Below, piece by piece: positions 1 through 64,000 of a stretch of 64,000 bases of DNA. This DNA is from Amaricoccus sp. (lineage in GTDB: Bacteria; Pseudomonadota; Alphaproteobacteria; Rhodobacterales; Rhodobacteraceae). The stretch is from contig NZ_JAGOMQ010000014.1 of the NCBI RefSeq assembly GCF_017993425.1, positions 1 to 64,000 on the forward strand, given 5' to 3'. A program made the translations under genes and the position numbers. The notes under the pieces were generated by a model that saw only the letters and a program-made list of their open reading frames with translations, was not told where the DNA came from and made no database searches. The first letter of the stretch is position 1. The number at the start of each line of letters is the position of its first letter.

Positions 1-19
1 GGGGAAGGGGGGTGGGGGA

Positions 20-138
20 GACCGCGCGCAACGGCGCGCCAGGGGCCCCGCGCGTCGGCGCGGGGAGAACGACAGCCGGCGCGCAACGGCGCGCCGGCCG
101 CATCGCAAACCTCCCACTCGCGGGCGGCCTCCGCCCGC
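20..138. repeat. Array of four hairpins upstream of cbbX
   Basis: Four consecutive inverted repeats lie just before cbbX. Arms and loops are: 24-29/34-39 with loop AACG, 46-53/58-65 with loop GTCG, 75-84/89-98 with loop AACG, and 120-127/131-138 with loop CCT. The arms are perfect at 6, 8, 10 and 8 bp. The last hairpin is followed by CTTTTCCCCC and could end upstream transcription. What lies before base 1 is unknown; in related bacteria it would be the RuBisCO small-subunit gene. The array could also shape the cbbX leader. Confidence 0.6.
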
Positions 139-164
139 GCCTTTTCCCCCGGGAGCCCGAACAG

Positions 165-1094
165 ATGACGACCGCCGAGATCGACCCCGACACCGCCGCG
201 CCGGAAACCGTCGACCTCCGCGCCGAGTACGAGACCTCCGGCGTCCGCGCCGTCCTCGACGAGCTCGACCGGACGCTCATCGGCCTCGCGCCGGTCAAGA
301 CCCGCATCCGCGAGACCGCCGCCCTGCTGCTGGTGGAACGCGCCCGCCGCAAGCTCGGCCTCGCCCACGAGACGCCGACGCTGCACATGTCCTTCTCCGG
401 CAACCCCGGCACCGGCAAGACCACCGTCGCGCTGCGCATGGCCGACCTCCTCCACCGCCTCGGCTACGTCCGCAAGGGCCACCTCGTCACCGTCACCCGC
501 GACGACCTCGTCGGCCAGTACATCGGCCACACCGCCCCGAAGACCAGGGAGGTGCTCAAGAAGGCGATGGGCGGCGTCCTCTTCATCGACGAGGCCTACT
601 ACCTCTGGCGCCCCGAGAACGAGCGCGACTACGGCCAGGAGGCGATCGAGATCCTGCTCCAGGTCATGGAGAACAACCGCGACGACCTCGTCGTCATCCT
701 CGCCGGCTACGGCGACCGCATGGCGCGCTTCTTCGAGGCGAACCCGGGCTTCCGCTCGCGCATCGCCCACCACGTCGACTTCCCCGACTACGACGACGCC
801 GAGCTCCTCGCGATCGCCGAGGTCATGCTCGCCGCCCAGAACTACACCCTTACGCCGACCGCCCGCGCCGCCTTCGCCGACTACGTCCCCCTCCGCCGCG
901 CCCAGCCGCACTTCGCCAACGCCCGCTCGATCCGCAACGCGCTGGACCGCGCCCGCCTCCGCCAGGCCAACCGCCTGTTCCTGACCGCCGACGGCCCCCT
1001 CGACGCCGCCGCGCTCAGCGCCCTCGACGAGCCCGACATCCGCGCCAGCCGCGTCTTCCGCGGCGGCCTCGACGCCGACAGGAGCCAGCCATGA
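165..1094 (+). CDS. cbbX: CbbX, red-type RuBisCO activase (AAA+ ATPase)
   Basis: The 309-aa product closely matches proteobacterial CbbX, the hexameric AAA+ motor that remodels inhibited red-type (form IC) RuBisCO by pulling on the large-subunit C-terminus. Visible are Walker [10 protein letters not shown] (about 79-87), the pore-loop segment GQYIGH (about 117-122), Walker B with DE at about 142-143, and the C-terminal [16 protein letters not shown] helix typical of the family. The frame is open further upstream, but family alignments start at MTTAEID, so ATG 165 is chosen. The stop overlaps the rpe start (ATGA), so the two are probably one operon. No RuBisCO gene is in the window; it probably lies to the left. 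Confidence 0.95.
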
Positions 1095-1819
1095 CCTTGG
1101 ACGCCCCCTTCGACCACCCCTTCGACCGCAGCCCGAAGATCGCGCCGTCGATCCTCTCCGCCGACTTCGCCGACTTCGGCGCCGAGATCCGCGCCGTCGA
1201 GACGCAAGGCGCCGACTGGATCCACGTCGACGTCATGGACGGCCACTTCGTCCCCAACCTCACCTTCGGCCCGCCGCTGGTGAAGGCGATCCGCCGCCAC
1301 GTCACGACCCTGATGGACGTCCACCTGATGATCGCCCCGGCCGACCCCTACATCGACGCCTTCGCCGCGGCCGGCGCCGACATCCTCACCATCCACGCCG
1401 AGGCCGGCCCCCACACCCACCGCAGCCTGCAGGCGATCCGCGCCGCCGGCGCCCGCCCCGGCCTCGCGCTCAACCCCGGCACGCCCCCCGAGGCGGCGCG
1501 CCCCCTCCTCGACCTCGTCTGCGTGATGACGGTCAACCCGGGCTTCGGCGGCCAGAGGTTCATCGCCTCCACCCTCGACAAGATCCGCACCCTCCGCGAC
1601 TGGATCGGCGACCGCCCGATCCACATCGAGGTCGACGGCGGCGTCGCCCCCGAGACCGCGCCGCTCGCCGTCGCCGCCGGGGCGGACGTCCTCGTCGCCG
1701 GATCCGCGGTCTTCGCCGGCGGCTCGGTCGCCGACCCCGCCCCCTACGGCCGCAACATCCGCGCCCTGCGCGCCGCGGCCGCGGACCGCTCGCCGGCCGC
1801 CCTCGCCCTGCCCGCGTAG
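1091..1819 (+). CDS. rpe: Ribulose-phosphate 3-epimerase
   Basis: This 242-aa TIM-barrel enzyme interconverts ribulose 5-phosphate and xylulose 5-phosphate in the Calvin cycle and pentose phosphate pathway. The family signatures are present: [18 protein letters not shown] (metal and catalytic Asp), [15 protein letters not shown] with the phosphate-gripper glycines, and VDGGV with the second catalytic Asp. The first ten or so residues ([11 protein letters not shown]) are an extension before the usual [11 protein letters not shown] start. The ATG overlaps the cbbX stop by 4 nt, and the pairing suggests the cbb form (cbbE) of the enzyme. It ends 13 bp from the convergent TetR gene. Confidence 0.96.
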
Positions 1820-1832
1820 CCGCCGCCCCCCG

Positions 1833-2504
1833 TCAGCGCCGGACGCTCGCCAGCACCGTTTGCACCACATGCGCCTCCCAGGCCGCGAGCTGGTCGGGGG
1901 CGTCGAGCGTCCGGTCGAAGATCAGGCCCAGCGTGTGGCGGTTCGACAGGTAGAACACCGAGAGCGACGCCATCGTCAGGTAGACATGCAGCGGATCGAG
2001 CCCGGGACGGAACAGCCCCGCCGCCACCCCGCGCCCGAGGATCGAGGTCAGCTCCGAGACCAGCGTCGTCTGCATCGCCCGGATGCGCGTCGAGCCCCTG
2101 AGGAACCGCGCCCGCATCAGGTTCTCGGTGTTGAGCAGGCTGATGAACTCGGGATGCTCGACGAAGTAGCGCCAGGTGAACACCGTCAGCTCGCGCACCC
2201 CCTCCTCCGGCGCCCGGTGCCCGAGGTCGAGCGTCGCCTCCGCGCCGCGGATGCCGGCATAGGCCTCCTCCAGCACGACGAGGTAGAGCGCCTCCTTGTC
2301 GCCGAAATAGTGGTAGAGCATCCGCTTGTTGCTGCCGGCCCGCGCCGCGATCGCGTCGACGCGCGCCCCGCCGAAGCCGTTCTCGGCGAATTCCCGCGTC
2401 GCCGCGGCGAGGATCGAGGCGCGCGTCCGCCCGGGGTCGCGCTGCACGACGAGACGCGCCTCGGCGGCGTCGCTCTCCCTCCCGGTCGAATCGTCGGCGG
2501 CCAT
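1833..2504 (-). CDS. TetR/AcrR-family transcriptional regulator
   Basis: The 223-aa protein has an N-terminal TetR helix-turn-helix (RASILAAATREFAENGFGG ... NKRMLYHYFGDKEALY) and an alpha-helical ligand/dimer domain. The frame stays open to 2552, but GGAGGG lies six bases before ATG 2504, so that start is preferred. It is divergent from the sugar ABC operon, with a palindromic operator candidate in the shared 209-bp gap. Inference: it represses that operon, and perhaps itself, until the sugar or a catabolite binds. TetR regulators are less usual than LacI for sugar ABC operons, so the ligand is uncertain. Confidence 0.9.
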   Translation of the reverse strand: MAADDSTGRESDAAEARLVVQRDPGRTRASILAAATREFAENGFGGARVDAIAARAGSNKRMLYHYFGDKEALYLVVLEEAYAGIRGAEATLDLGHRAPEEGVRELTVFTWRYFVEHPEFISLLNTENLMRARFLRGSTRIRAMQTTLVSELTSILGRGVAAGLFRPGLDPLHVYLTMASLSVFYLSNRHTLGLIFDRTLDAPDQLAAWEAHVVQTVLASVRR

Positions 2505-2602
2505 CCCGGACCCTCCGCTCCCCCGAAACGCGGCGACCCTGCGCCGACGCAAGGCCGCGATAGCATTCCTTTCAATCGCTTGCTACGCAACGCGCAACGC
2601 GC

Positions 2603-2647
2603 TTGACAAGAATCAGCTCCTCGACTTACGAAGTAACCAAATGGTTA
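2603..2647 (+). promoter_or_regulatory. Promoter -35 and palindromic TetR operator candidate
   Basis: A perfect TTGACA -35 box is at 2603-2608; the -10 region near 2627 is weak. Just downstream is TAACCA-AA-TGGTTA (2634-2647), with perfect 6-bp arms and a 2-bp centre, preceded by a smaller TTAC-GAA-GTAA palindrome (2626-2636). The site resembles the two-fold TetR-type operator TGACCA-N2-TGGTCA known for RutR. Placed at or after the start site, binding would block transcription of the ABC operon. Confidence 0.6.
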
Positions 2648-2713
2648 TACGCCGCGCAAGCGGTCTGGCCAACACCGCCCGCAAGCGGCGGTCGCAAGGG
2701 AGGATAGCTCGAC

Positions 2714-4003
2714 ATGACCGTTCGCATCGACAGGCGCAGCCTGCTCGCCGGCGCGGCCGGAATCGCGGCGCTCGGCGCGCTCGGCCCCCGCGCCGCCCGG
2801 GCGCAGGACGCCCGCCTCCGGCTGATGTGGTGGGGCTCGCAGAACCGCAACGAGCGCACCAACACGGTGATCGGCCTCTTCACCGGCGCCAATCCCGGGA
2901 TCGCCGTCGAGGGCGAGAGCGCCGGCTGGGACGACTACTGGACCCGCCTCGCCACCCAGACCGCCGGCGGCAACGCGCCCGACGTCATGCAGATGGATTA
3001 CCGCTACATCTTCGAATACGCCCGCCGCGGCGTGCTGGCGCCGCTCGACGAGGCGGTGGCGAGCGGCGCGCTCGACCTCTCCGGCTTCTCCGAGGAGGCG
3101 ATCGCCGGCGGCAAGGTGGACGGCAAGATCTACGGCGTCAGCCTCGGCGCGAACTCGAGCGCCATGATCGTCAACGCCCAGGCCTTCGAGGAGGCCGGCG
3201 TCGCGCCGCCCGAGCGGGGCATGACCTGGGACGCGTTCGCGGTCCGCGCCGCGGAGCTCACCGAGAAGGCCGGCAAGAAGGGCTTCCACGGCTCGGCCGA
3301 CGGCGGCGGCGTGGAGCCCACCTTCGAGGGCTGGCTGCGCCAGCGCGGCAAGGCGCTCTACGACGCCGATGGCAAGCTCGCCTTCGACGCCGGCGACGCC
3401 GGCGAATGGTTCGCGATGTGGCAGGCGATGCGCGACAGCGGAGCCTGCGTGCCGGCCGACCTCCAGGCGCTCGACCAGCTCAACATCGAGACGAGCATGG
3501 TCTCGCTCGGCCATGCCGCGGTCGCCTTCGCGCATTCCAACCAGATCGTCGGCTACCAGGGCCTGAGCCAGGCGCCGCTGACCATGGCGCCCTATCCCAC
3601 GGGCGGCGAGGGCTCGAAGCCCGGCCAGTACCGCAAGCCCTCGATGTTCTTCTCCGCCTACGCCAACACCAAGGTCCCGGGAGAGGCCGCGAAGTTCGTC
3701 AGCTACTTCATCAACGACGAGGCGGCGACCGATGCGCTCGGCGTCGAGCGCGGCGTGCCGGAATCGGCTTCCGTCCGCGAGCGCCTCGCCCAGACCCTCG
3801 ACGATCTCGGCAAGGCCCAGATCGAGTATGTGGCCAATCTCGGCGACCTCGCCGGGCCGCTGCCGCCGCCGCCGCCCTCCGGCGCCGGCGAGATCGCCTT
3901 CGCGCTCAAGCGCGTCAACGAGGAGGTCGGCTTCGGCACGCCGCCCGAGGCCGCCGGCGAATCCTTCGTCGCCGAGGCGACGGCGATCCTCGCCCGGGGC
4001 TAG
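2714..4003 (+). CDS. ABC sugar-importer periplasmic binding protein (family 1)
   Basis: A 429-aa extracellular solute-binding protein. The N-terminus MTVRIDRRSLLAGAAGIAAL carries twin arginines at residues 7-8 followed by a hydrophobic stretch and ARAQ, so Tat export to the periplasm is likely. The mature part has the typical start RLRLMWWGSQNRNERT and the WDDYWTRLATQ and PDVMQMDYRYI motifs of carbohydrate-binding proteins. GGGAGG precedes the ATG. It is the first gene of the operon and supplies substrate to the two permeases. The sugar is not identifiable from sequence; oxidoreductase neighbours suggest a cyclitol or modified sugar. Confidence 0.92.
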   Translation: MTVRIDRRSLLAGAAGIAALGALGPRAARAQDARLRLMWWGSQNRNERTNTVIGLFTGANPGIAVEGESAGWDDYWTRLATQTAGGNAPDVMQMDYRYIFEYARRGVLAPLDEAVASGALDLSGFSEEAIAGGKVDGKIYGVSLGANSSAMIVNAQAFEEAGVAPPERGMTWDAFAVRAAELTEKAGKKGFHGSADGGGVEPTFEGWLRQRGKALYDADGKLAFDAGDAGEWFAMWQAMRDSGACVPADLQALDQLNIETSMVSLGHAAVAFAHSNQIVGYQGLSQAPLTMAPYPTGGEGSKPGQYRKPSMFFSAYANTKVPGEAAKFVSYFINDEAATDALGVERGVPESASVRERLAQTLDDLGKAQIEYVANLGDLAGPLPPPPPSGAGEIAFALKRVNEEVGFGTPPEAAGESFVAEATAILARG

Positions 4004-4008
4004 GGGCG

Positions 4009-4959
4009 ATGGCGCCGCGCGAGGGGACTGCGCCCGCTCCCGCGGGCGCAGCCGGGGCCGCACGCCCCGGCTGGCTCGCCAGGGCCTGGGCCGCCAACGG
4101 CCCGGGCTACCTCTTCCTCGCGCCCTGGCTCGTCGGCTTCCTGGTGCTGACGCTCGGGCCGGCGCTGATCTCGCTCTATCTCTCCTTCACCAACTTCGAC
4201 CTCTTGCGGCCGCCGACCTGGGTCGGCGCCGACAACTACGCGCGCATCTTCACCGCCGACGCCAAGTTCATGGCCTCGATGCGCGTCACCCTGTTCTTCG
4301 TCGTGTTCTCCGTGCCGCTGAAGCTCGCCTTCGCGCTCGCCGTCGCCGTGGCGCTCAACCGCGGCATCGCCGGGCTGCCGCTCTACCGGGCGATCTTCTA
4401 CCTGCCCTCGCTCCTCGGCGCCTCGGTCGCCATCGCCGTGCTCTGGCGCCAGCTCTTCGCCCGCGACGGCCTCGTCAACGCCGTCCTCGCCAACTTCGGC
4501 ATCGACGGCCCGAGCTGGATCTCCCACCCGTCCTACTCGCTCTGGACGCTGATCATCCTCTCGGTCTGGCAGTTCGGCTCGCCGATGATCATCTTCCTCG
4601 CCGGCCTGCGCCAGATCCCGACCGACATGTACGAGGCCGCCTCCCTCGACGGCGCCTCCAAGGCCCGGCAGTTCTGGAAGATCACCCTGCCGCTCCTCAC
4701 GCCGGTGATCTTCTTCAACGCCGTCGTCCAGACCATCGAGGCCTTCAAGGCCTTCACCCCCGCCTTCATCATCTCCGGCGGCACCGGCGGCCCGGTCAAC
4801 TCGACGCTCTTCTACACCCTCTACCTCTACCAGGAGGCCTTCGGCTTCTTCCGCATGGGCTACGCCTCGGCGCTCGCCTGGATCCTCGTCGTCATCATCG
4901 CCGCCTTCACCACCCTCTCCTTCGTCAGCTCGCGCTACTGGGTCCACTACAATGACTGA
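4009..4959 (+). CDS. ABC sugar-importer permease (MalF type)
   Basis: A 316-aa inner-membrane permease, MalF/UgpA-like, with about six transmembrane segments and the EAA loop (EAASLDGASKARQFWKITLP) that contacts the ATPase. ATG 4009 follows the binding-protein stop by 5 bp. Its C-terminus reads WVHYND and the stop lies in ATGACTGA at 4952-4959, where the ancestral start of the next permease appears to have overlapped it. That junction now holds a 400-bp insertion (see the bridging frame and repeat copy A). Confidence 0.94.
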   Translation: MAPREGTAPAPAGAAGAARPGWLARAWAANGPGYLFLAPWLVGFLVLTLGPALISLYLSFTNFDLLRPPTWVGADNYARIFTADAKFMASMRVTLFFVVFSVPLKLAFALAVAVALNRGIAGLPLYRAIFYLPSLLGASVAIAVLWRQLFARDGLVNAVLANFGIDGPSWISHPSYSLWTLIILSVWQFGSPMIIFLAGLRQIPTDMYEAASLDGASKARQFWKITLPLLTPVIFFNAVVQTIEAFKAFTPAFIISGGTGGPVNSTLFYTLYLYQEAFGFFRMGYASALAWILVVIIAAFTTLSFVSSRYWVHYND

Positions 4960-5035
4960 TCGCGCCCTCCTCCCCGCGACGAAAGACCTCACCGCCCCGG
5001 CGCGCCCCCGCCCCTCCGCCTGCCGGGTGCAGAAT

Positions 5036-5353
5036 CACACGGCACGACCCCTGCCTGCCCCGTTCCATCCACGGAGCCTCGAGCGACCGATGCGGGCTTG
5101 CCCGCGAGGCTACGGCGCGACAAGCGAAAGCCCGGCTTTCGCCGCGCCGACGGCTGGAGCGCGGTTGCGCGCGGAAGCCGTCAGGGGCGCCGATTTCTGC
5201 GGAAGCGCGCCATCCGTCCGTGATCGCCCCGGCGAGCGCGGAATCGCGCTCGCCGGGGCGATCACGGACGGATTTGCCGCGGGTCAAATCCGTCTGGCTT
5301 CGACGTCGCGGCCAGCCTCGGGCCGCGCCTACTCTCCGCTGTCGTGGAGTGTC
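5036..5353 (+). mobile_element. MITE-like structured repeat, copy A
   Basis: One of five copies of an approximately 320-bp non-coding element. The left end CACACGGCACGACC and right end TGTCGTGGAGTGTC are diverged forms of the 14-bp inverted termini seen perfectly in copy C. Internal modules, in order: GCGGGCTTGCCCGC, a GCGAAAGC/GCTTTCGC hairpin, a GCGCGG/GCGCGC segment, a long hairpin (5212-5273), and ACGGATTT paired with AAATCCGT. No clean 9-bp target duplication is seen, so this is probably an older insertion. It separates two genes of one operon. Confidence 0.75.
5212..5273 (+). repeat. Perfect 29-bp-arm hairpin with GAAT loop
   Basis: Arms 5212-5240 and 5245-5273 are exact reverse complements over 29 bp, separated by GAAT. 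The same position in copies B, C and E is an imperfect version. The 3' arm's ACGGATTT can alternatively pair with AAATCCGT about ten bases downstream (5289-5296), so two mutually exclusive folds are possible. In the operon transcript this could protect or terminate mRNA between the permease genes. Confidence 0.85.
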
Positions 5354-5360
5354 CACCACG

Positions 5361-6242
5361 ATGACTGACGCGCTCCCCCCCGCCGCCATCGACCCCGCCG
5401 CCGCGGCCCGCCGCCGCCGCGTCGTCACCGCGATCGTCCACGTCGTGCTGGTCGCCGCGTCGATCCTGATGCTCTATCCGCTGCTCTGGATGCTCTCCGC
5501 CTCCGTGCGCCCCGAGGCGGAGATCTTCTCCTCCACCTCGCTCTGGCCCTCCGCCTTCAGCCTCGACGCCTACGTCCGCGGCTGGAACGGCCTCCAGGTC
5601 AGCTTCGGCCGGTTCTTCTGGAACTCCTTCGTCATCGCGGCGCTCAGCGTCGCCGGCAACGTCGTCGCCTGCTCGCTCGCCGCCTACGCCTTCGCCCGGC
5701 TCCAGTTCCGCGGCCGCAACCTCTGGTTCGCGATCATGCTCGGCACGCTGATGATCCCCTACCACGTCACCCTGATCCCGCAGTACGTGCTCTTCCTCAA
5801 CCTCGGCTGGGTCGACACCTTCCTCCCCCTCGTCGTGCCGAAGTTCCTCGCCCTCGACGCCTTCTTCATCTTCCTGATGGTGCAGTTCTTCCGCGGCATC
5901 CCCCGCGAGCTCGACGAGGCCGCCATGATGGACGGCTGCTCGCCCTGGCGCATCTACTGGAAGATCATGCTGCCGCTCTCCACCCCCGTCCTCGCCACGG
6001 CGGCGATCTTCTCCTTCATCTGGACCTGGGACGACTTCTTCGGCCCGCTGATCTACCTCAACGACATGCGCAACTTCACCGCCCAGCTCGGCCTGCGCTC
6101 CTTCGTCGACAGCTCGTCCGAGAGCGACTGGAGCGGCCTCTTCGCCATGTCGACGCTCTCCCTCGTCCCGGTGTTCTTCTTCTTCCTGTTCTTCCAGCGC
6201 CTCCTGATCGAAGGCATCGCCACCACCGGCATGAAGCGCTGA
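5361..6242 (+). CDS. ABC sugar-importer permease (MalG type)
   Basis: A 293-aa inner-membrane permease with about six transmembrane helices. The EAA loop reads ELDEAAMMDGCSPWRIYWKIMLP, and the C-terminal GIATTGMKR is typical of MalG/LacG permeases. ATG 5361 is chosen because MTDALPPA precedes the first helix and the frame upstream is repeat copy A. It forms the heterodimeric channel with the preceding permease. No good ribosome site precedes it, since the upstream DNA is the repeat's right end, so its translation may depend on ribosomes arriving through the bridging frame. Confidence 0.94.
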   Translation: MTDALPPAAIDPAAAARRRRVVTAIVHVVLVAASILMLYPLLWMLSASVRPEAEIFSSTSLWPSAFSLDAYVRGWNGLQVSFGRFFWNSFVIAALSVAGNVVACSLAAYAFARLQFRGRNLWFAIMLGTLMIPYHVTLIPQYVLFLNLGWVDTFLPLVVPKFLALDAFFIFLMVQFFRGIPRELDEAAMMDGCSPWRIYWKIMLPLSTPVLATAAIFSFIWTWDDFFGPLIYLNDMRNFTAQLGLRSFVDSSSESDWSGLFAMSTLSLVPVFFFFLFFQRLLIEGIATTGMKR

Positions 6243-6265
6243 CCGCCCGAAAGGACCACCCCACC

Positions 6266-7285
6266 ATGAGCCTGCGCTTCGCGGCCATCGGCCTCACCCA
6301 CGACCACATCTACGGGCAGACCACCTGCCTGATCCGGGCCGGCGCCGAGCTCGTCGCCTTCCACGAGGCCGACGAGGCGCTGGCCGCCGCCTACGCCAAG
6401 GCCTTCCCCCAGGCCCGCCGCGTCGCCGACAAGGCGGCGATCCTCGAGGACCGCACCATCGCCGTCGTCGCCTCCTCGATCGTCCCCGCCGACCGCGCCC
6501 CCCTCGCCGTCGAGGCGATGCGCCACGGCAAGGACCTGCTCCTCGACAAGCCCGGCATGACCTCGCTCGAGCAGCTCGCCGAGGTCCGCCGCGTGCAGGC
6601 CGAGACCGGCCGCATCGTCTCGATCCTCTACTCCGAGCATTTCGAGGTCCCCGCCACCGTCCGCGCCGGCGAGCTGGTCCACGCCGGCGCCATCGGCGAG
6701 GTCGTCCACGTCACCGGCCTCGGGCCCCACCGCCTGCGCAAGGCCACCCGCGCCCCCTACTTCTTCGACCGCGCCCGCTACGGCGGCATCCTCGCCGACA
6801 TCGCCTCGCACCAGGTCGAGCAGTTCCTGTTCTTCACCGGCGACCGCCCCACCCGCGTCCTCTCCGCCACCGTCGCCAACCGCGCCAACCCCTCGACCCC
6901 GGGCCTCCAGGACGTCGGCGACATGCACCTCGCCACCGACCGCGCCACCGGCATGATCCGCGTCGACTGGTTCACCCCCGACGGCCTGCCCACCTGGGGC
7001 GACGGCCGCCTGATCATCGTCGGCACCACCGGCACGATCGAGCTGCGCAAGTATCTCGACCTCGACGGCCGGCCGGGCACGAACCACCTCTTCCTCGCCG
7101 ACCGCGACGGCGTCCGCCACATCGCCTGCGAGGGAACCGACCTGCCCTTCGGCCGCCAGTTCCTCGCCGACGTCCGCGACCGCACCGAGACCGCCATGCC
7201 GCAGTCCCGCGCCTTCATGGCGATGGAGGTGGCGCTCACCGCGCAGAAGCTCGCCGAGGAGACCGGCGCATGGAGCGCCCGGTGA
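6266..7285 (+). CDS. Gfo/Idh/MocA-family oxidoreductase 1
   Basis: A 339-aa NAD(P)-dependent dehydrogenase of the Gfo/Idh/MocA family (N-terminal Rossmann domain, C-terminal substrate domain). The nucleotide loop reads AAIGLTHDHIYG, and the usual EKP motif is LDKPG here, so the proton-relay Lys is kept but the Glu is Asp. A candidate catalytic region is DIASHQVEQFLFF. GAAAGG precedes the start. It overlaps the next gene by 16 bp. It probably oxidises or isomerises the imported sugar; inositol, glucose or a disaccharide are all possible substrates. Confidence 0.9.
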   Translation: MSLRFAAIGLTHDHIYGQTTCLIRAGAELVAFHEADEALAAAYAKAFPQARRVADKAAILEDRTIAVVASSIVPADRAPLAVEAMRHGKDLLLDKPGMTSLEQLAEVRRVQAETGRIVSILYSEHFEVPATVRAGELVHAGAIGEVVHVTGLGPHRLRKATRAPYFFDRARYGGILADIASHQVEQFLFFTGDRPTRVLSATVANRANPSTPGLQDVGDMHLATDRATGMIRVDWFTPDGLPTWGDGRLIIVGTTGTIELRKYLDLDGRPGTNHLFLADRDGVRHIACEGTDLPFGRQFLADVRDRTETAMPQSRAFMAMEVALTAQKLAEETGAWSAR

Positions 7286-8361
7286 CCAACCCGGCGACCC
7301 GCAACGTCGGCCTCGTCGGCCTCAACATCGGCCGCGCCCATATCGTCGAGGGCTACGTCCCCAACCCGGCCCTCCGCCTCGCCACGATCTGCGACCTCGA
7401 CGAGGAACGCCTCAATTCCGTCGGCGACGAGTTCGGCGTCGAGACCCGCACCACCTCCTTCGACTCGATGCTCGCCGACCCGAGCCTCGACGTCATCGAC
7501 ATCTGCACGCCGCCGATGCTGCACCGCCCCATGGTCGAGGCCGCGCTCGCCGCCGGCAAGCACGTCATCTGCGAGAAGCCGCTGACCGGCTCGCTCAAGG
7601 ACTGCGACGCCATCATCGCCGCCGAGGCGAAGGCCCCCGGCAAGCTCATGCCGATCTTCCAGTACCGCTACGGCGACGGCGTCGAGAAGGCCCGCCGCAT
7701 CATCGAGGCGGGCGTCGCCGGCAAGCTCTACGCCGGCGCCGCCGAGACCTTCTGGAAGCGCGGCCCCGACTACTACGCCGTCCCCTGGCGCGGCAAATGG
7801 GCGACCGAGCTCGGCGGCGTCCTCGTCACCCACGCCCTCCACCTCCACGACATGGCCCTCCTCCTCGCCGGCCCCGCCGCCCGCGTCTTCGGCCGCATCT
7901 CCACCCGCGTGAACGACATCGAGGTCGAGGACTGCGTCTCCGCCTCGATCCTGCTCGCGAACGGCGCGCCGCTGTCGCTGACCTGCACCCTCGGCTCGCA
8001 GGACGAGATCAGCCGCCTGCGCCTGCACTTCGAGAACGTCACCTTCGAATCCACCCACGAGGCCTATGCCCCGGGCAACGACCCGTGGCGGATCCTCGCC
8101 GCCTCCGACGCCGTCCAGCGCCGCATCGACGACCTGATCGGCGACTGGACCCCGGTCGGCCCGCGCTTCACCACCCAGATGGCGCAGTTCGCCGAGGCCC
8201 TCGACGGCAGGCGCCCTCTGCCGGTGACCACCGCCGACGCCCGCCGCGCGCTCGAGCTCGTCACCGCGATCTACCAGTCCTCCGACACCGGCGCCGACGT
8301 GGCGCTGCCGATCGGGCCGGACAGTCCGAAATATGCCGACTGGCGGGCGCGGACCCGCTGA
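7270..8361 (+). CDS. Gfo/Idh/MocA-family oxidoreductase 2
   Basis: A 363-aa paralogous dehydrogenase with a Rossmann start (NVGLVGLNIGRAHI), the DVIDICTPPMLH strand and the canonical ICEKPLTGS motif; THALHLHD probably carries the active-site His. It starts inside the end of the preceding gene (16-bp overlap), which indicates tight translational coupling. The two enzymes are only distantly similar, so they probably catalyse successive steps (for example oxidation then reduction at another carbon, as in 3-keto-sugar pathways) rather than being recent duplicates. The substrate is unknown. Confidence 0.92.
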   Translation: MERPVTNPATRNVGLVGLNIGRAHIVEGYVPNPALRLATICDLDEERLNSVGDEFGVETRTTSFDSMLADPSLDVIDICTPPMLHRPMVEAALAAGKHVICEKPLTGSLKDCDAIIAAEAKAPGKLMPIFQYRYGDGVEKARRIIEAGVAGKLYAGAAETFWKRGPDYYAVPWRGKWATELGGVLVTHALHLHDMALLLAGPAARVFGRISTRVNDIEVEDCVSASILLANGAPLSLTCTLGSQDEISRLRLHFENVTFESTHEAYAPGNDPWRILAASDAVQRRIDDLIGDWTPVGPRFTTQMAQFAEALDGRRPLPVTTADARRALELVTAIYQSSDTGADVALPIGPDSPKYADWRARTR

Positions 8362-8372
8362 GGGAGGAAAGC

Positions 8373-9452
<1,080 letters not shown>

Positions 9453-9475
9453 CCCGCCGCCCGGCCATTCGGGCT

Positions 9476-9500
9476 CCCCGGGCGGCAAGGTCGCCCGGGG
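9476..9500 (+). terminator. Hairpin after the ABC operon
   Basis: Arms CCCCGGGCG (9476-9484) and CGCCCGGGG (9492-9500) pair perfectly over 9 bp with a 7-nt loop, 24 bp after the ATPase stop. No U-tract follows, so it is either a GC-rich terminator or an mRNA 3'-end stabiliser. Confidence 0.45.
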
Positions 9501-9512
9501 CGGGGATCCCGC

Positions 9513-9530
9513 CGCTGTCGTGTAGCATGG
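9513..9530 (+). mobile_element. Vestigial right end of the structured repeat
   Basis: CGCTGTCGTGTAGCATGG matches the right end of copy A (CCGCTGTCGTG) and the TGTCGTG terminal core, but no element body precedes it. It is probably the leftover of an earlier copy just before copy B. Confidence 0.4.
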
Positions 9531-9538
9531 CGCGTCAG

Positions 9539-9858
9539 CACACTACGCGACGCCTGCCTGCCCTGCTGGCTCCACGGGGCCCCGAGCGACCGAAGCGGGC
9601 TTGCCCGCGAGGCCCGGCGCGACAGGCGAAAGCACGGCTTTCGCCGCGCCGACGGCTGGAGCGCGGTTGCGCGCGGAAGCCGTCAGGGGCGCAGATTTCT
9701 CCGGGAGCGCGCCATCCGTCCGTGGTCGCCCCGGCGAGCGCGGCAACGCGCTCGCCCCCCGAGGGGCGATCGCGGACGGATTTGCCACGGGTCAAATCCG
9801 TCTGGCATCGGCGTCGCGACCTGCTTCCGGCCGGGCTTCCCTCCACGGTCGTGAAGAG
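9539..9858 (+). mobile_element. MITE-like structured repeat, copy B
   Basis: The left terminus CACACTACGCGACG is followed by the same hairpin modules as copy A: GCGGGCTTGCCCGC, the GCGAAAGC/GCTTTCGC stem, the long ATCCGTCCGTGG... stem broken by CCCCGA, and CGGATTT/AAATCCG. The right end is disturbed because copy C has inserted there. Open frames across it are not conserved in length between copies, so no gene is called. Confidence 0.8.
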
Positions 9859-10196
9859 CACACTGCACGACACCTGTCTGCTCTGCTGGATCCACGGGGC
9901 GCGCGCGCCGACCGACCGACCGACCGAAGCGGGCTTGCCCGCGAGGCCCGGCGCGACAAGCGAAAGCCCGGCTTTCGCCGCGCCGACGGCTGGAGCGCGG
10001 TTGCGCGCGGAAGCCGTGAGGGGCGCAGATTTCTGCGGAAGCGCGCCATCCGTCCGTGAGCGCCCCGGCGAGCGCGGAATCGCGCTCGCCCCCCGCAGGG
10101 GCGATCGCGGACGGATTTGCCACGGGTCAAATCCGTCTGGCGTCACCGTCGCGGCCAGCCTCGGGCCGGCCTTCCTCTCCACTGTCGTGCAGTGTG
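9859..10196 (+). mobile_element. MITE-like structured repeat, copy C (intact, with target duplication)
   Basis: This is the best-preserved copy, 338 bp. The left end CACACTGCACGACA and right end TGTCGTGCAGTGTG (10183-10196) are exact reverse complements. The 9-bp sequence CGTGAAGAG lies immediately on both sides (9850-9858 and 10197-10205), which is a target-site duplication. It therefore moved as a unit into the right end of copy B. It encodes no transposase; a transposase acting in trans is inferred. A GACC triplet run (9910-9926) is specific to this copy. Confidence 0.88.
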
Positions 10197-10223
10197 CGTG
10201 AAGAGATATCGCCAAAGTCGCCC

Positions 10224-10265
10224 CACGTAAAATCAATGACTTAGCGAATTTTCACGCGTGAACAC
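10224..10265 (-). promoter_or_regulatory. 42-bp 3'-end motif, copy 1 (in the uvrD duplicate)
   Basis: Begins CACGTAAAATCAA, continues CTTAGCGAATT, and ends in TTCACGCGTGAA-CAC (palindrome at 10251-10262). It matches the other copies at nearly all positions. On the minus strand it lies beyond the end of uvrD and belongs to the duplicated 3' segment. Confidence 0.7.
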
Positions 10266-10346
10266 CCGCCTGTCCACGCCTCCGAACGCACGCCGCCCCC
10301 CGCCGACGCATAGCGGGAACCACCCCGACGCCCCCACAGGCCCGAT

Positions 10347-10388
10347 TCAGCAAAATCAACCGCTTGCCGAATTTTCACGCGTGAACAC
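10347..10388 (-). promoter_or_regulatory. 42-bp 3'-end motif, copy 2 (14 nt after uvrD)
   Basis: The palindrome TTCACGCGTGAA is at 10374-10385, and the upstream half is more diverged than in other copies (CACGTG is lost). Read along uvrD it starts 14 nt after the stop codon as GTGTTCACGCGTGAAAATT. The lack of a U-tract argues against a classic terminator. Confidence 0.7.
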
Positions 10389-10402
10389 CCCCGTCCACGC
10401 CC

Positions 10403-12781
10403 TCAGAACGGCACGTCCCCCGCCGCCGTCACATAGCGGGCGACCACGTTCTTCTCGCCCGCCTTCTCGAAGGCGATGGTCAGCTTGTCGCCCTCGACCG
10501 CCGTCACCACCCCGTAGCCGAATTTCTGGTGGAACACCCGCGTCCCCACCGGATGCGCCGGCGACGCGGTCGCGTCGATCACCACGTCGCGGGCCTCGCG
10601 CGGCTGGCCCATCGGCCGCTCCGCCGCCCGCGCCGCCATCCGCCGCCACCCCGGCGAGTTGTAGACGTCCGCCCGCGCCGCCGCATCCGCCAGCGGCGAG
10701 GCCGCGGCGTAGCCGCCCCCCCTGCCCCCGGCCGCCGCCCCGAACCCGCCGCCATAGAGCCCCGGCGGCGTCAGCACCTCGACATGCTCCCCCGGCAGCT
10801 CGTCGATGAACCGCGACGGCATCTGGCTCTGCCACTGGTTGTAGACCCGCCGGTTCGCCGCGAAGCTGATCGTCGCCAGCCGCTCCGCCCGGGTGATCCC
10901 GACATAGCCGAGCCGCCGCTCCTCCTCGAGACCGGCGAGCCCGCTCTCGTCCATCGACCGCTGCGAGGGGAACAGCCCGTCCTCCCAGCCCGGCAGGAAC
11001 ACCACCGGGAACTCCAGCCCCTTCGCCGCGTGCAGCGTCATGATCGACACCTTCGCCGCGTCCTCCTCGGTCTCGTTGTCCATGACGAGCGCCACGTGGT
11101 CGAGGAACCCCTGCAGGTTCTCGAACCCCTCCAGCGCCTTCACGAGCTCCTTGAGGTTCTCCAGCCGCCCCACCGCGTCCGGCGACTTCTCCGCCTGCCA
11201 CATCGCGGTGTAGCCGCTCTCGTCGAGCATCCGCTCCGCCAGCGCCACATGCGCCCCCGGCCCCGCCTCGGCCCGCAGCTCGGCGCCCCACAGGTCGAAC
11301 AGCCCGATCAGCTCGCCCAGCGCCGCCCGCGGCCGCGGCCCGAGCCCGCCCGCCGCCACGACCCGCCGCGCCCCCTCCAGCAGCGGAACCCCCGCCGCCC
11401 GCGCCGCCCGGTTGATCTCCTGCAACGCCTTGTCGCCGATCCCCCGCTTCGGCACGTTGACGATCCGCTCGAAGGCGAGGTCGTCCTCCGGGCTCGCCGC
11501 CACCCGGAAATACGCCATCGCGTCCCGGATCTCGCGCCGCTCGTAGAACCGCGGCCCCCCGATCACCCGGTACGGCAGCCCGATGGTCAGGAAGCGGTCC
11601 TCGAACGCCCGCATCTGGTGGCTGGCCCGCACCAGGATCGCGATCCCGTCCGGCGAGACCGGCTTCAGCCCCCGCGTCCCCCGCCCCAGCGCCTCGATCT
11701 CCTCGCCGATCCAGCGCGCCTCCTCCTCGCCGTCCCAGTGCCCGATCAGCCGCACCTTCTCGCCGTCCGACAGGTCGGTCCACAACGTCTTGCCGAGCCG
11801 CGCCGCGTTCGCCGCGATCAGCCCCGAGGCCGCGGCGAGGATATGCGGCGTCGAGCGATAGTTCTGCTCCAGCCGGATCACCTTCGCGCCCGGGAAGTCC
11901 TTCTCGAAGCGCAGGATGTTCCCCACCTCCGCGCCCCGCCAGCCATAGATCGACTGGTCGTCATCGCCCACGCAGCAGATGTTGCGATGCCCGGCGGCCA
12001 GCAGCCGCAGCCACAGGTACTGCGCGACGTTGGTGTCCTGGTACTCGTCGACCAGGATGTAGCGGAACCATCGCTGGTACTGCGCCAGCACGTCCTCGTG
12101 CTTCTGCAGGATCACCAGCACATGCAGCAGCAGGTCGCCGAAGTCGCAGGCGTTGAGCGCCCGCAGCCGCTCCTGGTACGCCGCATAGAGCTCCGCCCCG
12201 CGATGGTTGTAGGCATGCGCCTCCCCCGCCGGCAGCCGCTCCGGCGTCAGCGCCCGGTTCTTCCACCCGTCGATCAGCGAGGCGAGCTGCCGCGCCGGCC
12301 AGCGCTTCTCGTCGATCCCGGCGGCCGAGACCACCTGCCCGATCAGCCGCAGCTGGTCGTCGACGTCGAGGATGGTGAAGCTCCCCTTCAGCCCCACGAG
12401 CTCCGCATGCCGCCGCAGCATCCGCGTCGACAGCGCATGGAAGGTGCCGAGCCACGGCATCCCCTCCACCACCCCGCCGACGAGCTGCCCCACCCGCGCC
12501 CGCATCCCCCGCGCCGCCTTGTTGGTGAAGGTCACCGCGAGGATCTCGTTCGGCCGCGCCCGCCCGGTGGCCAGCAGATGCGCCACCCGCGCCGTCAGCG
12601 CCCGCGTCTTGCCGGTCCCCGCGCCCGCGAGCATCAGCACCGGCCCATCCAGCGCCTCGACCGCCGCCCGCTGCGCCGGGTTCAGCGCGTCGAGATAGGG
12701 CGCCGGCCGCGCCGCCGCGGCCCGGACCGACAGGGGAACGGCGGCCTCAAACGCCGCGGCCTCATCCTGAAAGGAGCTCAT
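10403..12781 (-). CDS. uvrD: UvrD/PcrA-type superfamily 1 DNA helicase
   Basis: A 792-aa 3'-5' helicase for nucleotide-excision and mismatch repair. Motif I is AGAGTGKTRAL, motif Ia VTFTNKAARGM, motif II LVDEYQDTN, motif III GDDDQSIYGWRGA, motif IV LEQNYRS, motif V MTLHAAKGLEFPVVFLPGWEDGLFP and motif VI EERRLGYVGITRA. The C-terminal PcrA-type tail has the Tudor-like segment GTRVFHQKFGYGVVTAVEGDKL. The frame extends to 12853, but MSSFQDEA at 12781 fits family starts. A duplicated and decayed 3' end lies downstream. Confidence 0.95.
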   Translation of the reverse strand: MSSFQDEAAAFEAAVPLSVRAAAARPAPYLDALNPAQRAAVEALDGPVLMLAGAGTGKTRALTARVAHLLATGRARPNEILAVTFTNKAARGMRARVGQLVGGVVEGMPWLGTFHALSTRMLRRHAELVGLKGSFTILDVDDQLRLIGQVVSAAGIDEKRWPARQLASLIDGWKNRALTPERLPAGEAHAYNHRGAELYAAYQERLRALNACDFGDLLLHVLVILQKHEDVLAQYQRWFRYILVDEYQDTNVAQYLWLRLLAAGHRNICCVGDDDQSIYGWRGAEVGNILRFEKDFPGAKVIRLEQNYRSTPHILAAASGLIAANAARLGKTLWTDLSDGEKVRLIGHWDGEEEARWIGEEIEALGRGTRGLKPVSPDGIAILVRASHQMRAFEDRFLTIGLPYRVIGGPRFYERREIRDAMAYFRVAASPEDDLAFERIVNVPKRGIGDKALQEINRAARAAGVPLLEGARRVVAAGGLGPRPRAALGELIGLFDLWGAELRAEAGPGAHVALAERMLDESGYTAMWQAEKSPDAVGRLENLKELVKALEGFENLQGFLDHVALVMDNETEEDAAKVSIMTLHAAKGLEFPVVFLPGWEDGLFPSQRSMDESGLAGLEEERRLGYVGITRAERLATISFAANRRVYNQWQSQMPSRFIDELPGEHVEVLTPPGLYGGGFGAAAGGRGGGYAAASPLADAAARADVYNSPGWRRMAARAAERPMGQPREARDVVIDATASPAHPVGTRVFHQKFGYGVVTAVEGDKLTIAFEKAGEKNVVARYVTAAGDVPF

Positions 12782-12918
12782 GCGGCCAAGGTAAACCGCC
12801 CCCGCCCGGAAGGAAAGCCGCGTTCGCCTTGCGTTCACGCCCTCCGCCCCCAAACCGCTTGCGCCGGCCGGAGCGCGAGGCGCACCCTCCGCACGCCGAC
12901 AACCCGGAGGCCGCGCCC

Positions 12919-13215
12919 ATGCAGAACGTCAACGGCCATGCCCGCCAGTGGTGGAAGGAGGCCGTGATCTACCAGGTCTGGCCGCGCTCCTTCATGGATT
13001 CCGACGGCGACGGCGTCGGCGACCTGCGGGGCGTGCTGTCGCGCCTCGACCACATCGCCGGGCTCGGCGTCGACGTCCTCTGGCTGAGCCCACATTTCGA
13101 CTCGCCCAACGTCGACAACGGCTACGACATCCGCGACTACCGCAAGGTCATGCCGGAGTTCGGCACGATGGCCGACTTCGACGCGCTGCTCACCGGGGTC
13201 AAGGCCCGCGGCATG
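12919..13215 (+). pseudogene. Alpha-glucosidase (GH13) N-terminal fragment
   Basis: About 99 codons match the start of AglA-type alpha-glucosidases: WWKEAVIYQVWPRSFMDSDG, GDLRGVLSRLDHIAGLGVDVLWLSPHFDSP and NGYDIRDYRKVMPEFGTM. Homology stops at VKARGM, just before the expected NHTS motif, where a reversed partial copy of the structured repeat begins. The normal protein has about 540 residues, so the catalytic residues are missing and the fragment is inactive. The frame continues 50 codons through the repeat to 13368. A functional gene once here would fit uptake of alpha-glucosides by the ABC operon upstream. Confidence 0.85.
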
Positions 13216-13367
13216 TGCATCCCCCACGGCTTCCGCGCCAACGCGCTCCAGCCGTCGGCGCGGCGAAAGCAGTGCTTTCGCTTGTCGCGCCGGGCCTTCC
13301 GGGCAAGCCCGCTTCGGTCGCTCGAGGCTCGCGCGCCCCGTGGATCCGGCAGGGCAGGCTGTGTCTA
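13216..13367 (-). mobile_element. Partial structured repeat, copy D (reversed)
   Basis: Read on the minus strand this is the left half of the element: a degenerate terminus (ACACAGCCTGCCC), then GAAGCGGGCTTGCCCG, the GCGAAAGC/GCTTTCGC hairpin and GGCGCGGAAGCCGT. The right half, with the long hairpin, is absent. The break coincides with the end of alpha-glucosidase homology, so the copy probably took part in the deletion that removed the rest of that gene. Confidence 0.75.
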
Positions 13368-13516
13368 GTCCCATCTCAGCCCGGCTTTTTCCAGCCCTTC
13401 CAAGGAGATGTCGCCCCTCCTCCCGGAAACCCGGGAATCCGGGCCTCCCGGCGACCCGATTGCGCCACCCGCCCGCCCCGGGATAAGAGGAGCGCGTCCC
13501 CGGGGAGCGACGGCAG

Positions 13517-14239
13517 ATGAAGATCGGCATTCTCGAGACCGGCGAGGTCCATCCCGACCTGAAGGCGCGCCACGGCGACTATCCCGCCATGTTCGCCGCC
13601 CTGCTCGGCGCCGTCGACCCCAGCCTCGAATTCGCCACCGTCCGCGTCGTCGCCGGCGAGTTCCCCGCCGCCCCCGCCCAGGCCGACGCCTGGCTCGTCA
13701 CCGGCTCCCGCCACGGCGTCTACGACGACCTGCCGTGGATCGCGCCGCTGGAGGCCTTCCTGCGCGACTGCGTCGCCGGCGGCGTGCCGGTCGTCGGCAT
13801 CTGCTTCGGCCACCAGATCCTCGCGGAAGCCCTTGGCGGCAAAGTGGTGAAGTCCGACCGTGGCTGGGGCCTCGGCGTGCAGGACTACGAGGTGACCGCC
13901 CGCCCCGGCTGGATGGCGAGCCTCCCCGACCACTTCGCGGTGAACGCGCTCCACCAGGATCAGGTCGTGGCGCTCCCCCCCGACGCCACCGTCCTCGCCC
14001 GCTCCGCCCATTGCGACTACGCCGCCCTCGCCTACGGCGACCCGGAGTCGCCCGGCGCGATCTCGCTCCAGCCGCACCCCGAGTTCGGCCCCGCCTTCAT
14101 GGACGAGCTCCTCGAGCTCCGCGGCGGCACGGCCTTCCCCAAGGCCGACGCCGACGCCGCCCGCGCCGGCCTCGGCCGCGAGGTCCACGCCGACGCCTGG
14201 GCGCGGATGATCGTCGACTTCCTCCACCGCGCCGCCTGA
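13517..14239 (+). CDS. Class I glutamine amidotransferase (GMP synthase-like)
   Basis: A 240-aa stand-alone triad amidotransferase domain. The nucleophile elbow GICFGHQI places Cys at about 96, and LQPHPEFGP carries the His-Glu pair. The N-terminus KIGILETGEVHPDLKARHGDYPAMF matches the subfamily annotated as type 1 glutamine amidotransferase in Rhodobacterales, which may hydrolyse gamma-glutamyl compounds rather than supply ammonia to a synthase. It stands alone, after repeat copy D and before an exporter gene. The substrate is unknown. Confidence 0.88.
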   Translation: MKIGILETGEVHPDLKARHGDYPAMFAALLGAVDPSLEFATVRVVAGEFPAAPAQADAWLVTGSRHGVYDDLPWIAPLEAFLRDCVAGGVPVVGICFGHQILAEALGGKVVKSDRGWGLGVQDYEVTARPGWMASLPDHFAVNALHQDQVVALPPDATVLARSAHCDYAALAYGDPESPGAISLQPHPEFGPAFMDELLELRGGTAFPKADADAARAGLGREVHADAWARMIVDFLHRAA

Positions 14240-14412
14240 ACCGCCGCGCAGGAGCCGTCAACCTTGATGACCAACCCGTTTATGGCGCGCGGAATTGCTC
14301 GGAATTTCAGCGGCTTGGTTTGGATTGCGCGTGCGCAACCGCGTCAAGTCGCGAGCGCGTCCGCCCGTCTCCGGGCGCTCGGGCGCGGCCTCGCGCCGCC
14401 GGCCCCGACCCG

Positions 14413-15327
14413 ATGACCCGCGGCCGCGCCACTGCCCTCGGCTTCGGCGCCATCGCCATGTGGGCCCTCCTCGCCCTCCTCACCGTCTCCGTCGGCGCCG
14501 TGCCCCCCTTCCAGCTCACCGCCATCTGCTTCACCATCGGCGGCGCGCTCGGCCTCGTCTGGATCGCCGCCTCCGGCGCCGGCCTCGCCCGCCTGCGCGG
14601 CCTGCCGCCCGCGGTGTGGCTGGTCGGGATCGGCGGCCTCTTCGGCTATCATGCCTGCTATTTCACAGCCTTGCGCCTCGCGCCTCCGGCGCAGGCGAGC
14701 CTCGTCGCCTATCTCTGGCCGCTGCTGATCGTGCTCTTCTCGGGGCTCCTGCCCGGCGAGCGCCTCACCGCCCGGCACATAATCGGCGCCCTGGTCGCCT
14801 TCGCCGGCGCCGGCCTCGTCGTCCTCGGCCCCGGCGCCAGCTTCTCGCCCGAGAGCCTCCCCGGCCTCGCCGCCGCGGCGGCCTGCGCGGTGATCTGGGC
14901 CGGCTATTCCGTCCTCAGCCGCCGCCTCGGGACCGCCCCCACCGAGAGCGTCGCCGTCTTCTGCCTCGCCACCGCCGCCCTCTCGGCACTGGCGCACCTC
15001 GCCTTCGAGACCACGCGCTGGCCCGAAGGGGCCGCCGCCTGGGCCGCGACCGCGGCGCTCGGCGCCGGCCCGGTCGGGCTCGCCTTCTATCTCTGGGATT
15101 TCGGCTGCAAGCGCGGCGACATCCAGCTGCTCGGGGTCGGCGCCTACGCCGCCCCCCTCGTCTCGACGCTGCTGCTGGTAGTGGCCGGCGTCGCGCGCCC
15201 CACGCCGGGCCTCGCGCTCGCGGCTGTCCTCGTCGCCGGCGGGGCGCTGCTCGCGGCGCGCGCAACGCCCCGGCGGAGCCGCTCTACTGCACGGCCTGCG
15301 AGGAAAGGCGTTCAATCTCTTCCTTGA
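14413..15327 (+). CDS. DMT-family exporter (EamA domains, YddG-like)
   Basis: A 304-aa inner-membrane protein with about ten hydrophobic helices in two EamA repeats. The start TALGFGAIAMWALLALLTV and the segments FGYHACYFTALRLAPPAQASLVAYLWPLLIVL and FYLWDFGCKRGDIQLLG are characteristic of aromatic amino-acid exporters of the YddG group. ATG 14413 is chosen because the open frame before it is unrelated in composition. The end overlaps the 3' end of the convergent DUF465 gene by 44 bp. The cargo (aromatic amino acids or similar) is inferred from family only. Confidence 0.88.
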   Translation: MTRGRATALGFGAIAMWALLALLTVSVGAVPPFQLTAICFTIGGALGLVWIAASGAGLARLRGLPPAVWLVGIGGLFGYHACYFTALRLAPPAQASLVAYLWPLLIVLFSGLLPGERLTARHIIGALVAFAGAGLVVLGPGASFSPESLPGLAAAAACAVIWAGYSVLSRRLGTAPTESVAVFCLATAALSALAHLAFETTRWPEGAAAWAATAALGAGPVGLAFYLWDFGCKRGDIQLLGVGAYAAPLVSTLLLVVAGVARPTPGLALAAVLVAGGALLAARATPRRSRSTARPARKGVQSLP

Positions 15328-15460
15328 GATGGAGCTTCTTCACCTTGAGCTGCTTGATGCTCAGGTCGTCCGAGCTCGGCTTCAGCTGCTCGGACTCGAT
15401 CATCTCGGACAAGGCCTGATGCTTCTTGCGCAGTTCGACGAGGTGGGAGCTCAGGGTCAT
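15284..15460 (-). CDS. YdcH/DUF465 family small protein
   Basis: A 58-aa alpha-helical protein: LSSHLVELRKKHQALSEMIE ... LSIKQLKVKKLHLKEEIERL, the standard DUF465 hairpin of two helices. AAGGAGG lies about seven bases before ATG 15460, so that start is preferred over an ATG five codons upstream. The family is widespread in Proteobacteria and its function is unknown. It overlaps the 3' end of the convergent exporter gene. Confidence 0.9.
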   Translation of the reverse strand: MTLSSHLVELRKKHQALSEMIESEQLKPSSDDLSIKQLKVKKLHLKEEIERLSSQAVQ

Positions 15461-15599
15461 TCGTGCCTCCTTCACTGACCAACCCGGTCAGGAAAGCACG
15501 AAACACCCCCTCTGTCACGCCGCCGGCGCCGACAATCCTCCACAAGAACCCGCGAGCCCGCGGCTCCCGATGCTTGCTGCCGAATGTTCGGGCACGACC

Positions 15600-16364
15600 T
15601 CAGCGTGTATGCTGCGCCAACCCCGATTCGCCCCGCAGCGCCGCGGCGGCCTCGGGCGTGTAGCTGTCCCGGTCGCCGTCATGGGCGTCGCCCGCGTGCA
15701 GCGCCAGCGGCGCCAGCAGCGCCAGCGCCGTCCGCCGCCCCTTCACCGCCCGCACCAGCACGCGGCTCGCGTCCCGCCCCGCCCGCGGCAGCAGCGGCAG
15801 CACCTCGATCGCCCCCGCGGGCCCGTCGAGCGCCGCGAGGATCGCCGGCAGCCGCGCCGGCAGATGCACCAACGCCAGCACGCCCCCCGGCCGCAGCCGG
15901 CGCAGCCCGGCGGCGATCCACGCCCCCACGTCCACCGCCTCGCGGTTGGCCGCGTCCCGCCCGGCGTCCGGCGCGGCGGCGGAGGCCGGCGGATGGAACG
16001 GCGGATTGGTCACCACCAGATCGAACGGCGTCCCCGTCAGCGCCGCCGGCGGCCGCAGCACGTCGCCTTCGTGCCCGACAAAGCCGAGCCCGTTCTCCGC
16101 CGCGTTGCGCCGGGCCAGCTCCAGATACTCGGGGCGCCGCTCCAGCCCGTGCAGGTCAAGCCCCCCCACGCGGGCCGCAAGGCAGAGCCCCGCCGCCCCC
16201 GCCCCGCAGCCGAGATCGAGCGCCCGCATCCCCGCCGCCGCCGGCGCGAAGGCGGCGAGCAGCACCGGATCGATCGCCGCCCGATAGCCGGCGCGCGGCT
16301 GCCACAGCCGGATCCGCCCGCCAAGGAACCCGTCCCGGGTGAGCTCCGCCTCGGGGAAGCTCAC
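15600..16364 (-). CDS. tRNA1(Val) adenine-N6 methyltransferase-like (TrmN6 family)
   Basis: A 254-aa SAM-dependent methyltransferase. It begins with TRDGFLGGRIRLWQPRAGYRAAIDPVLLAAF, typical of COG4123 enzymes; the SAM site is ALDLGCGAGAAGLCLA and the N6-adenine catalytic motif is VTNPPFHPP. The start is GTG at 16364, overlapping the stop of the DUF2007 gene (GTGA). In E. coli the homologue methylates A37 of tRNA-Val; the exact tRNA target here is inferred. Probably co-transcribed with the DUF2007 gene. Confidence 0.88.
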   Translation of the reverse strand: MSFPEAELTRDGFLGGRIRLWQPRAGYRAAIDPVLLAAFAPAAAGMRALDLGCGAGAAGLCLAARVGGLDLHGLERRPEYLELARRNAAENGLGFVGHEGDVLRPPAALTGTPFDLVVTNPPFHPPASAAAPDAGRDAANREAVDVGAWIAAGLRRLRPGGVLALVHLPARLPAILAALDGPAGAIEVLPLLPRAGRDASRVLVRAVKGRRTALALLAPLALHAGDAHDGDRDSYTPEAAAALRGESGLAQHTR

Positions 16365-16579
16365 CGCACGAGGCCGTCCACGTCGTTGTCGGCGAGGATC
16401 GCCCGCGCCCGGAAGGCGTCGCGGTCCGCCACCATCAGGCGCCGCGGAAACAGGCCGATCCCGCCTTCGAGCACGCTCATGTGGACGTCCAGAACGAAGC
16501 AGTCTATATCCTCGGCCCGCAGCAGCGCCGTCGAGAAGGCGATGGCCGTCGGATCCGTCGAGCGCAGGATTTCCTTCAT
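16361..16579 (-). CDS. DUF2007 domain protein
   Basis: A 72-aa protein ([35 protein letters not shown]...) matching the DUF2007 putative signal-transducing family, which folds like a ferredoxin-type/PII-like domain. Its ATG is 16579-16577, and the divergent polyprenyl synthase ATG is 16578-16580, so the two start codons share bases (CATG). Its ribosome site must therefore lie inside the coding sequence of the neighbour. Confidence 0.88.
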   Translation of the reverse strand: MKEILRSTDPTAIAFSTALLRAEDIDCFVLDVHMSVLEGGIGLFPRRLMVADRDAFRARAILADNDVDGLVR

Positions 16580-17603
16580 GCCCCGCAGCCTACCGAGCGC
16601 CCCGGTCGAGGTCGAGAGCGGCGAGAGCCCCTACGACCGCCTGCGCGCCGCGCTCGCGGGCGACATGGCCCGCGTCGACGCCACGATCCGCGAGCGCATG
16701 GCCTCGCGCCACGCGCCCCGCATCCCCGAGGTCACCGCCCATCTCGTCGAGGCCGGCGGCAAGCGGCTGCGGCCGATGCTGACCCTCGCCGCCGCCCGGC
16801 TCTTCGGCTACGAGGGCGAGGACCACGTTCGCCTCGCCGCCACGGTCGAGTTCATCCACACCGCCACCCTCCTCCACGACGACGTCGTCGACGAGAGCGC
16901 GCGCCGCCGCGGCCGCCCGACGGCGAACCTCCTCTGGGACAACAAGTCGAGCGTGCTGGTCGGCGACTACCTCTTCGCCCGCGCCTTCCAGCTGATGGTC
17001 GAGCCCGGCTCGATGCGCATCCTCGGCGTCCTCGCCGACGCCGCCGCCACCATCGCCGAGGGCGAGGTCCTGCAGCTCACCGCCGCGGCCCGCCTCTCGA
17101 CCAGCGAGGACGTCTACCTCCAGGTCGTCCGCGGCAAGACCGCCGCCCTCTTCGCCGCCGCGACCGAGGTCGGCGCGCTGATCGCCGGCGCGCCGGAGGC
17201 GCAGGTCACCGCGCTCCGCGACTACGGCGACGCGCTCGGGATCAGCTTCCAGATCGCCGACGACCTCCTCGACTACGGCGGGGTCGGCGCCCGGATCGGC
17301 AAGAACGTCGGCGACGACTTCCGCGAGCGGAAGATGTCGCTGCCGGTGATCCGCGCCGTCGCCGCGGCCGACGCCGAGGAGCGCGCCTTCTGGACCCGCG
17401 CGATCGAGAAGGGCGACCAGGGCCCGGGCGACCTCGAGCAGGCGCTGGCGCTGATGGACCGCCACGGCGCCCTCGAAGACGCCCGCAAGACCGCCATGTC
17501 CTTCTCCGAGCGCGCCCGCGCCGCCCTCGCGCCGCTGCCCGACGGCCCGATGAAGCGCGACCTCGACGACCTCGCCGACTACGTGGTCGCGCGGCTCTCC
17601 TGA
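16578..17603 (+). CDS. Polyprenyl diphosphate synthase (octa/decaprenyl type)
   Basis: A 341-aa trans-prenyltransferase that builds the ubiquinone side chain from IPP and an allylic primer. The first Asp-rich motif is [10 protein letters not shown] and the second [29 protein letters not shown] and [17 protein letters not shown] are also typical. ATG 16578 overlaps the divergent DUF2007 start; ribosome-site evidence is weak, so a start a few codons later cannot be excluded. Its 3' end overlaps the convergent ispE by 25 bp. Product length (8-10 units) is inferred from the lineage. Confidence 0.93.
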
Positions 17604-18445
17604 GCCGGCGCCGCCGCGACCCACCACCCCGGCTCGGCGCGGGCGATGGCCGCCGCCGCCGCCCGCGCCGCGCCTGCCCCGGCGAAGATCCCGAAGCAGG
17701 TCGCCCCCGACCCCGACATCCGCGCCAGCAGGCACCCCGGCTGCGCCGCCAGCGCCGCCCGCGCCGCGGCGATCGCCGGCGCGAGCCGCAGCGCCGGCGC
17801 CTCCAGGTCGTTGCGCTGGCGCGCCAGCCACGCCGCCAGATCCGCCGCCCCCGCGAAGCGCGGCACGGCCTCCATCCCCGGGTTGTCGCGCCGCTCGAGC
17901 CCGGCGAACACCGCCGCGGTCGACACCGCGACCCCCGGGTTGGCCAGCGCCAGCCAGAACGCCGGCAACGGCGCCGGCGCCAGCGCCTCGCCGACGCCGC
18001 GCATCCGCGCCGCCCGCCCCTCCACGCAGACCGGCACGTCCGCCCCGAGCGCCACCAGCGCCGGCGCGCCCGGCATCGGCACGCCCCAGAGCCGCCCCAG
18101 CAGCCGCAGCGCCGCCGCAGCGTCGGCCGAGCCGCCGCCGAGCCCCGCCGCCACCGGCAGCCGCTTGGTCAGCCGCAGCGCCGCGCCCCGGCCCTCCGGC
18201 CGCACCGCCGCCGCGGCGCGCAGGACGAGATTCCCCGGCCCGGCGTCGAGCCCCGCCGCGAACGGCCCCGCGACGCGCAAGCCCAGCCGCTCCGCCGGCG
18301 CGGCCTCGACGAGGTCGCCCATGCCGGCGAACGCCACGAGGCTGTCGAGCTCGTGAAAGCCGTCGGCGCGGCGGCCGGTGACATGGAGCGCGAGATTGAC
18401 CTTGGCCGGCGCGAGCTCCGCCGCCGGCGCGCCGGCGGCCGGCAC
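17579..18445 (-). CDS. ispE: 4-diphosphocytidyl-2-C-methyl-D-erythritol kinase
   Basis: A 288-aa GHMP kinase of the MEP isoprenoid pathway. Substrate start [22 protein letters not shown], the ATP-binding glycine loop [20 protein letters not shown], and the C-terminal [12 protein letters not shown] motif are all present. The best start is GTG 18445, six bases past the TPR gene's stop; no ATG is available before the AKVNL motif. It belongs to one operon with the TPR and probably ETF-QO genes. It supplies precursors for the polyprenyl synthase encoded convergently next door. Confidence 0.93.
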
Positions 18446-18450
18446 GGGGC

Positions 18451-20202
18451 TCAGCCGTCCTGCGGGTCGTCGTTCGCCGGCGGGGGCGGCGGCGGCGCGG
18501 CCTGCTTGTCCGGCCCCGCGGCCTCCAGCCCCACGGCGAGCTTGGTGCGCAGCCGGTCCATGTCGAGGTCCGGCGCCGGGCCGAACGACAGCGCGCGGCG
18601 CCACTGGAACTCGGCCTCGCGCTTGCGGCCCACCTTCCAGAGCACGTCGCCCAGGTGGTCGTTGATGATCGGATCGACCGGCTCCAGCTCGACCGCGCGC
18701 AGCATGTGCGGCAGCGCCTCCTCGTAGCGGCCGAGCCGGTAGAGCACCCAGCCGAGGCTGTCGGTGATGTAGCCGTCGTCCGGCTGGCCCGCGACCGCCT
18801 GCTCGATCAGCGCCAGCGCCTCGTCGAGGTTGCGGCCCTGCTCGACCAGGCTGTAGCCGAGATAGTTCTGCACGCTCGGCTGGCCCGGCTGCAACGCCAG
18901 CGCCTCGCGGAAGTCCGTCTCCGCCTTCGTCCAGTCGCCGGCGCGCTCGTAGGAGATCGCGCGGCTGTAGTAGAGCCCCCAGTGCGGCGGCTGCGGCGTG
19001 CCGACGATGCCGATGGCGGCGCTGTAGGCGGCCGCGGCGTCGGCGTAGCGCTCGGCCATGCGCAGCTGGTCGGCCAGCGCCGCCTGCACCTCGAGCGAAT
19101 CCCCGTGCGAGGCCGCCAATGCCTGCAGCGTGGCGATCCCCGCCGCGGCGTCGCCGGCCGCCCGCTGCGTCTCGGCGCGGCGGATCTCCGCGGTGACGTG
19201 CCAGGGACTGTCGGCGGGCACCTCCGCCAGCGCCGCGGTGGCGAGGTCGAAGCGCCCCTGCCGCGCCAGCGCCTCCGCCGCCACGAGCGAGGCCTCGATC
19301 AGGTCGGGCCGGATATGCTTGGCGAGCCGGGCATAGACAATGGCCAGCCGGTCGCTGTCCGCCGAGCCGAGCCCCTCGGCCATGGTCAGGAACACCTCGG
19401 CCGCCCCGTCCTGCGCCCGGGTGATCTGGGTGAACGGCACCTCCTCGCCCGCGGCGAGCTGGTCGCGCAGCTCGATCAGCGCCGTCGAGGGATAGCCCTC
19501 CGCCAGCGCCTCGTCGATCACCGCCACGGCGTCGTCGACCCGGTCGATCTGGGCGAGCGTCTGCGCATGGGCGGCGATCGCCGCCCGGCCGAGATGCAGG
19601 GGCCCGTTCGCGCCCCCCGCGAAGATCGCCTCGGCCGAGACGAAGTCCCCGGCCAGCGCCAGCGCCAGGGCCTTGTGGTACTGCCCGTAGGCCGCCAGCG
19701 CCTCGTTCTGGTTCATCGCGTCGAAGCGCGCCTGCGCCTCGGTGAAGTCGTCCTTGCCGACGGCGAGCCAGCCGGACAGCAGCCCCACGAACAGCGGGTT
19801 GGCGTCCGGCCCGGTCTTGCCGAGCGCCGCCTCCGCCGCGTCGAAATCGCCGTTGGCGAGGTCGTCCGCCAGCACGACGAGGAGCGCGATCGGGCTCCCC
19901 GGCGCCTTCTCCAGCAGCTCCTTCGCCAGCGGCGTCGCGCCCGCGACGTCGTTCTCGGCGACCCGCGCCACGGCGGCGTTCTGCATGAGCCCGAGATTGC
20001 CCGGGTCGAGCGCCAGCGCCCTGCCGTAGTAGTCGGCCGCGCTGACGTAGTCGTTGCTCATGTCCGCCTGCGTCGCGGCCAGGTACGAGCCCGACAGCCC
20101 CGCGGCGGCGAAGGCCTGCGGCGGCGCTGCGAGAAGCGCGGTCACGGTCGCGACGGCGGCGAGGATCCTGGCGCGACGGAGGGGCAAGGGGAGGCGCTCC
20201 AC
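18451..20202 (-). CDS. Exported tetratricopeptide-repeat protein
   Basis: About 583 aa from GTG 20202, which has GGAG five bases upstream. The N-terminus ([31 protein letters not shown]) looks like a signal peptide, so a periplasmic or membrane-anchored location is likely. The frame is open to 20295 without a better start. About ten TPR units follow, clearest near [40 protein letters not shown] and [20 protein letters not shown], and the tail is proline-rich (PPPPPPAND). The gene commonly sits beside ispE in Rhodobacterales. Function is unknown; TPR arrays usually scaffold protein complexes. Confidence 0.85.
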
Positions 20203-20340
20203 GAAGACTCCACAACGACTGGGGGACCGGGGCCCTTCGGCGGCGAACCCTAGGACGCCGCGGCGCGGCATACAATCCGCGCGGCGCCGCAGCAAGTCAC
20301 ATGTTCGCGTAATGTCGCCGATCCGCCGACGCCGCCCGCC

Positions 20341-22008
20341 TCACATGTTGGGATAGTTCGGCCCGTCCCCGCCCTGCGGCGTCGTCCAGACGATGTTCTG
20401 CAGCGGGTCCTTGATGTCGCAGGTCTTGCAGTGAACGCAGTTCTGGAAGTTGATGACGAAGCGCGGATTTCCGCCGTCCTCGTCCCGCACCACCTCGTAG
20501 ACCCCCGCTGGGCAATACCGCTGCGCCGGCTCGTCCCAGCGCGGCAGGTTGATGGCGATCGGAACGTCCGGGTCCTTCAGCGTCAGGTGGCAGGGCTGCT
20601 CCTCGGCGTGGTTGGTGAAGCTGAACGCCACGTTGGTCAGCCGGTCGAACGAGAGCTTGCCGTCGGGCCTCGGGTAGTCGATCGGCTCGAAGCGCGCCGC
20701 CCGCCCCGTCGCCTCCGCGTCGGTCTTGCCATGGCCGATCGAGCCGAACGGCGACCAGCCCCCGGTCAGCGAGCCGATCCACATGTCGAGCCCGCCGAGC
20801 GCCAGCGACGCGGACAGCCCGAACCGCGACCAGAGCGGCTTGACGTTCCTGACCGGCTTCAGGTCGCGCCCGATCGGCCCCTCGCGCACCGCGGCCTCGT
20901 AATCCGTCAGCTCGTCCCCGCTCCGCCCCGCCGCGATCGCCGCATGGGCCGCCTCCGCAGCGGCGATACCCGACAGCATGGCGTTGTGGTTGCCCTTGAT
21001 CCGCGGCACGTTGACCATCCCGGCCGAGCAGCCGAGCAGCATGCCCCCCGGGAAGGTCAGCCTCGGCAGCGACTGCCAGCCGCCCTCGGTGATCGCCCGC
21101 GCCCCGTAGGCCACCCGCCGCCCGCCCTCGAGCAGCGGCGCGATCAGCGGATGATGCTTGAACCGCTGGAACTCCATATAAGGGAACAGGTGCGGGTTCT
21201 CGTAGTTCAGGTGAACCACGAAGCCCACATAGACCTGGTTCCCCTCCAGGTGATAAATGAACGACCCGCCGCCCGCGTTCTTGCCGAGCGGCCAGCCCAT
21301 CGTGTGCATGACGAGCCCGGCCTTGTGGACCTCGGGCCGGACCTCCCACAGCTCCTTCATCCCGAGCCCGAACTTCTGCGGCTCATGCCCCTTCGAAAGC
21401 TCGTATTTCGTGATCAGCTGCCGCGCCAGCGAGCCGCGCACGCCCTCGGCGATCATCACGTACTTGCCGCGGAGCTCCATCCCCGGCTCGTAGGACGGCC
21501 CCGGCGTGCGGTCGGGCTCCAGCCCGAACTCGCCCGCCACCACCCCGGCCACCCGGTCGCCGTCATAGACGAGCGCCGAGGCCGCCATGCCGGGGAACAC
21601 CTCGACGCCCAGCTCCTCCGCCTGCCCGGCCAGCCACCGGCAGACGTTGCCCATCGAGACGACGTAGTTGCCATGGTTCGACATCAGCTTCGGCATGGGC
21701 CAGTTCGGGATGCGGATCTCGCCGCTCCGCCCGAGCAGGTAGAACCGGTCGTCCGTCACCGGCGTGTCGAGCGGCGCGCCCTTCGCCTTCCAGTCCGGGA
21801 TCAGCGCGTCGAGCCCCACCGGGTCGAGCACCGCGCCGGAGAGGATATGCGCCCCGACCTCCGAGCCCTTCTCCAGCACCACCACCGACAGGTCCGGGTC
21901 GAGCTGCTTCAGCCGGATCGCCGCGGAGAGGCCCGCCGGCCCCGCGCCGACGATCACCACGTCGTAGTCCATGAACTCGCGCTCGATCGCGGCGGCTGGC
22001 TCGGACAC
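20341..22008 (-). CDS. Electron-transfer flavoprotein:ubiquinone oxidoreductase
   Basis: A 555-aa membrane-associated flavo-iron-sulfur enzyme that passes electrons from ETF (fatty-acid and amino-acid oxidation) to ubiquinone. The FAD site is [19 protein letters not shown], the membrane/quinone region lies near [16 protein letters not shown] and [16 protein letters not shown], and the C-terminal 4Fe-4S ligands are in [13 protein letters not shown] with an upstream Cys in [10 protein letters not shown]. Length and domain order equal the family. It lies upstream of the TPR gene on the same strand, with a 138-bp gap. Confidence 0.97.
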
Positions 22009-22268
22009 TGGCGCGCTCCCCTCCTCGTCGGCGGCCCCTGCCGCCCGGGACGAGCCCTACCGACGGCCGCCCCTCCGGTCAACTTCGCCCCTGCGGCAGC
22101 CCCCTTCAATCCCCGCGAAACCGCACGCGCGCCCGCTTGCAGCGCCGCGAGGCGCCACATAAGGTGACCGCGACGGCGGGCGCCAGCCAGCAGAGGTCGG
22201 CGCCCGGCGGCGGCCTCGTCGATATGTTGTGCGACAGGCGCGGAGGCGCCGGCGCAGGGAGGCACAGG

Positions 22269-22739
22269 ATGGAGAAGTTCCCCCTCACCGCAAAGGGATT
22301 CGCCAAGCTCGACGCGGAGCTGAAGCGGCTGAAGTCGACCGACCGGCCGCAGATCATCCGCGCCATCGCCGAGGCGCGCGAGCACGGCGATCTCTCCGAG
22401 AACGCCGAGTACCACGCCGCCCGCGAGCGCCAGAGCTTCATCGAGGGCCGCATCAAGGAGCTCGAGGCGATGATCGGCCGCTCCGAGATCATCGACGTCA
22501 GCCGCCTCTCCGGCCCGGTCAAGTTCGGCGCGACCGTCGTGCTCCTCGACGAGGACAACGACGAGGAGAAGACCTACCAGATCGTCGGCGAGGCCGAGGC
22601 CAGCGTCGAGGACGGGCTCCTCAACATGAAGTCGCCGCTCGCCCGCGCGCTCATCGGCAAGGAGCCCGGCGACAGCGTCGAGGTGCGCACGCCCGGGGGG
22701 GTGCGCTCCTACGAGATCCGCACCGTCTCCTTCGTCTGA
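22269..22739 (+). CDS. greA: Transcription elongation factor GreA
   Basis: A 156-aa protein that stimulates cleavage of backtracked RNA in RNA polymerase. The coiled-coil tip has the acidic residues in [21 protein letters not shown], and the C-terminal FKBP-like domain ends [24 protein letters not shown] is upstream; the frame extends further 5' but [11 protein letters not shown] is the family start. It is divergent from ETF-QO across a 260-bp gap in which no clear promoter was recognised. Confidence 0.97.
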
Positions 22740-22755
22740 CCGGGAGGCCGGCGCG

Positions 22756-23931
22756 ATGGCCCGAGACGTCCCGCGCGCCGGCCGCGACGCCCTCGGCCGC
22801 GGGCTCTCGCGCCTCGAGGCGCTCGGCCCGGTCCGCCGCCGCGCCGCGATCGCCAGCCTCGCCTGGGCCGTCCTCGTCGTCGCCTACGCCATCGGCTTCT
22901 TCGGCGCCTCGCAGGCCCGCGGCACCTCCTTCCTCGACGGCGCCTTCTTCCTCGTCACGCTGGCGCTGCCCCTCATCCTGATCTGGCTCGCCGCCTACCT
23001 CGCGGAGGAGCTCGCCCGCCAGCGCGAGATGATCGCCGGCCTCGCCGAGCTGGCCACGCCCCTCTTCGGCGCGCTGGAGGCGACCCGCGCCGGCCTCGAC
23101 CGCCACGCCCCCGCCTCGCCCTCCGAGCTGCGCGCCGCCGTCGACGCCGCGCTCCGCGCCGCCGGCCGCCCCGACCCCGGCCCCGCCATCGAGCGGCTGG
23201 AGGCCGGCCTCGCCCGCGTCGAGACCCGCGTCGAAACCGGCCTCGCCCGCCTCGACGCCGGCCTCGCCACGCTGCGCGCCGCGCCCCCCGCCGCCGCCGC
23301 CTCCCCTGCCCCCGAGCCCGCCGCCGGGCCGGAGCCGGCCGCCCCCGCCGCCGCGCCGCCGCCCGGCCGGCGCGGCAAGGCCGCCGCACCGCGCGAGACG
23401 CCCCCCGCCGCCACGCGCCAGCCCGCCCTGCCGCTCGCCGCGCCGGCCGAGCCGGAGGAGGCGCTCGGCTGGGGCGAGATGATGCAGGCCTTCGACTTCC
23501 CGCGCGACCCGAGCGACGAGGAGGGCTTCCGGGCGCTCCGCCGCGCCCTGCAGCGCCGCAGCCTCGCGCAGATGCTCCAGGCCGCCGAGGACCTGCTCAC
23601 CTACCTCTCCCAGGAGGGCGTCTACATGGACGACCTCGCCATGGACCCCGCCGACCCCGCCGCCTGGCGCCGCTTCGCCGCCGGCGGCCGCGGCGCGCCG
23701 CTCGATCCGCTCGGCGGCATCCGCGACGAGAGCGCGCTCGAGGCGGCGCGCGGCCTGATGAAGCAGGACGCGGTGTTCCGCGACGCCGCCCTGTTCTTCC
23801 TGCGCCGCTTCGACGCCGTGCTCGGCGAGATCGTCGCCGACGCCGACGACGACGCCATCGCCCAGCTCGCCGACACCCGCTCCGGCCGCGCCTTCCAGCT
23901 GATGGCCCGCGCCACCGGCGCCTTCGACTGA
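22756..23931 (+). CDS. Two-helix membrane protein with coiled coil, function unknown
   Basis: A 391-aa protein. Two transmembrane helices lie near residues 32-50 and 62-82 (LAWAVLVVAYAIGFF; LVTLALPLILIWLAAYLAEE). They are followed by a charged helical segment with heptad-like repeats (RLEAGLARVETRVETGLARL), an Ala/Pro-rich linker (about 170-230) and a compact C-terminal domain (WGEMMQAFDFPRDPSDEEGF ... RSGRAFQLMARATGAFD). It follows greA by 16 bp, so co-transcription is likely. It resembles uncharacterised Rhodobacterales membrane proteins; no enzyme motif was seen. Confidence 0.8.
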   Translation: MARDVPRAGRDALGRGLSRLEALGPVRRRAAIASLAWAVLVVAYAIGFFGASQARGTSFLDGAFFLVTLALPLILIWLAAYLAEELARQREMIAGLAELATPLFGALEATRAGLDRHAPASPSELRAAVDAALRAAGRPDPGPAIERLEAGLARVETRVETGLARLDAGLATLRAAPPAAAASPAPEPAAGPEPAAPAAAPPPGRRGKAAAPRETPPAATRQPALPLAAPAEPEEALGWGEMMQAFDFPRDPSDEEGFRALRRALQRRSLAQMLQAAEDLLTYLSQEGVYMDDLAMDPADPAAWRRFAAGGRGAPLDPLGGIRDESALEAARGLMKQDAVFRDAALFFLRRFDAVLGEIVADADDDAIAQLADTRSGRAFQLMARATGAFD

Positions 23932-24014
23932 CCGGCGCGCCGGCCCGCGGCCCCGACCCTCTCCGCCCGCCGCCGCGCTACGCCGGACCGGCTCGCGCAC
24001 CCAAGGCTTTCATT

Positions 24015-24120
24015 CAGGTTTGCTAACCTGGAGAGCAGTCGGTTTTCCGCCCACAGGCGGAAAACAAGCAAAGAAGACTCTGCGCGCACCTGCGCGCTCC
24101 TTGTGGCCGCAAAAGCGGCC
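24015..24120. terminator. Four tetraloop hairpins between convergent genes
   Basis: Four perfect stem-loops follow one another: CAGGTT-TGCT-AACCTG (24015-24030), GTTTTCCGCC-CACA-GGCGGAAAAC (24042-24065), GCGCGC-ACCT-GCGCGC (24082-24097) and GGCCGC-AAAA-GCGGCC (24105-24120). All have four-base loops. The second has A/T flanks that fit bidirectional termination between the membrane-protein gene and the convergent MFS gene. Four stems are more than termination needs. Confidence 0.75.
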
Positions 24121-24136
24121 CCCACGCCCGCCGGCC

Positions 24137-25312
24137 TCACACCGGCAGCGTCTCCCCCCGCCAGCGCCGCGCCAGCAGCGCCGCCAACCCCACCCCGACC
24201 GCCGAGAACGCCGCCGCGATGGCGAAGACCCCGCCGCCGAAGGCCGGATAGGCCGCCGCCGCCGCCAGCATCCCCGCGAGCATCAAGGAGCCGGTGGCGA
24301 GCGAGGTCATCGCCCCCTGCGCCGAGGCCCCGAGCCGCGGCGGCACCGCCCGGGCGATGAAAGCGATCGCCCCGAGATGGCCGAGCGCGAAGGTCAGCGT
24401 ATGGCACAATTGCAACGGCCACAGCGCCCAGACCGGCGGATCGAGCGCCATGATCCCCCAGCGCGCCACCCCGGCCAGCCCCGAGACGGCGATCGCCCCG
24501 ATCGCGCCCAGCCGCGCCACCGTCCAGCCGCCGATCGCCACCATGAACACGATCTCGCCGGCGACCGACGCGGCCCACAGCCCGCCGATCGTCGCCGGGC
24601 TGATCCCGATCCGCGCCCAATGCACCGAGGCGAGCGCGAAGAACACCGAATGGCTCGCCTGGGTGAAGGCGACCGTCGCGACGAAGAGGAAGAACGTCCG
24701 GTCGACCAGCAGCCGCCCGATGTCCGCAAAACGCGGCGGCGTCGCCCCCGGCGCCCGCCGCCCCCCCGGATGCCCGGCGACCAGCGCCACCACCAGCACC
24801 ATGCAGACGACGATCCACCAGAGCGCGAGATTGACGCCATAGGGCGCGATCAGCGCCCCGACGGCGAGGTTCGCCGCGAGAAACCCCAGCGAGCCGAGCC
24901 CGCGGGTCTGCGCATAGGGAAACCCGAAGGCGCGCGAGGCGGCGACGCCGAGCGCCTCGGCGATCGGCCCGATCGCCGCGAAGGCGGCGCCGAGCACCAC
25001 GGTCGCCGCGAGCAGCTCCGCCCTGTCACTGATCCAGAGATGCAGGAGCGTCGTCACCCCGGCGACCGCCGCGCAGCCCGCCACCACCGCCCGCCGCCCG
25101 TCGAGCCGGTCCGCCCAGGCCGGCAGCGCCAGCCCGGCCACCACCCGCACCCCGGTGCCGATCGCGACATAGACCCCGACCTCGGCCGGCGTCAGCCCCC
25201 AATGCGCGAGCCAGAGCGGCCAGAACGGCGCATGGACCCCCATCGCCATGAAGAAGGCGATGTAGAACGCGGTCGTATGCAGCCCCGGGCGGGACAGGAC
25301 GGCGGGGATCAC
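24137..25312 (-). CDS. MFS transporter (phenylpropionate permease-like)
   Basis: A 391-aa twelve-helix major-facilitator protein of the MFS_1-like group (HcaT-type). It begins HTTAFYIAFFMAMGVHAPFWPLWLAHWGLTPAEVG and contains VAFTQASHSVFFALASVHW and YAQTRGLGSLGFLAANL. The start is set at GTG 25312 (MIPAVLSRPG); the frame remains open upstream into a degenerate mobA duplicate, which is not part of the protein. No strong ribosome site is visible. The substrate is unknown; related proteins carry aromatic acids or nucleosides. Confidence 0.85.
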   Translation of the reverse strand: MIPAVLSRPGLHTTAFYIAFFMAMGVHAPFWPLWLAHWGLTPAEVGVYVAIGTGVRVVAGLALPAWADRLDGRRAVVAGCAAVAGVTTLLHLWISDRAELLAATVVLGAAFAAIGPIAEALGVAASRAFGFPYAQTRGLGSLGFLAANLAVGALIAPYGVNLALWWIVVCMVLVVALVAGHPGGRRAPGATPPRFADIGRLLVDRTFFLFVATVAFTQASHSVFFALASVHWARIGISPATIGGLWAASVAGEIVFMVAIGGWTVARLGAIGAIAVSGLAGVARWGIMALDPPVWALWPLQLCHTLTFALGHLGAIAFIARAVPPRLGASAQGAMTSLATGSLMLAGMLAAAAAYPAFGGGVFAIAAAFSAVGVGLAALLARRWRGETLPV

Positions 25313-25464
25313 GGGGTCAGGTCCGGGCCCGGCGAGGGCGGAGCGCGTCCCTGATCGCCGGACCGAACGTCGCGGGCGCGCGCCGGAACCACTGCCATCC
25401 CGCCCGGCTACAGGCAAGCCCCGCAGACACGGGAGCCGCGATCTCCCGGCGCTCTCCGGTCTCG

Positions 25465-25568
25465 GCCGCCCCCGCCAGCCAAGCCTCCGCCCCGGCGACG
25501 CCGGCACGTTGAAGCACGCCGGCTGCCCGTCGCCATCGAAGCCGACCCGGACCGGGCCGGGCCGCGCC
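25465..25568 (-). repeat. Decayed duplicate of the mobA 3' end
   Basis: This stretch aligns with 25598-25708, the last codons of mobA. On the minus strand both read through CGGGTCGGCTTCGA and a translated RVGFDG ... FNV core (RVGFDGDGQPACFNVPA here, RVGFDGEEAAFFNVNAPA in mobA). It sits 30 bp beyond the mobA stop. It has lost the frame end and is not expressed as a gene. Confidence 0.65.
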
Positions 25569-25593
25569 TTGCCGCCTCCCCGCGGCCAGCGCC

Positions 25594-26226
25594 TCAGCCG
25601 CCCCCCGCGAGCCGCGCCTCCGCCTCGGCGAGGTCGGCCGGCGCATTGACGTTGAAGAACGCCGCCTCCTCGCCGTCGAAGCCGACCCGCACGGCGCCCT
25701 GCCGCGCCGCCCACTCGCTCACCCGCCGCGTCCCCGCCGCCAGCGCCGCCCGCAGCTCGTCGCGCAGCGCCACGCGCCACAGCGCGCAGGTCGGATGCGT
25801 CCCCGCCTCCGTCGCGGCGAGCGCCGCCGGCGCGTCGCCGACGCCGGCCGCCAGCCGCGCCACCAGGTCGCGCGGCAGGAACGGCGTGTCCCCCGCCCCT
25901 GTGGCGACCCACGCCGCCCCCTGCCCTTCCGCCCAGTCCATCGCCGCGAGCACCCCGGCCAGCGGCCCGGCGAAGCCCGGGAACCCGTCCGCCACGACCG
26001 GCAGCCCGAAGCCCGCGAACCGCGCCGGATCGCCGTTGGCGTTGATCGCCAGCGCCGCCGCCTGCGGCGCGAGCCGCGCGATCACGTGCGCGATCACCGG
26101 GCGCCCGCCGAGCGGCAGCAGCGTCTTGTCCCCCCCGCCCATCCGCCGCGACAGCCCGCCCGCTAGGATCGCCGCCACGATCGCTCCGGGGACAGGCGGC
26201 GCAGGGGAAGCGGGGTTGCGGGCCAT
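25594..26226 (-). CDS. mobA: Molybdenum cofactor guanylyltransferase
   Basis: A 210-aa nucleotidyltransferase that attaches GMP to molybdopterin to form the MGD cofactor. Typical motifs: the GTP-binding start AAILAGGLSRRMGGGDKTLLPL, VIAHVIARL, the substrate loop PVVADGFPGFAGPLAGVLAAM and the metal-binding Asp in TGAGDTPFLP. ATG 26226 is chosen; a long open frame upstream is an artefact of high GC. It is divergent from azlC with 48 bp between starts. Confidence 0.94.
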   Translation of the reverse strand: MARNPASPAPPVPGAIVAAILAGGLSRRMGGGDKTLLPLGGRPVIAHVIARLAPQAAALAINANGDPARFAGFGLPVVADGFPGFAGPLAGVLAAMDWAEGQGAAWVATGAGDTPFLPRDLVARLAAGVGDAPAALAATEAGTHPTCALWRVALRDELRAALAAGTRRVSEWAARQGAVRVGFDGEEAAFFNVNAPADLAEAEARLAGGG

Positions 26227-26274
26227 GGCGCCCGCACGATAGACGAGCCCCGCAACAGAGGACAGGACCAGCCG

Positions 26275-26982
26275 ATGCCGCGCGCCGCCGAACGCCGGGC
26301 GTTCTTGCAGGGGATGCGCGACGGGGCGCCCTTCCTGATCGTCATCCTGCCCTTCGGCCTGCTCTTCGGCGTCGTCGCCCGCGAGGCCGGCTGGGACATG
26401 GCGCAGATCCTCGGCATGAGCATCCTCGTCATCGCCGGCGCCTCGCAGTTCACCGCGCTGCAGCTCCTCCAGGAGAACGCCCCCGTCCTCGTCGTCATCC
26501 TGACCGCGACGGCGGTGAACCTGCGCCACGCCATGTATTCCGCGAGCCTCGCCCCGCATCTCGGACCCCTGCCGCTCTGGAAGCGCGCCCTCGTCGCCTA
26601 CGCCCTCGTCGACCAGACCTACGGCACGGCGATGAACCGCTACATCCGCGAGCCCGGCCTCGCCCCCTCCGAGAAGGCCGCCGTCTTCGCCGGCTGCGCG
26701 GCGCAGACCTGCCTCGTCTGGTACGCCGCCACCGTCGCCGGCGCGCTGATCGGCTCGGGCCTGCCCGCGGCGCTCGCCCTCGACTTCGCCGTGCCGATCG
26801 CCTTCATCGCCCTCTTCGCCCCGGCGCTGCGCTCGCTCCCCCACCTCGCCGCCGCGCTTGTCTCCGTCGTCGTCGCCCTTCTCCTCGCCGGCCTCCCCTA
26901 CGGAATCGGCCTCCTCGTCGCCGCCACGCTGGCCATGCTCGCCGGCGCCCTCGTCGAGCTCCGCCTCGGAGGCGCCCCGTGA
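26275..26982 (+). CDS. azlC: AzlC-family amino-acid exporter subunit
   Basis: A 235-aa inner-membrane protein with six to seven hydrophobic segments. Family signatures are GMRDGAPFLIVILPFGLLFGVVA, GASQFTALQLL and NLRHAMYSASLAPHL. With AzlD it exports branched-chain amino acids (YgaZ/YgaH in E. coli). The stop TGA (26980-26982) overlaps GTG of a 39-codon bridging frame that leads to azlD. Confidence 0.93.
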   Translation: MPRAAERRAFLQGMRDGAPFLIVILPFGLLFGVVAREAGWDMAQILGMSILVIAGASQFTALQLLQENAPVLVVILTATAVNLRHAMYSASLAPHLGPLPLWKRALVAYALVDQTYGTAMNRYIREPGLAPSEKAAVFAGCAAQTCLVWYAATVAGALIGSGLPAALALDFAVPIAFIALFAPALRSLPHLAAALVSVVVALLLAGLPYGIGLLVAATLAMLAGALVELRLGGAP

Positions 26983-27098
26983 TCCGCCTCTTTGCCCCGG
27001 CCCTTCGCGCGCTCCAACGCGCGGCCGCCCCCGTCTCCACCGTGCTCGTCCTCGCCCGCCCCTCCTGCGGCCGCGGCCGCCCGGGGGGCGCGGCATGA
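26979..27098 (+). other. Open frame bridging azlC and azlD
   Basis: GTGATCCGCCTC at the azlC stop is repeated as ATGATCCGCATC at the azlD start (MIRL versus MIRI). The 39 codons between (MIRLFAPALRALQRAAAPVS...) are open, and their stop overlaps the azlD start as ATGA. This is the same layout as at the permease junction near 5 kb. The inserted 112 bp contains CG-rich inverted repeats (CGCGCG..CGCGCG, CGGCCGC..GCGGCCGCG) but no full copy of the mobile repeat. Coupling function is inferred. Confidence 0.35.
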
Positions 27099-27412
27099 TC
27101 CGCATCTGGACCGTCATCCTCGGCCTCGGGGCGACCACCTTCCTCCTGCGCTTCTCCTTCCTCGGCCTGATCGGCGACCGCGAGCTGCCGCCCTGGGCGC
27201 TGCGGCTGCTGCGCTACGTCCCCGTCGCGGTCATGCCCGGCCTCGTCGCGCCCCTCGTCGCCTGGCCGGCCGCCACCGGCGGCGAGCCCGACCCCGCCCG
27301 GCTGATCGCCGCCGCCGTCGCGCTGGCCCTCGGCGCCTGGACCCGCAGCGTCCTCGGCGCGATCCTCGGCGGCATGGCCGCCCTCTACCTCGCCCTCTGG
27401 ACCGTCGGCTGA
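27095..27412 (+). CDS. azlD: AzlD-family amino-acid exporter subunit
   Basis: A 105-aa membrane protein with four hydrophobic helices: TVILGLGATTFLLRFSFLGL, LRLLRYVPVAVMPGLVAPLV, LIAAAVALALGAWTRSVLG and GAILGGMAALYLALW. It is the standard small partner of AzlC. ATG 27095 overlaps the bridging frame's stop. In most genomes azlD overlaps azlC directly; here 112 bp separate them. Confidence 0.93.
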   Translation: MIRIWTVILGLGATTFLLRFSFLGLIGDRELPPWALRLLRYVPVAVMPGLVAPLVAWPAATGGEPDPARLIAAAVALALGAWTRSVLGAILGGMAALYLALWTVG

Positions 27413-27487
27413 CGCCCGCCCGATCCCCCCGATTGCGCCCGCCGCGCCCGCGGCCTATCTAGCGGCTTCCGCAGGAGCCCGCCGACG

Positions 27488-28399
27488 ATGCCGATCAAGA
27501 TCCCCGCCAGCCTTCCCGCCTACGACGTGCTGAGCCGCGAGGGCGTGATGGTGATGTCCGAGGAGACCGCGCTCCGCCAGGACATCCGCCCCCTGCAGAT
27601 CGGCCTCGTCAACCTGATGCCGAAGAAGGTGCAGACCGAGACGCAGTTCGCCCGCATGATCGCCGCGACGCCCCTGCAGATCGAGCTCACGCTCATCCGC
27701 ATGACCGAGCACGTCTCCCGCAACACCGCGCTCGCCCATCTCGAGGCCTTCTACACCACCTTCGCCGAGGCCCGCGCCCGCAAGTTCGACGGCCTCATCG
27801 TCACCGGCGCCCCCGTCGAGCACCTCGACTACGAGGCGGTCCGCTACTGGGACGAGCTGCGCGCGCTCTTCGACTGGACCCAGACCAACGTCCACCGCAC
27901 CCTCGGCGTCTGCTGGGGCGGCATGGCGATGCTCAACCACTTCCACGGCGTGCCGAAGCACCCGCTGCCCGCCAAGGCCTTCGGCTGCTTCCGCCACCGC
28001 GCCGTCGAGCCGGGCTCGCCCTGGCTCCAGGGCTTCTCCGACAGCCTGACCGTCCCGGTCAGCCGCTGGACCGAGATCCGCCGCGAGGACCTCGGCCTCC
28101 ACCCCGACCTGCGCGTGCTGATCGACAGCGACGAGCTCGGCCCCTGCCTCGTCGCCGACCCGGGACATCGCGCCCTCTACATGTTCAACCACCTCGAATA
28201 CGACTCGACCACGCTCAAGGAGGAGTACGAGCGCGACCTCGCGGCCGGGCCGATCGAGCTGCCCGTCGACTACTTCCCCGACGACGACCCGGGCCGCCCC
28301 CCGGAGAACCGCTGGCGCAGCCACGGCGCGCTCCTCTACGGCAACTGGATCAACGAGATCTACCAGACCACGCCCTACGACCTCGCCCGCATCGGCTAG
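27488..28399 (+). CDS. metA: Homoserine O-acetyltransferase, MetA type
   Basis: A 303-aa enzyme that activates homoserine for methionine synthesis. The catalytic Cys142 is in GVCWGGMA, and His235 and Glu237 in FNHLEYD. Residue 111 is Glu (GAPVEHL); in the MetA family Glu at 111 goes with acetyl-CoA use and Gly with succinyl-CoA, so acetyltransferase activity is predicted despite common annotation as succinyltransferase. ATG 27488 follows GCAGGAG. No SAM riboswitch was recognised in the 75-bp gap upstream. A 42-bp repeated motif follows the stop. Confidence 0.95.
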
Positions 28400-28420
28400 G
28401 CTGGAGCCCGGCCCGGCCGC

Positions 28421-28462
28421 GTGTTCACGCGTGAAAATTAGCTAAGCCATTGATTTCACGTG
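28421..28462 (+). promoter_or_regulatory. 42-bp 3'-end motif, copy 3 (21 nt after metA)
   Basis: Starts GTGTTCACGCGTGAAAATT, continues with CTAAG and ends TTGATTTCACGTG. The palindrome TTCACGCGTGAA is at 28424-28435. Orientation relative to the gene is the same as after uvrD and after the zincin gene. TCACGCGTGAAAAT and ATTTCACGTGA are nearly complementary, so the whole motif could also fold into one stem with two bulges. Confidence 0.75.
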
Positions 28463-28743
28463 AGCGCGAGTCAGCGCCGCGCCAGCTCGCCACATGACGG
28501 CCGCGCCATCGACCAGCGGCGCCCTCCCGCCTCGCGACGGCTCCCGCAGGTTGACATGCGCATGTCAGCCTGCTCGACGCGGAGCGGTTCGGACAGGGAG
28601 GGCGCAAGCTCGAAGTGATACCGGACTCGCTTGATCTGTTCCGTTTGGCCGGCGGGATCGACAGGTCCGGGCATGTCGACGTCCATCGGGTGGAGAATGA
28701 CGGAGTAAAGAAAATTGCGGGCGTGCCTGCCTGTGCCCGGAAC
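28463..28743. other. Gap downstream of metA, left part
   Basis: No convincing gene. It holds the first of two related segments of about 105 bp (near 28520-28625; the second is near 28895-29000), which share CTCGCGACGGC-like sequence, TGACATGCGCATGTCA, GACGCGGAGCGG and TCGAAGTGA. Translated on the minus strand the two segments give similar 28-residue stretches (HFELAPS..PLRV..ADMRMS; HFDVPPS..PLRV..GDMRMS), but in different contexts and without a shared start or stop. Confidence 0.5.
28546..28573. repeat. 28-bp palindrome, copy 1
   Basis: The core TGACATGCGCATGTCA is flanked by GCAGGT on the left and GCCTGC on the right, a palindrome with one mismatched pair. Compared with copy 2 at 28922, flanking changes on the two sides largely compensate each other. 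Confidence 0.75.
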
Positions 28744-29097
28744 TTGCGCGCAAATATACTTTGAAATATTTTGAATATAGATGGTGAAAATCATTGCGCC
28801 GTCATCAGCGCCGCGTTTCTCGGCCGTTCGACTCATATTAGCTTCGGCTGTTCAGTTCCTGGCCTTCCCTCCCGCGTCGCCGCCCCTCCCGGGCGGCGAG
28901 GTCCGTCCCGCGACGGCGCCCGCCGGGTGACATGCGCATGTCACCCGGCTTGACGCGGAGCGGCAGCGGCGGGGACGGCGGAACATCGAAGTGAGTCACA
29001 CGGCGCCGCGAAATGCGGCGCTGATAACGATGCAATGATTTTCACTATCTATATTCAAAATATTTCGAAATATATTTCGAATTATATTTGCGCGCAA
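28744..29097. mobile_element. AT-rich element with long inverted arms
   Basis: Left arm (28744-28830) and right arm (about 29005-29097) are imperfect reverse complements of 85-95 bp. Each ends in TTGCGCGCAA and contains AAATATTTTGAATATAGAT-like AT-rich sequence next to GGTGAAAATCATTG. The right arm has an extra 12 bp (TTTCGAATTATA region). The AT content is far above the rest of the window, which suggests acquired DNA. The middle carries palindrome copy 2. No transposase or obvious direct target repeat was found. Confidence 0.65.
28922..28949. repeat. 28-bp palindrome, copy 2 (perfect)
   Basis: GCCGGG, then TGACATGCGCATGTCA, then CCCGGC: a perfect 28-bp palindrome inside the AT-rich inverted-arm element. 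The segment around it is repeated around copy 1 about 376 bp to the left. Confidence 0.85.
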
Positions 29098-29300
29098 ACA
29101 AGCATGGTCGAGATGCTGCCCGTCCGCATCTGCTCGGGCTCGTCCGACAGCATCGCGGGCGAGTGGCGATGGGGTGCGCGCCCCTCGTGTCCCGTAGCTA
29201 GCCAACCGGCAGCGTCGTCGGACTCCGGGCCGGGCGACCCCCGTTGCGGGGGCGCGGCCGGCGCCACATAGTCGTGGCCGCGCGCCGCGGGAGGGACATC

Positions 29301-30215
29301 ATGGCCAAGGACGGAAAGAAGGACGCCGGAAAGGGCTTCGCCAAGCCCTTCGACGGCGCGGTGACCCGCTACCTCAAGAAGGGCGCCCCCAAGGCGGTGC
29401 GCCAGGCGATCGAGGGATCCGGCGGCAACGAGATCCTCACCAAGGGCTATCCCTACCCCGACACGATGTCCAAGGCCGATTACTGGACCGAGTTCGACGC
29501 CTGCCAGCTCGAGCTCGCCAAGCTCCAGCGCTGGGTGCGCGACACCGGGCGGCGCGTCGCGCTGGTCTTCGAGGGCCGCGACGCCGCCGGCAAGGGCGGC
29601 GCGATCCGCCGCCTGACCGAGAACCTCAACCCGCGTCAGGCCCCGGTCGTCGCGCTGCCCGCGCCCTCCGACACCGAGCGCACCGAGTGGTACTTCCAGC
29701 GCTACGTCGCCAACCTGCCCTCCGCCGGCGAGATCGTCATCTTCGACCGCTCCTGGTACAACCGCGCCGTCGTCGAGAAGGTGTTCGGCTTCTGCACCGA
29801 CGCCGAGCGCGCCGCCTTCTTCGAGCAGCTCCCCTATTTCGAGGCCATGCTCCGCCACGACGGCATCGTCCTGATCAAGTTCTGGCTCGCCGTCGGGCGC
29901 GCCGAGCAGCTCCGCCGGTTCCTCGAGCGCGAGCGCGACCCGCTGAAGCAGTGGAAGCTCTCCGACATCGACGTGAAGGGCCTGGCGAAATGGGACGAAT
30001 ACACGGCGGCGATCACCGAGATGTTCGAGCGCAGCCACAGTCCCGGCTCGCCCTGGACGATCATCCTCGCCGAGGACAAGCGCCGCGCCCGCCTCGCGGT
30101 GATGCGCACCGTCCTCGCCGCCTTCGACTACGCCGGCAAGAAGGACGGCGAGCCCGACCCGAAGATCGCCATCGACCCGGTCGCGCTGGCCGCGATCACC
30201 GCGCGGCTGTCGTGA
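29301..30215 (+). CDS. ppk2: Polyphosphate kinase 2 family protein
   Basis: A 304-aa PPK2 enzyme that transfers phosphate between polyphosphate and a nucleoside diphosphate. Walker [11 protein letters not shown] is at about 91-100, and the Walker B/lid start is [20 protein letters not shown]. Single-domain size suggests class I (NDP to NTP direction). GGAGGG lies six bases before ATG 29301. The 200 bp upstream, after the AT-rich element, show nothing recognisable apart from the ribosome site. Confidence 0.95.
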
Positions 30216-30311
30216 CGGCGCGGGGCCTGACCGCGGCGGGGGAGCGCCGTCGGCCCTTGCGGTCGCCGCGGCGGCCCCCATCTTCTGCGGGGACAGGGGG
30301 ATAGCCTAACC

Positions 30312-30794
30312 ATGAGCCAGGTCTTCGACGCCTACCACGACGCGGTGATGCACGGCCTGCCGGACCCGGACCGCGACCGGCAGTTCTACGACGGCGTCCT
30401 CGGACGGCGCTTCGTCGCCTGGATCGTCGACGTCGTGGTGATTCTCGCGATCGGCGTGCCGCTGGCGCTGGCCTTCGGCCTCCTCACCCTCGGCTTCGGC
30501 CTCGCGCTCTTCCCGATGATCCTCTTCGGCGTCGGCATCCTCTACCGCGCCGCCACCCTCGCCTCGGCCTCGGCGACCTGGGGGATGCGGCTGATGGGCG
30601 TCGAGTTCCGCCGCCACGACGGCGCGCGCCTCGACGGGGGCGTCGCGCTGATGCAGACGCTCGTCTATGCGTTCTGCGTCGCCGTCGCGCCGCTGATGCT
30701 CGTCAGCGCCCTGATGATGGCCCTCACCCGCTACGGCCAGGGCCTGCCGGACCTGCTGCTGCGCACCGCGATGATCAACCGCCCGGCCGACTGA
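30312..30794 (+). CDS. RDD-family membrane protein
   Basis: A 160-aa protein with the RDD signature near the start of the first helix ([23 protein letters not shown], with R-x6-D), a second helix region ([40 protein letters not shown]) and a third ([20 protein letters not shown]). RDD proteins are small integral membrane proteins; some act in ion or alkali tolerance. A role here is not known. It is downstream of ppk2 with a 96-bp gap and upstream of bpt. Confidence 0.85.
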
Positions 30795-30852
30795 GCCGGC
30801 CACCGGAGCGGCCCGGGAGAATCCTGTTGCCCGCCCCGAAGACCTGTTGTTA

Positions 30853-30868
30853 CCCTTCGGCCGAAGGG
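30853..30868. repeat. Palindrome upstream of bpt
   Basis: CCCTTCGGCCGAAGGG is a perfect 16-bp palindrome 20 bp before the bpt start. It may be an operator or part of a terminator for the RDD gene. Confidence 0.4.
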
Positions 30869-30888
30869 GGAGCGTAACCGGGGCCGCC

Positions 30889-31704
30889 ATGCGCCACAGC
30901 CTGCCGCAGTCGCATCAGTTCTACGTCACGGCGCCGCAGCCCTGCCCGTATCTTGCCGGCAAGATCGAGCGGAAGCTGTTCACGGCGCTGCAGGGCGACG
31001 GCGCGGCGCGGCTGAACGACGTGCTGTCGCACCAGGGCTTCCGCCGGTCGCAGAACGTGCTCTACCGCCCCTCCTGCGCCGGGTGCTCCTCCTGCCTCTC
31101 CGCCCGCATCGTGGTGGGCGACTTCCGCCCGAGCCGCAACCAGCGGCGCATCATCGCCCGCAACGCCCCGCTGGAGCGGTCGAGCTCCAGCCCTTGGGCG
31201 ACCGAGGCGCAGTTCGCGCTCTTCCGCCGCTACCTCGACGCCCGCCACGCCACCGGCGGCATGGCCGACATGGACAGCCACGAGTTCAGCGCCATGATCG
31301 AGGAGACGCCCGTGCGCAGCCGGGTGGTCGAGTATCACGCGCGGGGCGCCCGCGGCCGCGATCTGGTCGCCGTGTGCCTGACCGACGTGCTCTCCGACGG
31401 CGTGTCGATGGTCTATTCCTTCTTCGACCCCGACCGCGCCGCCGACAGCCTCGGCGCCTTCATCATCCTCGACCACATCGCCATCGCCCGCGAGGCGGGC
31501 CTGCCTTACGTCTATCTCGGCTACTGGGTGCCCGGCAGCCCCAAGATGGACTACAAGCAGCGCTACCGGCCGCTCGAGATCTTCGTCGACGGCCGCTGGA
31601 CCGAGCTCGGCGTGGCCGACCTCACCCGCATCGGCCGCGGCGGCGGCGACCGCGTCGCCATCGGCGAGCAGGTCTCCGCGATCGAGCTCCCCGCCACCAA
31701 GTGA
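30889..31704 (+). CDS. bpt: Aspartate/glutamate leucyl- or arginyl-transferase (Bpt)
   Basis: A 271-aa aminoacyl-tRNA-protein transferase of the N-degron pathway: it adds an amino acid to N-terminal Asp/Glu so that ClpS/ClpAP degrades the substrate. Conserved parts are [25 protein letters not shown], the Cys-rich [15 protein letters not shown] and [22 protein letters not shown]. The frame begins at 30847 but family alignments favour ATG 30889. Bacterial members usually transfer leucine, although databases often call them arginyltransferases. Confidence 0.92.
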
Positions 31705-31741
31705 CGCCAGCCCCGCGGCTATTGCCTCGGGGGATGATCCG

Positions 31742-31789
31742 TGTCGCACTATGCGACATTTCGGGCCGCCGCCTCCGGGGCGGCGGCCC
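31742..31789. terminator. Two hairpins between convergent genes
   Basis: TGTCGCA-CTA-TGCGACA (31742-31758) is followed by an 11-bp perfect stem, GGGCCGCCGCC (31763-31773) with GGCGGCGGCCC (31779-31789), loop TCCGG. They lie between the stops of bpt and the cyclophilin gene and could terminate both directions. Confidence 0.65.
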
Positions 31790-31798
31790 CGCCCGGGC

Positions 31799-32374
31799 CT
31801 ACGGCCCGTCGGCCTGGATGTAGACGTTCTCCATGAAGTCGGGCTTCGCCACCGCCCCGCCGGCGCCGACGTCGCCCTTCTCGATGGCGTCCACCACCTC
31901 CATCCCCGACGTCACCTCGCCGACGATCGTGTACTGGCCGTCGAGATGGCTCGCCGGGGCGAACATGATGAAGAACTGGCTGTTGGCGGAGTTCGGGTTC
32001 TGGCTCCGCGCCATGCCCACCACGCCGCGCTGGAACGAGGCCTTGTCGGTGAACTCCGCCGGCAGGTCCGGCAGCGCCGAGCCGCCGATCCCGGCCCGGC
32101 CCTGGCCGAACGCCTCCCGGGTCCCGAACTCCACGTCGCCGGTCTGCGCCATGAAGCCGTCGATCACCCGGTGGAAGGCGATCCCGTCATAGGCCCCCTC
32201 CCGCGCCAGCTCCTTGATCCGCGCGACGTTCCCGGGCGCGAGGTCGGGCCGCAGCGCGATCTCCACGTTTCCCTTCCCCGCCACCTCGATCACCAGCGTA
32301 TCCTCCGGCGCGGCGGCGAAAGCCGCCCCCGCCAGCCCGAGCGCCAGCCCGGCCGCGGCCAGCAGGCGCCGCAT
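31799..32374 (-). CDS. Periplasmic cyclophilin-type peptidyl-prolyl isomerase
   Basis: A 191-aa cyclophilin with a clear signal peptide (RRLLAAAGLALGLAGAAFAAAP), so export to the periplasm is predicted. Core motifs: AFHRVIDGFMAQTGD, QRGVVGMARSQNPNSANSQFFIMF and LDGQYTIVGEV. Its ATG overlaps the stop of the cytoplasmic paralogue by one base (TGATG), so the two are translationally coupled. It assists folding of exported proteins. Confidence 0.94.
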   Translation of the reverse strand: MRRLLAAAGLALGLAGAAFAAAPEDTLVIEVAGKGNVEIALRPDLAPGNVARIKELAREGAYDGIAFHRVIDGFMAQTGDVEFGTREAFGQGRAGIGGSALPDLPAEFTDKASFQRGVVGMARSQNPNSANSQFFIMFAPASHLDGQYTIVGEVTSGMEVVDAIEKGDVGAGGAVAKPDFMENVYIQADGP

Positions 32375-32880
32375 CACGCGTCCGCCGCCACGCGGACCGA
32401 GATCATCCGGTCCGGCTGCGCCGGCGGCCCGCCCCGCACGATCCGGTCGACGTGCTCCATCCCGGACACCACCCGGCCCCAGACGGTGTATTGCCCGTTC
32501 AGGAAGTGCCCGTCCTTGAACATAATGAAGAACTGGCTGTTGCCCGAGTTCGGGTTCTGGCTGCGCGCCATGCCGACCGCGCCGCGGTCGAAGGGCAGCT
32601 TCGAGAACTCCGCCGGCAGGTCCGGCCGGCTCGACCCGCCGGTGCCGGCGCGGCGGATGTTGAAGCCATCCTCCATGTCGCCGTTGGCGACGTCGCCGGT
32701 CTGCGCCATGAAGCCGTCGATCACCCGGTGGAAGGCGACGTTGTCGTACTCCCCGCCCCGCGCGAGCGCCTTGATCTGCTCGACATGCTTCGGGGCGACC
32801 GCGGGCAGCATCTCCACCACCACGTCGCCGTCCTTGAGCTGGATCACCAGCGTGTTCTCCGGATCCTTGATCTCGGCCAT
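32374..32880 (-). CDS. ppiB: Cytoplasmic cyclophilin-type peptidyl-prolyl isomerase
   Basis: A 168-aa cyclophilin without a signal peptide: AFHRVIDGFMAQTGDVANGD, FDRGAVGMARSQNPNSGNSQFFIMF, LNGQYTVWGRVVSGM. GGAGGA precedes the ATG. The tandem cytoplasmic/periplasmic pair is common in Alphaproteobacteria and probably arose by duplication. It is divergent from the UDG-family gene. Confidence 0.95.
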   Translation of the reverse strand: MAEIKDPENTLVIQLKDGDVVVEMLPAVAPKHVEQIKALARGGEYDNVAFHRVIDGFMAQTGDVANGDMEDGFNIRRAGTGGSSRPDLPAEFSKLPFDRGAVGMARSQNPNSGNSQFFIMFKDGHFLNGQYTVWGRVVSGMEHVDRIVRGGPPAQPDRMISVRVAADA

Positions 32881-32993
32881 CGGTTCCTCCTCCGGTGGAT
32901 TCGCGGCGGACCCTAGACCGGGCGCCGCCCGAGGGAAAGGCCGCCCGTCGACCCGAGTTGACCCCGGGCCCGCGCCGGCCTAGGCCCGGAGCC

Positions 32994-33599
32994 ATGGACG
33001 GCGGGCGCATCGAGGACGTGGCGGGCCTGGCGGCGGAGGTCTCCGCCTGCCGCCTCTGCGCCGACCGCTTCGCCGCCACCGCCACCGCCCATGCGCCGCG
33101 CCCCGTCCCCTGGCTCTCCGACCGCGCGCCGATCCTGCTCTGCGGCCAGGCCCCCGGCGCGCAGGTCCACGCCAAGGGCCGGCCCTTCGACGACCCCTCC
33201 GGCGACCGCCTGCGCGACTGGCTCGGCGTCGACCGCGACGCCTTCTACGACCGCAGCCGCTTCGCGGTGCTGCCGATGGCCTTCTGCTTTCCCGGCTACG
33301 ACGCCCACGGCTCCGACCTGCCGCCGCCGCCGCTCTGCGCCGCCACCTGGCGGGTCCGCGCCCTCGCCGCCATGCCGCAGGTGCGCCTGACGCTCCTCAT
33401 CGGCGGCCACGCGCAGCGCTGGGTCCTCGGCCCCGGCCCGGTCGGCGCCGCCGTCGCCCGCTGGCGCGAGGCGCCCGCCGGCGTCCTGCCCCTGCCCCAT
33501 CCATCCTGGCGCAACACCGCCTGGCTGAGGCGGCATCCGTGGTTCGAGGCCGAGCTCGTCCCCGAGCTCCGCCGCCGCGTCGCCGCCCTGCTGGCATGA
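32994..33599 (+). CDS. Uracil-DNA glycosylase family protein
   Basis: A 201-aa member of the UDG superfamily (single-domain type often annotated uracil-DNA glycosylase family protein). An N-terminal cysteine pair, SACRLCADRF, may bind metal. The catalytic-site region is LLCGQAPGAQVHAKGRPFDDPSGDRLRDWLG, and the C-terminal LIGGHAQRW and LPLPHPSWRN motif correspond to family motif 2. Activity is inferred from family. It overlaps the SseB-like gene by 4 bp (ATGA). Confidence 0.85.
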   Translation: MDGGRIEDVAGLAAEVSACRLCADRFAATATAHAPRPVPWLSDRAPILLCGQAPGAQVHAKGRPFDDPSGDRLRDWLGVDRDAFYDRSRFAVLPMAFCFPGYDAHGSDLPPPPLCAATWRVRALAAMPQVRLTLLIGGHAQRWVLGPGPVGAAVARWREAPAGVLPLPHPSWRNTAWLRRHPWFEAELVPELRRRVAALLA

Positions 33600-34381
33600 A
33601 CGAAGCGACCCCGCTCGACGCCGCCTTCCTGGCGATGGAGGCCTCCCCCGAGGACGAGGCGGCGCGCCTGCGCTTCCACGAGCGGCTGATGGACGCCGAG
33701 CTCTTCGTCCTGCTCGAGACCGAGCCCGAGGGCGACGCGCTCCGCCCGGCGATCTTCGATCTCGACGAGGGCCGCTTCGCGCTCGCCTTCGACCGGGACG
33801 CCCGCCTCGCCGCCTTCCTCGACGCGCCCGCCCCCTACGCCGCCCTCGCCGGCCGCCGCCTCGCCGCCGCCCTCGCCGGCCGCGGCGTCGGCCTCGGCCT
33901 GAACCTCGGCGTCGCCCCCTCGGCGACGCTGCTGCCGGCGGCCGCGATCGACTGGCTGGCCGCCATGGGCGACGCACGCCCCGAGCGCACCTCCGCCCGC
34001 CCCCGCGCCGTCCGCCCGCCCACGGACGCCTCCCCGGCCCTGATCGCCGCGCTCGACGCCAAGATCGCCACGATGACCGGCCAGATCGACGCCGCCTGGC
34101 TCGCCGCCCTCGACATGGCCGACGGCGCCGCCCGCCTCGTCCTCGCCGTCGGCGGCGCCGTGCCGTCCGCCGAGCCCGCGATCGCCGCCGCCGTCGCCGA
34201 GGCCGCCCGCTTCTCCGGCGGCGGCGCAGAGATCGACGTCGCCTTCCTCCGCGACGACCCCGGGGTCCGGCAGGCCTTCGAGCGCAACGGCCTGCGCTTC
34301 GACCCGCCGCCGCCGCAGGTTCCCGAAGCGCCGCGCGCCCCCGGCAGCGACCCGGACCGTCCCCCGGTCCTGCGACGGTAG
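33596..34381 (+). CDS. SseB-family protein
   Basis: A 261-aa protein with an N-terminal SseB domain (LDAAFLAMEASPEDEAARLRFHERLMDAELFVLLETEPEG) and a C-terminal SseB-like alpha/beta domain (ALDAKIATMTGQIDAAWLAAL ... EIDVAFLRDDP). The tail is proline-rich. SseB is named for enhanced serine sensitivity in E. coli; the biochemical role is unknown. Coupled to the preceding gene through an ATGA overlap. Confidence 0.85.
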   Translation: MNEATPLDAAFLAMEASPEDEAARLRFHERLMDAELFVLLETEPEGDALRPAIFDLDEGRFALAFDRDARLAAFLDAPAPYAALAGRRLAAALAGRGVGLGLNLGVAPSATLLPAAAIDWLAAMGDARPERTSARPRAVRPPTDASPALIAALDAKIATMTGQIDAAWLAALDMADGAARLVLAVGGAVPSAEPAIAAAVAEAARFSGGGAEIDVAFLRDDPGVRQAFERNGLRFDPPPPQVPEAPRAPGSDPDRPPVLRR

Positions 34382-34577
34382 AACCCGGGCGGCAGCGGCC
34401 CCATTCCCCGCGACGCCCGTCGGGCAGCGCCCCTCCGGGCGCCAGCACAAGCGCGGCGTTGTCGGGCAATATCCGGACGCTCGCCCGGGGACGGCCTGAA
34501 CCCGCCTTGACCCGGTCGCCCGGCCGCGGCCGGAACCGGTGGTCAATCGTCGCGGGCGGACCTGAACCCGCCCGGGC

Positions 34578-37361
<2,784 letters not shown>

Positions 37362-37474
37362 GCCGCACCCCTGTCCGACACTGCCTGAATACGGCCCGGC
37401 TTGCCTCCGATCAAGATGCCGGGCGAATATTTTCGCGAGCCGCGCGTTGTAGCTCCCAGAACGTCCTCTTTCGG
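37362..37474. promoter_or_regulatory. Divergent control region between subtilase and sigma-factor genes
   Basis: A 113-bp gap with local AT enrichment. GCGAA-TATT-TTCGC (37423-37436) is a 14-bp inverted repeat near its middle. The gap must contain both promoters. No clear GGAAC/GTT-type ECF promoter was recognised, so autoregulation is only an inference. Confidence 0.5.
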
Positions 37475-38002
37475 GTGCCTGCCTTGGACAGCAGCTTTCA
37501 GCGCGACCTCGTCGCCCTCGTGCCCCGCCTGCGCCGGTTCGCCTATGCGCTGGCCGGCTCGGCGGACGTCGGCGACGATCTGGTCCAGGCGGCCTGCGAG
37601 CGGGCGCTCAAGAACGCCGCGGCCTTCCAGCCGGGCACGCGGATGGACAGCTGGATGTTCCGGATCATCCAGAACCTGTGGCTCGACGACCGCCGCAAGC
37701 GGAAGGTGCGCGGGGCCCAGGTCGATCCGGACACGCTGGCGATCTCCGACGACGGCTTCGGCGCGCGCCAGGCCGAGGACCGGGTGACGCTCGAGAAGGT
37801 GCGCGCCTCGGTCGACAGACTGCCCGACGAGCTCCGGCTCGTCGTCGCCCTCGTCGCCATCGAGGGCCGGAGCTACCGCGAGGCGGCCGAGGCCCTCGAG
37901 ATTCCCATCGGCACCGTGATGAGCCGATTGTCCCGCGCCCGAGCGTTGCTGCTGCCGCTCGTCCAGGCGCCCGACCAGAGGAGCCGGTCATGGACACAGT
38001 GA
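37475..38002 (+). CDS. ECF-type RNA polymerase sigma factor
   Basis: A 175-aa sigma-70 family protein with region 2 (LVPRLRRFAYALAGSADVGDDLVQAACERAL ... MDSWMFRIIQNLWLDDRRKRK) and region 4 (LPDELRLVVALVAIEGRSYREAAEALEIPIGTVMSRLSRAR). The start is GTG 37475 (MPALDSSF); TTG 37484 is a possible alternative. It overlaps the anti-sigma gene by 13 bp, the usual mark of a sigma/anti-sigma pair. It is likely to control the divergent subtilase. Confidence 0.92.
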   Translation: MPALDSSFQRDLVALVPRLRRFAYALAGSADVGDDLVQAACERALKNAAAFQPGTRMDSWMFRIIQNLWLDDRRKRKVRGAQVDPDTLAISDDGFGARQAEDRVTLEKVRASVDRLPDELRLVVALVAIEGRSYREAAEALEIPIGTVMSRLSRARALLLPLVQAPDQRSRSWTQ

Positions 38003-38763
38003 TGGAGCAGGAGACGCTCGCGGCCTTCGTCGACGGTGCGCTGTCGCCCGAGGAATCGGCCCGCGTGGTGCTGCATCTCGCCGATTGCGCCGACGACGCG
38101 GCCTATGTCGACGCGCTGATGGAGCTGAACGCGCTGCTCGGCGCCGCCTTTGCCGCGCCGGTCAACCAGGCGATCCCGGAGCGGATCCGGGCGGCGATCT
38201 TCCCCGCTCCCGCCAGCGTCGGTCGGGCGCGGGCCTCGGGGCGGAGCGGCTGGCGAATGGCGCGGCCGGGCGGACGGCGGATCGCGGCCTGGGCGGCGGT
38301 CGCCGCGGCGGCGGCGCTGGTCGTCGGCGTGGGGATCGACCTCAGGACCGGCGGCGACACCGTGCAGATCGCCGGGGCCCCGGGCGCGGACGGCGCGCTG
38401 CGGGCGGCGCTCGAGGCGGCGCCGAGCGGCGAGGCGCCGTCGGAGGGCGAGGAGCGGATCACCCTGATCGCGACCTATCGCGACGCCGCCGGGCGGCCGT
38501 GCCGGGAATACGAGATCCTGCACGACGCCGAGCGGGCGCTGACCCGCGGGCTCGCCTGCCGCAACTCCGGCGAGGACTGGGAGACCGAGGTCGCGGTGGC
38601 GAGCCGGCTGCCCTCCCCCGCGGCGGGCGGCGGCGAGGGGTTCGTCCCGGCGCAGGGCGCGGCCTCCGACACGCTCGACGCGGCGCTCGACCGGCTCGGC
38701 ATCGGCATGTCGCTGACGCCGGACGAGGAGCGCGCCTTGATCGGCTCGGACTGGGTGGAATAG
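37990..38763 (+). CDS. Membrane anti-sigma factor
   Basis: A 257-aa protein: an N-terminal cytoplasmic sigma-binding domain (LAAFVDGALSPEESARVVLHLADCADDAAYVDAL), one transmembrane helix near 97-118 (IAAWAAVAAAAALVVGVGIDL), and a periplasmic domain with two Cys (GRPCREYEILHDAERALTRGLACRNSGEDWETEVAVA). The zinc motif HxxxCxxC is incomplete: H-L-A-D-C-A-D-D has Asp where the last Cys belongs. The signal that releases the sigma factor is unknown; the neighbouring subtilase is a candidate sensor or output. Confidence 0.85.
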   Translation: MDTVMEQETLAAFVDGALSPEESARVVLHLADCADDAAYVDALMELNALLGAAFAAPVNQAIPERIRAAIFPAPASVGRARASGRSGWRMARPGGRRIAAWAAVAAAAALVVGVGIDLRTGGDTVQIAGAPGADGALRAALEAAPSGEAPSEGEERITLIATYRDAAGRPCREYEILHDAERALTRGLACRNSGEDWETEVAVASRLPSPAAGGGEGFVPAQGAASDTLDAALDRLGIGMSLTPDEERALIGSDWVE

Positions 38764-38804
38764 TCCGTCAAAGGCAGCGTCACGGAAATCAAAGGCCTCG
38801 CCTG

Positions 38805-38837
38805 CTGCGCCCGCGGATCATGGGTCCGCGGGCGCAG
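38805..38837 (+). terminator. Hairpin after the anti-sigma gene
   Basis: A 13-bp perfect stem (38805-38817 with 38825-38837), CTGCGCCCGCGGA pairing with its complement, loop 7 nt. It lies 42 bp after the stop. No U-tract. Confidence 0.6.
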
Positions 38838-38937
38838 GGAGCGGCCCCCGGCCCGCGCCGACGGTCCGGCAGGGGCTTCCGACTGCGATCAAGGCGTTCT
38901 CCGGTCGGGAGAATTCTCCTGCCTTGCGGCGACGGCC

Positions 38938-39849
38938 TCAATCGTCGGTGACCGGAGACCACTCCGGGCCGGGGTCGAAGGCGGTGATGGCGGAGGCGGC
39001 GGCGAGGGTGTCCTCGTCGAGGTCGGCCTCGTAGACGACGCCGGCCTCGCTGACCATGAAGCTCATCACCCCGGTGTCGCGATAGGCCGAGGGGAAGGCG
39101 AGCAGCGCATGACCGCCGAGGAGCCGGCCGCCGATCACGTAGTCGGCGGCGCCCCCCGGCGCGGCGGGGCCTTGGCTGGTCAGGATGCGGAAGTAGTAAC
39201 CGTGGAACGGCTCGGGGTCCTGGTCCTGGCCGTCGATGGCGTAGCCCTCGGCGGCGGCGCGGGCCATGAAGTCGCCGACCGGGCTCTCCGGCTGGCCGGG
39301 CTCGGGCGGCCAGTAGAGGCCGTCATGCGTGCCCGGGTCGCTGATCAGGCTGGCGGCGAAGGAGGGCGCGCCGTCGCCGTCGGGATCGGCGGCGCGGTAG
39401 GCGCGCTGGGCGGCGACGTAGAGCCGCATCACCTCGATCACGTCGAGCTCGTTCTGGCCGATGCGGCGCATCAGCACCTCGTCGCGCGCCTCGGCGGCGT
39501 CGAAGCTCCAGCCGTCGGCGCCCTCGACGATCGGGCCGGGGAAGGGCCACTGGTCGCGGCCGACATAGAGCGTCGCCTTGTCGCCCACCGTCTCGATCCG
39601 GTGCATGGCGCGCCAGTCGGCGAGGAACTCGGCCCAGGCGTTGCGGTCGGCGACGTCGTCGCCGGAGAGGATCACGTCCTCGTTCTCCGGCCCGAACACC
39701 GCGACGAGGGCGTCGCGGTCCTTCGCCTCCAGCGCCGCGATCACCGCCTCGGCGGCGGCCTCGGGGCTCGGGAAGGTCTGCGGGGCGGCGAGCGCCGCGG
39801 GCGCTGCGGCGAGCGCGGCGAGCCCGAGCGCGAGACGGAATGCGGTCAT
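38938..39849 (-). CDS. DUF2950 family exported protein
   Basis: A 303-aa protein with a signal peptide (RLALGLAALAAAPAALAAPQ). The body matches DUF2950: FPSPEAAAEAVIAALEAKDRDALVAVFG, WPFPGPIVEGADGWSFDAAEARDEVLMRRIGQNEL, FHGYYFRILTSQGPAAPGGA and YRDTGVMSFMVSEAGVVYE. DUF2950 genes usually accompany DUF3300 genes, as here (22-bp gap). Location is periplasm or outer membrane; function is unknown. Confidence 0.9.
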   Translation of the reverse strand: MTAFRLALGLAALAAAPAALAAPQTFPSPEAAAEAVIAALEAKDRDALVAVFGPENEDVILSGDDVADRNAWAEFLADWRAMHRIETVGDKATLYVGRDQWPFPGPIVEGADGWSFDAAEARDEVLMRRIGQNELDVIEVMRLYVAAQRAYRAADPDGDGAPSFAASLISDPGTHDGLYWPPEPGQPESPVGDFMARAAAEGYAIDGQDQDPEPFHGYYFRILTSQGPAAPGGAADYVIGGRLLGGHALLAFPSAYRDTGVMSFMVSEAGVVYEADLDEDTLAAASAITAFDPGPEWSPVTDD

Positions 39850-39871
39850 GGCCTGATCTCCACGGCTGTTC

Positions 39872-41455
39872 TCACCTGCGCCGCCCGCCGGCGCTGCCCC
39901 GTCCCCGCGCCCCGGCATGGCCGGCGCGGCCGGCATGGGCGGGCTTCTTGAAGGCGGAGGACTTCGCCGCCGGCTTCTTGACCGGCGGGCGCGACGCGGA
40001 CGGCTTGGCCACCGGCTTGCGCTTGGCGGCGGCGGCCTTCGCGGCGGGCGACGCGCTCGACTGCGCCCGGGCGCGGGCGGCGTCGACCTTGGGGGCGCCC
40101 TCGGCACGCGGGGTGAAGGCGCGATCGGCCCCGGGCTTGCGCGCGGGGACGTCGCCGCGCTTCGCCTGCGCGGCCTCGAGCTTCGCGCGCGCCTCGCCGC
40201 CGCCGGCCTCGGGATGCGCCGCCTGGATCTTGCTGCGCGCCGCGGCGGCGCCGCCCGATCCCTGCGCGGCCTCGAGCCGGCTGCGCGCCGCGCCGTCGCC
40301 GGCGCGCGCGGCCGCAAGGCCGGCCCCTGCCCCGGCGCCGGCCAGCGCCGCGGCGGCCGCGCCGCCCCCGCCCTCCTCGTGGCGCGCCTCCAGCTTGGCG
40401 CGCGCCTCGTCGCGGCGGGCGGCGTCGGGCGTGAAGGCGCCCTCGCGGCGGGGATGCTCGGGGTCGACGCCTCCGAGCCGGCCGCGCGCCTCGTCGAGCC
40501 GCGGCGTGTCGCCGGCGTCGATGCGCTCGCGCGCCGCCGCGGCGCGGTCGGGATCGAGCTGGCCGTCGCCGTCGACGATCACCCGGTTGCGGTCGCGGTC
40601 GATGTTGACGTCGCCGTCGATGTCGATGTCGCGGTCGGGGCGCGGGTAGAACTCGCCGTCGTCCCAGTCGACGTGGTGGTCGTGGTCGTGCCAGTAGTCG
40701 TTCCAGTCGTCGTCGTCGTCGAAGATCTCGTCGACGAGGAGCGCGCTGCCGAAGGCGATCGCGCCGGTCGTCAGCCAGTAGTTCGGGCCGTAGCCGACCG
40801 GGTCGGTGGTGACATAGGTCGAGCCGGTGGGCGCGGCGGCGTAGACGACGCTCGGGTCGTAGCTCGGCACGTAGACCGTCTCGGGGTCGGTCGGGGCGAT
40901 GCTTATGGCGCCCCCGTCGTCCACGGAGACGGTCTGCGCCTCGTTGGAGGTGAGCTGGCCGACCGCCTGGGCCTGGGCGCGCAGCCGCTGCGCCGAATCG
41001 AGCACGTCGTCGGTCTGGGCGAGGACGGCGTTCCCGAGCGTCTCGGTGCCGTCGAGATCGTCGGCCATGCGCTCGATCACCACGGGGAAGCCGCTCGCCA
41101 GCACGGCGACGCTCGGGTCCCAGCCCTCGGCCCCGGCGGCAGCGTCGCGGTCGGCGGCCGGCATCTCGCGGTTCGCGTCGACCCAGCGATCGGCCTTGGC
41201 GACGTCGAGCGGGAAGGTGGCGGCGACGAGAATCTGGTTGAAGAGCGCGTCGGGGTAGAGCGCGTAGGGCGCGAGCAGCAGGTCGAGCTCGTCGTCGGTC
41301 AGCAGCGCCTCCGCCGGCGCCGCGGCGTCAGGCGGAGCGGGAGGCGCCTCCGGCTGCGCGAGGGCGGCGGGACGCGGCTCGGGGGCCGGCTCCTGCGCCC
41401 CTGCCCCGGCCGCCGCGGCCAGGGTCGCCGCCGCGAGGGCGATGGCTTTCCGCAT
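39872..41455 (-). CDS. DUF3300 family exported protein with acidic and Ala/Lys tails
   Basis: About 527 aa. ATG 41455 is preferred because GGAGGA lies seven bases upstream; an ATG two codons earlier is too close. After the signal peptide (RKAIALAAATLAAAAGAGAQ) comes the DUF3300 core: LLAPYALYPDALFNQILVAA, VYVPSYDPSVVYAA. Then an Asp/His/Trp-rich stretch (DDDDDWNDYWHDHDHHVDWDDG), an Asp-x-Asp repeat (DIDIDGDVNIDRDRNR) that could bind cations, and a long Ala/Lys/Arg tail with ARAKLEAxx repeats. Likely co-transcribed with the DUF2950 gene. Function unknown. Confidence 0.9.
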   Translation of the reverse strand: MRKAIALAAATLAAAAGAGAQEPAPEPRPAALAQPEAPPAPPDAAAPAEALLTDDELDLLLAPYALYPDALFNQILVAATFPLDVAKADRWVDANREMPAADRDAAAGAEGWDPSVAVLASGFPVVIERMADDLDGTETLGNAVLAQTDDVLDSAQRLRAQAQAVGQLTSNEAQTVSVDDGGAISIAPTDPETVYVPSYDPSVVYAAAPTGSTYVTTDPVGYGPNYWLTTGAIAFGSALLVDEIFDDDDDWNDYWHDHDHHVDWDDGEFYPRPDRDIDIDGDVNIDRDRNRVIVDGDGQLDPDRAAAARERIDAGDTPRLDEARGRLGGVDPEHPRREGAFTPDAARRDEARAKLEARHEEGGGGAAAAALAGAGAGAGLAAARAGDGAARSRLEAAQGSGGAAAARSKIQAAHPEAGGGEARAKLEAAQAKRGDVPARKPGADRAFTPRAEGAPKVDAARARAQSSASPAAKAAAAKRKPVAKPSASRPPVKKPAAKSSAFKKPAHAGRAGHAGARGRGSAGGRRR

Positions 41456-41540
41456 CGACATTTCCTCCCTGCACCCGAGATCTCCGCCTCGCTCGCGCGA
41501 TGATAGCACGCCCGGCGCCATCCGCCAGCGAGTCGCGTCC

Positions 41541-42509
41541 TCAGCCGACGCGGCCGCCGAGCTCGTCCTCGACATGGGCGGCGACGATGGCGTCGAAGGA
41601 GGCGTCGGCGCGGAAGCCGAGGCCCGCGGCGCGGCTCGCGTCGAACTGCGTCGGCCAGCCGGCGACGATGCGGCGGATGGTCTCGTCGGGCTCGCGGCGG
41701 ATCAGGGCGACCGCGTCGTCGCCGGCGGCGCGGCGCAGCGCCTCGATCTCCTCGCCGACGGTGGCGGAGAGGCCGGGCATGGTGAGGTTGCGGCGCGGGC
41801 CGATGGCGGAGAGGTCCATGGCGAGGGCATGGCGGAAGAAGCCGACCGCGGCGCGGGGGCTCGCGAACCAGTGGCGGACGTCCTCCTCGACCGGCAGCAC
41901 CGCCTCCTGGCCGGCGAGCGGCTCGCGCAGGATGTTGGAGAAGAAGCCGGAGGCGGCCTTGTTGGGCTTGCCCGGGCGCACGCAGATGGTGGGGAGGCGG
42001 ATGCCGACGCCGTCGAGGAAGCCCTTGCGGGTGTAGTCGGCGAGCATCAGCTCGCCCATGGCCTTCTGCGCGCCGTAGCTGGTCAGCGGCGTCAGGTGGA
42101 AGTCGTCGGGGATGGTGTCCGGGAAGGGCGCGCCGAAGACGGCGATCGAGGAGGCGAAGATCACCTTCGGGCAGTAGTCCGGCAGGGTGCGGATGGCGTC
42201 GAGCAGGGCGCGCGTGCCGTCGAAGTTGACGGCGTAGCCCTTCTCGAGGTCGGCCTCGGCCTCGCCGGAGACCACGGCGGCGAGGTGGAAGATCACGTCG
42301 GGCCGCTTGGCGATGCGGGCGGCGACGGCGGCCGGGTCGGCGATGTCGAGGGTGGTGGAGACGGTTGCGACCGAGGCGCCGGCGGGGACCTTCGGCTCGA
42401 CGACGTCGACGAGGGTGAGGCGGGTCAGCCCGGGGGGCGGGTCGCTGACCAGCGAGCGGGCGAGCTTGACGCCGATCATGCCGGCGGCGCCGGTGACGAG
42501 GATGTGCAT
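41541..42509 (-). CDS. denD: D-erythronate dehydrogenase-like NAD-dependent epimerase/dehydratase
   Basis: A 322-aa extended short-chain dehydrogenase. The NAD site is ILVTGAAGMIGVKLA; the active site is SSIAVFG with Tyr-x3-Lys in SYGAQKAMGE; FLDGVGIRLPTICVRPGKPNKAASGFFSNIL and VRHWFASPRAAVGFFRHAL match DenD, which oxidises D-erythronate to 2-keto-D-erythronate. GGGAGG precedes the ATG. The kinase and decarboxylase partners (OtnK/OtnC) are not in this window. It follows lpxI on the same strand, where lpxB is often found in relatives. Confidence 0.88.
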   Translation of the reverse strand: MHILVTGAAGMIGVKLARSLVSDPPPGLTRLTLVDVVEPKVPAGASVATVSTTLDIADPAAVAARIAKRPDVIFHLAAVVSGEAEADLEKGYAVNFDGTRALLDAIRTLPDYCPKVIFASSIAVFGAPFPDTIPDDFHLTPLTSYGAQKAMGELMLADYTRKGFLDGVGIRLPTICVRPGKPNKAASGFFSNILREPLAGQEAVLPVEEDVRHWFASPRAAVGFFRHALAMDLSAIGPRRNLTMPGLSATVGEEIEALRRAAGDDAVALIRREPDETIRRIVAGWPTQFDASRAAGLGFRADASFDAIVAAHVEDELGGRVG

Positions 42510-42577
42510 GTGTCCCTCCCGAGGCTTTCCGCCGAGCTAGCACGCGCCCGGCGGGGTGGGCAACGGCAGGGGAAGGA

Positions 42578-43423
42578 TCAGGGCGCGCGGCCCCAGAGGA
42601 ACAGGCCGGCGCGGTCGGCGGCGGCGATCGTCTCCTCGCGGCCGAGGACGAGGACGCCGCCCGCCTGCACGACGACGCCGGCGAGGCCGGCGGCGGCGGC
42701 GGCGGCGATGGTGTCGGGGCCGATCGCCGGCAGGTCCATCCGCCAGTCCTGCCCGGGCTTCGGGGCCTTGAGGAGCACGCCGCGGGCCCCCTTGGGGTCG
42801 TGGCGGAACGGGCCGGCGGTGCGGGCGACGAAGGCGAGGAGCGCGTCGGTGCCCTGCACCGATTCGACCCCGAGGCAGACGCCCTGCGCCACGACGGCCG
42901 CCTGCCCGACATCCGCCGCGCCGATGGCCGCGACGATGGCGGCGGCGCGGGCGGCGTCGGCGCGGTCGTCCTCGCCCGGCTGGGCCCGGGTGGGCGCGCC
43001 CGGCAGGGCGACGAGCCCGTCGACGATCGCCTGGGCGGGAACGAGCAGGAAGCCCTCGCCCTCGATCGCCTCGGCGACGGCGCGCAGCGTCCGGTCGTCG
43101 CCGCCCCGCACCGCGGCCAGCACCTTGGGCGCGAGGCGCAGCATGGTCAGGTCGAAGCGCAGCGGGTTGAGCGTGGGGCGGGCGATGCCGCCGGCGAAGG
43201 TCACGGCGCGGCAGCCGGCGGCGCGGAGCTCGGCGAAGAGCCGGCCGGGCTTCTCGAAGGCGGCCGTCACCACGGGGTGGCCCGCGGTCCAGTCGAGCGG
43301 CACGCCCTCGAAGGCGACGACGCGGTAGGACCGGCCGCGGCGGGCGCAGTCCTCGGCGATCAGCCGGGGCAGAACCCCGCGGCCCGCGACGATCGCGAGC
43401 CCGCCCTCGGCCCCGGCGCTCAG
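42578..43423 (-). CDS. lpxI: UDP-2,3-diacylglucosamine diphosphatase LpxI
   Basis: A 281-aa lipid A enzyme (DUF1009) that hydrolyses UDP-diacylglucosamine to lipid X. The conserved N-terminus GLAIVAGRGVLPRLIAEDCARRG and the C-terminal GPDTIAAAAAAGLAGVVVQAGGVLVL are present. No ATG, GTG or TTG lies in frame before the N-terminal motif; the first is GTG 43303, which would remove about 40 residues of it. CTG 43423 has GAGGGA six bases upstream and overlaps the stop of a small upstream frame (CTGA), so a CTG start with translational coupling is proposed. Confidence 0.88.
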   Translation of the reverse strand: MSAGAEGGLAIVAGRGVLPRLIAEDCARRGRSYRVVAFEGVPLDWTAGHPVVTAAFEKPGRLFAELRAAGCRAVTFAGGIARPTLNPLRFDLTMLRLAPKVLAAVRGGDDRTLRAVAEAIEGEGFLLVPAQAIVDGLVALPGAPTRAQPGEDDRADAARAAAIVAAIGAADVGQAAVVAQGVCLGVESVQGTDALLAFVARTAGPFRHDPKGARGVLLKAPKPGQDWRMDLPAIGPDTIAAAAAAGLAGVVVQAGGVLVLGREETIAAADRAGLFLWGRAP

Positions 43424-43608
43424 AGCCCGTCCCTCATGGCCGGACCGCGCGCGTCCGGCCGTCGCGGCGGCGCTCCCGGGGCACGGGGGCGCGCTAACAC
43501 GTGTGTTAGCGGGGTCAAATCCTTGAAATCAAAGAATAATCTCAGATCGTCAATCCTTTGGTCCCAAAGGTTGACGCTCCTCGTCGCGGCGCGCGTCCCG
43601 TCCGGCAT
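43420..43608 (-). CDS. Small open frame between lpxA and lpxI
   Basis: A 62-codon frame (MPDGTRAATRSVNLWDQRI...ending AMRDGL) that fills most of the lpxA-lpxI gap. Its TGA overlaps the proposed CTG start of lpxI. The DNA is less GC-rich than its surroundings and holds two strong inverted repeats, so it may be an inserted non-coding segment read through by chance. Its likely value is to bring ribosomes to lpxI. The product is not recognised. Confidence 0.35.
   Translation of the reverse strand: MPDGTRAATRSVNLWDQRIDDLRLFFDFKDLTPLTHVLARPRAPGAPPRRPDARGPAMRDGL
43492..43575. repeat. Two inverted repeats in the lpxA-lpxI gap
   Basis: CGCTAACAC-GT-GTGTTAGCG (43492-43511) has 9-bp arms. GTCAA(T)CCTTTGG-TC-CCAAAGGTTGAC (about 43549-43575) has 12 paired bases and one bulge. 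Between them is AT-richer DNA (TTGAAATCAAAGAATAATCT). They could form hairpins in the operon mRNA. Confidence 0.7.
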
Positions 43609-43626
43609 GGTCGCGCGCGCCCCGCG

Positions 43627-44436
43627 TCAGCCTTCGGGGATCGTGAAGGAGCGCGACGAGTCGGCGGCGATGAAATCGGCGACCTCGCGGACGAGGTCGT
43701 TGTCGGCCCGGGCGGCCGCCACCGCGGCGGCGCGCTCCTGCAGGGTTCCGCCGTCCTTCGCCTCGAAGATCTCGGCGTAGGCGGCGCGCAGGCCATGGAT
43801 GGCGGCGCGCTCGGCGCCGCGGCGCTTCAGGCCGACGAGGTTGAGGCCGGCGAGGCGCCCGCGGTTGCCGATGACCATGCCGTAGGGGATCACGTCGGCG
43901 GTGACGCCGGACATGCCGCCGATCATCGCGCCGCGGCCGATGCGGCAGAACTGGTGGACGGCCGAGAGGCCGCCGAGGATGACGTTGTCCTCGAGGATCA
44001 CGTGGCCCGAGAGGGTGGCGTTGTTCACCAGGATGACGTGGTTGCCGATCTGGCAGTCGTGGCCGACATGGATCGACATCATCAGCAGGTTGTCGTCGCC
44101 GACGCGGGTGATCCCCCCGCCGCCCTCGGTGCCGGGGTTGAGGGTCGCGTACTCGCGGATGCGGTTGCGGGCGCCGATGACGAGCTCGGTGCGCTCGCCG
44201 CGGAACTTCAGGTCCTGCGGGGCCGAGCCGATGCTGGCGAAGGGCCAGATCTCGGTGCCGTCGCCGATGGTGGTCACGCCGGAGATCACGACGTGGCTGT
44301 GCAGGCGCAGGCCCGCGCCGAGCGTCGCCTCGGGGCCGATCACGCAATAGGGACCGATGCGGCAGCCCGCGCCGATGCGCGCGCCCTCCTCGACGACCGC
44401 GGTCGGGTGGATCTCGGCGCTCGGGTCGATCGGCAT
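43627..44436 (-). CDS. lpxA: UDP-N-acetylglucosamine acyltransferase
   Basis: A 269-aa left-handed beta-helix enzyme, first step of lipid A synthesis. Hexapeptide repeats begin IHPTAVVEEGARIGAGCRIGPYCVIG; the catalytic His lies near MSIHVGHDCQIGNHVILVN, with GGLSAVHQFCRIGRGAMIGG; the C-terminal helices (LVGLKRRGAERAAIHGLRAAY) follow. The ATG is 2 bp after the fabZ stop. Order fabZ-lpxA-lpxI is standard. Confidence 0.97.
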   Translation of the reverse strand: MPIDPSAEIHPTAVVEEGARIGAGCRIGPYCVIGPEATLGAGLRLHSHVVISGVTTIGDGTEIWPFASIGSAPQDLKFRGERTELVIGARNRIREYATLNPGTEGGGGITRVGDDNLLMMSIHVGHDCQIGNHVILVNNATLSGHVILEDNVILGGLSAVHQFCRIGRGAMIGGMSGVTADVIPYGMVIGNRGRLAGLNLVGLKRRGAERAAIHGLRAAYAEIFEAKDGGTLQERAAAVAAARADNDLVREVADFIAADSSRSFTIPEG

Positions 44437-44438
44437 GG

Positions 44439-44924
44439 TCAGTCCTTGAGCCTCTTGTCGTCGGGCGGGATGATCATCGCGGTGAACTCGGCCTCGGCGA
44501 CGAGGGCCTCGTCGACCCGCGCCTCGCCGGTGAACTTCCACACCTTGCCGCGGCCGCGCAGGATGGCGATGTGCAGCTCCAGCCGGTCGCCGGGGGTGAC
44601 GGTCTGGCGGAACTTCGCGCCCTCGATCGACATGAAGTAGACGAGCGCGTCGCTGCCGACGAGGTCGAGCGTCTCGACGACGAGGACCGCGGCGGTCTGC
44701 GCCATCGCCTCGACGATCATCACGCCGGGCATGACGGGGCGCACCGGGAAGTGGCCCTCGAAATGCGGCTCGTTGACGGTGACCATCTTCAGCCCGACCG
44801 CGGACTTGCCCTTGTCGATGTTCACGACGCGGTCGATCAGCAGGAAAGGATAGCGGTGCGGGATCATCCGCTTGATGGCGAGGATGTCGGCCTGGCCGAG
44901 CGCGGCGTCGATGGACAGGCTCAT
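44439..44924 (-). CDS. fabZ: 3-hydroxyacyl-ACP dehydratase FabZ
   Basis: A 161-aa hot-dog-fold dehydratase of fatty-acid synthesis. [13 protein letters not shown] and the catalytic His/Glu in [23 protein letters not shown] are present. It lies between skp and lpxA in one operon and supplies hydroxyacyl balance for lipid A. Confidence 0.97.
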
Positions 44925-44937
44925 GCCCTTTCCCCCT

Positions 44938-45618
44938 TCATTCCGACCGCGCCGGCGGCGTCCCCGCCGGCGCCGGCTCGGCCTGCGGCGCAGGCTGCTG
45001 CGGCGACGGCGCGGGCTGCTGCGGCGGCAGCCGGTCCATTTCGGCGATCACCTCGTCGGTGACGTTGATCGACGGATCGGCGAGGAGCACGCTCGACTCG
45101 TCGAAGATCGCGAGGCCCCCCCGCCGCTCCATCAGCCCGACCAGCACCGGGCCGACGCCAGCGTAGAACTGGCGGCGCTTCTGGTCAAACTCCGTGGCCA
45201 GGGCGTTGGCGCGCTCGTCCTGCTGGCGGCGCGCCTCGACGACGCGGGCGTCGAAGTCGTCGGCGAGCTTGCGGAAGTCCGGCGGGCTCATCTCGCGGCG
45301 CTTGTCGTTCAGGCCGCGCTCCTCCTCCTCGAAGGCCGCCTCGATGCGCCGCGCCTCGGCGCGCAGCGCGTCGCGGGCCGCCTCCTCCTCGGCGAGGAGC
45401 GCCTGCCCGCGCTTCGAGCCGGTCAGGATGCGGTCCTGGTTGATGTAGAGGAAGGTCGGGCCGCCGGATGGCCCCGCCGGCCGCGACTGCGCGGGCAGCA
45501 GCGGGATCGGCGCGGGGCCGGGCGCTGGCGCCGTCCCCGCCTCCTGCGCGCCCGCCGCGCCGGCCGCCGCGGCGAGGGCGACGATGGAGGCCGCGACGGC
45601 GCGCCGGGTCCGCGCCAT
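44938..45618 (-). CDS. skp: OmpH/Skp-family periplasmic chaperone
   Basis: A 226-aa exported protein. The signal peptide is [20 protein letters not shown]. The long helical hairpin typical of Skp runs from [46 protein letters not shown] to [20 protein letters not shown]. It ends with a Pro/Ala/Gln tail that is longer than usual. It holds unfolded outer-membrane proteins for BamA, whose gene ends 4 bp upstream. ATG 45618 is chosen because the earlier open frame is a shadow of bamA. Confidence 0.9.
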
Positions 45619-45622
45619 CGCC

Positions 45623-47983
45623 TCAGAAGCGCGTGGCGACGGTGAACCGGAAGCTCTCGGTCTCGTCATAGCTCTTGTCGCGCAGCGGTTGCGAGACGTC
45701 GAAGCGGAGCGGCGCGAACGGCGTCTCGACGAAGACGCTGACGCCGGCGGTGGCGCGCAGGTAGAAGTCGCTGTCGACATGGCCCATGGAGCCCGCGTCC
45801 TCGTCGAGGCCCCAGAGCGAGCCGACGTCGGAGAAGAGGCCGCCGTAGATGCCGTACTGCGAGAGCGGCCCGAGCGGGAAGCTGGCGTCGAGCCGCAGCA
45901 CCGAGAGATAGTTGCCGCCGAGCGGATCGTCGACCTCGCGGGTCTCCTGCGGCGAGGTGCAGTCCGGGTGCCGGTTGAAGCCGCAGACGTCGCGCGGGCC
46001 GACGCCGTTCCGGGCGAAGCCGCGGAAGCTGTCGCCGCCGGTGATGAACCGCTCGGTCACCCGCGAGCCGTCCTGCGCGAAGAGCGCGCCCGCCTCGAGC
46101 GTGGCCGAGAGCACGAGGTCCTCGTCGAAGAAGCTCGTATAGGCGCGCGCCGTGCCGCTGGTCTTGGAATAGGTCGCGTCGCCGCCGAGCCCGGCGAATT
46201 CCTGGTTCACGGTCAGGATGAAGCCCGCGGTCGGATCGATCGGCGAGTTGCGCCGGTCGTAGGTGTAGGTGAGCCCGACGCCGGAGGCGATCTGCTTGCC
46301 CTCTTCCTCCTGGATGATCCGCGACGTGTCGTTCTTCACGTCGAAGATGTCGTTCTGCTGGATGAAGTAGCGCAGCTGCAGCCGGCCGTTCTCGCTGAGC
46401 GGGAAGCCGACGCGCGGCACGAAGCCGATGTCGCGGGTCTTGTAGGCGGTCTCGTTGTAGTTGCGGTCGCGGTAGAAGACGTTGAACCCGCCGAGGAGGT
46501 CGCGGTCGAAGAGCGCCGGCTCGACGAAGGTCAGGTCGACGTTGGTGAACTGCGAGCTGGCGGTGACCGCCGCCGACACGGTCTGGCCGCGCCCGAGGAA
46601 GTTGCTCTCGGTGATCGAGATCTGCGCCGCGACGCCCTCCGAGGACGAGAACGACCCGCCGAGGTTGAGGCTGCCGGTCGGCTGCTCCTCGACCTCGACC
46701 GAGACGAGCGCGCGGCTGGGCGAGGTGCCCTCGTGGACGCCGACGGTGACGGTCTTGAAGAACTGCAGCGCCTTGATGCGGTTCTCGGCGTCGCGGATCT
46801 TGCGGGCGTTGAAGGCGTCGCCCTCGACGACGTCGAACTGCCGCCGGATCACCCGGTCGAGCGTGCGGGTGTTGCCGGTGATGTCGATGCGCTCGATGAA
46901 GACGCGCTGGCCCTCGACCAGCTCGAACGCGATGTCGACCGTGCGGTCGCCCTCGTTGCGGGTGACCCGCGGGCGGACGTCGAGGAAGGCGTAGCCCGCC
47001 TGCCCGGCCTGGAAGGCCATGCGCTCGACGACGCGGTCGACGAGCTTGGCGTTGTAGGTCCCGCCACCCAGCAGCGGCGCCAGCAGCGGCTCGAAGGCCG
47101 CCGGGTCGAGCCCCGGCACCGAGGAGGCGACGCTCATCTCGCCGAAGTCGTAGCGCGGGCCCTCGGAGACCACGAAGGTGACGAAGAAGCCGTTCCGCTC
47201 CGGCAGCAGCTCGGCGGTGGCCGAGCGGACGGTGAAGTCGATGAAGCCGCGCTCGAGGTAGAACTGGCGCAGCTGCTCGCGGTCGACCTCGAGCTTGTCC
47301 TGGTCGTACTGGCCGGAGCCGAAGACCGAGCTGAGGATGTTGGCCTGGCTGGTGCTGACCACGCGGCGCAGGCGGTTGTCGGAGAACACCTCGTTGCCGA
47401 TGAAGTTCACCCGCTGCACCCGGGTCGGGCGGCCCTCGACGACCTGGAAGACCAGGTTCACCCGGTTCTCCGGCAGGCGGATGATCACCGGCGTCACCTC
47501 GGCGCCGTAGCGGCCGGCGGCGCGGTAGGCGTCGATGATGCGCTGGGCGTCGGCCTCGGCGGCGGCGGCGGAGAAGGCCCGGCGCGAGCGCAGCTCGATC
47601 ACCTCGGCGAGCTTCTCGTCCTCGAGCGAGCGGTTGCCCTCGAAGGCGATCTGGTTGATCGACGGGTTCTCGACCACGGTGATGACGAGGCGGCCCGCCT
47701 CCGGCATCACGGTGACGTCCTCGAAGAGGCCGGTGTCGAAGAGCCGGCGCACCGCGAGGTTCATGTCCTCGGGGGTGACCGCCTGGCCGGGCTGGATGCC
47801 GGCGAAGACCCGGATGGTGTCGGCCTCGATGCGCTGGTTGCCGGCGACGTCGACGCGGCTGAAGGTTGCGACGCCCTGCGCGGACGCGGGCGGCGGCAGG
47901 ACCAGAAGGATCATCAGCGCCAGCAGCGCCGCCGCGCGGATCGCCGCATGGCCGACACGTCGCACGCCCCCGTGCTGCCCCAT
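45623..47983 (-). CDS. bamA: Outer-membrane assembly factor BamA
   Basis: A 786-aa Omp85 protein with a signal peptide (LLALMILLVLPPPASAQ), five POTRA domains (about 35-430) and a C-terminal 16-strand barrel. The lid-loop signature is SFRGFARNGVGPRD, and the chain ends in Phe as barrel insertases do. ATG 47983 is chosen; the frame runs on across rseP but that part is a shadow. It inserts barrel proteins into the outer membrane. Confidence 0.97.
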   Translation of the reverse strand: MGQHGGVRRVGHAAIRAAALLALMILLVLPPPASAQGVATFSRVDVAGNQRIEADTIRVFAGIQPGQAVTPEDMNLAVRRLFDTGLFEDVTVMPEAGRLVITVVENPSINQIAFEGNRSLEDEKLAEVIELRSRRAFSAAAAEADAQRIIDAYRAAGRYGAEVTPVIIRLPENRVNLVFQVVEGRPTRVQRVNFIGNEVFSDNRLRRVVSTSQANILSSVFGSGQYDQDKLEVDREQLRQFYLERGFIDFTVRSATAELLPERNGFFVTFVVSEGPRYDFGEMSVASSVPGLDPAAFEPLLAPLLGGGTYNAKLVDRVVERMAFQAGQAGYAFLDVRPRVTRNEGDRTVDIAFELVEGQRVFIERIDITGNTRTLDRVIRRQFDVVEGDAFNARKIRDAENRIKALQFFKTVTVGVHEGTSPSRALVSVEVEEQPTGSLNLGGSFSSSEGVAAQISITESNFLGRGQTVSAAVTASSQFTNVDLTFVEPALFDRDLLGGFNVFYRDRNYNETAYKTRDIGFVPRVGFPLSENGRLQLRYFIQQNDIFDVKNDTSRIIQEEEGKQIASGVGLTYTYDRRNSPIDPTAGFILTVNQEFAGLGGDATYSKTSGTARAYTSFFDEDLVLSATLEAGALFAQDGSRVTERFITGGDSFRGFARNGVGPRDVCGFNRHPDCTSPQETREVDDPLGGNYLSVLRLDASFPLGPLSQYGIYGGLFSDVGSLWGLDEDAGSMGHVDSDFYLRATAGVSVFVETPFAPLRFDVSQPLRDKSYDETESFRFTVATRF

Positions 47984-48030
47984 CGCCTGTCGCCCTTCTG
48001 CCCCGGCGGGCGGTTCGACCGCCCTGCTCT

Positions 48031-49374
48031 TCAACTCACCATTCGCATGATGTCGTTGTAGGTAGCGAATACCATTAGTAGCAGGATCAAGCCAAGACCA
48101 ATCGACATGGCCACCTGCATCGCCCGCTCGCTGGGCGGACGGCCGCGGACGGCCTCGATCAGGAAGGCCACGAAGTGGCCGCCGTCGAGCACCGGGATCG
48201 GGAAGAGGTTGAGGAGCCCGATCGCCGTCGAGATCACTCCGATCAGCGCGATGAAGCTGACGAGGCCCTGGCTCGCGGTCTCGCCGGAGATCTGGGCGAT
48301 GCCGAGCGGGCCCTGCAGGTTCTCGGCGCCCAGCGTGCCGGCGATGATGTGGGCGAGGCCGTTCAGCGACTGCGAGATGACGGCCCCCACCCGCTCGACG
48401 CCGAGCCAGGCCGCCGTCCAGGGCGCCGGGGTCTCGGTCATCGGCAGGTAGAGCGAGGCGCCGGCGACGCCGATCATCACCCGCCGCTCGAAGCCGCCCT
48501 GGCCGTCGTCGGCGTCGCGCTCCGTCGGCGTGATGGTCATCGGGATCGTCGCGCCGTCGCGCCAGACCTCCAGCGCGACCGTCGCGCCGCCCGAGGCGAG
48601 CACCGCCTGGCGCAGCTCCTCGAACGCCGCCAAGGGCTTGCCGTCGATGCTTAGCACGACGTCTCCGGGCCGGAGCCCCGCACGGCTCGCCGGCGACAGC
48701 GGCTCGATCCCGGTGACGAGGGGCGGCATGGCGTAGGGCGCCTCGACGTCCAGGCGCTCGCCGGCGCGCTCGATGGTGAAGGTCATCGGGCCGGGCGCCG
48801 GCATCTCGTCGGCGATGACGTAGATGTCGCGGATCTCCGAGACGGGCTTGCCGTTGACCGCGACGACGACGTCGCCGGCGCGCAGCGGCTGCTCGACATG
48901 CGGCAGCGGGTCGATCTCGCCGAGGATCGGACGCCCGGTCGGCACGCCCTGGGTCAGCGCGAGGCCGGCGAAGACGGCGACGGAGAGGACGAAGTTGGCG
49001 AAGGGTCCGGCGAGCACGGTCAGCATCCGCCGGCCGACGCTCGCGCCGTGGAAGGTCTGCGCCCGCTCGGCCGCGGACATGCCGCGCAAAGCCGCCGGAT
49101 CGGCGCGGCTCGACCCGTCGCTGTCGCCGTGGAAGCGCACGTAGCCGCCGAGCGGCAGCGCCGCCACCTGCCAGACGGTGCCGCGCCGGTCGCGCCGCGC
49201 CCAGAGCACCGGGCCGAAGCCGATCGAGAACACGTCCGAGCGGATGCCGCACCAGCGCGCCACGATGTAGTGGCCGTATTCGTGGACGAAGACGACGATG
49301 CCGAGGACGACGACGAAGGGCAGGACGCTGGCGAGGAAGCCGCCGAAGAACGGAATGCCTGCGATCAGCTCCAT
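48031..49374 (-). CDS. rseP: Site-2 intramembrane metalloprotease RseP
   Basis: A 447-aa zinc protease with the zinc site HEYGH at 31-35 and the third ligand in NLFPIPVLDGGHFV. Two PDZ domains lie between (GVPTGRPILGEIDPL...; VTGIEPLSPASRAGLRPGDVVL). It cleaves membrane anti-sigma factors and signal-peptide remnants. Its start overlaps the end of dxr by 10 bp. It is a candidate protease for the anti-sigma factor encoded at 37990, but that link is inference only. Confidence 0.97.
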   Translation of the reverse strand: MELIAGIPFFGGFLASVLPFVVVLGIVVFVHEYGHYIVARWCGIRSDVFSIGFGPVLWARRDRRGTVWQVAALPLGGYVRFHGDSDGSSRADPAALRGMSAAERAQTFHGASVGRRMLTVLAGPFANFVLSVAVFAGLALTQGVPTGRPILGEIDPLPHVEQPLRAGDVVVAVNGKPVSEIRDIYVIADEMPAPGPMTFTIERAGERLDVEAPYAMPPLVTGIEPLSPASRAGLRPGDVVLSIDGKPLAAFEELRQAVLASGGATVALEVWRDGATIPMTITPTERDADDGQGGFERRVMIGVAGASLYLPMTETPAPWTAAWLGVERVGAVISQSLNGLAHIIAGTLGAENLQGPLGIAQISGETASQGLVSFIALIGVISTAIGLLNLFPIPVLDGGHFVAFLIEAVRGRPPSERAMQVAMSIGLGLILLLMVFATYNDIMRMVS

Positions 49375-50576
49375 GCGCCCATCCTCGCCCCGGTTGCGAT
49401 CAGCGCACGAGCCTCGCGCCGCGCCGCGGCGTCGAGCGCCGTCACCTCGTCGAGCCCGTAGCCTTCGCCCACGCGGGCGGCCTCGGACCCCAGCCGGTCC
49501 ATCACATGTTCGACCACCCCGGCCATGTCAAGAAAGCCGATCCGACCTTGGATAAAGCCGTCGAGAGCCGCCTCCTTGGCCGCGTTCAGCGCCGCGCCGG
49601 CGAGGCCGCCGAGCGCCAGCGCCTCGCGGGCGAGGCGCAGGGCGGGGAAGCGCACCGGATCGGCCGGGGCGAAGTCGAGCCGGCCGATGGCGGCGAGGTC
49701 GAGCCGGCGGACCGGCAGCGGCGCGCGCGCCGGCCAGTTGAGCGCGAAGCCGATCGCGCCCTTCATGTCGGAGGGGCCGAGCTGCGCCATCACCGCGCCG
49801 TCGGCGAAGCCGACCATGGAATGCACGACCGACTGCGGATGGACGACGACCTCCACCTCGTCCGGGCCGACGGCGAAAAGATGCGTCGTCTCGATGACTT
49901 CCAGCGCCTTATTGAACATCGTCGCGCTGTCGATCGAGATGCGCTGGCCCATGCTCCAGTTCGGGTGCGCCATCGCCTCGGCGAGGGTGGCCCGCGCCAT
50001 GCGCTCGATCGGCCAGTCGCGGAACGGGCCGCCGGAGGCGGTCAGCACCACGCGCTCGAGCTCGGAGGCGCGCTCGCCGCGCAGGCACTGGAAGATGGCG
50101 CTGTGCTCGCTGTCGACCGGGATCAGCGTCGCGCCCCCCGCGGCGCAGGCGCGCTTCAGGAGGTCGCCGGCGCAGACGAGGCTCTCCTTGTTGGCGAGCG
50201 CCAGCACGCCCCCCCGCCGCGCGGCGGCAAGGCCGGGCGCGAGCCCGGCGGCGCCGACGATCGCCGACATGGTCCAGTCGGCGGGCTCGGCGGCGGCGGC
50301 GGCCAGCGCCTCGGGACCCGCGGCCGCGGCGACGCCGGAGCCGGCGAGCGCGGCCTTCAGCTCGGCGTAGCGCGCGGGCTCGGCGGTGACGGCGAGCCGG
50401 GCGCGCAGCCGGCGGGCGATCCCGGCGAGGCCCGCGACGTCCGAGGCGCCGGTGACGGCGACCACGTCGTAGGCCTCCGCCCCGCCCTGCGCCTCGAGGA
50501 GCGCGACGGTGTTGCGGCCGATCGAGCCGGTGGCCCCGAGGACGGAGACCCGCCGCCGCGTCGCCGGCGACGTCAT
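49365..50576 (-). CDS. dxr: 1-deoxy-D-xylulose-5-phosphate reductoisomerase
   Basis: A 403-aa NADPH enzyme, committed step of the MEP isoprenoid pathway. The NADPH site is VSVLGATGSIGRNTVALL; LANKESLVCAG, PVDSEHSAIFQCL and the substrate loop HPNWSMGQRISIDSATMFNKALEVIE follow, with the C-terminal helical domain after them. ATG 50576 overlaps the cdsA stop (ATGA). Confidence 0.97.
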   Translation of the reverse strand: MTSPATRRRVSVLGATGSIGRNTVALLEAQGGAEAYDVVAVTGASDVAGLAGIARRLRARLAVTAEPARYAELKAALAGSGVAAAAGPEALAAAAAEPADWTMSAIVGAAGLAPGLAAARRGGVLALANKESLVCAGDLLKRACAAGGATLIPVDSEHSAIFQCLRGERASELERVVLTASGGPFRDWPIERMARATLAEAMAHPNWSMGQRISIDSATMFNKALEVIETTHLFAVGPDEVEVVVHPQSVVHSMVGFADGAVMAQLGPSDMKGAIGFALNWPARAPLPVRRLDLAAIGRLDFAPADPVRFPALRLAREALALGGLAGAALNAAKEAALDGFIQGRIGFLDMAGVVEHVMDRLGSEAARVGEGYGLDEVTALDAAARREARALIATGARMGAWS

Positions 50577-51388
50577 GGCCCGACCGCCCCGCCGAACAGC
50601 CGCCACAGCGCCACGAACCAGAGCGCGCCCATGATCGCGTCGAGCCGGTCCATCACCCCGCCATGCCCGGGGATCAGCCGGCTCGAATCCTTGACGCCGA
50701 AGCGCCGCTTCAGCGCGCTCTCCAGCAGGTCGCCCGCCTGGCTCGCCACCGCCGTCGCCGCGCTGACGAGGCCGAGCCGCGCCGGCGCCCAGCCATGCGC
50801 CATCGCCACGGCGACCCCGACCAGCACCGCCGCCGCGAGCCCGCCGACCGCCCCCGACCAGGTCTTGCCCGGACTGACCGCCGGCCAGAGCTTCGGCCCG
50901 CCCACGGCGCGGCCGACGAAATAGGCCCCCACGTCCGCCGCGACCACCACCAGCGCCAGCCAGATCGCCAAGGCCCGCCCGATCCCCGGCGTCCCGCGCA
51001 GCACGACGGCGAAGCACATGGCGAGCGCGACATAGATCAGCCCCGCGGCGAGCCACCCGCGCACGCCCTTCGGCGCCATCAGCGCGACCACGAAAAGCCC
51101 GATGGCGACGACCGCCGCCCCCTCGGCGAGGCCGCGAAGGTCGGTCGCGACGACCGCGCCCGCGGCGGCGACCGCGGCGACGAACATCGGCGCGGCGTCG
51201 ATGCCGCCGTCGCCGGTGACGACGCGATGGAGCTCCCACAGCATCAGCGCCGCGGCGAGCGCCACCGGCCCGGTGAGCCACAGGCCCCCCAGCCAGATCG
51301 CCGCCAGTCCCGCCGCCGCCAGCGCGACGCCCGAGGCGACGCGCACCCCGAGGTCGCCGAAACGCGCCGCCCTCGGGGCCTCGCTCAT
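50573..51388 (-). CDS. cdsA: Phosphatidate cytidylyltransferase
   Basis: A 271-aa polytopic membrane enzyme that makes CDP-diacylglycerol for phospholipid synthesis. The family signature is near the C-terminus: ESALKRRFGVKDSSRLIPGHGGVMDRLDAI, preceded by GPKLWPAVSPGKTWSGAVGG. Start and stop overlap uppS and dxr by 4 bp each. Confidence 0.96.
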   Translation of the reverse strand: MSEAPRAARFGDLGVRVASGVALAAAGLAAIWLGGLWLTGPVALAAALMLWELHRVVTGDGGIDAAPMFVAAVAAAGAVVATDLRGLAEGAAVVAIGLFVVALMAPKGVRGWLAAGLIYVALAMCFAVVLRGTPGIGRALAIWLALVVVAADVGAYFVGRAVGGPKLWPAVSPGKTWSGAVGGLAAAVLVGVAVAMAHGWAPARLGLVSAATAVASQAGDLLESALKRRFGVKDSSRLIPGHGGVMDRLDAIMGALWFVALWRLFGGAVGP

Positions 51389-52140
51389 CCGGCCACGGCG
51401 CCGAACCGGCGCTCGCGCCGGCCGAAGCCGCGGACCTGCGCGGCGAACATCTCGGCGGTGAAGTCGGGCCAACGCGCGTCGACGAAGGCGAACTCCGAAT
51501 AGGCCGACTGCCACGGCAGGAACCCCGAGACCCGGAACTCGCCCGAGGTGCGCAGGATCAGGTCCGGATCGGGCAGCCCCGCGGTGTCGAGATGCGCCTC
51601 GATCGTCTCCGGCGTCACGTCCTCGGCCGCCATCCGCCCGGCGCGCACCGCCTCGGCGATGCGCCTCGTGGCGCGCAGGATCTCGTCCCGGCCGCCGTAG
51701 TTGATCGCCACCGTCAGGTGCAGCCGGTCGTTCCCCACCGTCTGCGCCTCGAGGCCCCCCATCAGCGCCTGCAGATCCGCCTCCAGCCGCTCGCGCCCGC
51801 CGATGAAGCGCACCTTGGCCCCCTCGGCGACCAGCCGCGCGCCCTCCTTCTTGATGTAGCGCCGGAACAGCCGGAACAGCCCCTGCACCTCGGCGGCCGG
51901 GCGCTTCCAGTTCTCCGTCGAGAAGGCGAACAGCGTCAGGTGGGTGATCCCGAGCTCGGGACAGCTCTCGACGATCTCGCGCACCCGGTCGGCGCCGCGC
52001 TTGTGGCCGGCCAGCCGCGGCAGGCCGCGGCTCTCGGCCCAGCGGCCGTTGCCGTCCATGATGATCGCCACATGGGCCGGGCGCGGACCCTCCCCCGCCG
52101 GCTCGGGCGAGGCCTTCAACTCGTACATCTCGAACTCCAA
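51385..52140 (-). CDS. uppS: Isoprenyl transferase (undecaprenyl diphosphate synthase)
   Basis: A 251-aa cis-prenyltransferase for the peptidoglycan carrier lipid. Signature HVAIIMDGNGRWAESRGLPRLAGHKRGAD, then LTLFAFSTENWKRP and the C-terminal PDPDLILRTSGEFRVSGFLPWQSAYSEF. A second ATG four codons in (MYELKAS) is an equally possible start. Confidence 0.96.
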   Translation of the reverse strand: MEFEMYELKASPEPAGEGPRPAHVAIIMDGNGRWAESRGLPRLAGHKRGADRVREIVESCPELGITHLTLFAFSTENWKRPAAEVQGLFRLFRRYIKKEGARLVAEGAKVRFIGGRERLEADLQALMGGLEAQTVGNDRLHLTVAINYGGRDEILRATRRIAEAVRAGRMAAEDVTPETIEAHLDTAGLPDPDLILRTSGEFRVSGFLPWQSAYSEFAFVDARWPDFTAEMFAAQVRGFGRRERRFGAVAG

Positions 52141-52161
52141 CCTCGGGGGGCGCCCGTCCGC

Positions 52162-52722
52162 TCAGATCTGCATGATCTCGTCTTGCTTGGCCGACAGCGC
52201 CGCATCGACCTTCCTGATCGCCGCGTCGGTCAGCTCCTGAATCTCGTCGTGCCACATCTTTTGGTCGTCCTCGGCCATGCCGGCCGCCTTGGCCTTCTTG
52301 AGCTGGTCCATCCCGTCGCGGCGGACGTTCCGCACCGCGACGCGGGCATGCTCGGCGTACTGGCCGGCGACCTTGGTCAGCTCGCGGCGGCGCTCCTCGT
52401 TGAGCTCCGGGATCGGCAGGCGCAGGATCGTGCCGTCCATCTGCGGGTTGATCCCGAGGCCGGAGTTGCGGATCGCCTTGTCGACGGCGTTCACGAGGCT
52501 CTTGTCCCAGACGTTTATCAGCACCATGCGGGGCTCGGGGACGGTGATCGTGCCGAGCTGGTTAACCGGCGTCGGCGAGCCGTAGGCCTCGACCGTCACC
52601 GGGTCGAGCATCGAGGCCGAGGCCCGGCCGGTGCGCAGCGAGGCGAACTCGGTGCGCAGCGCCCCCAGCGCCCCTTCCATGCGTTTCTCGATCCCGTCGA
52701 GATCGATGTCGGCGTCGCTCAT
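52162..52722 (-). CDS. frr: Ribosome recycling factor
   Basis: A 186-aa protein that splits post-termination ribosomes with EF-G. Typical segments: [51 protein letters not shown] and [22 protein letters not shown]. It is 16 bp downstream of pyrH in the conserved order. Confidence 0.97.
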
Positions 52723-52738
52723 CGGCTTTCCTCCCCGC

Positions 52739-53491
52739 TCAGCCGGGCTCGACGACGGTGAACCGTCCCCGTCCCTCGACCACCCCCGCGAGGCCGTTCG
52801 GCTCGTCGAGCGAGAAGACGATGATCGGCAGCCGGTTGTCGCGCGCCAGCGCGATCGCCGAGGCGTCCATCACCTTCAGGTGCTTCTGCAGGACGGTGTC
52901 GTAGCTCACCCGGTCGAAGCGTCGGGCGTCCGGGTTCTTCTTCGGATCGCTGTCGTAGACGCCGTCGACCTGGGTGCCCTTGAAGATCGCCTCGCAGGCC
53001 ATCTCGGAGGCGCGCAGCGTCGCGGCGGTGTCGGTGGTGAAATAGGGGTTGCCGGTGCCGGCGGCGAAGATCACCACCCTGCCCTTCTCCAGGTGCCGCA
53101 CGGCGCGGCGGCGGATGTAGGGCTCGCAGACCTGGTCCATCGGGATCGCCGAGACGACGCGGGTGTAGACGCCCTGCGCCTCCAGCGCCGACTGCATGGC
53201 GAGCGCGTTCATCACCGTCGCGAGCATCCCCATGTAGTCCGCGGTCGTGCGCTCCATCCCCTGCGCGCTGCCCTGCAACCCGCGGAAGATGTTGCCGCCG
53301 CCGATCACCATGCAGACCTCGACCCCGAGCCCGTGCAGGCCGCGCACCTCGGTCGCGATGCGCTCGACCGTCGGGGGATGCAGGCCGAACTGCTGCGGCC
53401 CCATCAGGGCCTCGCCGGAGATCTTGAGGAGGATCCTGCGGTAGGCTGGCAGCGCGCGCGGGGCCGTCATGCTCGCCACGCCGTCCGTCAT
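52739..53491 (-). CDS. pyrH: UMP kinase
   Basis: A 250-aa amino-acid-kinase-fold UMP kinase. [48 protein letters not shown] and [20 protein letters not shown] are diagnostic. ATG 53491 follows AGGCAGGA; a second ATG at 53470 is possible. The upstream 127 bp to tsf show no strong signal. Confidence 0.96.
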
Positions 53492-53618
53492 GTCCTGCCT
53501 CGTCCTGCTGCGATCGCGCGCAAAATGGCGCAAGCGCCCGGGAGTTTCAACGCCGAATCCGGGGGGAAGGCGCGGGCGGCCGAGCAACCGGGGGTTGCAG
53601 GGCCGCCCGCGGGAGGCG

Positions 53619-54494
53619 TCAGCGGCCGGCGGTCTTCGCGACCTCGGCCGCGAAGTCCTCGACCTCCTTCTCGACGCCCTCGCCGACCGCGAGCCGGGCG
53701 AAGGCGACCACCTCGACGCCGGCCTCCTTCGCGGCCTGGCCGACGGTGACGTCGGGATTGATGACGAACTTCTGGTTGAGGAGCGTGACCTCCTCGTAGA
53801 ATTTCTGCATCCGGCCGACGATCATCTTCTCGATCACCGCCTCGGGCTTGCCGCTCTCGCGGGCCTGCTCGGTCAGCACGTTGCGCTCGCGCTCGACCAG
53901 CGCCGGGTCGAGGTCGCCCTCGGACAGCGAGGCCGGCGAGGTCGCGGCGATGTGCATGGCGATCTGCTTGCCGATGCCGTTGTCCGCGCCCTTCAGCGCC
54001 ACCAGCACGCCGATCTTGCCGAGGTTGTCGGCGACGGCGTTGTGGACGTAGGAGGCGACGCTGTCGCCCTCCACCACCGCCATGCGGCGCAGGTGCAGGT
54101 TCTCGCCGATGGTGACGATCTTCTCGGTCACCGCCTCCTCGACGGTCTTGTCGCCGAGCTTCGCGCCCTTCAGCGCCTCGAGGTCGGCGCAGCCGGTCGC
54201 CACCTGGGCGATGGCGCGGACGATCTCCTGGAAGTCCGAGTTGCGCGCCACGAAGTCGGTCTCGGAGTTCACCTCGACCGCCACGCCGACGCCGCCGTCG
54301 ACGGCGACGCCGACGAGGCCCTCGGCCGCGGTCCGGCCCGACTTCTTCGCCGCCTTGGCGAGGCCCTTGGTGCGCAGCCAGTCGATGGCCGCCTCCATGT
54401 CGCCGCCGGTCTCGGTCAGCGCCTTCTTGGCGTCCATCATGCCGGCGCCGGAAACGTCGCGCAGCTCCTTCACCATCGTCGCGGTGATCGACAT
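53619..54494 (-). CDS. tsf: Elongation factor Ts
   Basis: A 291-aa guanine-nucleotide exchange factor for EF-Tu. The N-terminal UBA-like domain [25 protein letters not shown] and [18 protein letters not shown] are classic motifs. AAGGAGAG precedes the ATG. It follows rpsB with an 84-bp gap holding a hairpin. Confidence 0.97.
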
Positions 54495-54525
54495 GCCCGC
54501 TCTCCTTGTTCTTTCTATGGAATCG

Positions 54526-54557
54526 GCGCCGCAGACCCTATTCCGGGCCTGCGGCGC
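54526..54557 (-). promoter_or_regulatory. Hairpin between rpsB and tsf
   Basis: GCGCCGCAG (54526-54534) pairs perfectly with CTGCGGCGC (54549-54557), loop 14 nt. It lies in the rpsB-tsf mRNA, where partial termination or processing hairpins that adjust S2 and EF-Ts levels are known in several bacteria. Confidence 0.55.
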
Positions 54558-54578
54558 AAACGTGACGGCCGTCGGGCC

Positions 54579-55355
54579 TCAGGCCCCGGACTCGACCGAT
54601 TCCTCGATCAGCGCATCCTCGACCGGGCCTTCCTCCAGCCCGCCGATGTCGACGCCGGCCGCGCCCATCTGGGCGGCCATGCCGTCGAGCGCCGCGCGGG
54701 CGATCAGGTCGCAGTAGAGCGCGATGGCGCGGGCCGCGTCGTCGTTGCCGGGGATCGGGAAGCTGATCCCGTCGGGCGACGAGTTGGTGTCGAGCACCGC
54801 GATCACCGGGATGCCGAGCTTCTTGGCCTCCAGCACCGCCAGATCCTCCTTGTTCGTGTCGATCACGAAGAGGAGGTCCGGCACGCCGCCCATCTCGCGG
54901 ATGCCGCCGAGCGACTGCTGGAGCTTCGACTGCTCGCGCTCGAGCCCGAGCCGCTCCTTCTTGGTCAGGCCCTCGGCGCCGGCGGCGAGCTTCTCGTCGA
55001 TCGACTTCAGCCGGGCGATCGAGTTCGACACCGTCTTCCAGTTGGTCAGCGTGCCGCCGAGCCAGCGGTGGTTCATGTAGTACTGCGCGCTGCGCTCCGC
55101 CGCCTCGGCGACGGCCTTCTGCGCCTGCCGCTTGGTGCCGACGAACAGGATGCGGCCGCCCTTGGCCACGGTGTTGCGCACCGCGAGCAGCGCCTGGTCG
55201 AGCAGCGGCACGGTCTGCGTCAGGTCGATCACGTGGATGCCGTTGCGCGCGCCGTAGATGAACGGCCCCATGCGCGGGTTCCAGCGGTGGGTCTGGTGGC
55301 CGAAGTGGACGCCGGCTTCGAGCAGCTGACGCAGGGTGAACTCGGGAAGAGCCAC
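54579..55355 (-). CDS. rpsB: 30S ribosomal protein S2
   Basis: A 258-aa S2 protein: [30 protein letters not shown], the [13 protein letters not shown] strand and [15 protein letters not shown]. The acidic C-terminal tail ([18 protein letters not shown]) is usual for the lineage. First gene of the translation/envelope cluster; a promoter and a leader hairpin are upstream. Confidence 0.98.
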
Positions 55356-55415
55356 GGGCAGTATCCTTTCCGGTTTCGCCGCGGCGGGGATTAGGCCCTT
55401 CGGCCAACCGGTGGA

Positions 55416-55503
55416 CGCCCGGGGATGTCTCCCCCGGGGCGCCCGAGCCCCGCCTGTGGATTGTGGTGGCGGGCCCTCTATACCTTCCCCGCCCCGAATG
55501 CAA
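55416..55503 (-). promoter_or_regulatory. rpsB promoter and leader hairpin
   Basis: On the minus strand TTGCAT (55498-55503) and TATAGA (55477-55482) form a plausible sigma-70 promoter; the 15-bp spacing is short, or 16 bp if CTTGCA is taken as the -35. About 45 bp into the leader, a GC-rich hairpin (55416-55424 with 55432-55441) could be the S2 autoregulation site known for rpsB operons; this is inferred from position only. Confidence 0.55.
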
Positions 55504-55548
55504 GCCGAACCGCCCGCCGCGCGCCGCTTCCGGGGGCCGCGCGCGCCC

Positions 55549-56265
55549 TCAGCCGCCCGCCCCGGCGGCCGCGGGGGCGCGGAAGGCGTGGACCGTCTCG
55601 ACGTAGTCGCGCAGCGGCCCGTGCTTCTCGGGGCCGGCGCCGCTCAAGAGGCCCGCGCCGAAGAACACCCAGTCCGCGCCCTGCTTGCAGGCCCCGATCG
55701 CGTCCGGCAGGAGGTCGGCGGAGCAGCTGACCGGCGTCGCGGGCGCGGCCGCCTTCGCCTCCCGCATCCCGTCGAACTGCCGGCGCGCCCGGTCATAGGC
55801 GGCCTGGTCGTTGCCGAAATGGATGCAGACCCCGTCCACCCCCATGGCGGCGAGCTCGCGGGCGCGCGCCGGGATCTCCGGCAGCTCGAGCCCGCAGATG
55901 TCGGCGAGCACCCCGATCCCGCAGGCGGCGCGGGCCCGCAGCGCCTCGATCACCCCGAAGTCGTTGCCGGCGGCCGACACGGTCGCGTAGTCCGCCCCGT
56001 GCCGCCGCGCCTCGCGAAACAAGAGGCCGCAATTGTCGCGCGCCTTGTAGTCGACCACCAGCGCCCGCGCCCCGGCGATCTCCTTCAGCGCGCCGATCGC
56101 CCGGAAGCCCTCGCCGTAGATCAGCGGCGTGCCGACCTCCAGCCAGTCGACGCCGCAGGCCATCGCCATCCGGGCGATCGGCACGGCGCTCTCCAGGTCG
56201 AACATGTCGATCGCCGCCTGCGCCCAGGGGCGCGGCGGCAGCGGCGGCCTCTCCATCTCCCGCAT
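55549..56265 (-). CDS. HUMPS-family enzyme (hexulose-6-phosphate synthase-like), putatively active
   Basis: A 238-aa OMP-decarboxylase-superfamily barrel. Residues expected for HPS/keto-gulonate-phosphate decarboxylase chemistry are present: Asp20 (AAIDMFD), Glu43 (WLEVGTPLI), Asp72-Lys74-Asp77 (VDYKARD, the DxKxxD motif) and His149 (CIHFGND). ATG 56265 follows the preceding stop by 3 bp; an ATG three codons later is possible. It lies immediately downstream of a paralogue lacking these residues. The substrate could be a pentulose or hexulose 5/6-phosphate; formaldehyde fixation or beta-keto-acid decarboxylation are both possible. Confidence 0.85.
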
Positions 56266-56268
56266 CCC

Positions 56269-56964
56269 TCAATACCCCGCCGCCGGCTGCGGCCGCGGCC
56301 GCGTCGGCCAGGCCCCCGCCCGGATCTCCGCCATCGCCGCCGCGAGCCCGCCCTCCGCCGCCTCGAACGCCGCGCCGTCCAGCACCAGCCAGTCCGCCCC
56401 CTGCCCCGCCGCGGCATGGGCCTCCGCGCGCGTGCTCACGACGCACCCCACCGCGATCCCCACCGCCGCGACCACGGCGGCCACCCCGTCCGACTCGCGC
56501 CGCCCGGGATCGTAGCGCGCCGGATCGTGCCCCAACGCCACGACCACCCCGTCCATCCCGATCGCCTCCAGCTCGCGCGCACGTCCCGGCAGGTCCGCCG
56601 TCGCCATGCAGGTCATGTCCGCCAGCACCCGTATCCCCGTGGCCAGCCGGCAGCGCACCCCCTGCCGGCAGCCGGCCTGGTTGTGGATCGCCGACACCGT
56701 GCCGAACTCGGCCCCGTGGCGGCGCGACTGCGCAAGGAACCGGAAGCACCCGTCATGCACCGTCAGGTTCGCCAGCACCGGCGCGCCCCCCGCCCGCGCG
56801 CAGACCTCCGCGATCACGCCCATTCCCCGGGCATAGATCAGCGGCGTCCCCACGCCGATGCGGTCCGCCCCCAGCCCGGCCGCCCGCTCCGCCAGCCGCA
56901 GCGCCGCGTCGAGCGCCACCCCCCCGATGCGCACCTCGATCGCCGGCCCCGAAGCCTCGCCCAC
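56269..56964 (-). CDS. Degenerate HUMPS-family paralogue, probable pseudoenzyme
   Basis: A 231-aa protein from GTG 56964, which has GGGAGGA five bases upstream. It aligns without large gaps to the next gene's product ([26 protein letters not shown]), but active-site positions differ: Asp20, Glu43, Asp72, Lys74 and His149 of the partner are Gly14, Gly37, Asn66, Thr68 and Ala143; only Asp77 (Asp71) is kept. Intact frame and good ribosome site argue for a working protein rather than a pseudogene. It may form a hetero-oligomer with the active copy or bind a regulatory ligand. Confidence 0.8.
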
Positions 56965-57034
56965 GCCCGTCCTCCCGTCGCTCCACGCACCCCCGATTGA
57001 TGCGCCCGGGCCCGCCCCGGGTCGAGCCCCCCGG

Positions 57035-57079
57035 TGCGGAAATCCGCAGGTCCCCGCCCGCACCGTGCGGATTTCCGCA
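57035..57079. promoter_or_regulatory. Two palindromic operators in the HUMPS/symporter divergent region
   Basis: TGCGGA-AA-TCCGCA (57035-57048) and TGCGGA-TT-TCCGCA (57066-57079) share 6-bp arms and a 2-bp centre. Their centres are 31 bp apart, about three helical turns, so two dimers would bind the same DNA face. The sites lie 71 bp from the HUMPS start and 160 bp from the symporter start. The regulator is not encoded in the window; IclR- or GntR-type proteins use similar short palindromes. Confidence 0.8.
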
Positions 57080-57238
57080 CGCCGCCCGGGTTGCGCCGGG
57101 CGAAAAGCCGCCATGCGTCAGGCTTCCAGCCCGCCGCGAAAGTTGGCGCCGAACTTGCGTAGACCCGGATGCGACCGGAGCGCCGGCGCTAGGGAGAACA
57201 GCGGACCCGGGCGGTCCCGACAGAAGGAGAAAGCATCG

Positions 57239-58564
57239 ATGCATGTCGCGACCACCTCGCACGCGACCCATGGCGGCGGGAAGCCCTGGTATCGCCAGCT
57301 CTATTTCCAGGTGCTGGCCGCCATCGCGCTCGGCATCACCGTCGGCCATTTCTGGCCCGACCTCGGCGCCAGCCTGAAGCCGCTCGGCGACGCCTTCATC
57401 AAGCTCGTCAAGATGATCATCGCGCCGGTGATCTTCCTGACCGTCACCACCGGCATCGCCGGCATGTCCGACCTCAAGAAGGTCGGCCGCGTCGCCGGCA
57501 AGGCCTTCGCCTACTTCATCACCTTCTCGACGCTGGCGCTGATCGTCGGCCTCCTCGTCGGCAACATCGTCCAGCCCGGCGCTGGCCTCAACATCGACCC
57601 CGCGAGCCTCGACGGCGCCGCCGTGGCCGACTACGCCGCCAAGGCCCATGACACCACCATCGTCGGCTTCCTCTCCGGCATCATCCCCTCGACCGTCGTC
57701 GACGCCTTCGCCAAGGGCGACATCCTCCAGGTGCTGTTCTTCTCGGTGCTCTTCGGCATCAGCCTCGCCGCGGTCGGCGAGCGCGGCGCCCCGGTGCTGG
57801 GCTTCCTCCAGGCGCTGACCAGCCCGATGTTCAAGCTGGTCGAGATCCTGATGAAGGCCGCCCCGATCGGCGCCTTCGGCGCGATGGCCTTCACCATCGG
57901 CAAGTACGGCATCGCCTCCGTCATCAACCTCGCGATGCTGGTCGGCACCTTCTACCTGACCGCGCTCATCTTCGTCCTTCTCGTCCTCGGCACGGTCGCG
58001 CGGCTCAACGGCTTCTCGATCCTGAAGCTCATCCGCTACCTCAAGGAGGAGCTCCTCCTCGTCCTCGGCACCTCCTCGTCGGAAGCGGCCCTTCCCTCGC
58101 TGATGGAGAAGATGGAGCGGGCCGGCGCGAAGCGCTCGGTGGTCGGCCTGGTCGTCCCGACCGGCTACAGCTTCAACCTCGACGGCACCAACATCTACAT
58201 GACGCTGGCGGCGCTCTTCATCGCCCAGGCCTGCGGCATCGACCTCTCGATCGGCGAGCAGATCATCCTGCTCCTCGTCGCCATGCTCTCCTCCAAGGGC
58301 GCGGCCGGCATCACCGGCGCGGGCTTCATCACGCTCGCCGCCACCCTCTCGGTGGTGCCCTCGGTCCCGGTCGCCGGCATGGCGCTGATCCTCGGCGTCG
58401 ACCGCTTCATGTCCGAGGTCCGGGCGCTGACCAACTTCGTCGGCAACGCGGTCGCCACGCTGGTGGTGGCGCGCTGGGAGGGCGAGCTCGACCAGGCCCG
58501 GCTCACCGCGGTCCTCGACGGCGAGGTCGAGACCGACGAGGAGGGGATGCCGGTCGCGGCCTGA
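57239..58564 (+). CDS. Dicarboxylate/amino acid:cation symporter (DctA/GltP family)
   Basis: A 441-aa DAACS transporter. [21 protein letters not shown] starts helix 1; the selectivity hairpins and substrate site are in [41 protein letters not shown] and [27 protein letters not shown] precedes the ATG. It probably takes up a C4-dicarboxylate or related acid with protons or sodium. It is divergent from the HUMPS pair and shares their twin operators, so co-regulation is likely. Repeat copy E lies downstream. Confidence 0.93.
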
Positions 58565-58663
58565 CCGACGCCCCCCGCCACGGGACACGCCGCCGGCCCG
58601 AAAGGGCCGGCGGCTCCGCGTTCCGCCCGGGCATGTTTGCTCGCGCGCAAGTATTGCAGCGTC

Positions 58664-59004
58664 GCGCCCCGCCACACTGCACGACAGGAGCCGGTCGCCG
58701 CCCGAGGCCGCGTCGCTCCCCCCGACCGAAGCGGGCTCTGCCCGCGAGGCTGCGGCGCGACAAGCGAAAGCATTGCTTTCGCCGCGCCGACGGCTGGAGC
58801 GCGTTGGCGCGTAAGCCGTAGGGGGTCCAGATTTCCCCGTAGCGCGCAATCCGTCCGTGAGCGCCCCGGCGAGCGCGGAATCGCGCTCGCCCCCCGCGGG
58901 GCGATCGCGGACGGATTTGCCACGGGTCAAATCCGTCTGGCGTCACCGTCCCGCACTCTCCCGACCGGGGTTTCTCTCCACTGTCGTGCAGTCTGGCGCC
59001 CCGC
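58664..59004 (+). mobile_element. MITE-like structured repeat, copy E, with target duplication
   Basis: The element is 58673-58995: left end CACACTGCACGACA, right end TGTCGTGCAGTCTG, one mismatch. The 9-bp sequence GCGCCCCGC flanks it directly on both sides (58664-58672 and 58996-59004). The internal modules are as in copies A-C but more diverged (GCGTTGGCGCGTAAGCCGT, GGGGTCCAGATTTCCCC). The right flank leads into a 42-bp 3'-end motif. Confidence 0.85.
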
Positions 59005-59022
59005 CAACACTTCATTGGCGCT

Positions 59023-59064
59023 CACGTGAAATCAAGCACTTAGGGAATTTTCACGCGTGAACAC
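59023..59064 (-). promoter_or_regulatory. 42-bp 3'-end motif, copy 4 (18 nt after the zincin gene)
   Basis: CACGTGAAATCAA, CTTAGGGAATT and TTCACGCGTGAA-CAC (palindrome 59050-59061). Read along the zincin gene it begins 18 nt after the stop as GTGTTCACGCGTGAAAATT, the same geometry as after metA and uvrD. Confidence 0.75.
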
Positions 59065-59082
59065 CTGGGCCGATTCCGCCGC

Positions 59083-59484
59083 TCAGGCGGTCCAGTCGTC
59101 GACATGGCGGATGTCGTCGTCGGACCAGCCGAGGTGGTGGGCGATCTCGTGGACGAGCACATGCGCGACCAGCCGGTCGAGCGCGACGTCCCCCCGCTCG
59201 ATCCATTCGTCGAGGATCGGCCGGCGGAACAGCCAGACCGCGTCGGGCCGCGTCGGCTGCCCCATCACCGAGCGCTGCGGCAGCGCCACCCCGTCGTAGA
59301 GCCCGGTCAGCTCGAACGGATCCTCCACCCCGAGATCGGCCAGCATCTCCGCGTCGGCGAAGTCCTCGACCCGGATGGCCAGCCCCGCGCAGGCGGCGCG
59401 GACCTCCGCCGGCAGCCGCGCGAAGGCGGCGTCGGCGAGGCGCTCGATCTCGGCGAGCGACGGGGCGCGGCGATGGTCCGGCAT
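59083..59484 (-). CDS. Minimal zincin metallopeptidase
   Basis: A 133-aa metallopeptidase-family protein (PF06262-like, MMP-like zincin fold). The zinc site is HEIAHHLGWSDDD with His112, Glu113 and His116; the third ligand is downstream in the DDDIRHVDD segment. No signal peptide, so cytoplasmic. The family is common in Alphaproteobacteria and Actinobacteria, with unknown substrates. Confidence 0.9.
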   Translation of the reverse strand: MPDHRRAPSLAEIERLADAAFARLPAEVRAACAGLAIRVEDFADAEMLADLGVEDPFELTGLYDGVALPQRSVMGQPTRPDAVWLFRRPILDEWIERGDVALDRLVAHVLVHEIAHHLGWSDDDIRHVDDWTA

Positions 59485-59525
59485 GGACCCCGAGGTATGC
59501 CGCCCGCCCGCCCGGCGCAACCGGG

Positions 59526-61127
59526 TCAGCCCCCCGCCACGATCAACGCCGCCGCCCGGGCGGCCAGCATGATCGTCGGGGCGTTCGTGTTGGCCGAGGT
59601 CACGTTCGGGAACGCCGAGGCGTCGACGACCCGCAGCCCCTCCGTCCCGCGCAGCCGCAGCGCCGGATCGAGCGCCCCGCCCGCCCCCATCCGGCAGGTC
59701 CCGCACAGGTGATAGACCGACCCCGCCCGCGCCCGGAAATCGGCGAGGACGGCCGCATCCTCCGCCCGCGCCGGATCGAACGCCGGCGCCGCCGCGATCA
59801 GCCCCCGCATCGCCGCCGTCTCCTGCAACCGCCCCACCAGCCGCGCCCCCGCGATGACGGCCGCCCGGTCCGCCTCCGTCGCGACGTAGCCCGTCACGAT
59901 CCGCGGCGCCGCCTCCGGGTCCGGGCTCGCGATCTCCACCCGGCCCTCGCTGGTCGGCCGGCAGGGATTGAAGCTGAGGATGAACCCCGGCCACGGATCC
60001 GGCCGGGTGATCGGCCGCGCGCCCGCGAACTCGGCCGAGTAGCTCAGCGGGTTGAAATAGAGCTGCACGTCCGGCCGCGCCGCCCCCGGCCCGCTCCGCA
60101 CCAGCCCGCCCATCTGGTTGACGCTGAGCCCGAGCGGCCCCCGCCGCGCCAGCAGCCAGGCCGCCCCCGCCCCGAGCCGCCCGCGCCACGTCCCGAGCGT
60201 CCCGTTCAGCGTCGGCTCCGTCGCCCGATAGGCGTAATTCACCCCCACATGGTCCTGGAGCCCGCCCCCCACGGCGTCCGTCGCGAGCACGACCGGGATC
60301 CCGAGCCCCTGCAACAACGCCCCCGGCCCGACGCCCGAGCGCTGCAGGATCGCCGGCGACCCGACCGCTCCCGCCGCCAGGATCACCTCGCGCCGCGCCC
60401 GCAGCAGCCGCGTCCCGCCGCCCAGCCGCACCTCCACCCCGGCCGCCCGCCGGCCCTCGAACGCCACCCGCACCGCGACCGCCCCGGTCAGCACCGCGAG
60501 GTTCGCCCGCCGCAGCGCCGGCCGCAGGAAGGCGTCCGCCGCCGAGCAGCGCCGCCCGTCCCGCACGGTGAGCGCATAGGGCCCGACCCCCTCCGGCGCC
60601 GGCCCGTTCATGTCCGCCGTGACCGGCAGCCCGATCTCCCGGGCCGCCGCATAGAAATGCCGCCGGATCGGGTGATACTCCGCCTCCGGCGTCGCCACCG
60701 AGAGCGGCCCGTCGCCGCTCGCCGCCCCGTCCGCCGCGACCCGCCGCGCAATGCGCCCGAAGACCGGCCCGACCTCCTCCCAGCCCCAGCCCGCCGCCCC
60801 CGCGTCGCGCCAGTCGTCGTAGTCGGCCGGCAGCCCGTGGTGCCAGACCAGCGCGTTGATCGAGCTCGACCCGCCGAGCACCTTGCCGCGGGGCACGTAA
60901 GGAGCCCGCCCGCCGAGCCCCGGGTCGGGCTCCGCATGGAAGCGCCAGTTGACCTCCGGATCGAGGAACGTCCGGCCATAGCCGATCGGCGTGCGGATCC
61001 AGAACCGCCGGTCGTCGCCCCCCGCCTCCACCAGCAGAACCCGCGCCCGCCCGTCCGCGCTGAGCCGGTCGGCGAGGACGCAGCCGGCCGACCCGGCTCC
61101 CACCACCACGTAATCGGCCTCGTCCAC
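59526..61127 (-). CDS. GMC-family oxidoreductase (choline dehydrogenase-like)
   Basis: A 533-aa FAD enzyme from GTG 61127. The FAD site is YVVVGAGSAGCVLADRLS; GMC signature 1 is PRGKVLGGSSSINALVWHHG; signature 2 is near ILAAGAVGSPAILQRSGVGP; the C-terminal motif HLCGTCRMGAGGALDPALRLRGTEGLRVVDAS holds the catalytic-side region. It oxidises an alcohol; the substrate is not predictable because choline, polyethylene glycol and aromatic alcohol enzymes share these motifs. The frame before GTG 61127 is Arg/Pro-rich and is excluded. Confidence 0.92.
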   Translation of the reverse strand: MDEADYVVVGAGSAGCVLADRLSADGRARVLLVEAGGDDRRFWIRTPIGYGRTFLDPEVNWRFHAEPDPGLGGRAPYVPRGKVLGGSSSINALVWHHGLPADYDDWRDAGAAGWGWEEVGPVFGRIARRVAADGAASGDGPLSVATPEAEYHPIRRHFYAAAREIGLPVTADMNGPAPEGVGPYALTVRDGRRCSAADAFLRPALRRANLAVLTGAVAVRVAFEGRRAAGVEVRLGGGTRLLRARREVILAAGAVGSPAILQRSGVGPGALLQGLGIPVVLATDAVGGGLQDHVGVNYAYRATEPTLNGTLGTWRGRLGAGAAWLLARRGPLGLSVNQMGGLVRSGPGAARPDVQLYFNPLSYSAEFAGARPITRPDPWPGFILSFNPCRPTSEGRVEIASPDPEAAPRIVTGYVATEADRAAVIAGARLVGRLQETAAMRGLIAAAPAFDPARAEDAAVLADFRARAGSVYHLCGTCRMGAGGALDPALRLRGTEGLRVVDASAFPNVTSANTNAPTIMLAARAAALIVAGG

Positions 61128-61282
61128 CCGTCGCCCCCGCGCCTGCCCGCCGCAAGGTTCCACCGCGGCGGGGCGGGGCGCAAGCCGGCGCGGGCTTAAC
61201 CTTTCGTTCACGACGCGGATGCGCCGGCGGCCGCTTCGCGGCATGATCGTGAAAACTTTAGACGCATGCCGCGGAGCCGACC

Positions 61283-61558
61283 ATGATCCAGCCGACCCGC
61301 CCCGAGATCGCCGCCGGCTACGGCCGCTCCCCGGTCGTCGCCCGGGCGCCCGGCCTCGTCGCGGTGCTGGTCGAGCCGGCCCGGGCGGCGTCCCGCCCGG
61401 CGCCCCGGCCCGCCCCGCGCCGGATCGCCTCCGGGCTGCAGGCCCCGGCCGGCGACGGCGTGCGCCTCCACGACGCCGGCGCCGCCCGCGCCGCCCTCTC
61501 CGCCTTCACCGCCGGCGACGGCTTCCTGCCGGGCCAGCTCATCGACCGCGCCATCTGA
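61283..61558 (+). CDS. Small hypothetical protein
   Basis: A 91-aa frame (MIQPTRPEIAAGYGRSPVVARAPGLVAVLVEPARAA...) rich in Ala, Pro and Arg, ending AFTAGDGFLPGQLIDRAI. GGAGCC lies just before the ATG, and AT-richer promoter-like DNA (GTGAAAACTTTAGAC) is upstream. Not recognised. It could be a real short gene in the gap between the GMC and helicase genes, or a chance frame. Confidence 0.45.
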   Translation: MIQPTRPEIAAGYGRSPVVARAPGLVAVLVEPARAASRPAPRPAPRRIASGLQAPAGDGVRLHDAGAARAALSAFTAGDGFLPGQLIDRAI

Positions 61559-61684
61559 GCGGCGCGACGCTCCCGGCCCCGGACGCGCGCCGCTTCCCGC
61601 GGCCAACGGCATCTCGGCCGCAAGCGACGGCCCCGACCCGGGACTCGCGACGCCCGCCACCCGCTCCGCCGCCGCCGCGGCGCC

Positions 61685-64000
61685 TCAGGGCGGCAGCCCG
61701 GCCTCGGCGAGGAGCGCGGCGGCGGCCTCGGCGGCGAGGCGCTTCTCGGCCTGGCCGGCGATCGGCACCCGGCCGACCTCGAGGAGCAGGGGCGCCGCGA
61801 AGGGCGTCACGTGCGGCGCCCGCACCACGTCGATGCGGCCGGCGACCCGCGCCAGCATCTCCTCGATCCGCCCGAAATCGACCAGCCCGCGCCCGGCCTC
61901 GATCCGGGTCACCCGCAGCATCAGGTGGCCGGGGTCGTGCCGGCGCAGCGTGTCGTAGAGGATGTCCGACGAGACCGTCGTCTGCCGGCCGGTCTTGCGC
62001 AGGCCCGGCAGGTTGCGGTCGACGAGCCCGGCGATGCGGGCCGAGGTGCGGAAGGTCCGCTTCATCACCGCGTTGCCGGCGAGCCAGGTGTCGAGCCCGG
62101 CGCGCAGGTCGCGCGGGTCGAGCAGCGCCGCCGGATCGGGCGGCTCGGCGAGGCTCCAGACCAGCAGCGCATAGTCGGTCGCCACGAAGCCGAGCGGGTC
62201 GAGCCCCGCCTCCTCCATCCGCCGCGTCACCAGCAGGCCGAGCGTCTGCAGCGCGTTCCGCCCCGCGAAGCCGTAGAGCGCCAGATGCGCCCGCCCGCCG
62301 CGCGGGAAGGTCTCCAGGAGCAGCCGGTCCGGGCGGGGCAAGGCGCTCACATGCGCCTGCAGGTCGAGCCAGTCGCGCATCCAGCCGGGCAGGCGCGACC
62401 AGCGCGCCGGGTCGGCGATCATCCCGACCACCCGGCGCGAGAGCTGGGTCGAGGTGGCGAGCTTGGTCCCGAAATAGACGGCGATCTTCGGCTCGCGCGA
62501 GGCCTGCCGCGTCACCTCCAGCGTGGTGTCGCGGAGCCGGTCGAAGCGGACGGTCTCGCCGCCGATCAGGAAGGTGTCGCCGGCGGTCAGCGTCGCCGCG
62601 AAGTCCTCGTCGACCTCGCCGAGCGCCGCGCCGCCGCGCAGGCGCACCGGCACGGTCTCGACCTCGGCGATGGTGCCGACGTTCATGCGGATCGTCCGCG
62701 CCCGGCGGGGGTCGCGCAGCGACCAGAGCCCGTCGCGGAGCACGAGCCGGCGCCAGCGGTCGTAGGCCTGCAAGGCGTAGCCGCCGGTCGCGCAGAACTC
62801 GAGGCAGGCGTCGAAATCGGCGCGGGAGAGGCCGGCGTAGGGTCCGGCGGTCCGCACCTCGGCGAAGAGCGCGTCGGCCTCGAACGGGCCGGCGCAGGCG
62901 ACGAGGAGCAGGTGCTGGCAAAGGACGTCGAGCGGGCCGTCGCCGCGCGGCTCGCCGTCGAGGTCGCGGGCGGCGACGGCGTCGAGGGCGGCGCGGCATT
63001 CCAGCGCCTCGAAGCGGTTCGCGGGGACGAGGATCGCCCGCGACGGCGCGTTGTAGCGGTGGTTCGCCCGGCCGATGCGCTGGACCAGCCGCTTGACGTT
63101 CTTCGGCGCGCCGACCTGCACCACGAGGTCGACGTCGCCCCAGTCGATGCCGAGGTCGAGCGAGCCGGTGGCGACCACGGCCCGCAGCCGCCCCTCGGCC
63201 ATCGCCGCCTCGACCCGCAGCCGCGCCTCGCGCGACAGCGAGCCGTGGTGGAGGCCGATCGGCAGCGCCTCGGCGTTCTCGGCCCAGAGCGCCTGGAAGA
63301 ACAGCTCGGCCTGCGCGCGGGTGTTGATGAAGACGAGCGTCACCCGGTTCGCCCGGATCAGCTCCATCACCGCCGGCGCGGCGTAGCGGCCGCCCTGGCC
63401 GGCCCAGGGCGGCGGCGCCTCGGTCTCGAGGATGGCGATGTCGGGATCCGGGCCGGGATCGGCCGCCAGCACCCGCGCGCCGCCGCCGAGGAAGCGGGCG
63501 AGCGCCGGCGGGTCGTCGACCGTCGCCGAGAGGCCGACGCGCCGCATCCCCGGCGCGAGCCGCTGCAGCCGGGCGAGGCAGAGCGCCAGCTGGTCGCCGC
63601 GCTTGCTCTCGGCGAGCGCATGGATCTCGTCGAGGATCACCCGCTCGAGCCCGCCGAAGATCGCCGGCGCCTCCGGGTAGGAGAGCATCAGCGTCAGCGA
63701 TTCCGGGGTGGTGAGCAGGATGTGCGGCGGGTCGACCCGCTGCCGCGCCCGCGCCGCGCCGCCGGTGTCGCCGGTGCGGTCCTCGATGCGGATGTCGAGC
63801 CCCATCCCGGCGACGGGCCGCGCCAGGTTGCGGCGGATGTCGGCGGCGAGCGCCTTGAGCGGCGAGACGTAGAGGGTGTGCAGGCCCGGAGGCGGCGCGG
63901 CACCCAGCTCGACCAGCGAGGGCAGGAACCCGGCGAGCGTCTTGCCGCCGCCGGTCGGGGCGATCAGCAGCGTCGCCGGGTCGGCGGCGCGGGCGAGGAG
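61685..64000 (-). CDS. Lhr-type ATP-dependent helicase (ligase-associated DEXH box), partial
   Basis: At least 771 aa; the 5' end is beyond base 64000. Motif I is LIAPTGGGKTLAGF near the window edge, motif II LDEIHAL (DEIH), motif III GLSATVDDP, motif V GSLDLGIDWGDVDLVVQ and motif VI KRLVQRIGRANHRYNAPS. The Lhr-specific C-terminal region follows, ending AEKRLAAEAAAALLAEAGLPP. In relatives the gene sits with an ATP-dependent DNA ligase, a metallophosphoesterase and an exonuclease in a repair set; those neighbours would be to the right. Confidence 0.93.
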   Translation of the reverse strand, partial: LLARAADPATLLIAPTGGGKTLAGFLPSLVELGAAPPPGLHTLYVSPLKALAADIRRNLARPVAGMGLDIRIEDRTGDTGGAARARQRVDPPHILLTTPESLTLMLSYPEAPAIFGGLERVILDEIHALAESKRGDQLALCLARLQRLAPGMRRVGLSATVDDPPALARFLGGGARVLAADPGPDPDIAILETEAPPPWAGQGGRYAAPAVMELIRANRVTLVFINTRAQAELFFQALWAENAEALPIGLHHGSLSREARLRVEAAMAEGRLRAVVATGSLDLGIDWGDVDLVVQVGAPKNVKRLVQRIGRANHRYNAPSRAILVPANRFEALECRAALDAVAARDLDGEPRGDGPLDVLCQHLLLVACAGPFEADALFAEVRTAGPYAGLSRADFDACLEFCATGGYALQAYDRWRRLVLRDGLWSLRDPRRARTIRMNVGTIAEVETVPVRLRGGAALGEVDEDFAATLTAGDTFLIGGETVRFDRLRDTTLEVTRQASREPKIAVYFGTKLATSTQLSRRVVGMIADPARWSRLPGWMRDWLDLQAHVSALPRPDRLLLETFPRGGRAHLALYGFAGRNALQTLGLLVTRRMEEAGLDPLGFVATDYALLVWSLAEPPDPAALLDPRDLRAGLDTWLAGNAVMKRTFRTSARIAGLVDRNLPGLRKTGRQTTVSSDILYDTLRRHDPGHLMLRVTRIEAGRGLVDFGRIEEMLARVAGRIDVVRAPHVTPFAAPLLLEVGRVPIAGQAEKRLAAEAAAALLAEAGLPP

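Follow-up and report, generated by a model that had tools for sequence, protein, structure and literature searches.

Two genes of the HUMPS family lie side by side in a genome of Amaricoccus sp., one with a complete set of catalytic residues and one stripped of most of that set, and the locus raises the question of whether their products work together as one enzyme. A sequence-only reading of the locus had proposed an obligate heterodimer or an allosteric partner, and possibly an undescribed two-subunit enzyme. The stretch of DNA analyzed here, called the window, is 64,000 nucleotides long and opens contig NZ_JAGOMQ010000014.1 of RefSeq assembly GCF_017993425.1. The stripped paralogue is called A and the catalytically complete protein B.

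Layout and coding character of the two genes

A is transcribed first and B second, head to tail, and the pair is flanked by rpsB and a divergent dctA (Table 1). Both frames are open, and the earlier claim that A has an intact frame and a strong ribosome site was confirmed. The two genes are separated by 3 nt, a single GGG codon, and from the sequence we infer that they may be translationally coupled. B has a second in-frame ATG three codons downstream of the first, which may be the real start. A third gene of the pair's kind was not found between the pair and rpsB. A and B are the only clear family members in the 4.24 Mb host assembly: B as query matched twice, and querying with the alignment of A and B brought up one further, weak match (E 5e-4), which lies on a different contig.

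Table 1. Features around the A-B pair, in window positions.
Feature	Positions	Strand	Remarks
rpsB	54579-55355		flanks the pair
Segment with A, B and dctA	55519..59089		counterpart not found on the rpsB contig of G003, by comparison with G003
B, HUMPS protein with all six catalytic residues	55549..56265	-	238 aa
A stop TGA and GGG, then B ATG	56266..56271	-	A and B in one frame
A, catalytically stripped HUMPS paralogue	56269..56964	-	231 aa; GTG start; SD GGGAGG 6 nt upstream
Two perfect palindromes TGCGGAWWTCCGCA	57035..57079		31 bp from start to start; only exact copies in the genome
dctA, C4-dicarboxylate transporter	57239..58564	+	divergent from A-B; 85-90% match in 2 other genomes of the genus

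Profile searches place B in the family and leave A below threshold. Against Pfam OMPdecase/HUMPS (PF00215, cut-off 27 bits) B scores 39.5 and A 15, and against the HPS profile TIGR03128, whose curated cut-off is 200 bits, B scores 90.4 and A 47.4, both below. With the OMPDC equivalog profile B reaches 23 bits against a cut-off of 208, which is far below. AlphaFold2 predicts a (beta-alpha)8 HUMPS barrel for both proteins, with best PDB matches among HPS and KGPDC. The model of A (pLDDT 92.2, pTM 0.90) is an HPS-type barrel whose best two matches are HPS 3f4w and 3ajx; that of B (pLDDT 89.4, pTM 0.88) best matches HPS 3f4w and the HPS-containing 9lj9. The alignment input to each model included the other protein and 21 homologues, so part of the model confidence derives from relatives.

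The reading frame of A also looks like that of a host gene. Its GC content by codon position is 0.80/0.59/0.95 and its fourfold GC is 0.97, near the values of neighboring genes, and a codon score derived from six genes of the host prefers A's frame over the five others. On this host-like codon composition and the confident barrel model, A is no ordinary pseudogene.

Residues lost and residues kept

A and B are 38% identical across 190 aligned amino acids. The residue comparison used an alignment that also contained 66 references, of which 13 belong to the subgroup described in the next section and 53 do not. B's D20, E43, D72, K74, D77 and H149 correspond to UlaD D11, E33, D62, K64, D67 and H136, and all six are present in B and in 66/66 references. 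At the same positions A has G14, G37, N66, T68, D71 and A143. Five of the six are therefore gone, and Asp71, which corresponds to B's D77 and aligns with the final Asp of the DxKxxD motif, is the only one retained. The sequence-only reading had the residues of both proteins right; its description of A as stripped of catalytic residues holds for five of the six and fails for the D77 equivalent. Its label of active enzyme for B is better read as putative, since B falls short of the HPS cut-off and lacks the GG phosphate motif. The seven-residue HPS set (D8, E30, D59, K61, D64, D109 and H134 in 3ajx numbering) gives the same picture: B is complete, with D122 added to the six residues above, and A matches only at D71 and at D116, which lies at the position of UlaD E112. 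HPS/KGPDC active-site residues are tabulated in PMC5980557.

The losses in A are concentrated in the catalytic site. The cis catalytic set was taken to be the six residues without the Asp that is attributed to the partner subunit. Twelve columns are invariant in all 66 references, and A has lost six of them, namely the five presumed cis catalytic residues and Q16, which is 5/5 cis catalytic columns vs 1/7 of the others (Fisher one-sided p=0.0076). Relaxing conservation to the 95% level gives 5/5 vs 2/15 (p=0.0014), and to the 90% level 5/5 vs 5/22 (p=0.003). If D116 is counted as catalytic, the loss in A becomes 5/6. What is found is thus the pattern of an enzyme/pseudoenzyme pair, with catalytic residues lost in one paralogue and the fold, by prediction, kept.

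Two distant rows of the tree, L163 and L164, were left out of these counts. L164 carries the full catalytic set of six. In L163 the equivalents of D72, K74 and H149 are gone and those of D20, E43 and D77 remain, and the statement that all references carry the six residues fails if L163 is included, because it is itself degenerate. All 50 usable rows outside the tree contain D.K..D.

The degenerate protein of L163 deserves its own description. It was also seen in a genome of the host's family (G132, locus L176, 5700-6761), and in its HUMPS domain EFASSD replaces DxKxxD, with the last Asp and the GG motif retained. At L176 the domain is preceded by an HTH-like stretch that matches Pfam HTH_31 at 24.4 bits (E 3.7e-5), slightly under the cut-off of 27. 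The protein is likely a HUMPS-derived sensor regulator.

The one residue of the six that A retains is the one that works across subunits in related dimers. In human OMPDC, Asp317' is contributed by the second monomer (PMC12631982), as is D75' in the OMPDC of M. thermautotrophicus (PMC12395307). OMPDC belongs to the same superfamily as A and B, and these residues are the last Asp of its DxKxxD motif.

A dead subunit that completes its partner's site would keep this last Asp, and HPS and KGPDC would share the trans arrangement by transfer from OMPDC. The retained Asp is modest evidence, because L163, which has no known partner, lost its catalytic Lys and His yet also kept the final Asp; it is weak evidence also because 38% of the aligned A and B positions match anyway.

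Ancestry, distribution and surroundings of the pair

A tree was built from 70 of 120 usable rows, comprising the subgroup, the named rows and every second other row. In this tree A and B are sisters (100/96) inside a subgroup of 15 proteins (100/99), whose other members are one Diplocloster protein (Lachnospiraceae, Lachnospirales) and 12 proteins from Armatimonadota, the phylum containing Chthonomonadaceae. A sits on a longer branch than B (2.83 vs 1.57) and has an odd composition. The best match of A is B, at 119 bits, and the 80 loci examined in genome_contigs give at most 83 bits. With B as the phmmer query, the Diplocloster protein (127 bits) scores above A (114.5).

Subgroup members were found in 12/251 Armatimonadota genomes searched (272-343 bits, with the next match at 193), three of these 12 being already in the query alignment, and in 1/295 genomes of the order of Diplocloster, namely the query's own; in both searches the first-look candidates were scored in part. 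Each of the 13/13 subgroup loci holds a single catalytically complete HUMPS copy. A second match occurs on a separate contig in 9/12 of the Armatimonadota genomes, and the one that was read (L158) has an ordinary GG motif, as does the second copy in Diplocloster (L122). One subgroup copy per genome seems to be the rule in the genomes seen, and the pair would be either a local innovation or an arrival from an unsampled donor.

The subgroup keeps the six HPS catalytic residues in 13/13 members and differs at its phosphate end. Of the GG motif in beta-7, the second Gly is present in 0/13 subgroup members vs 53/53 other references. B has S182-A183-D184 there, a form of the loss that is its own within the subgroup, and A has V-V-S. 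The GG of the beta-7 loop binds phosphate, so that B may plausibly act on something other than a hexulose or pentulose phosphate. On TIGR03128, three subgroup members (L011, L012 and L046) score 87-138 bits, below the cut-off of 200. In Diplocloster modestus the subgroup gene lies between two ABC permease genes (L011, 7081-13563), followed by genes for a solute-binding protein, a Zn-alcohol dehydrogenase and an aldehyde dehydrogenase; together with the loss of GG, this context weakly suggests a substrate other than the classical hexulose phosphate. At three Armatimonadota loci (L149, L150 and L151) a small gene adjoins the subgroup gene. It is the only recurring neighbor noticed there, and the L149 copy is DUF1854 by Pfam.

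The pair itself was seen once. It is present in 1/11 genomes of the genus and absent from the 10/10 others. With B as query and E of at most 1e-5, a search of the window genome and 60 relatives, 61 genomes in all, matched the window genome alone, as did a search at 1e-8 in a sample of 390 genomes of the order with first-look candidates scored in part. Similar samples, with candidates again partly scored, gave no second pair in 394 genomes of the family, two others of which have distant HUMPS proteins, or in 398 genomes of the phylum, seven others of which have distant matches at 25-38% identity. In genome_contigs, scanned with two peptide patterns, an adjacent second copy was found at 0/80 loci, these being 80 of the 329 confirmed relatives, with several loci stopping at contig ends; three loci have a weak match of 20-28 bits kilobases away. 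A search of viral contigs turned up no relative. Among plasmids, 109 records matched, all below 60% identity, and the matches listed, 20 in number, are all staphylococcal hxlA at 28%.

These searches bear on two expectations of the sequence-only reading. Conserved co-occurrence of the two paralogues was not borne out by the genus genomes, the samples of order, family and phylum, or the 80 loci. Its proposal of an obligate heterodimer likewise fails as a property of the subgroup: the 13 relatives, 12 from Armatimonadota and one from Diplocloster, each show a single copy at the locus, which means that no obligate pair is conserved among them. That reading had named relatives with only a fully functional active copy as evidence against itself; the subgroup loci, with only a catalytically complete copy, answer to the first half of that condition and not to the second, full function.

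Comparison with close relatives shows where the pair sits. Neither A nor B occurs in the rpsB regions of nine relatives, one of these regions reaching no further than about 1 kb upstream. In G003, the closest relative by rpsB (99%), homology to the window breaks off at 55518 and, in inverted order, picks up again at 59090. The block from 59090, which runs to 64000 and on to contig position 64800, is inverted beside rpsB relative to G003.

Two palindromes lie upstream of dctA (Table 1), and they were considered as operators shared by A-B and dctA. This was ruled out, since the motif also precedes dctA in two relatives that lack A-B: G006 has one exact copy, and G010 has one exact copy and another with two mismatches 32 bp on. 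The palindromes are probably dctA control sites, judging from where the motif recurs. Near dctA these relatives have either a sigma-54 response regulator, some 1.8 kb away (L174), or an adjoining divergent sensor kinase (L175). The regulator near dctA is presumably DctD, and positions 57143-57160 contain a putative sigma-54-type promoter-like sequence. A-B occupies the place where G010 has its sensor kinase gene, beside the dctA control region.

Two other sets of neighboring genes were noticed. At 12-1816 of the window there is an AAA ATPase gene (Pfam AAA, AAA_lid_6), presumably CbbX-like, followed by a frame that resembles ribulose-phosphate 3-epimerase and which we take to be that enzyme; this suggests a Calvin-cycle cluster running into the window. 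In another genome of the host's family (G1428; L177, 7526-8697) an HPS-like gene has ABC transporter-like frames nearby and is followed by a frame assumed to be 6-phospho-3-hexuloisomerase, by appearance an ordinary HPS-PHI pair.

What the pair may be

The best single explanation is that A and B are the two subunits of one enzyme. A tandem duplication of one gene of the HUMPS subgroup would have given rise to both; B would have kept the enzyme, and A would have become a pseudoenzyme subunit that pairs with B through the interface that is usual for HUMPS dimers. In such dimers the active sites are shared between the subunits, and in the heterodimer B's pocket alone would be catalytic, made of B's D20, E43, D72, K74 and H149 together with Asp71 from A. 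The role of A would be to stabilize or tune that pocket. The HPS and KGPDC families carry out Mg-enediolate chemistry, either aldol reactions or beta-keto-acid decarboxylation, and B's chemistry would probably be of this type. We infer the complex, the trans role of Asp71 and the activity of B, and hold the heterodimer from tandem duplication, with A supplying Asp71 to B's sole site, as a tentative reading with a little less than an even chance. More doubtful is a heterodimer with one working site in which A was kept for its trans-acting Asp71 and the subgroup does not anchor its substrate through the GG loop. A's long branch and odd composition, and B's higher score with the Diplocloster protein than with A, weigh against the heterodimer reading. 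Part of what the sequence-only reading proposed survives, in that A is an intact, coding-like, predicted-foldable tandem paralogue with losses focused on catalysis and a trans-type Asp kept; conserved co-occurrence does not. The focused loss raises the two-subunit reading and the Asp does so modestly, and the reading is less likely to be general because the searches found no other pair.

A may instead be a repurposed HUMPS barrel that does not pair obligately with B and has a role of its own, for example in sensing a ligand or as an enzyme whose pocket is new (N66, T68, H70 and D71). We consider this unlikely. The kept (predicted) fold and the losses focused on the old active site would suit it, and degenerate HUMPS domains do seem to serve elsewhere, as behind the HTH-like stretch of L176, but A has no added domain, is directly adjacent to B and near-equal to it in size, and has no third gene of the pair's kind before rpsB. 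It is decidedly improbable that A is a functionless duplicate drifting to loss and open by chance in GC-rich DNA. Such drift would fit an orphan pair and A's longer branch, and by our reckoning random frames have few stops at this GC content; decay would erase the codon pattern, however, and A's codon-position and fourfold GC are still host-like. A also keeps 6/7 of the non-catalytic invariant positions, a good ribosome site and a confident predicted fold, modeled with relatives in the alignment.

The changed phosphate end invites another reading, in which neither protein is a usual HUMPS enzyme and the compound that B acts on is unphosphorylated or held differently, with A as B's partner or as a second enzyme. 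The absence of the second Gly throughout the subgroup, with S-A-D in B and V-V-S in A, points this way, as do the transport and dehydrogenase genes around the Diplocloster copy. This reading is nevertheless improbable: the HPS catalytic residues persist in all 13 subgroup members, phosphate may be held by other groups, and the only recurring neighbor noticed in Armatimonadota is the small gene at three loci, DUF1854 in the one tested.

Known systems offer partial likenesses to the two-subunit reading. HPS (HxlA; TIGR03128; PDB 3ajx, 3f4w) has the same barrel, and both models have 3f4w as their best PDB match; HPS differs in that B and A score far below its profile cut-off, B and its subgroup lack the GG motif, and A is stripped. 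UlaD (PDB 1kv8, 3ieb) resembles B in catalytic residues and fold, and has E112, R139 and T169-G-G where B has D122, N152 and S182-A-D. By the residue table of PMC5980557, B also carries the HPS-type Asp where HPS and KGPDC differ, and OMPDC has Lys where B has Glu43. An enzyme with a dead paralogue as partner subunit occurs in the trypanosomatid AdoMetDC prozyme, deoxyhypusine synthase and plant PDX1.2, where PDX1.2 is reported to act as a regulator. Those systems are eukaryotic and belong to other enzyme families, and the A-B complex is only a proposed one. Among the results listed in a literature search that covered few subscription papers, none deals with a degenerate partner subunit of HPS or KGPDC.

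If the two-subunit reading is true, the pair would be a natural half-site test, in which a bacterial homodimer became an enzyme/pseudoenzyme heterodimer. In OMPDC dimers the two subunits share their active sites, and the contribution of each half-site could therefore be tested on a pair in which one subunit is stripped. The GG-less subgroup, with an HPS-like catalytic site, an altered phosphate end and, in one relative, a place in a transporter operon, points to a reaction that has yet to be assigned.
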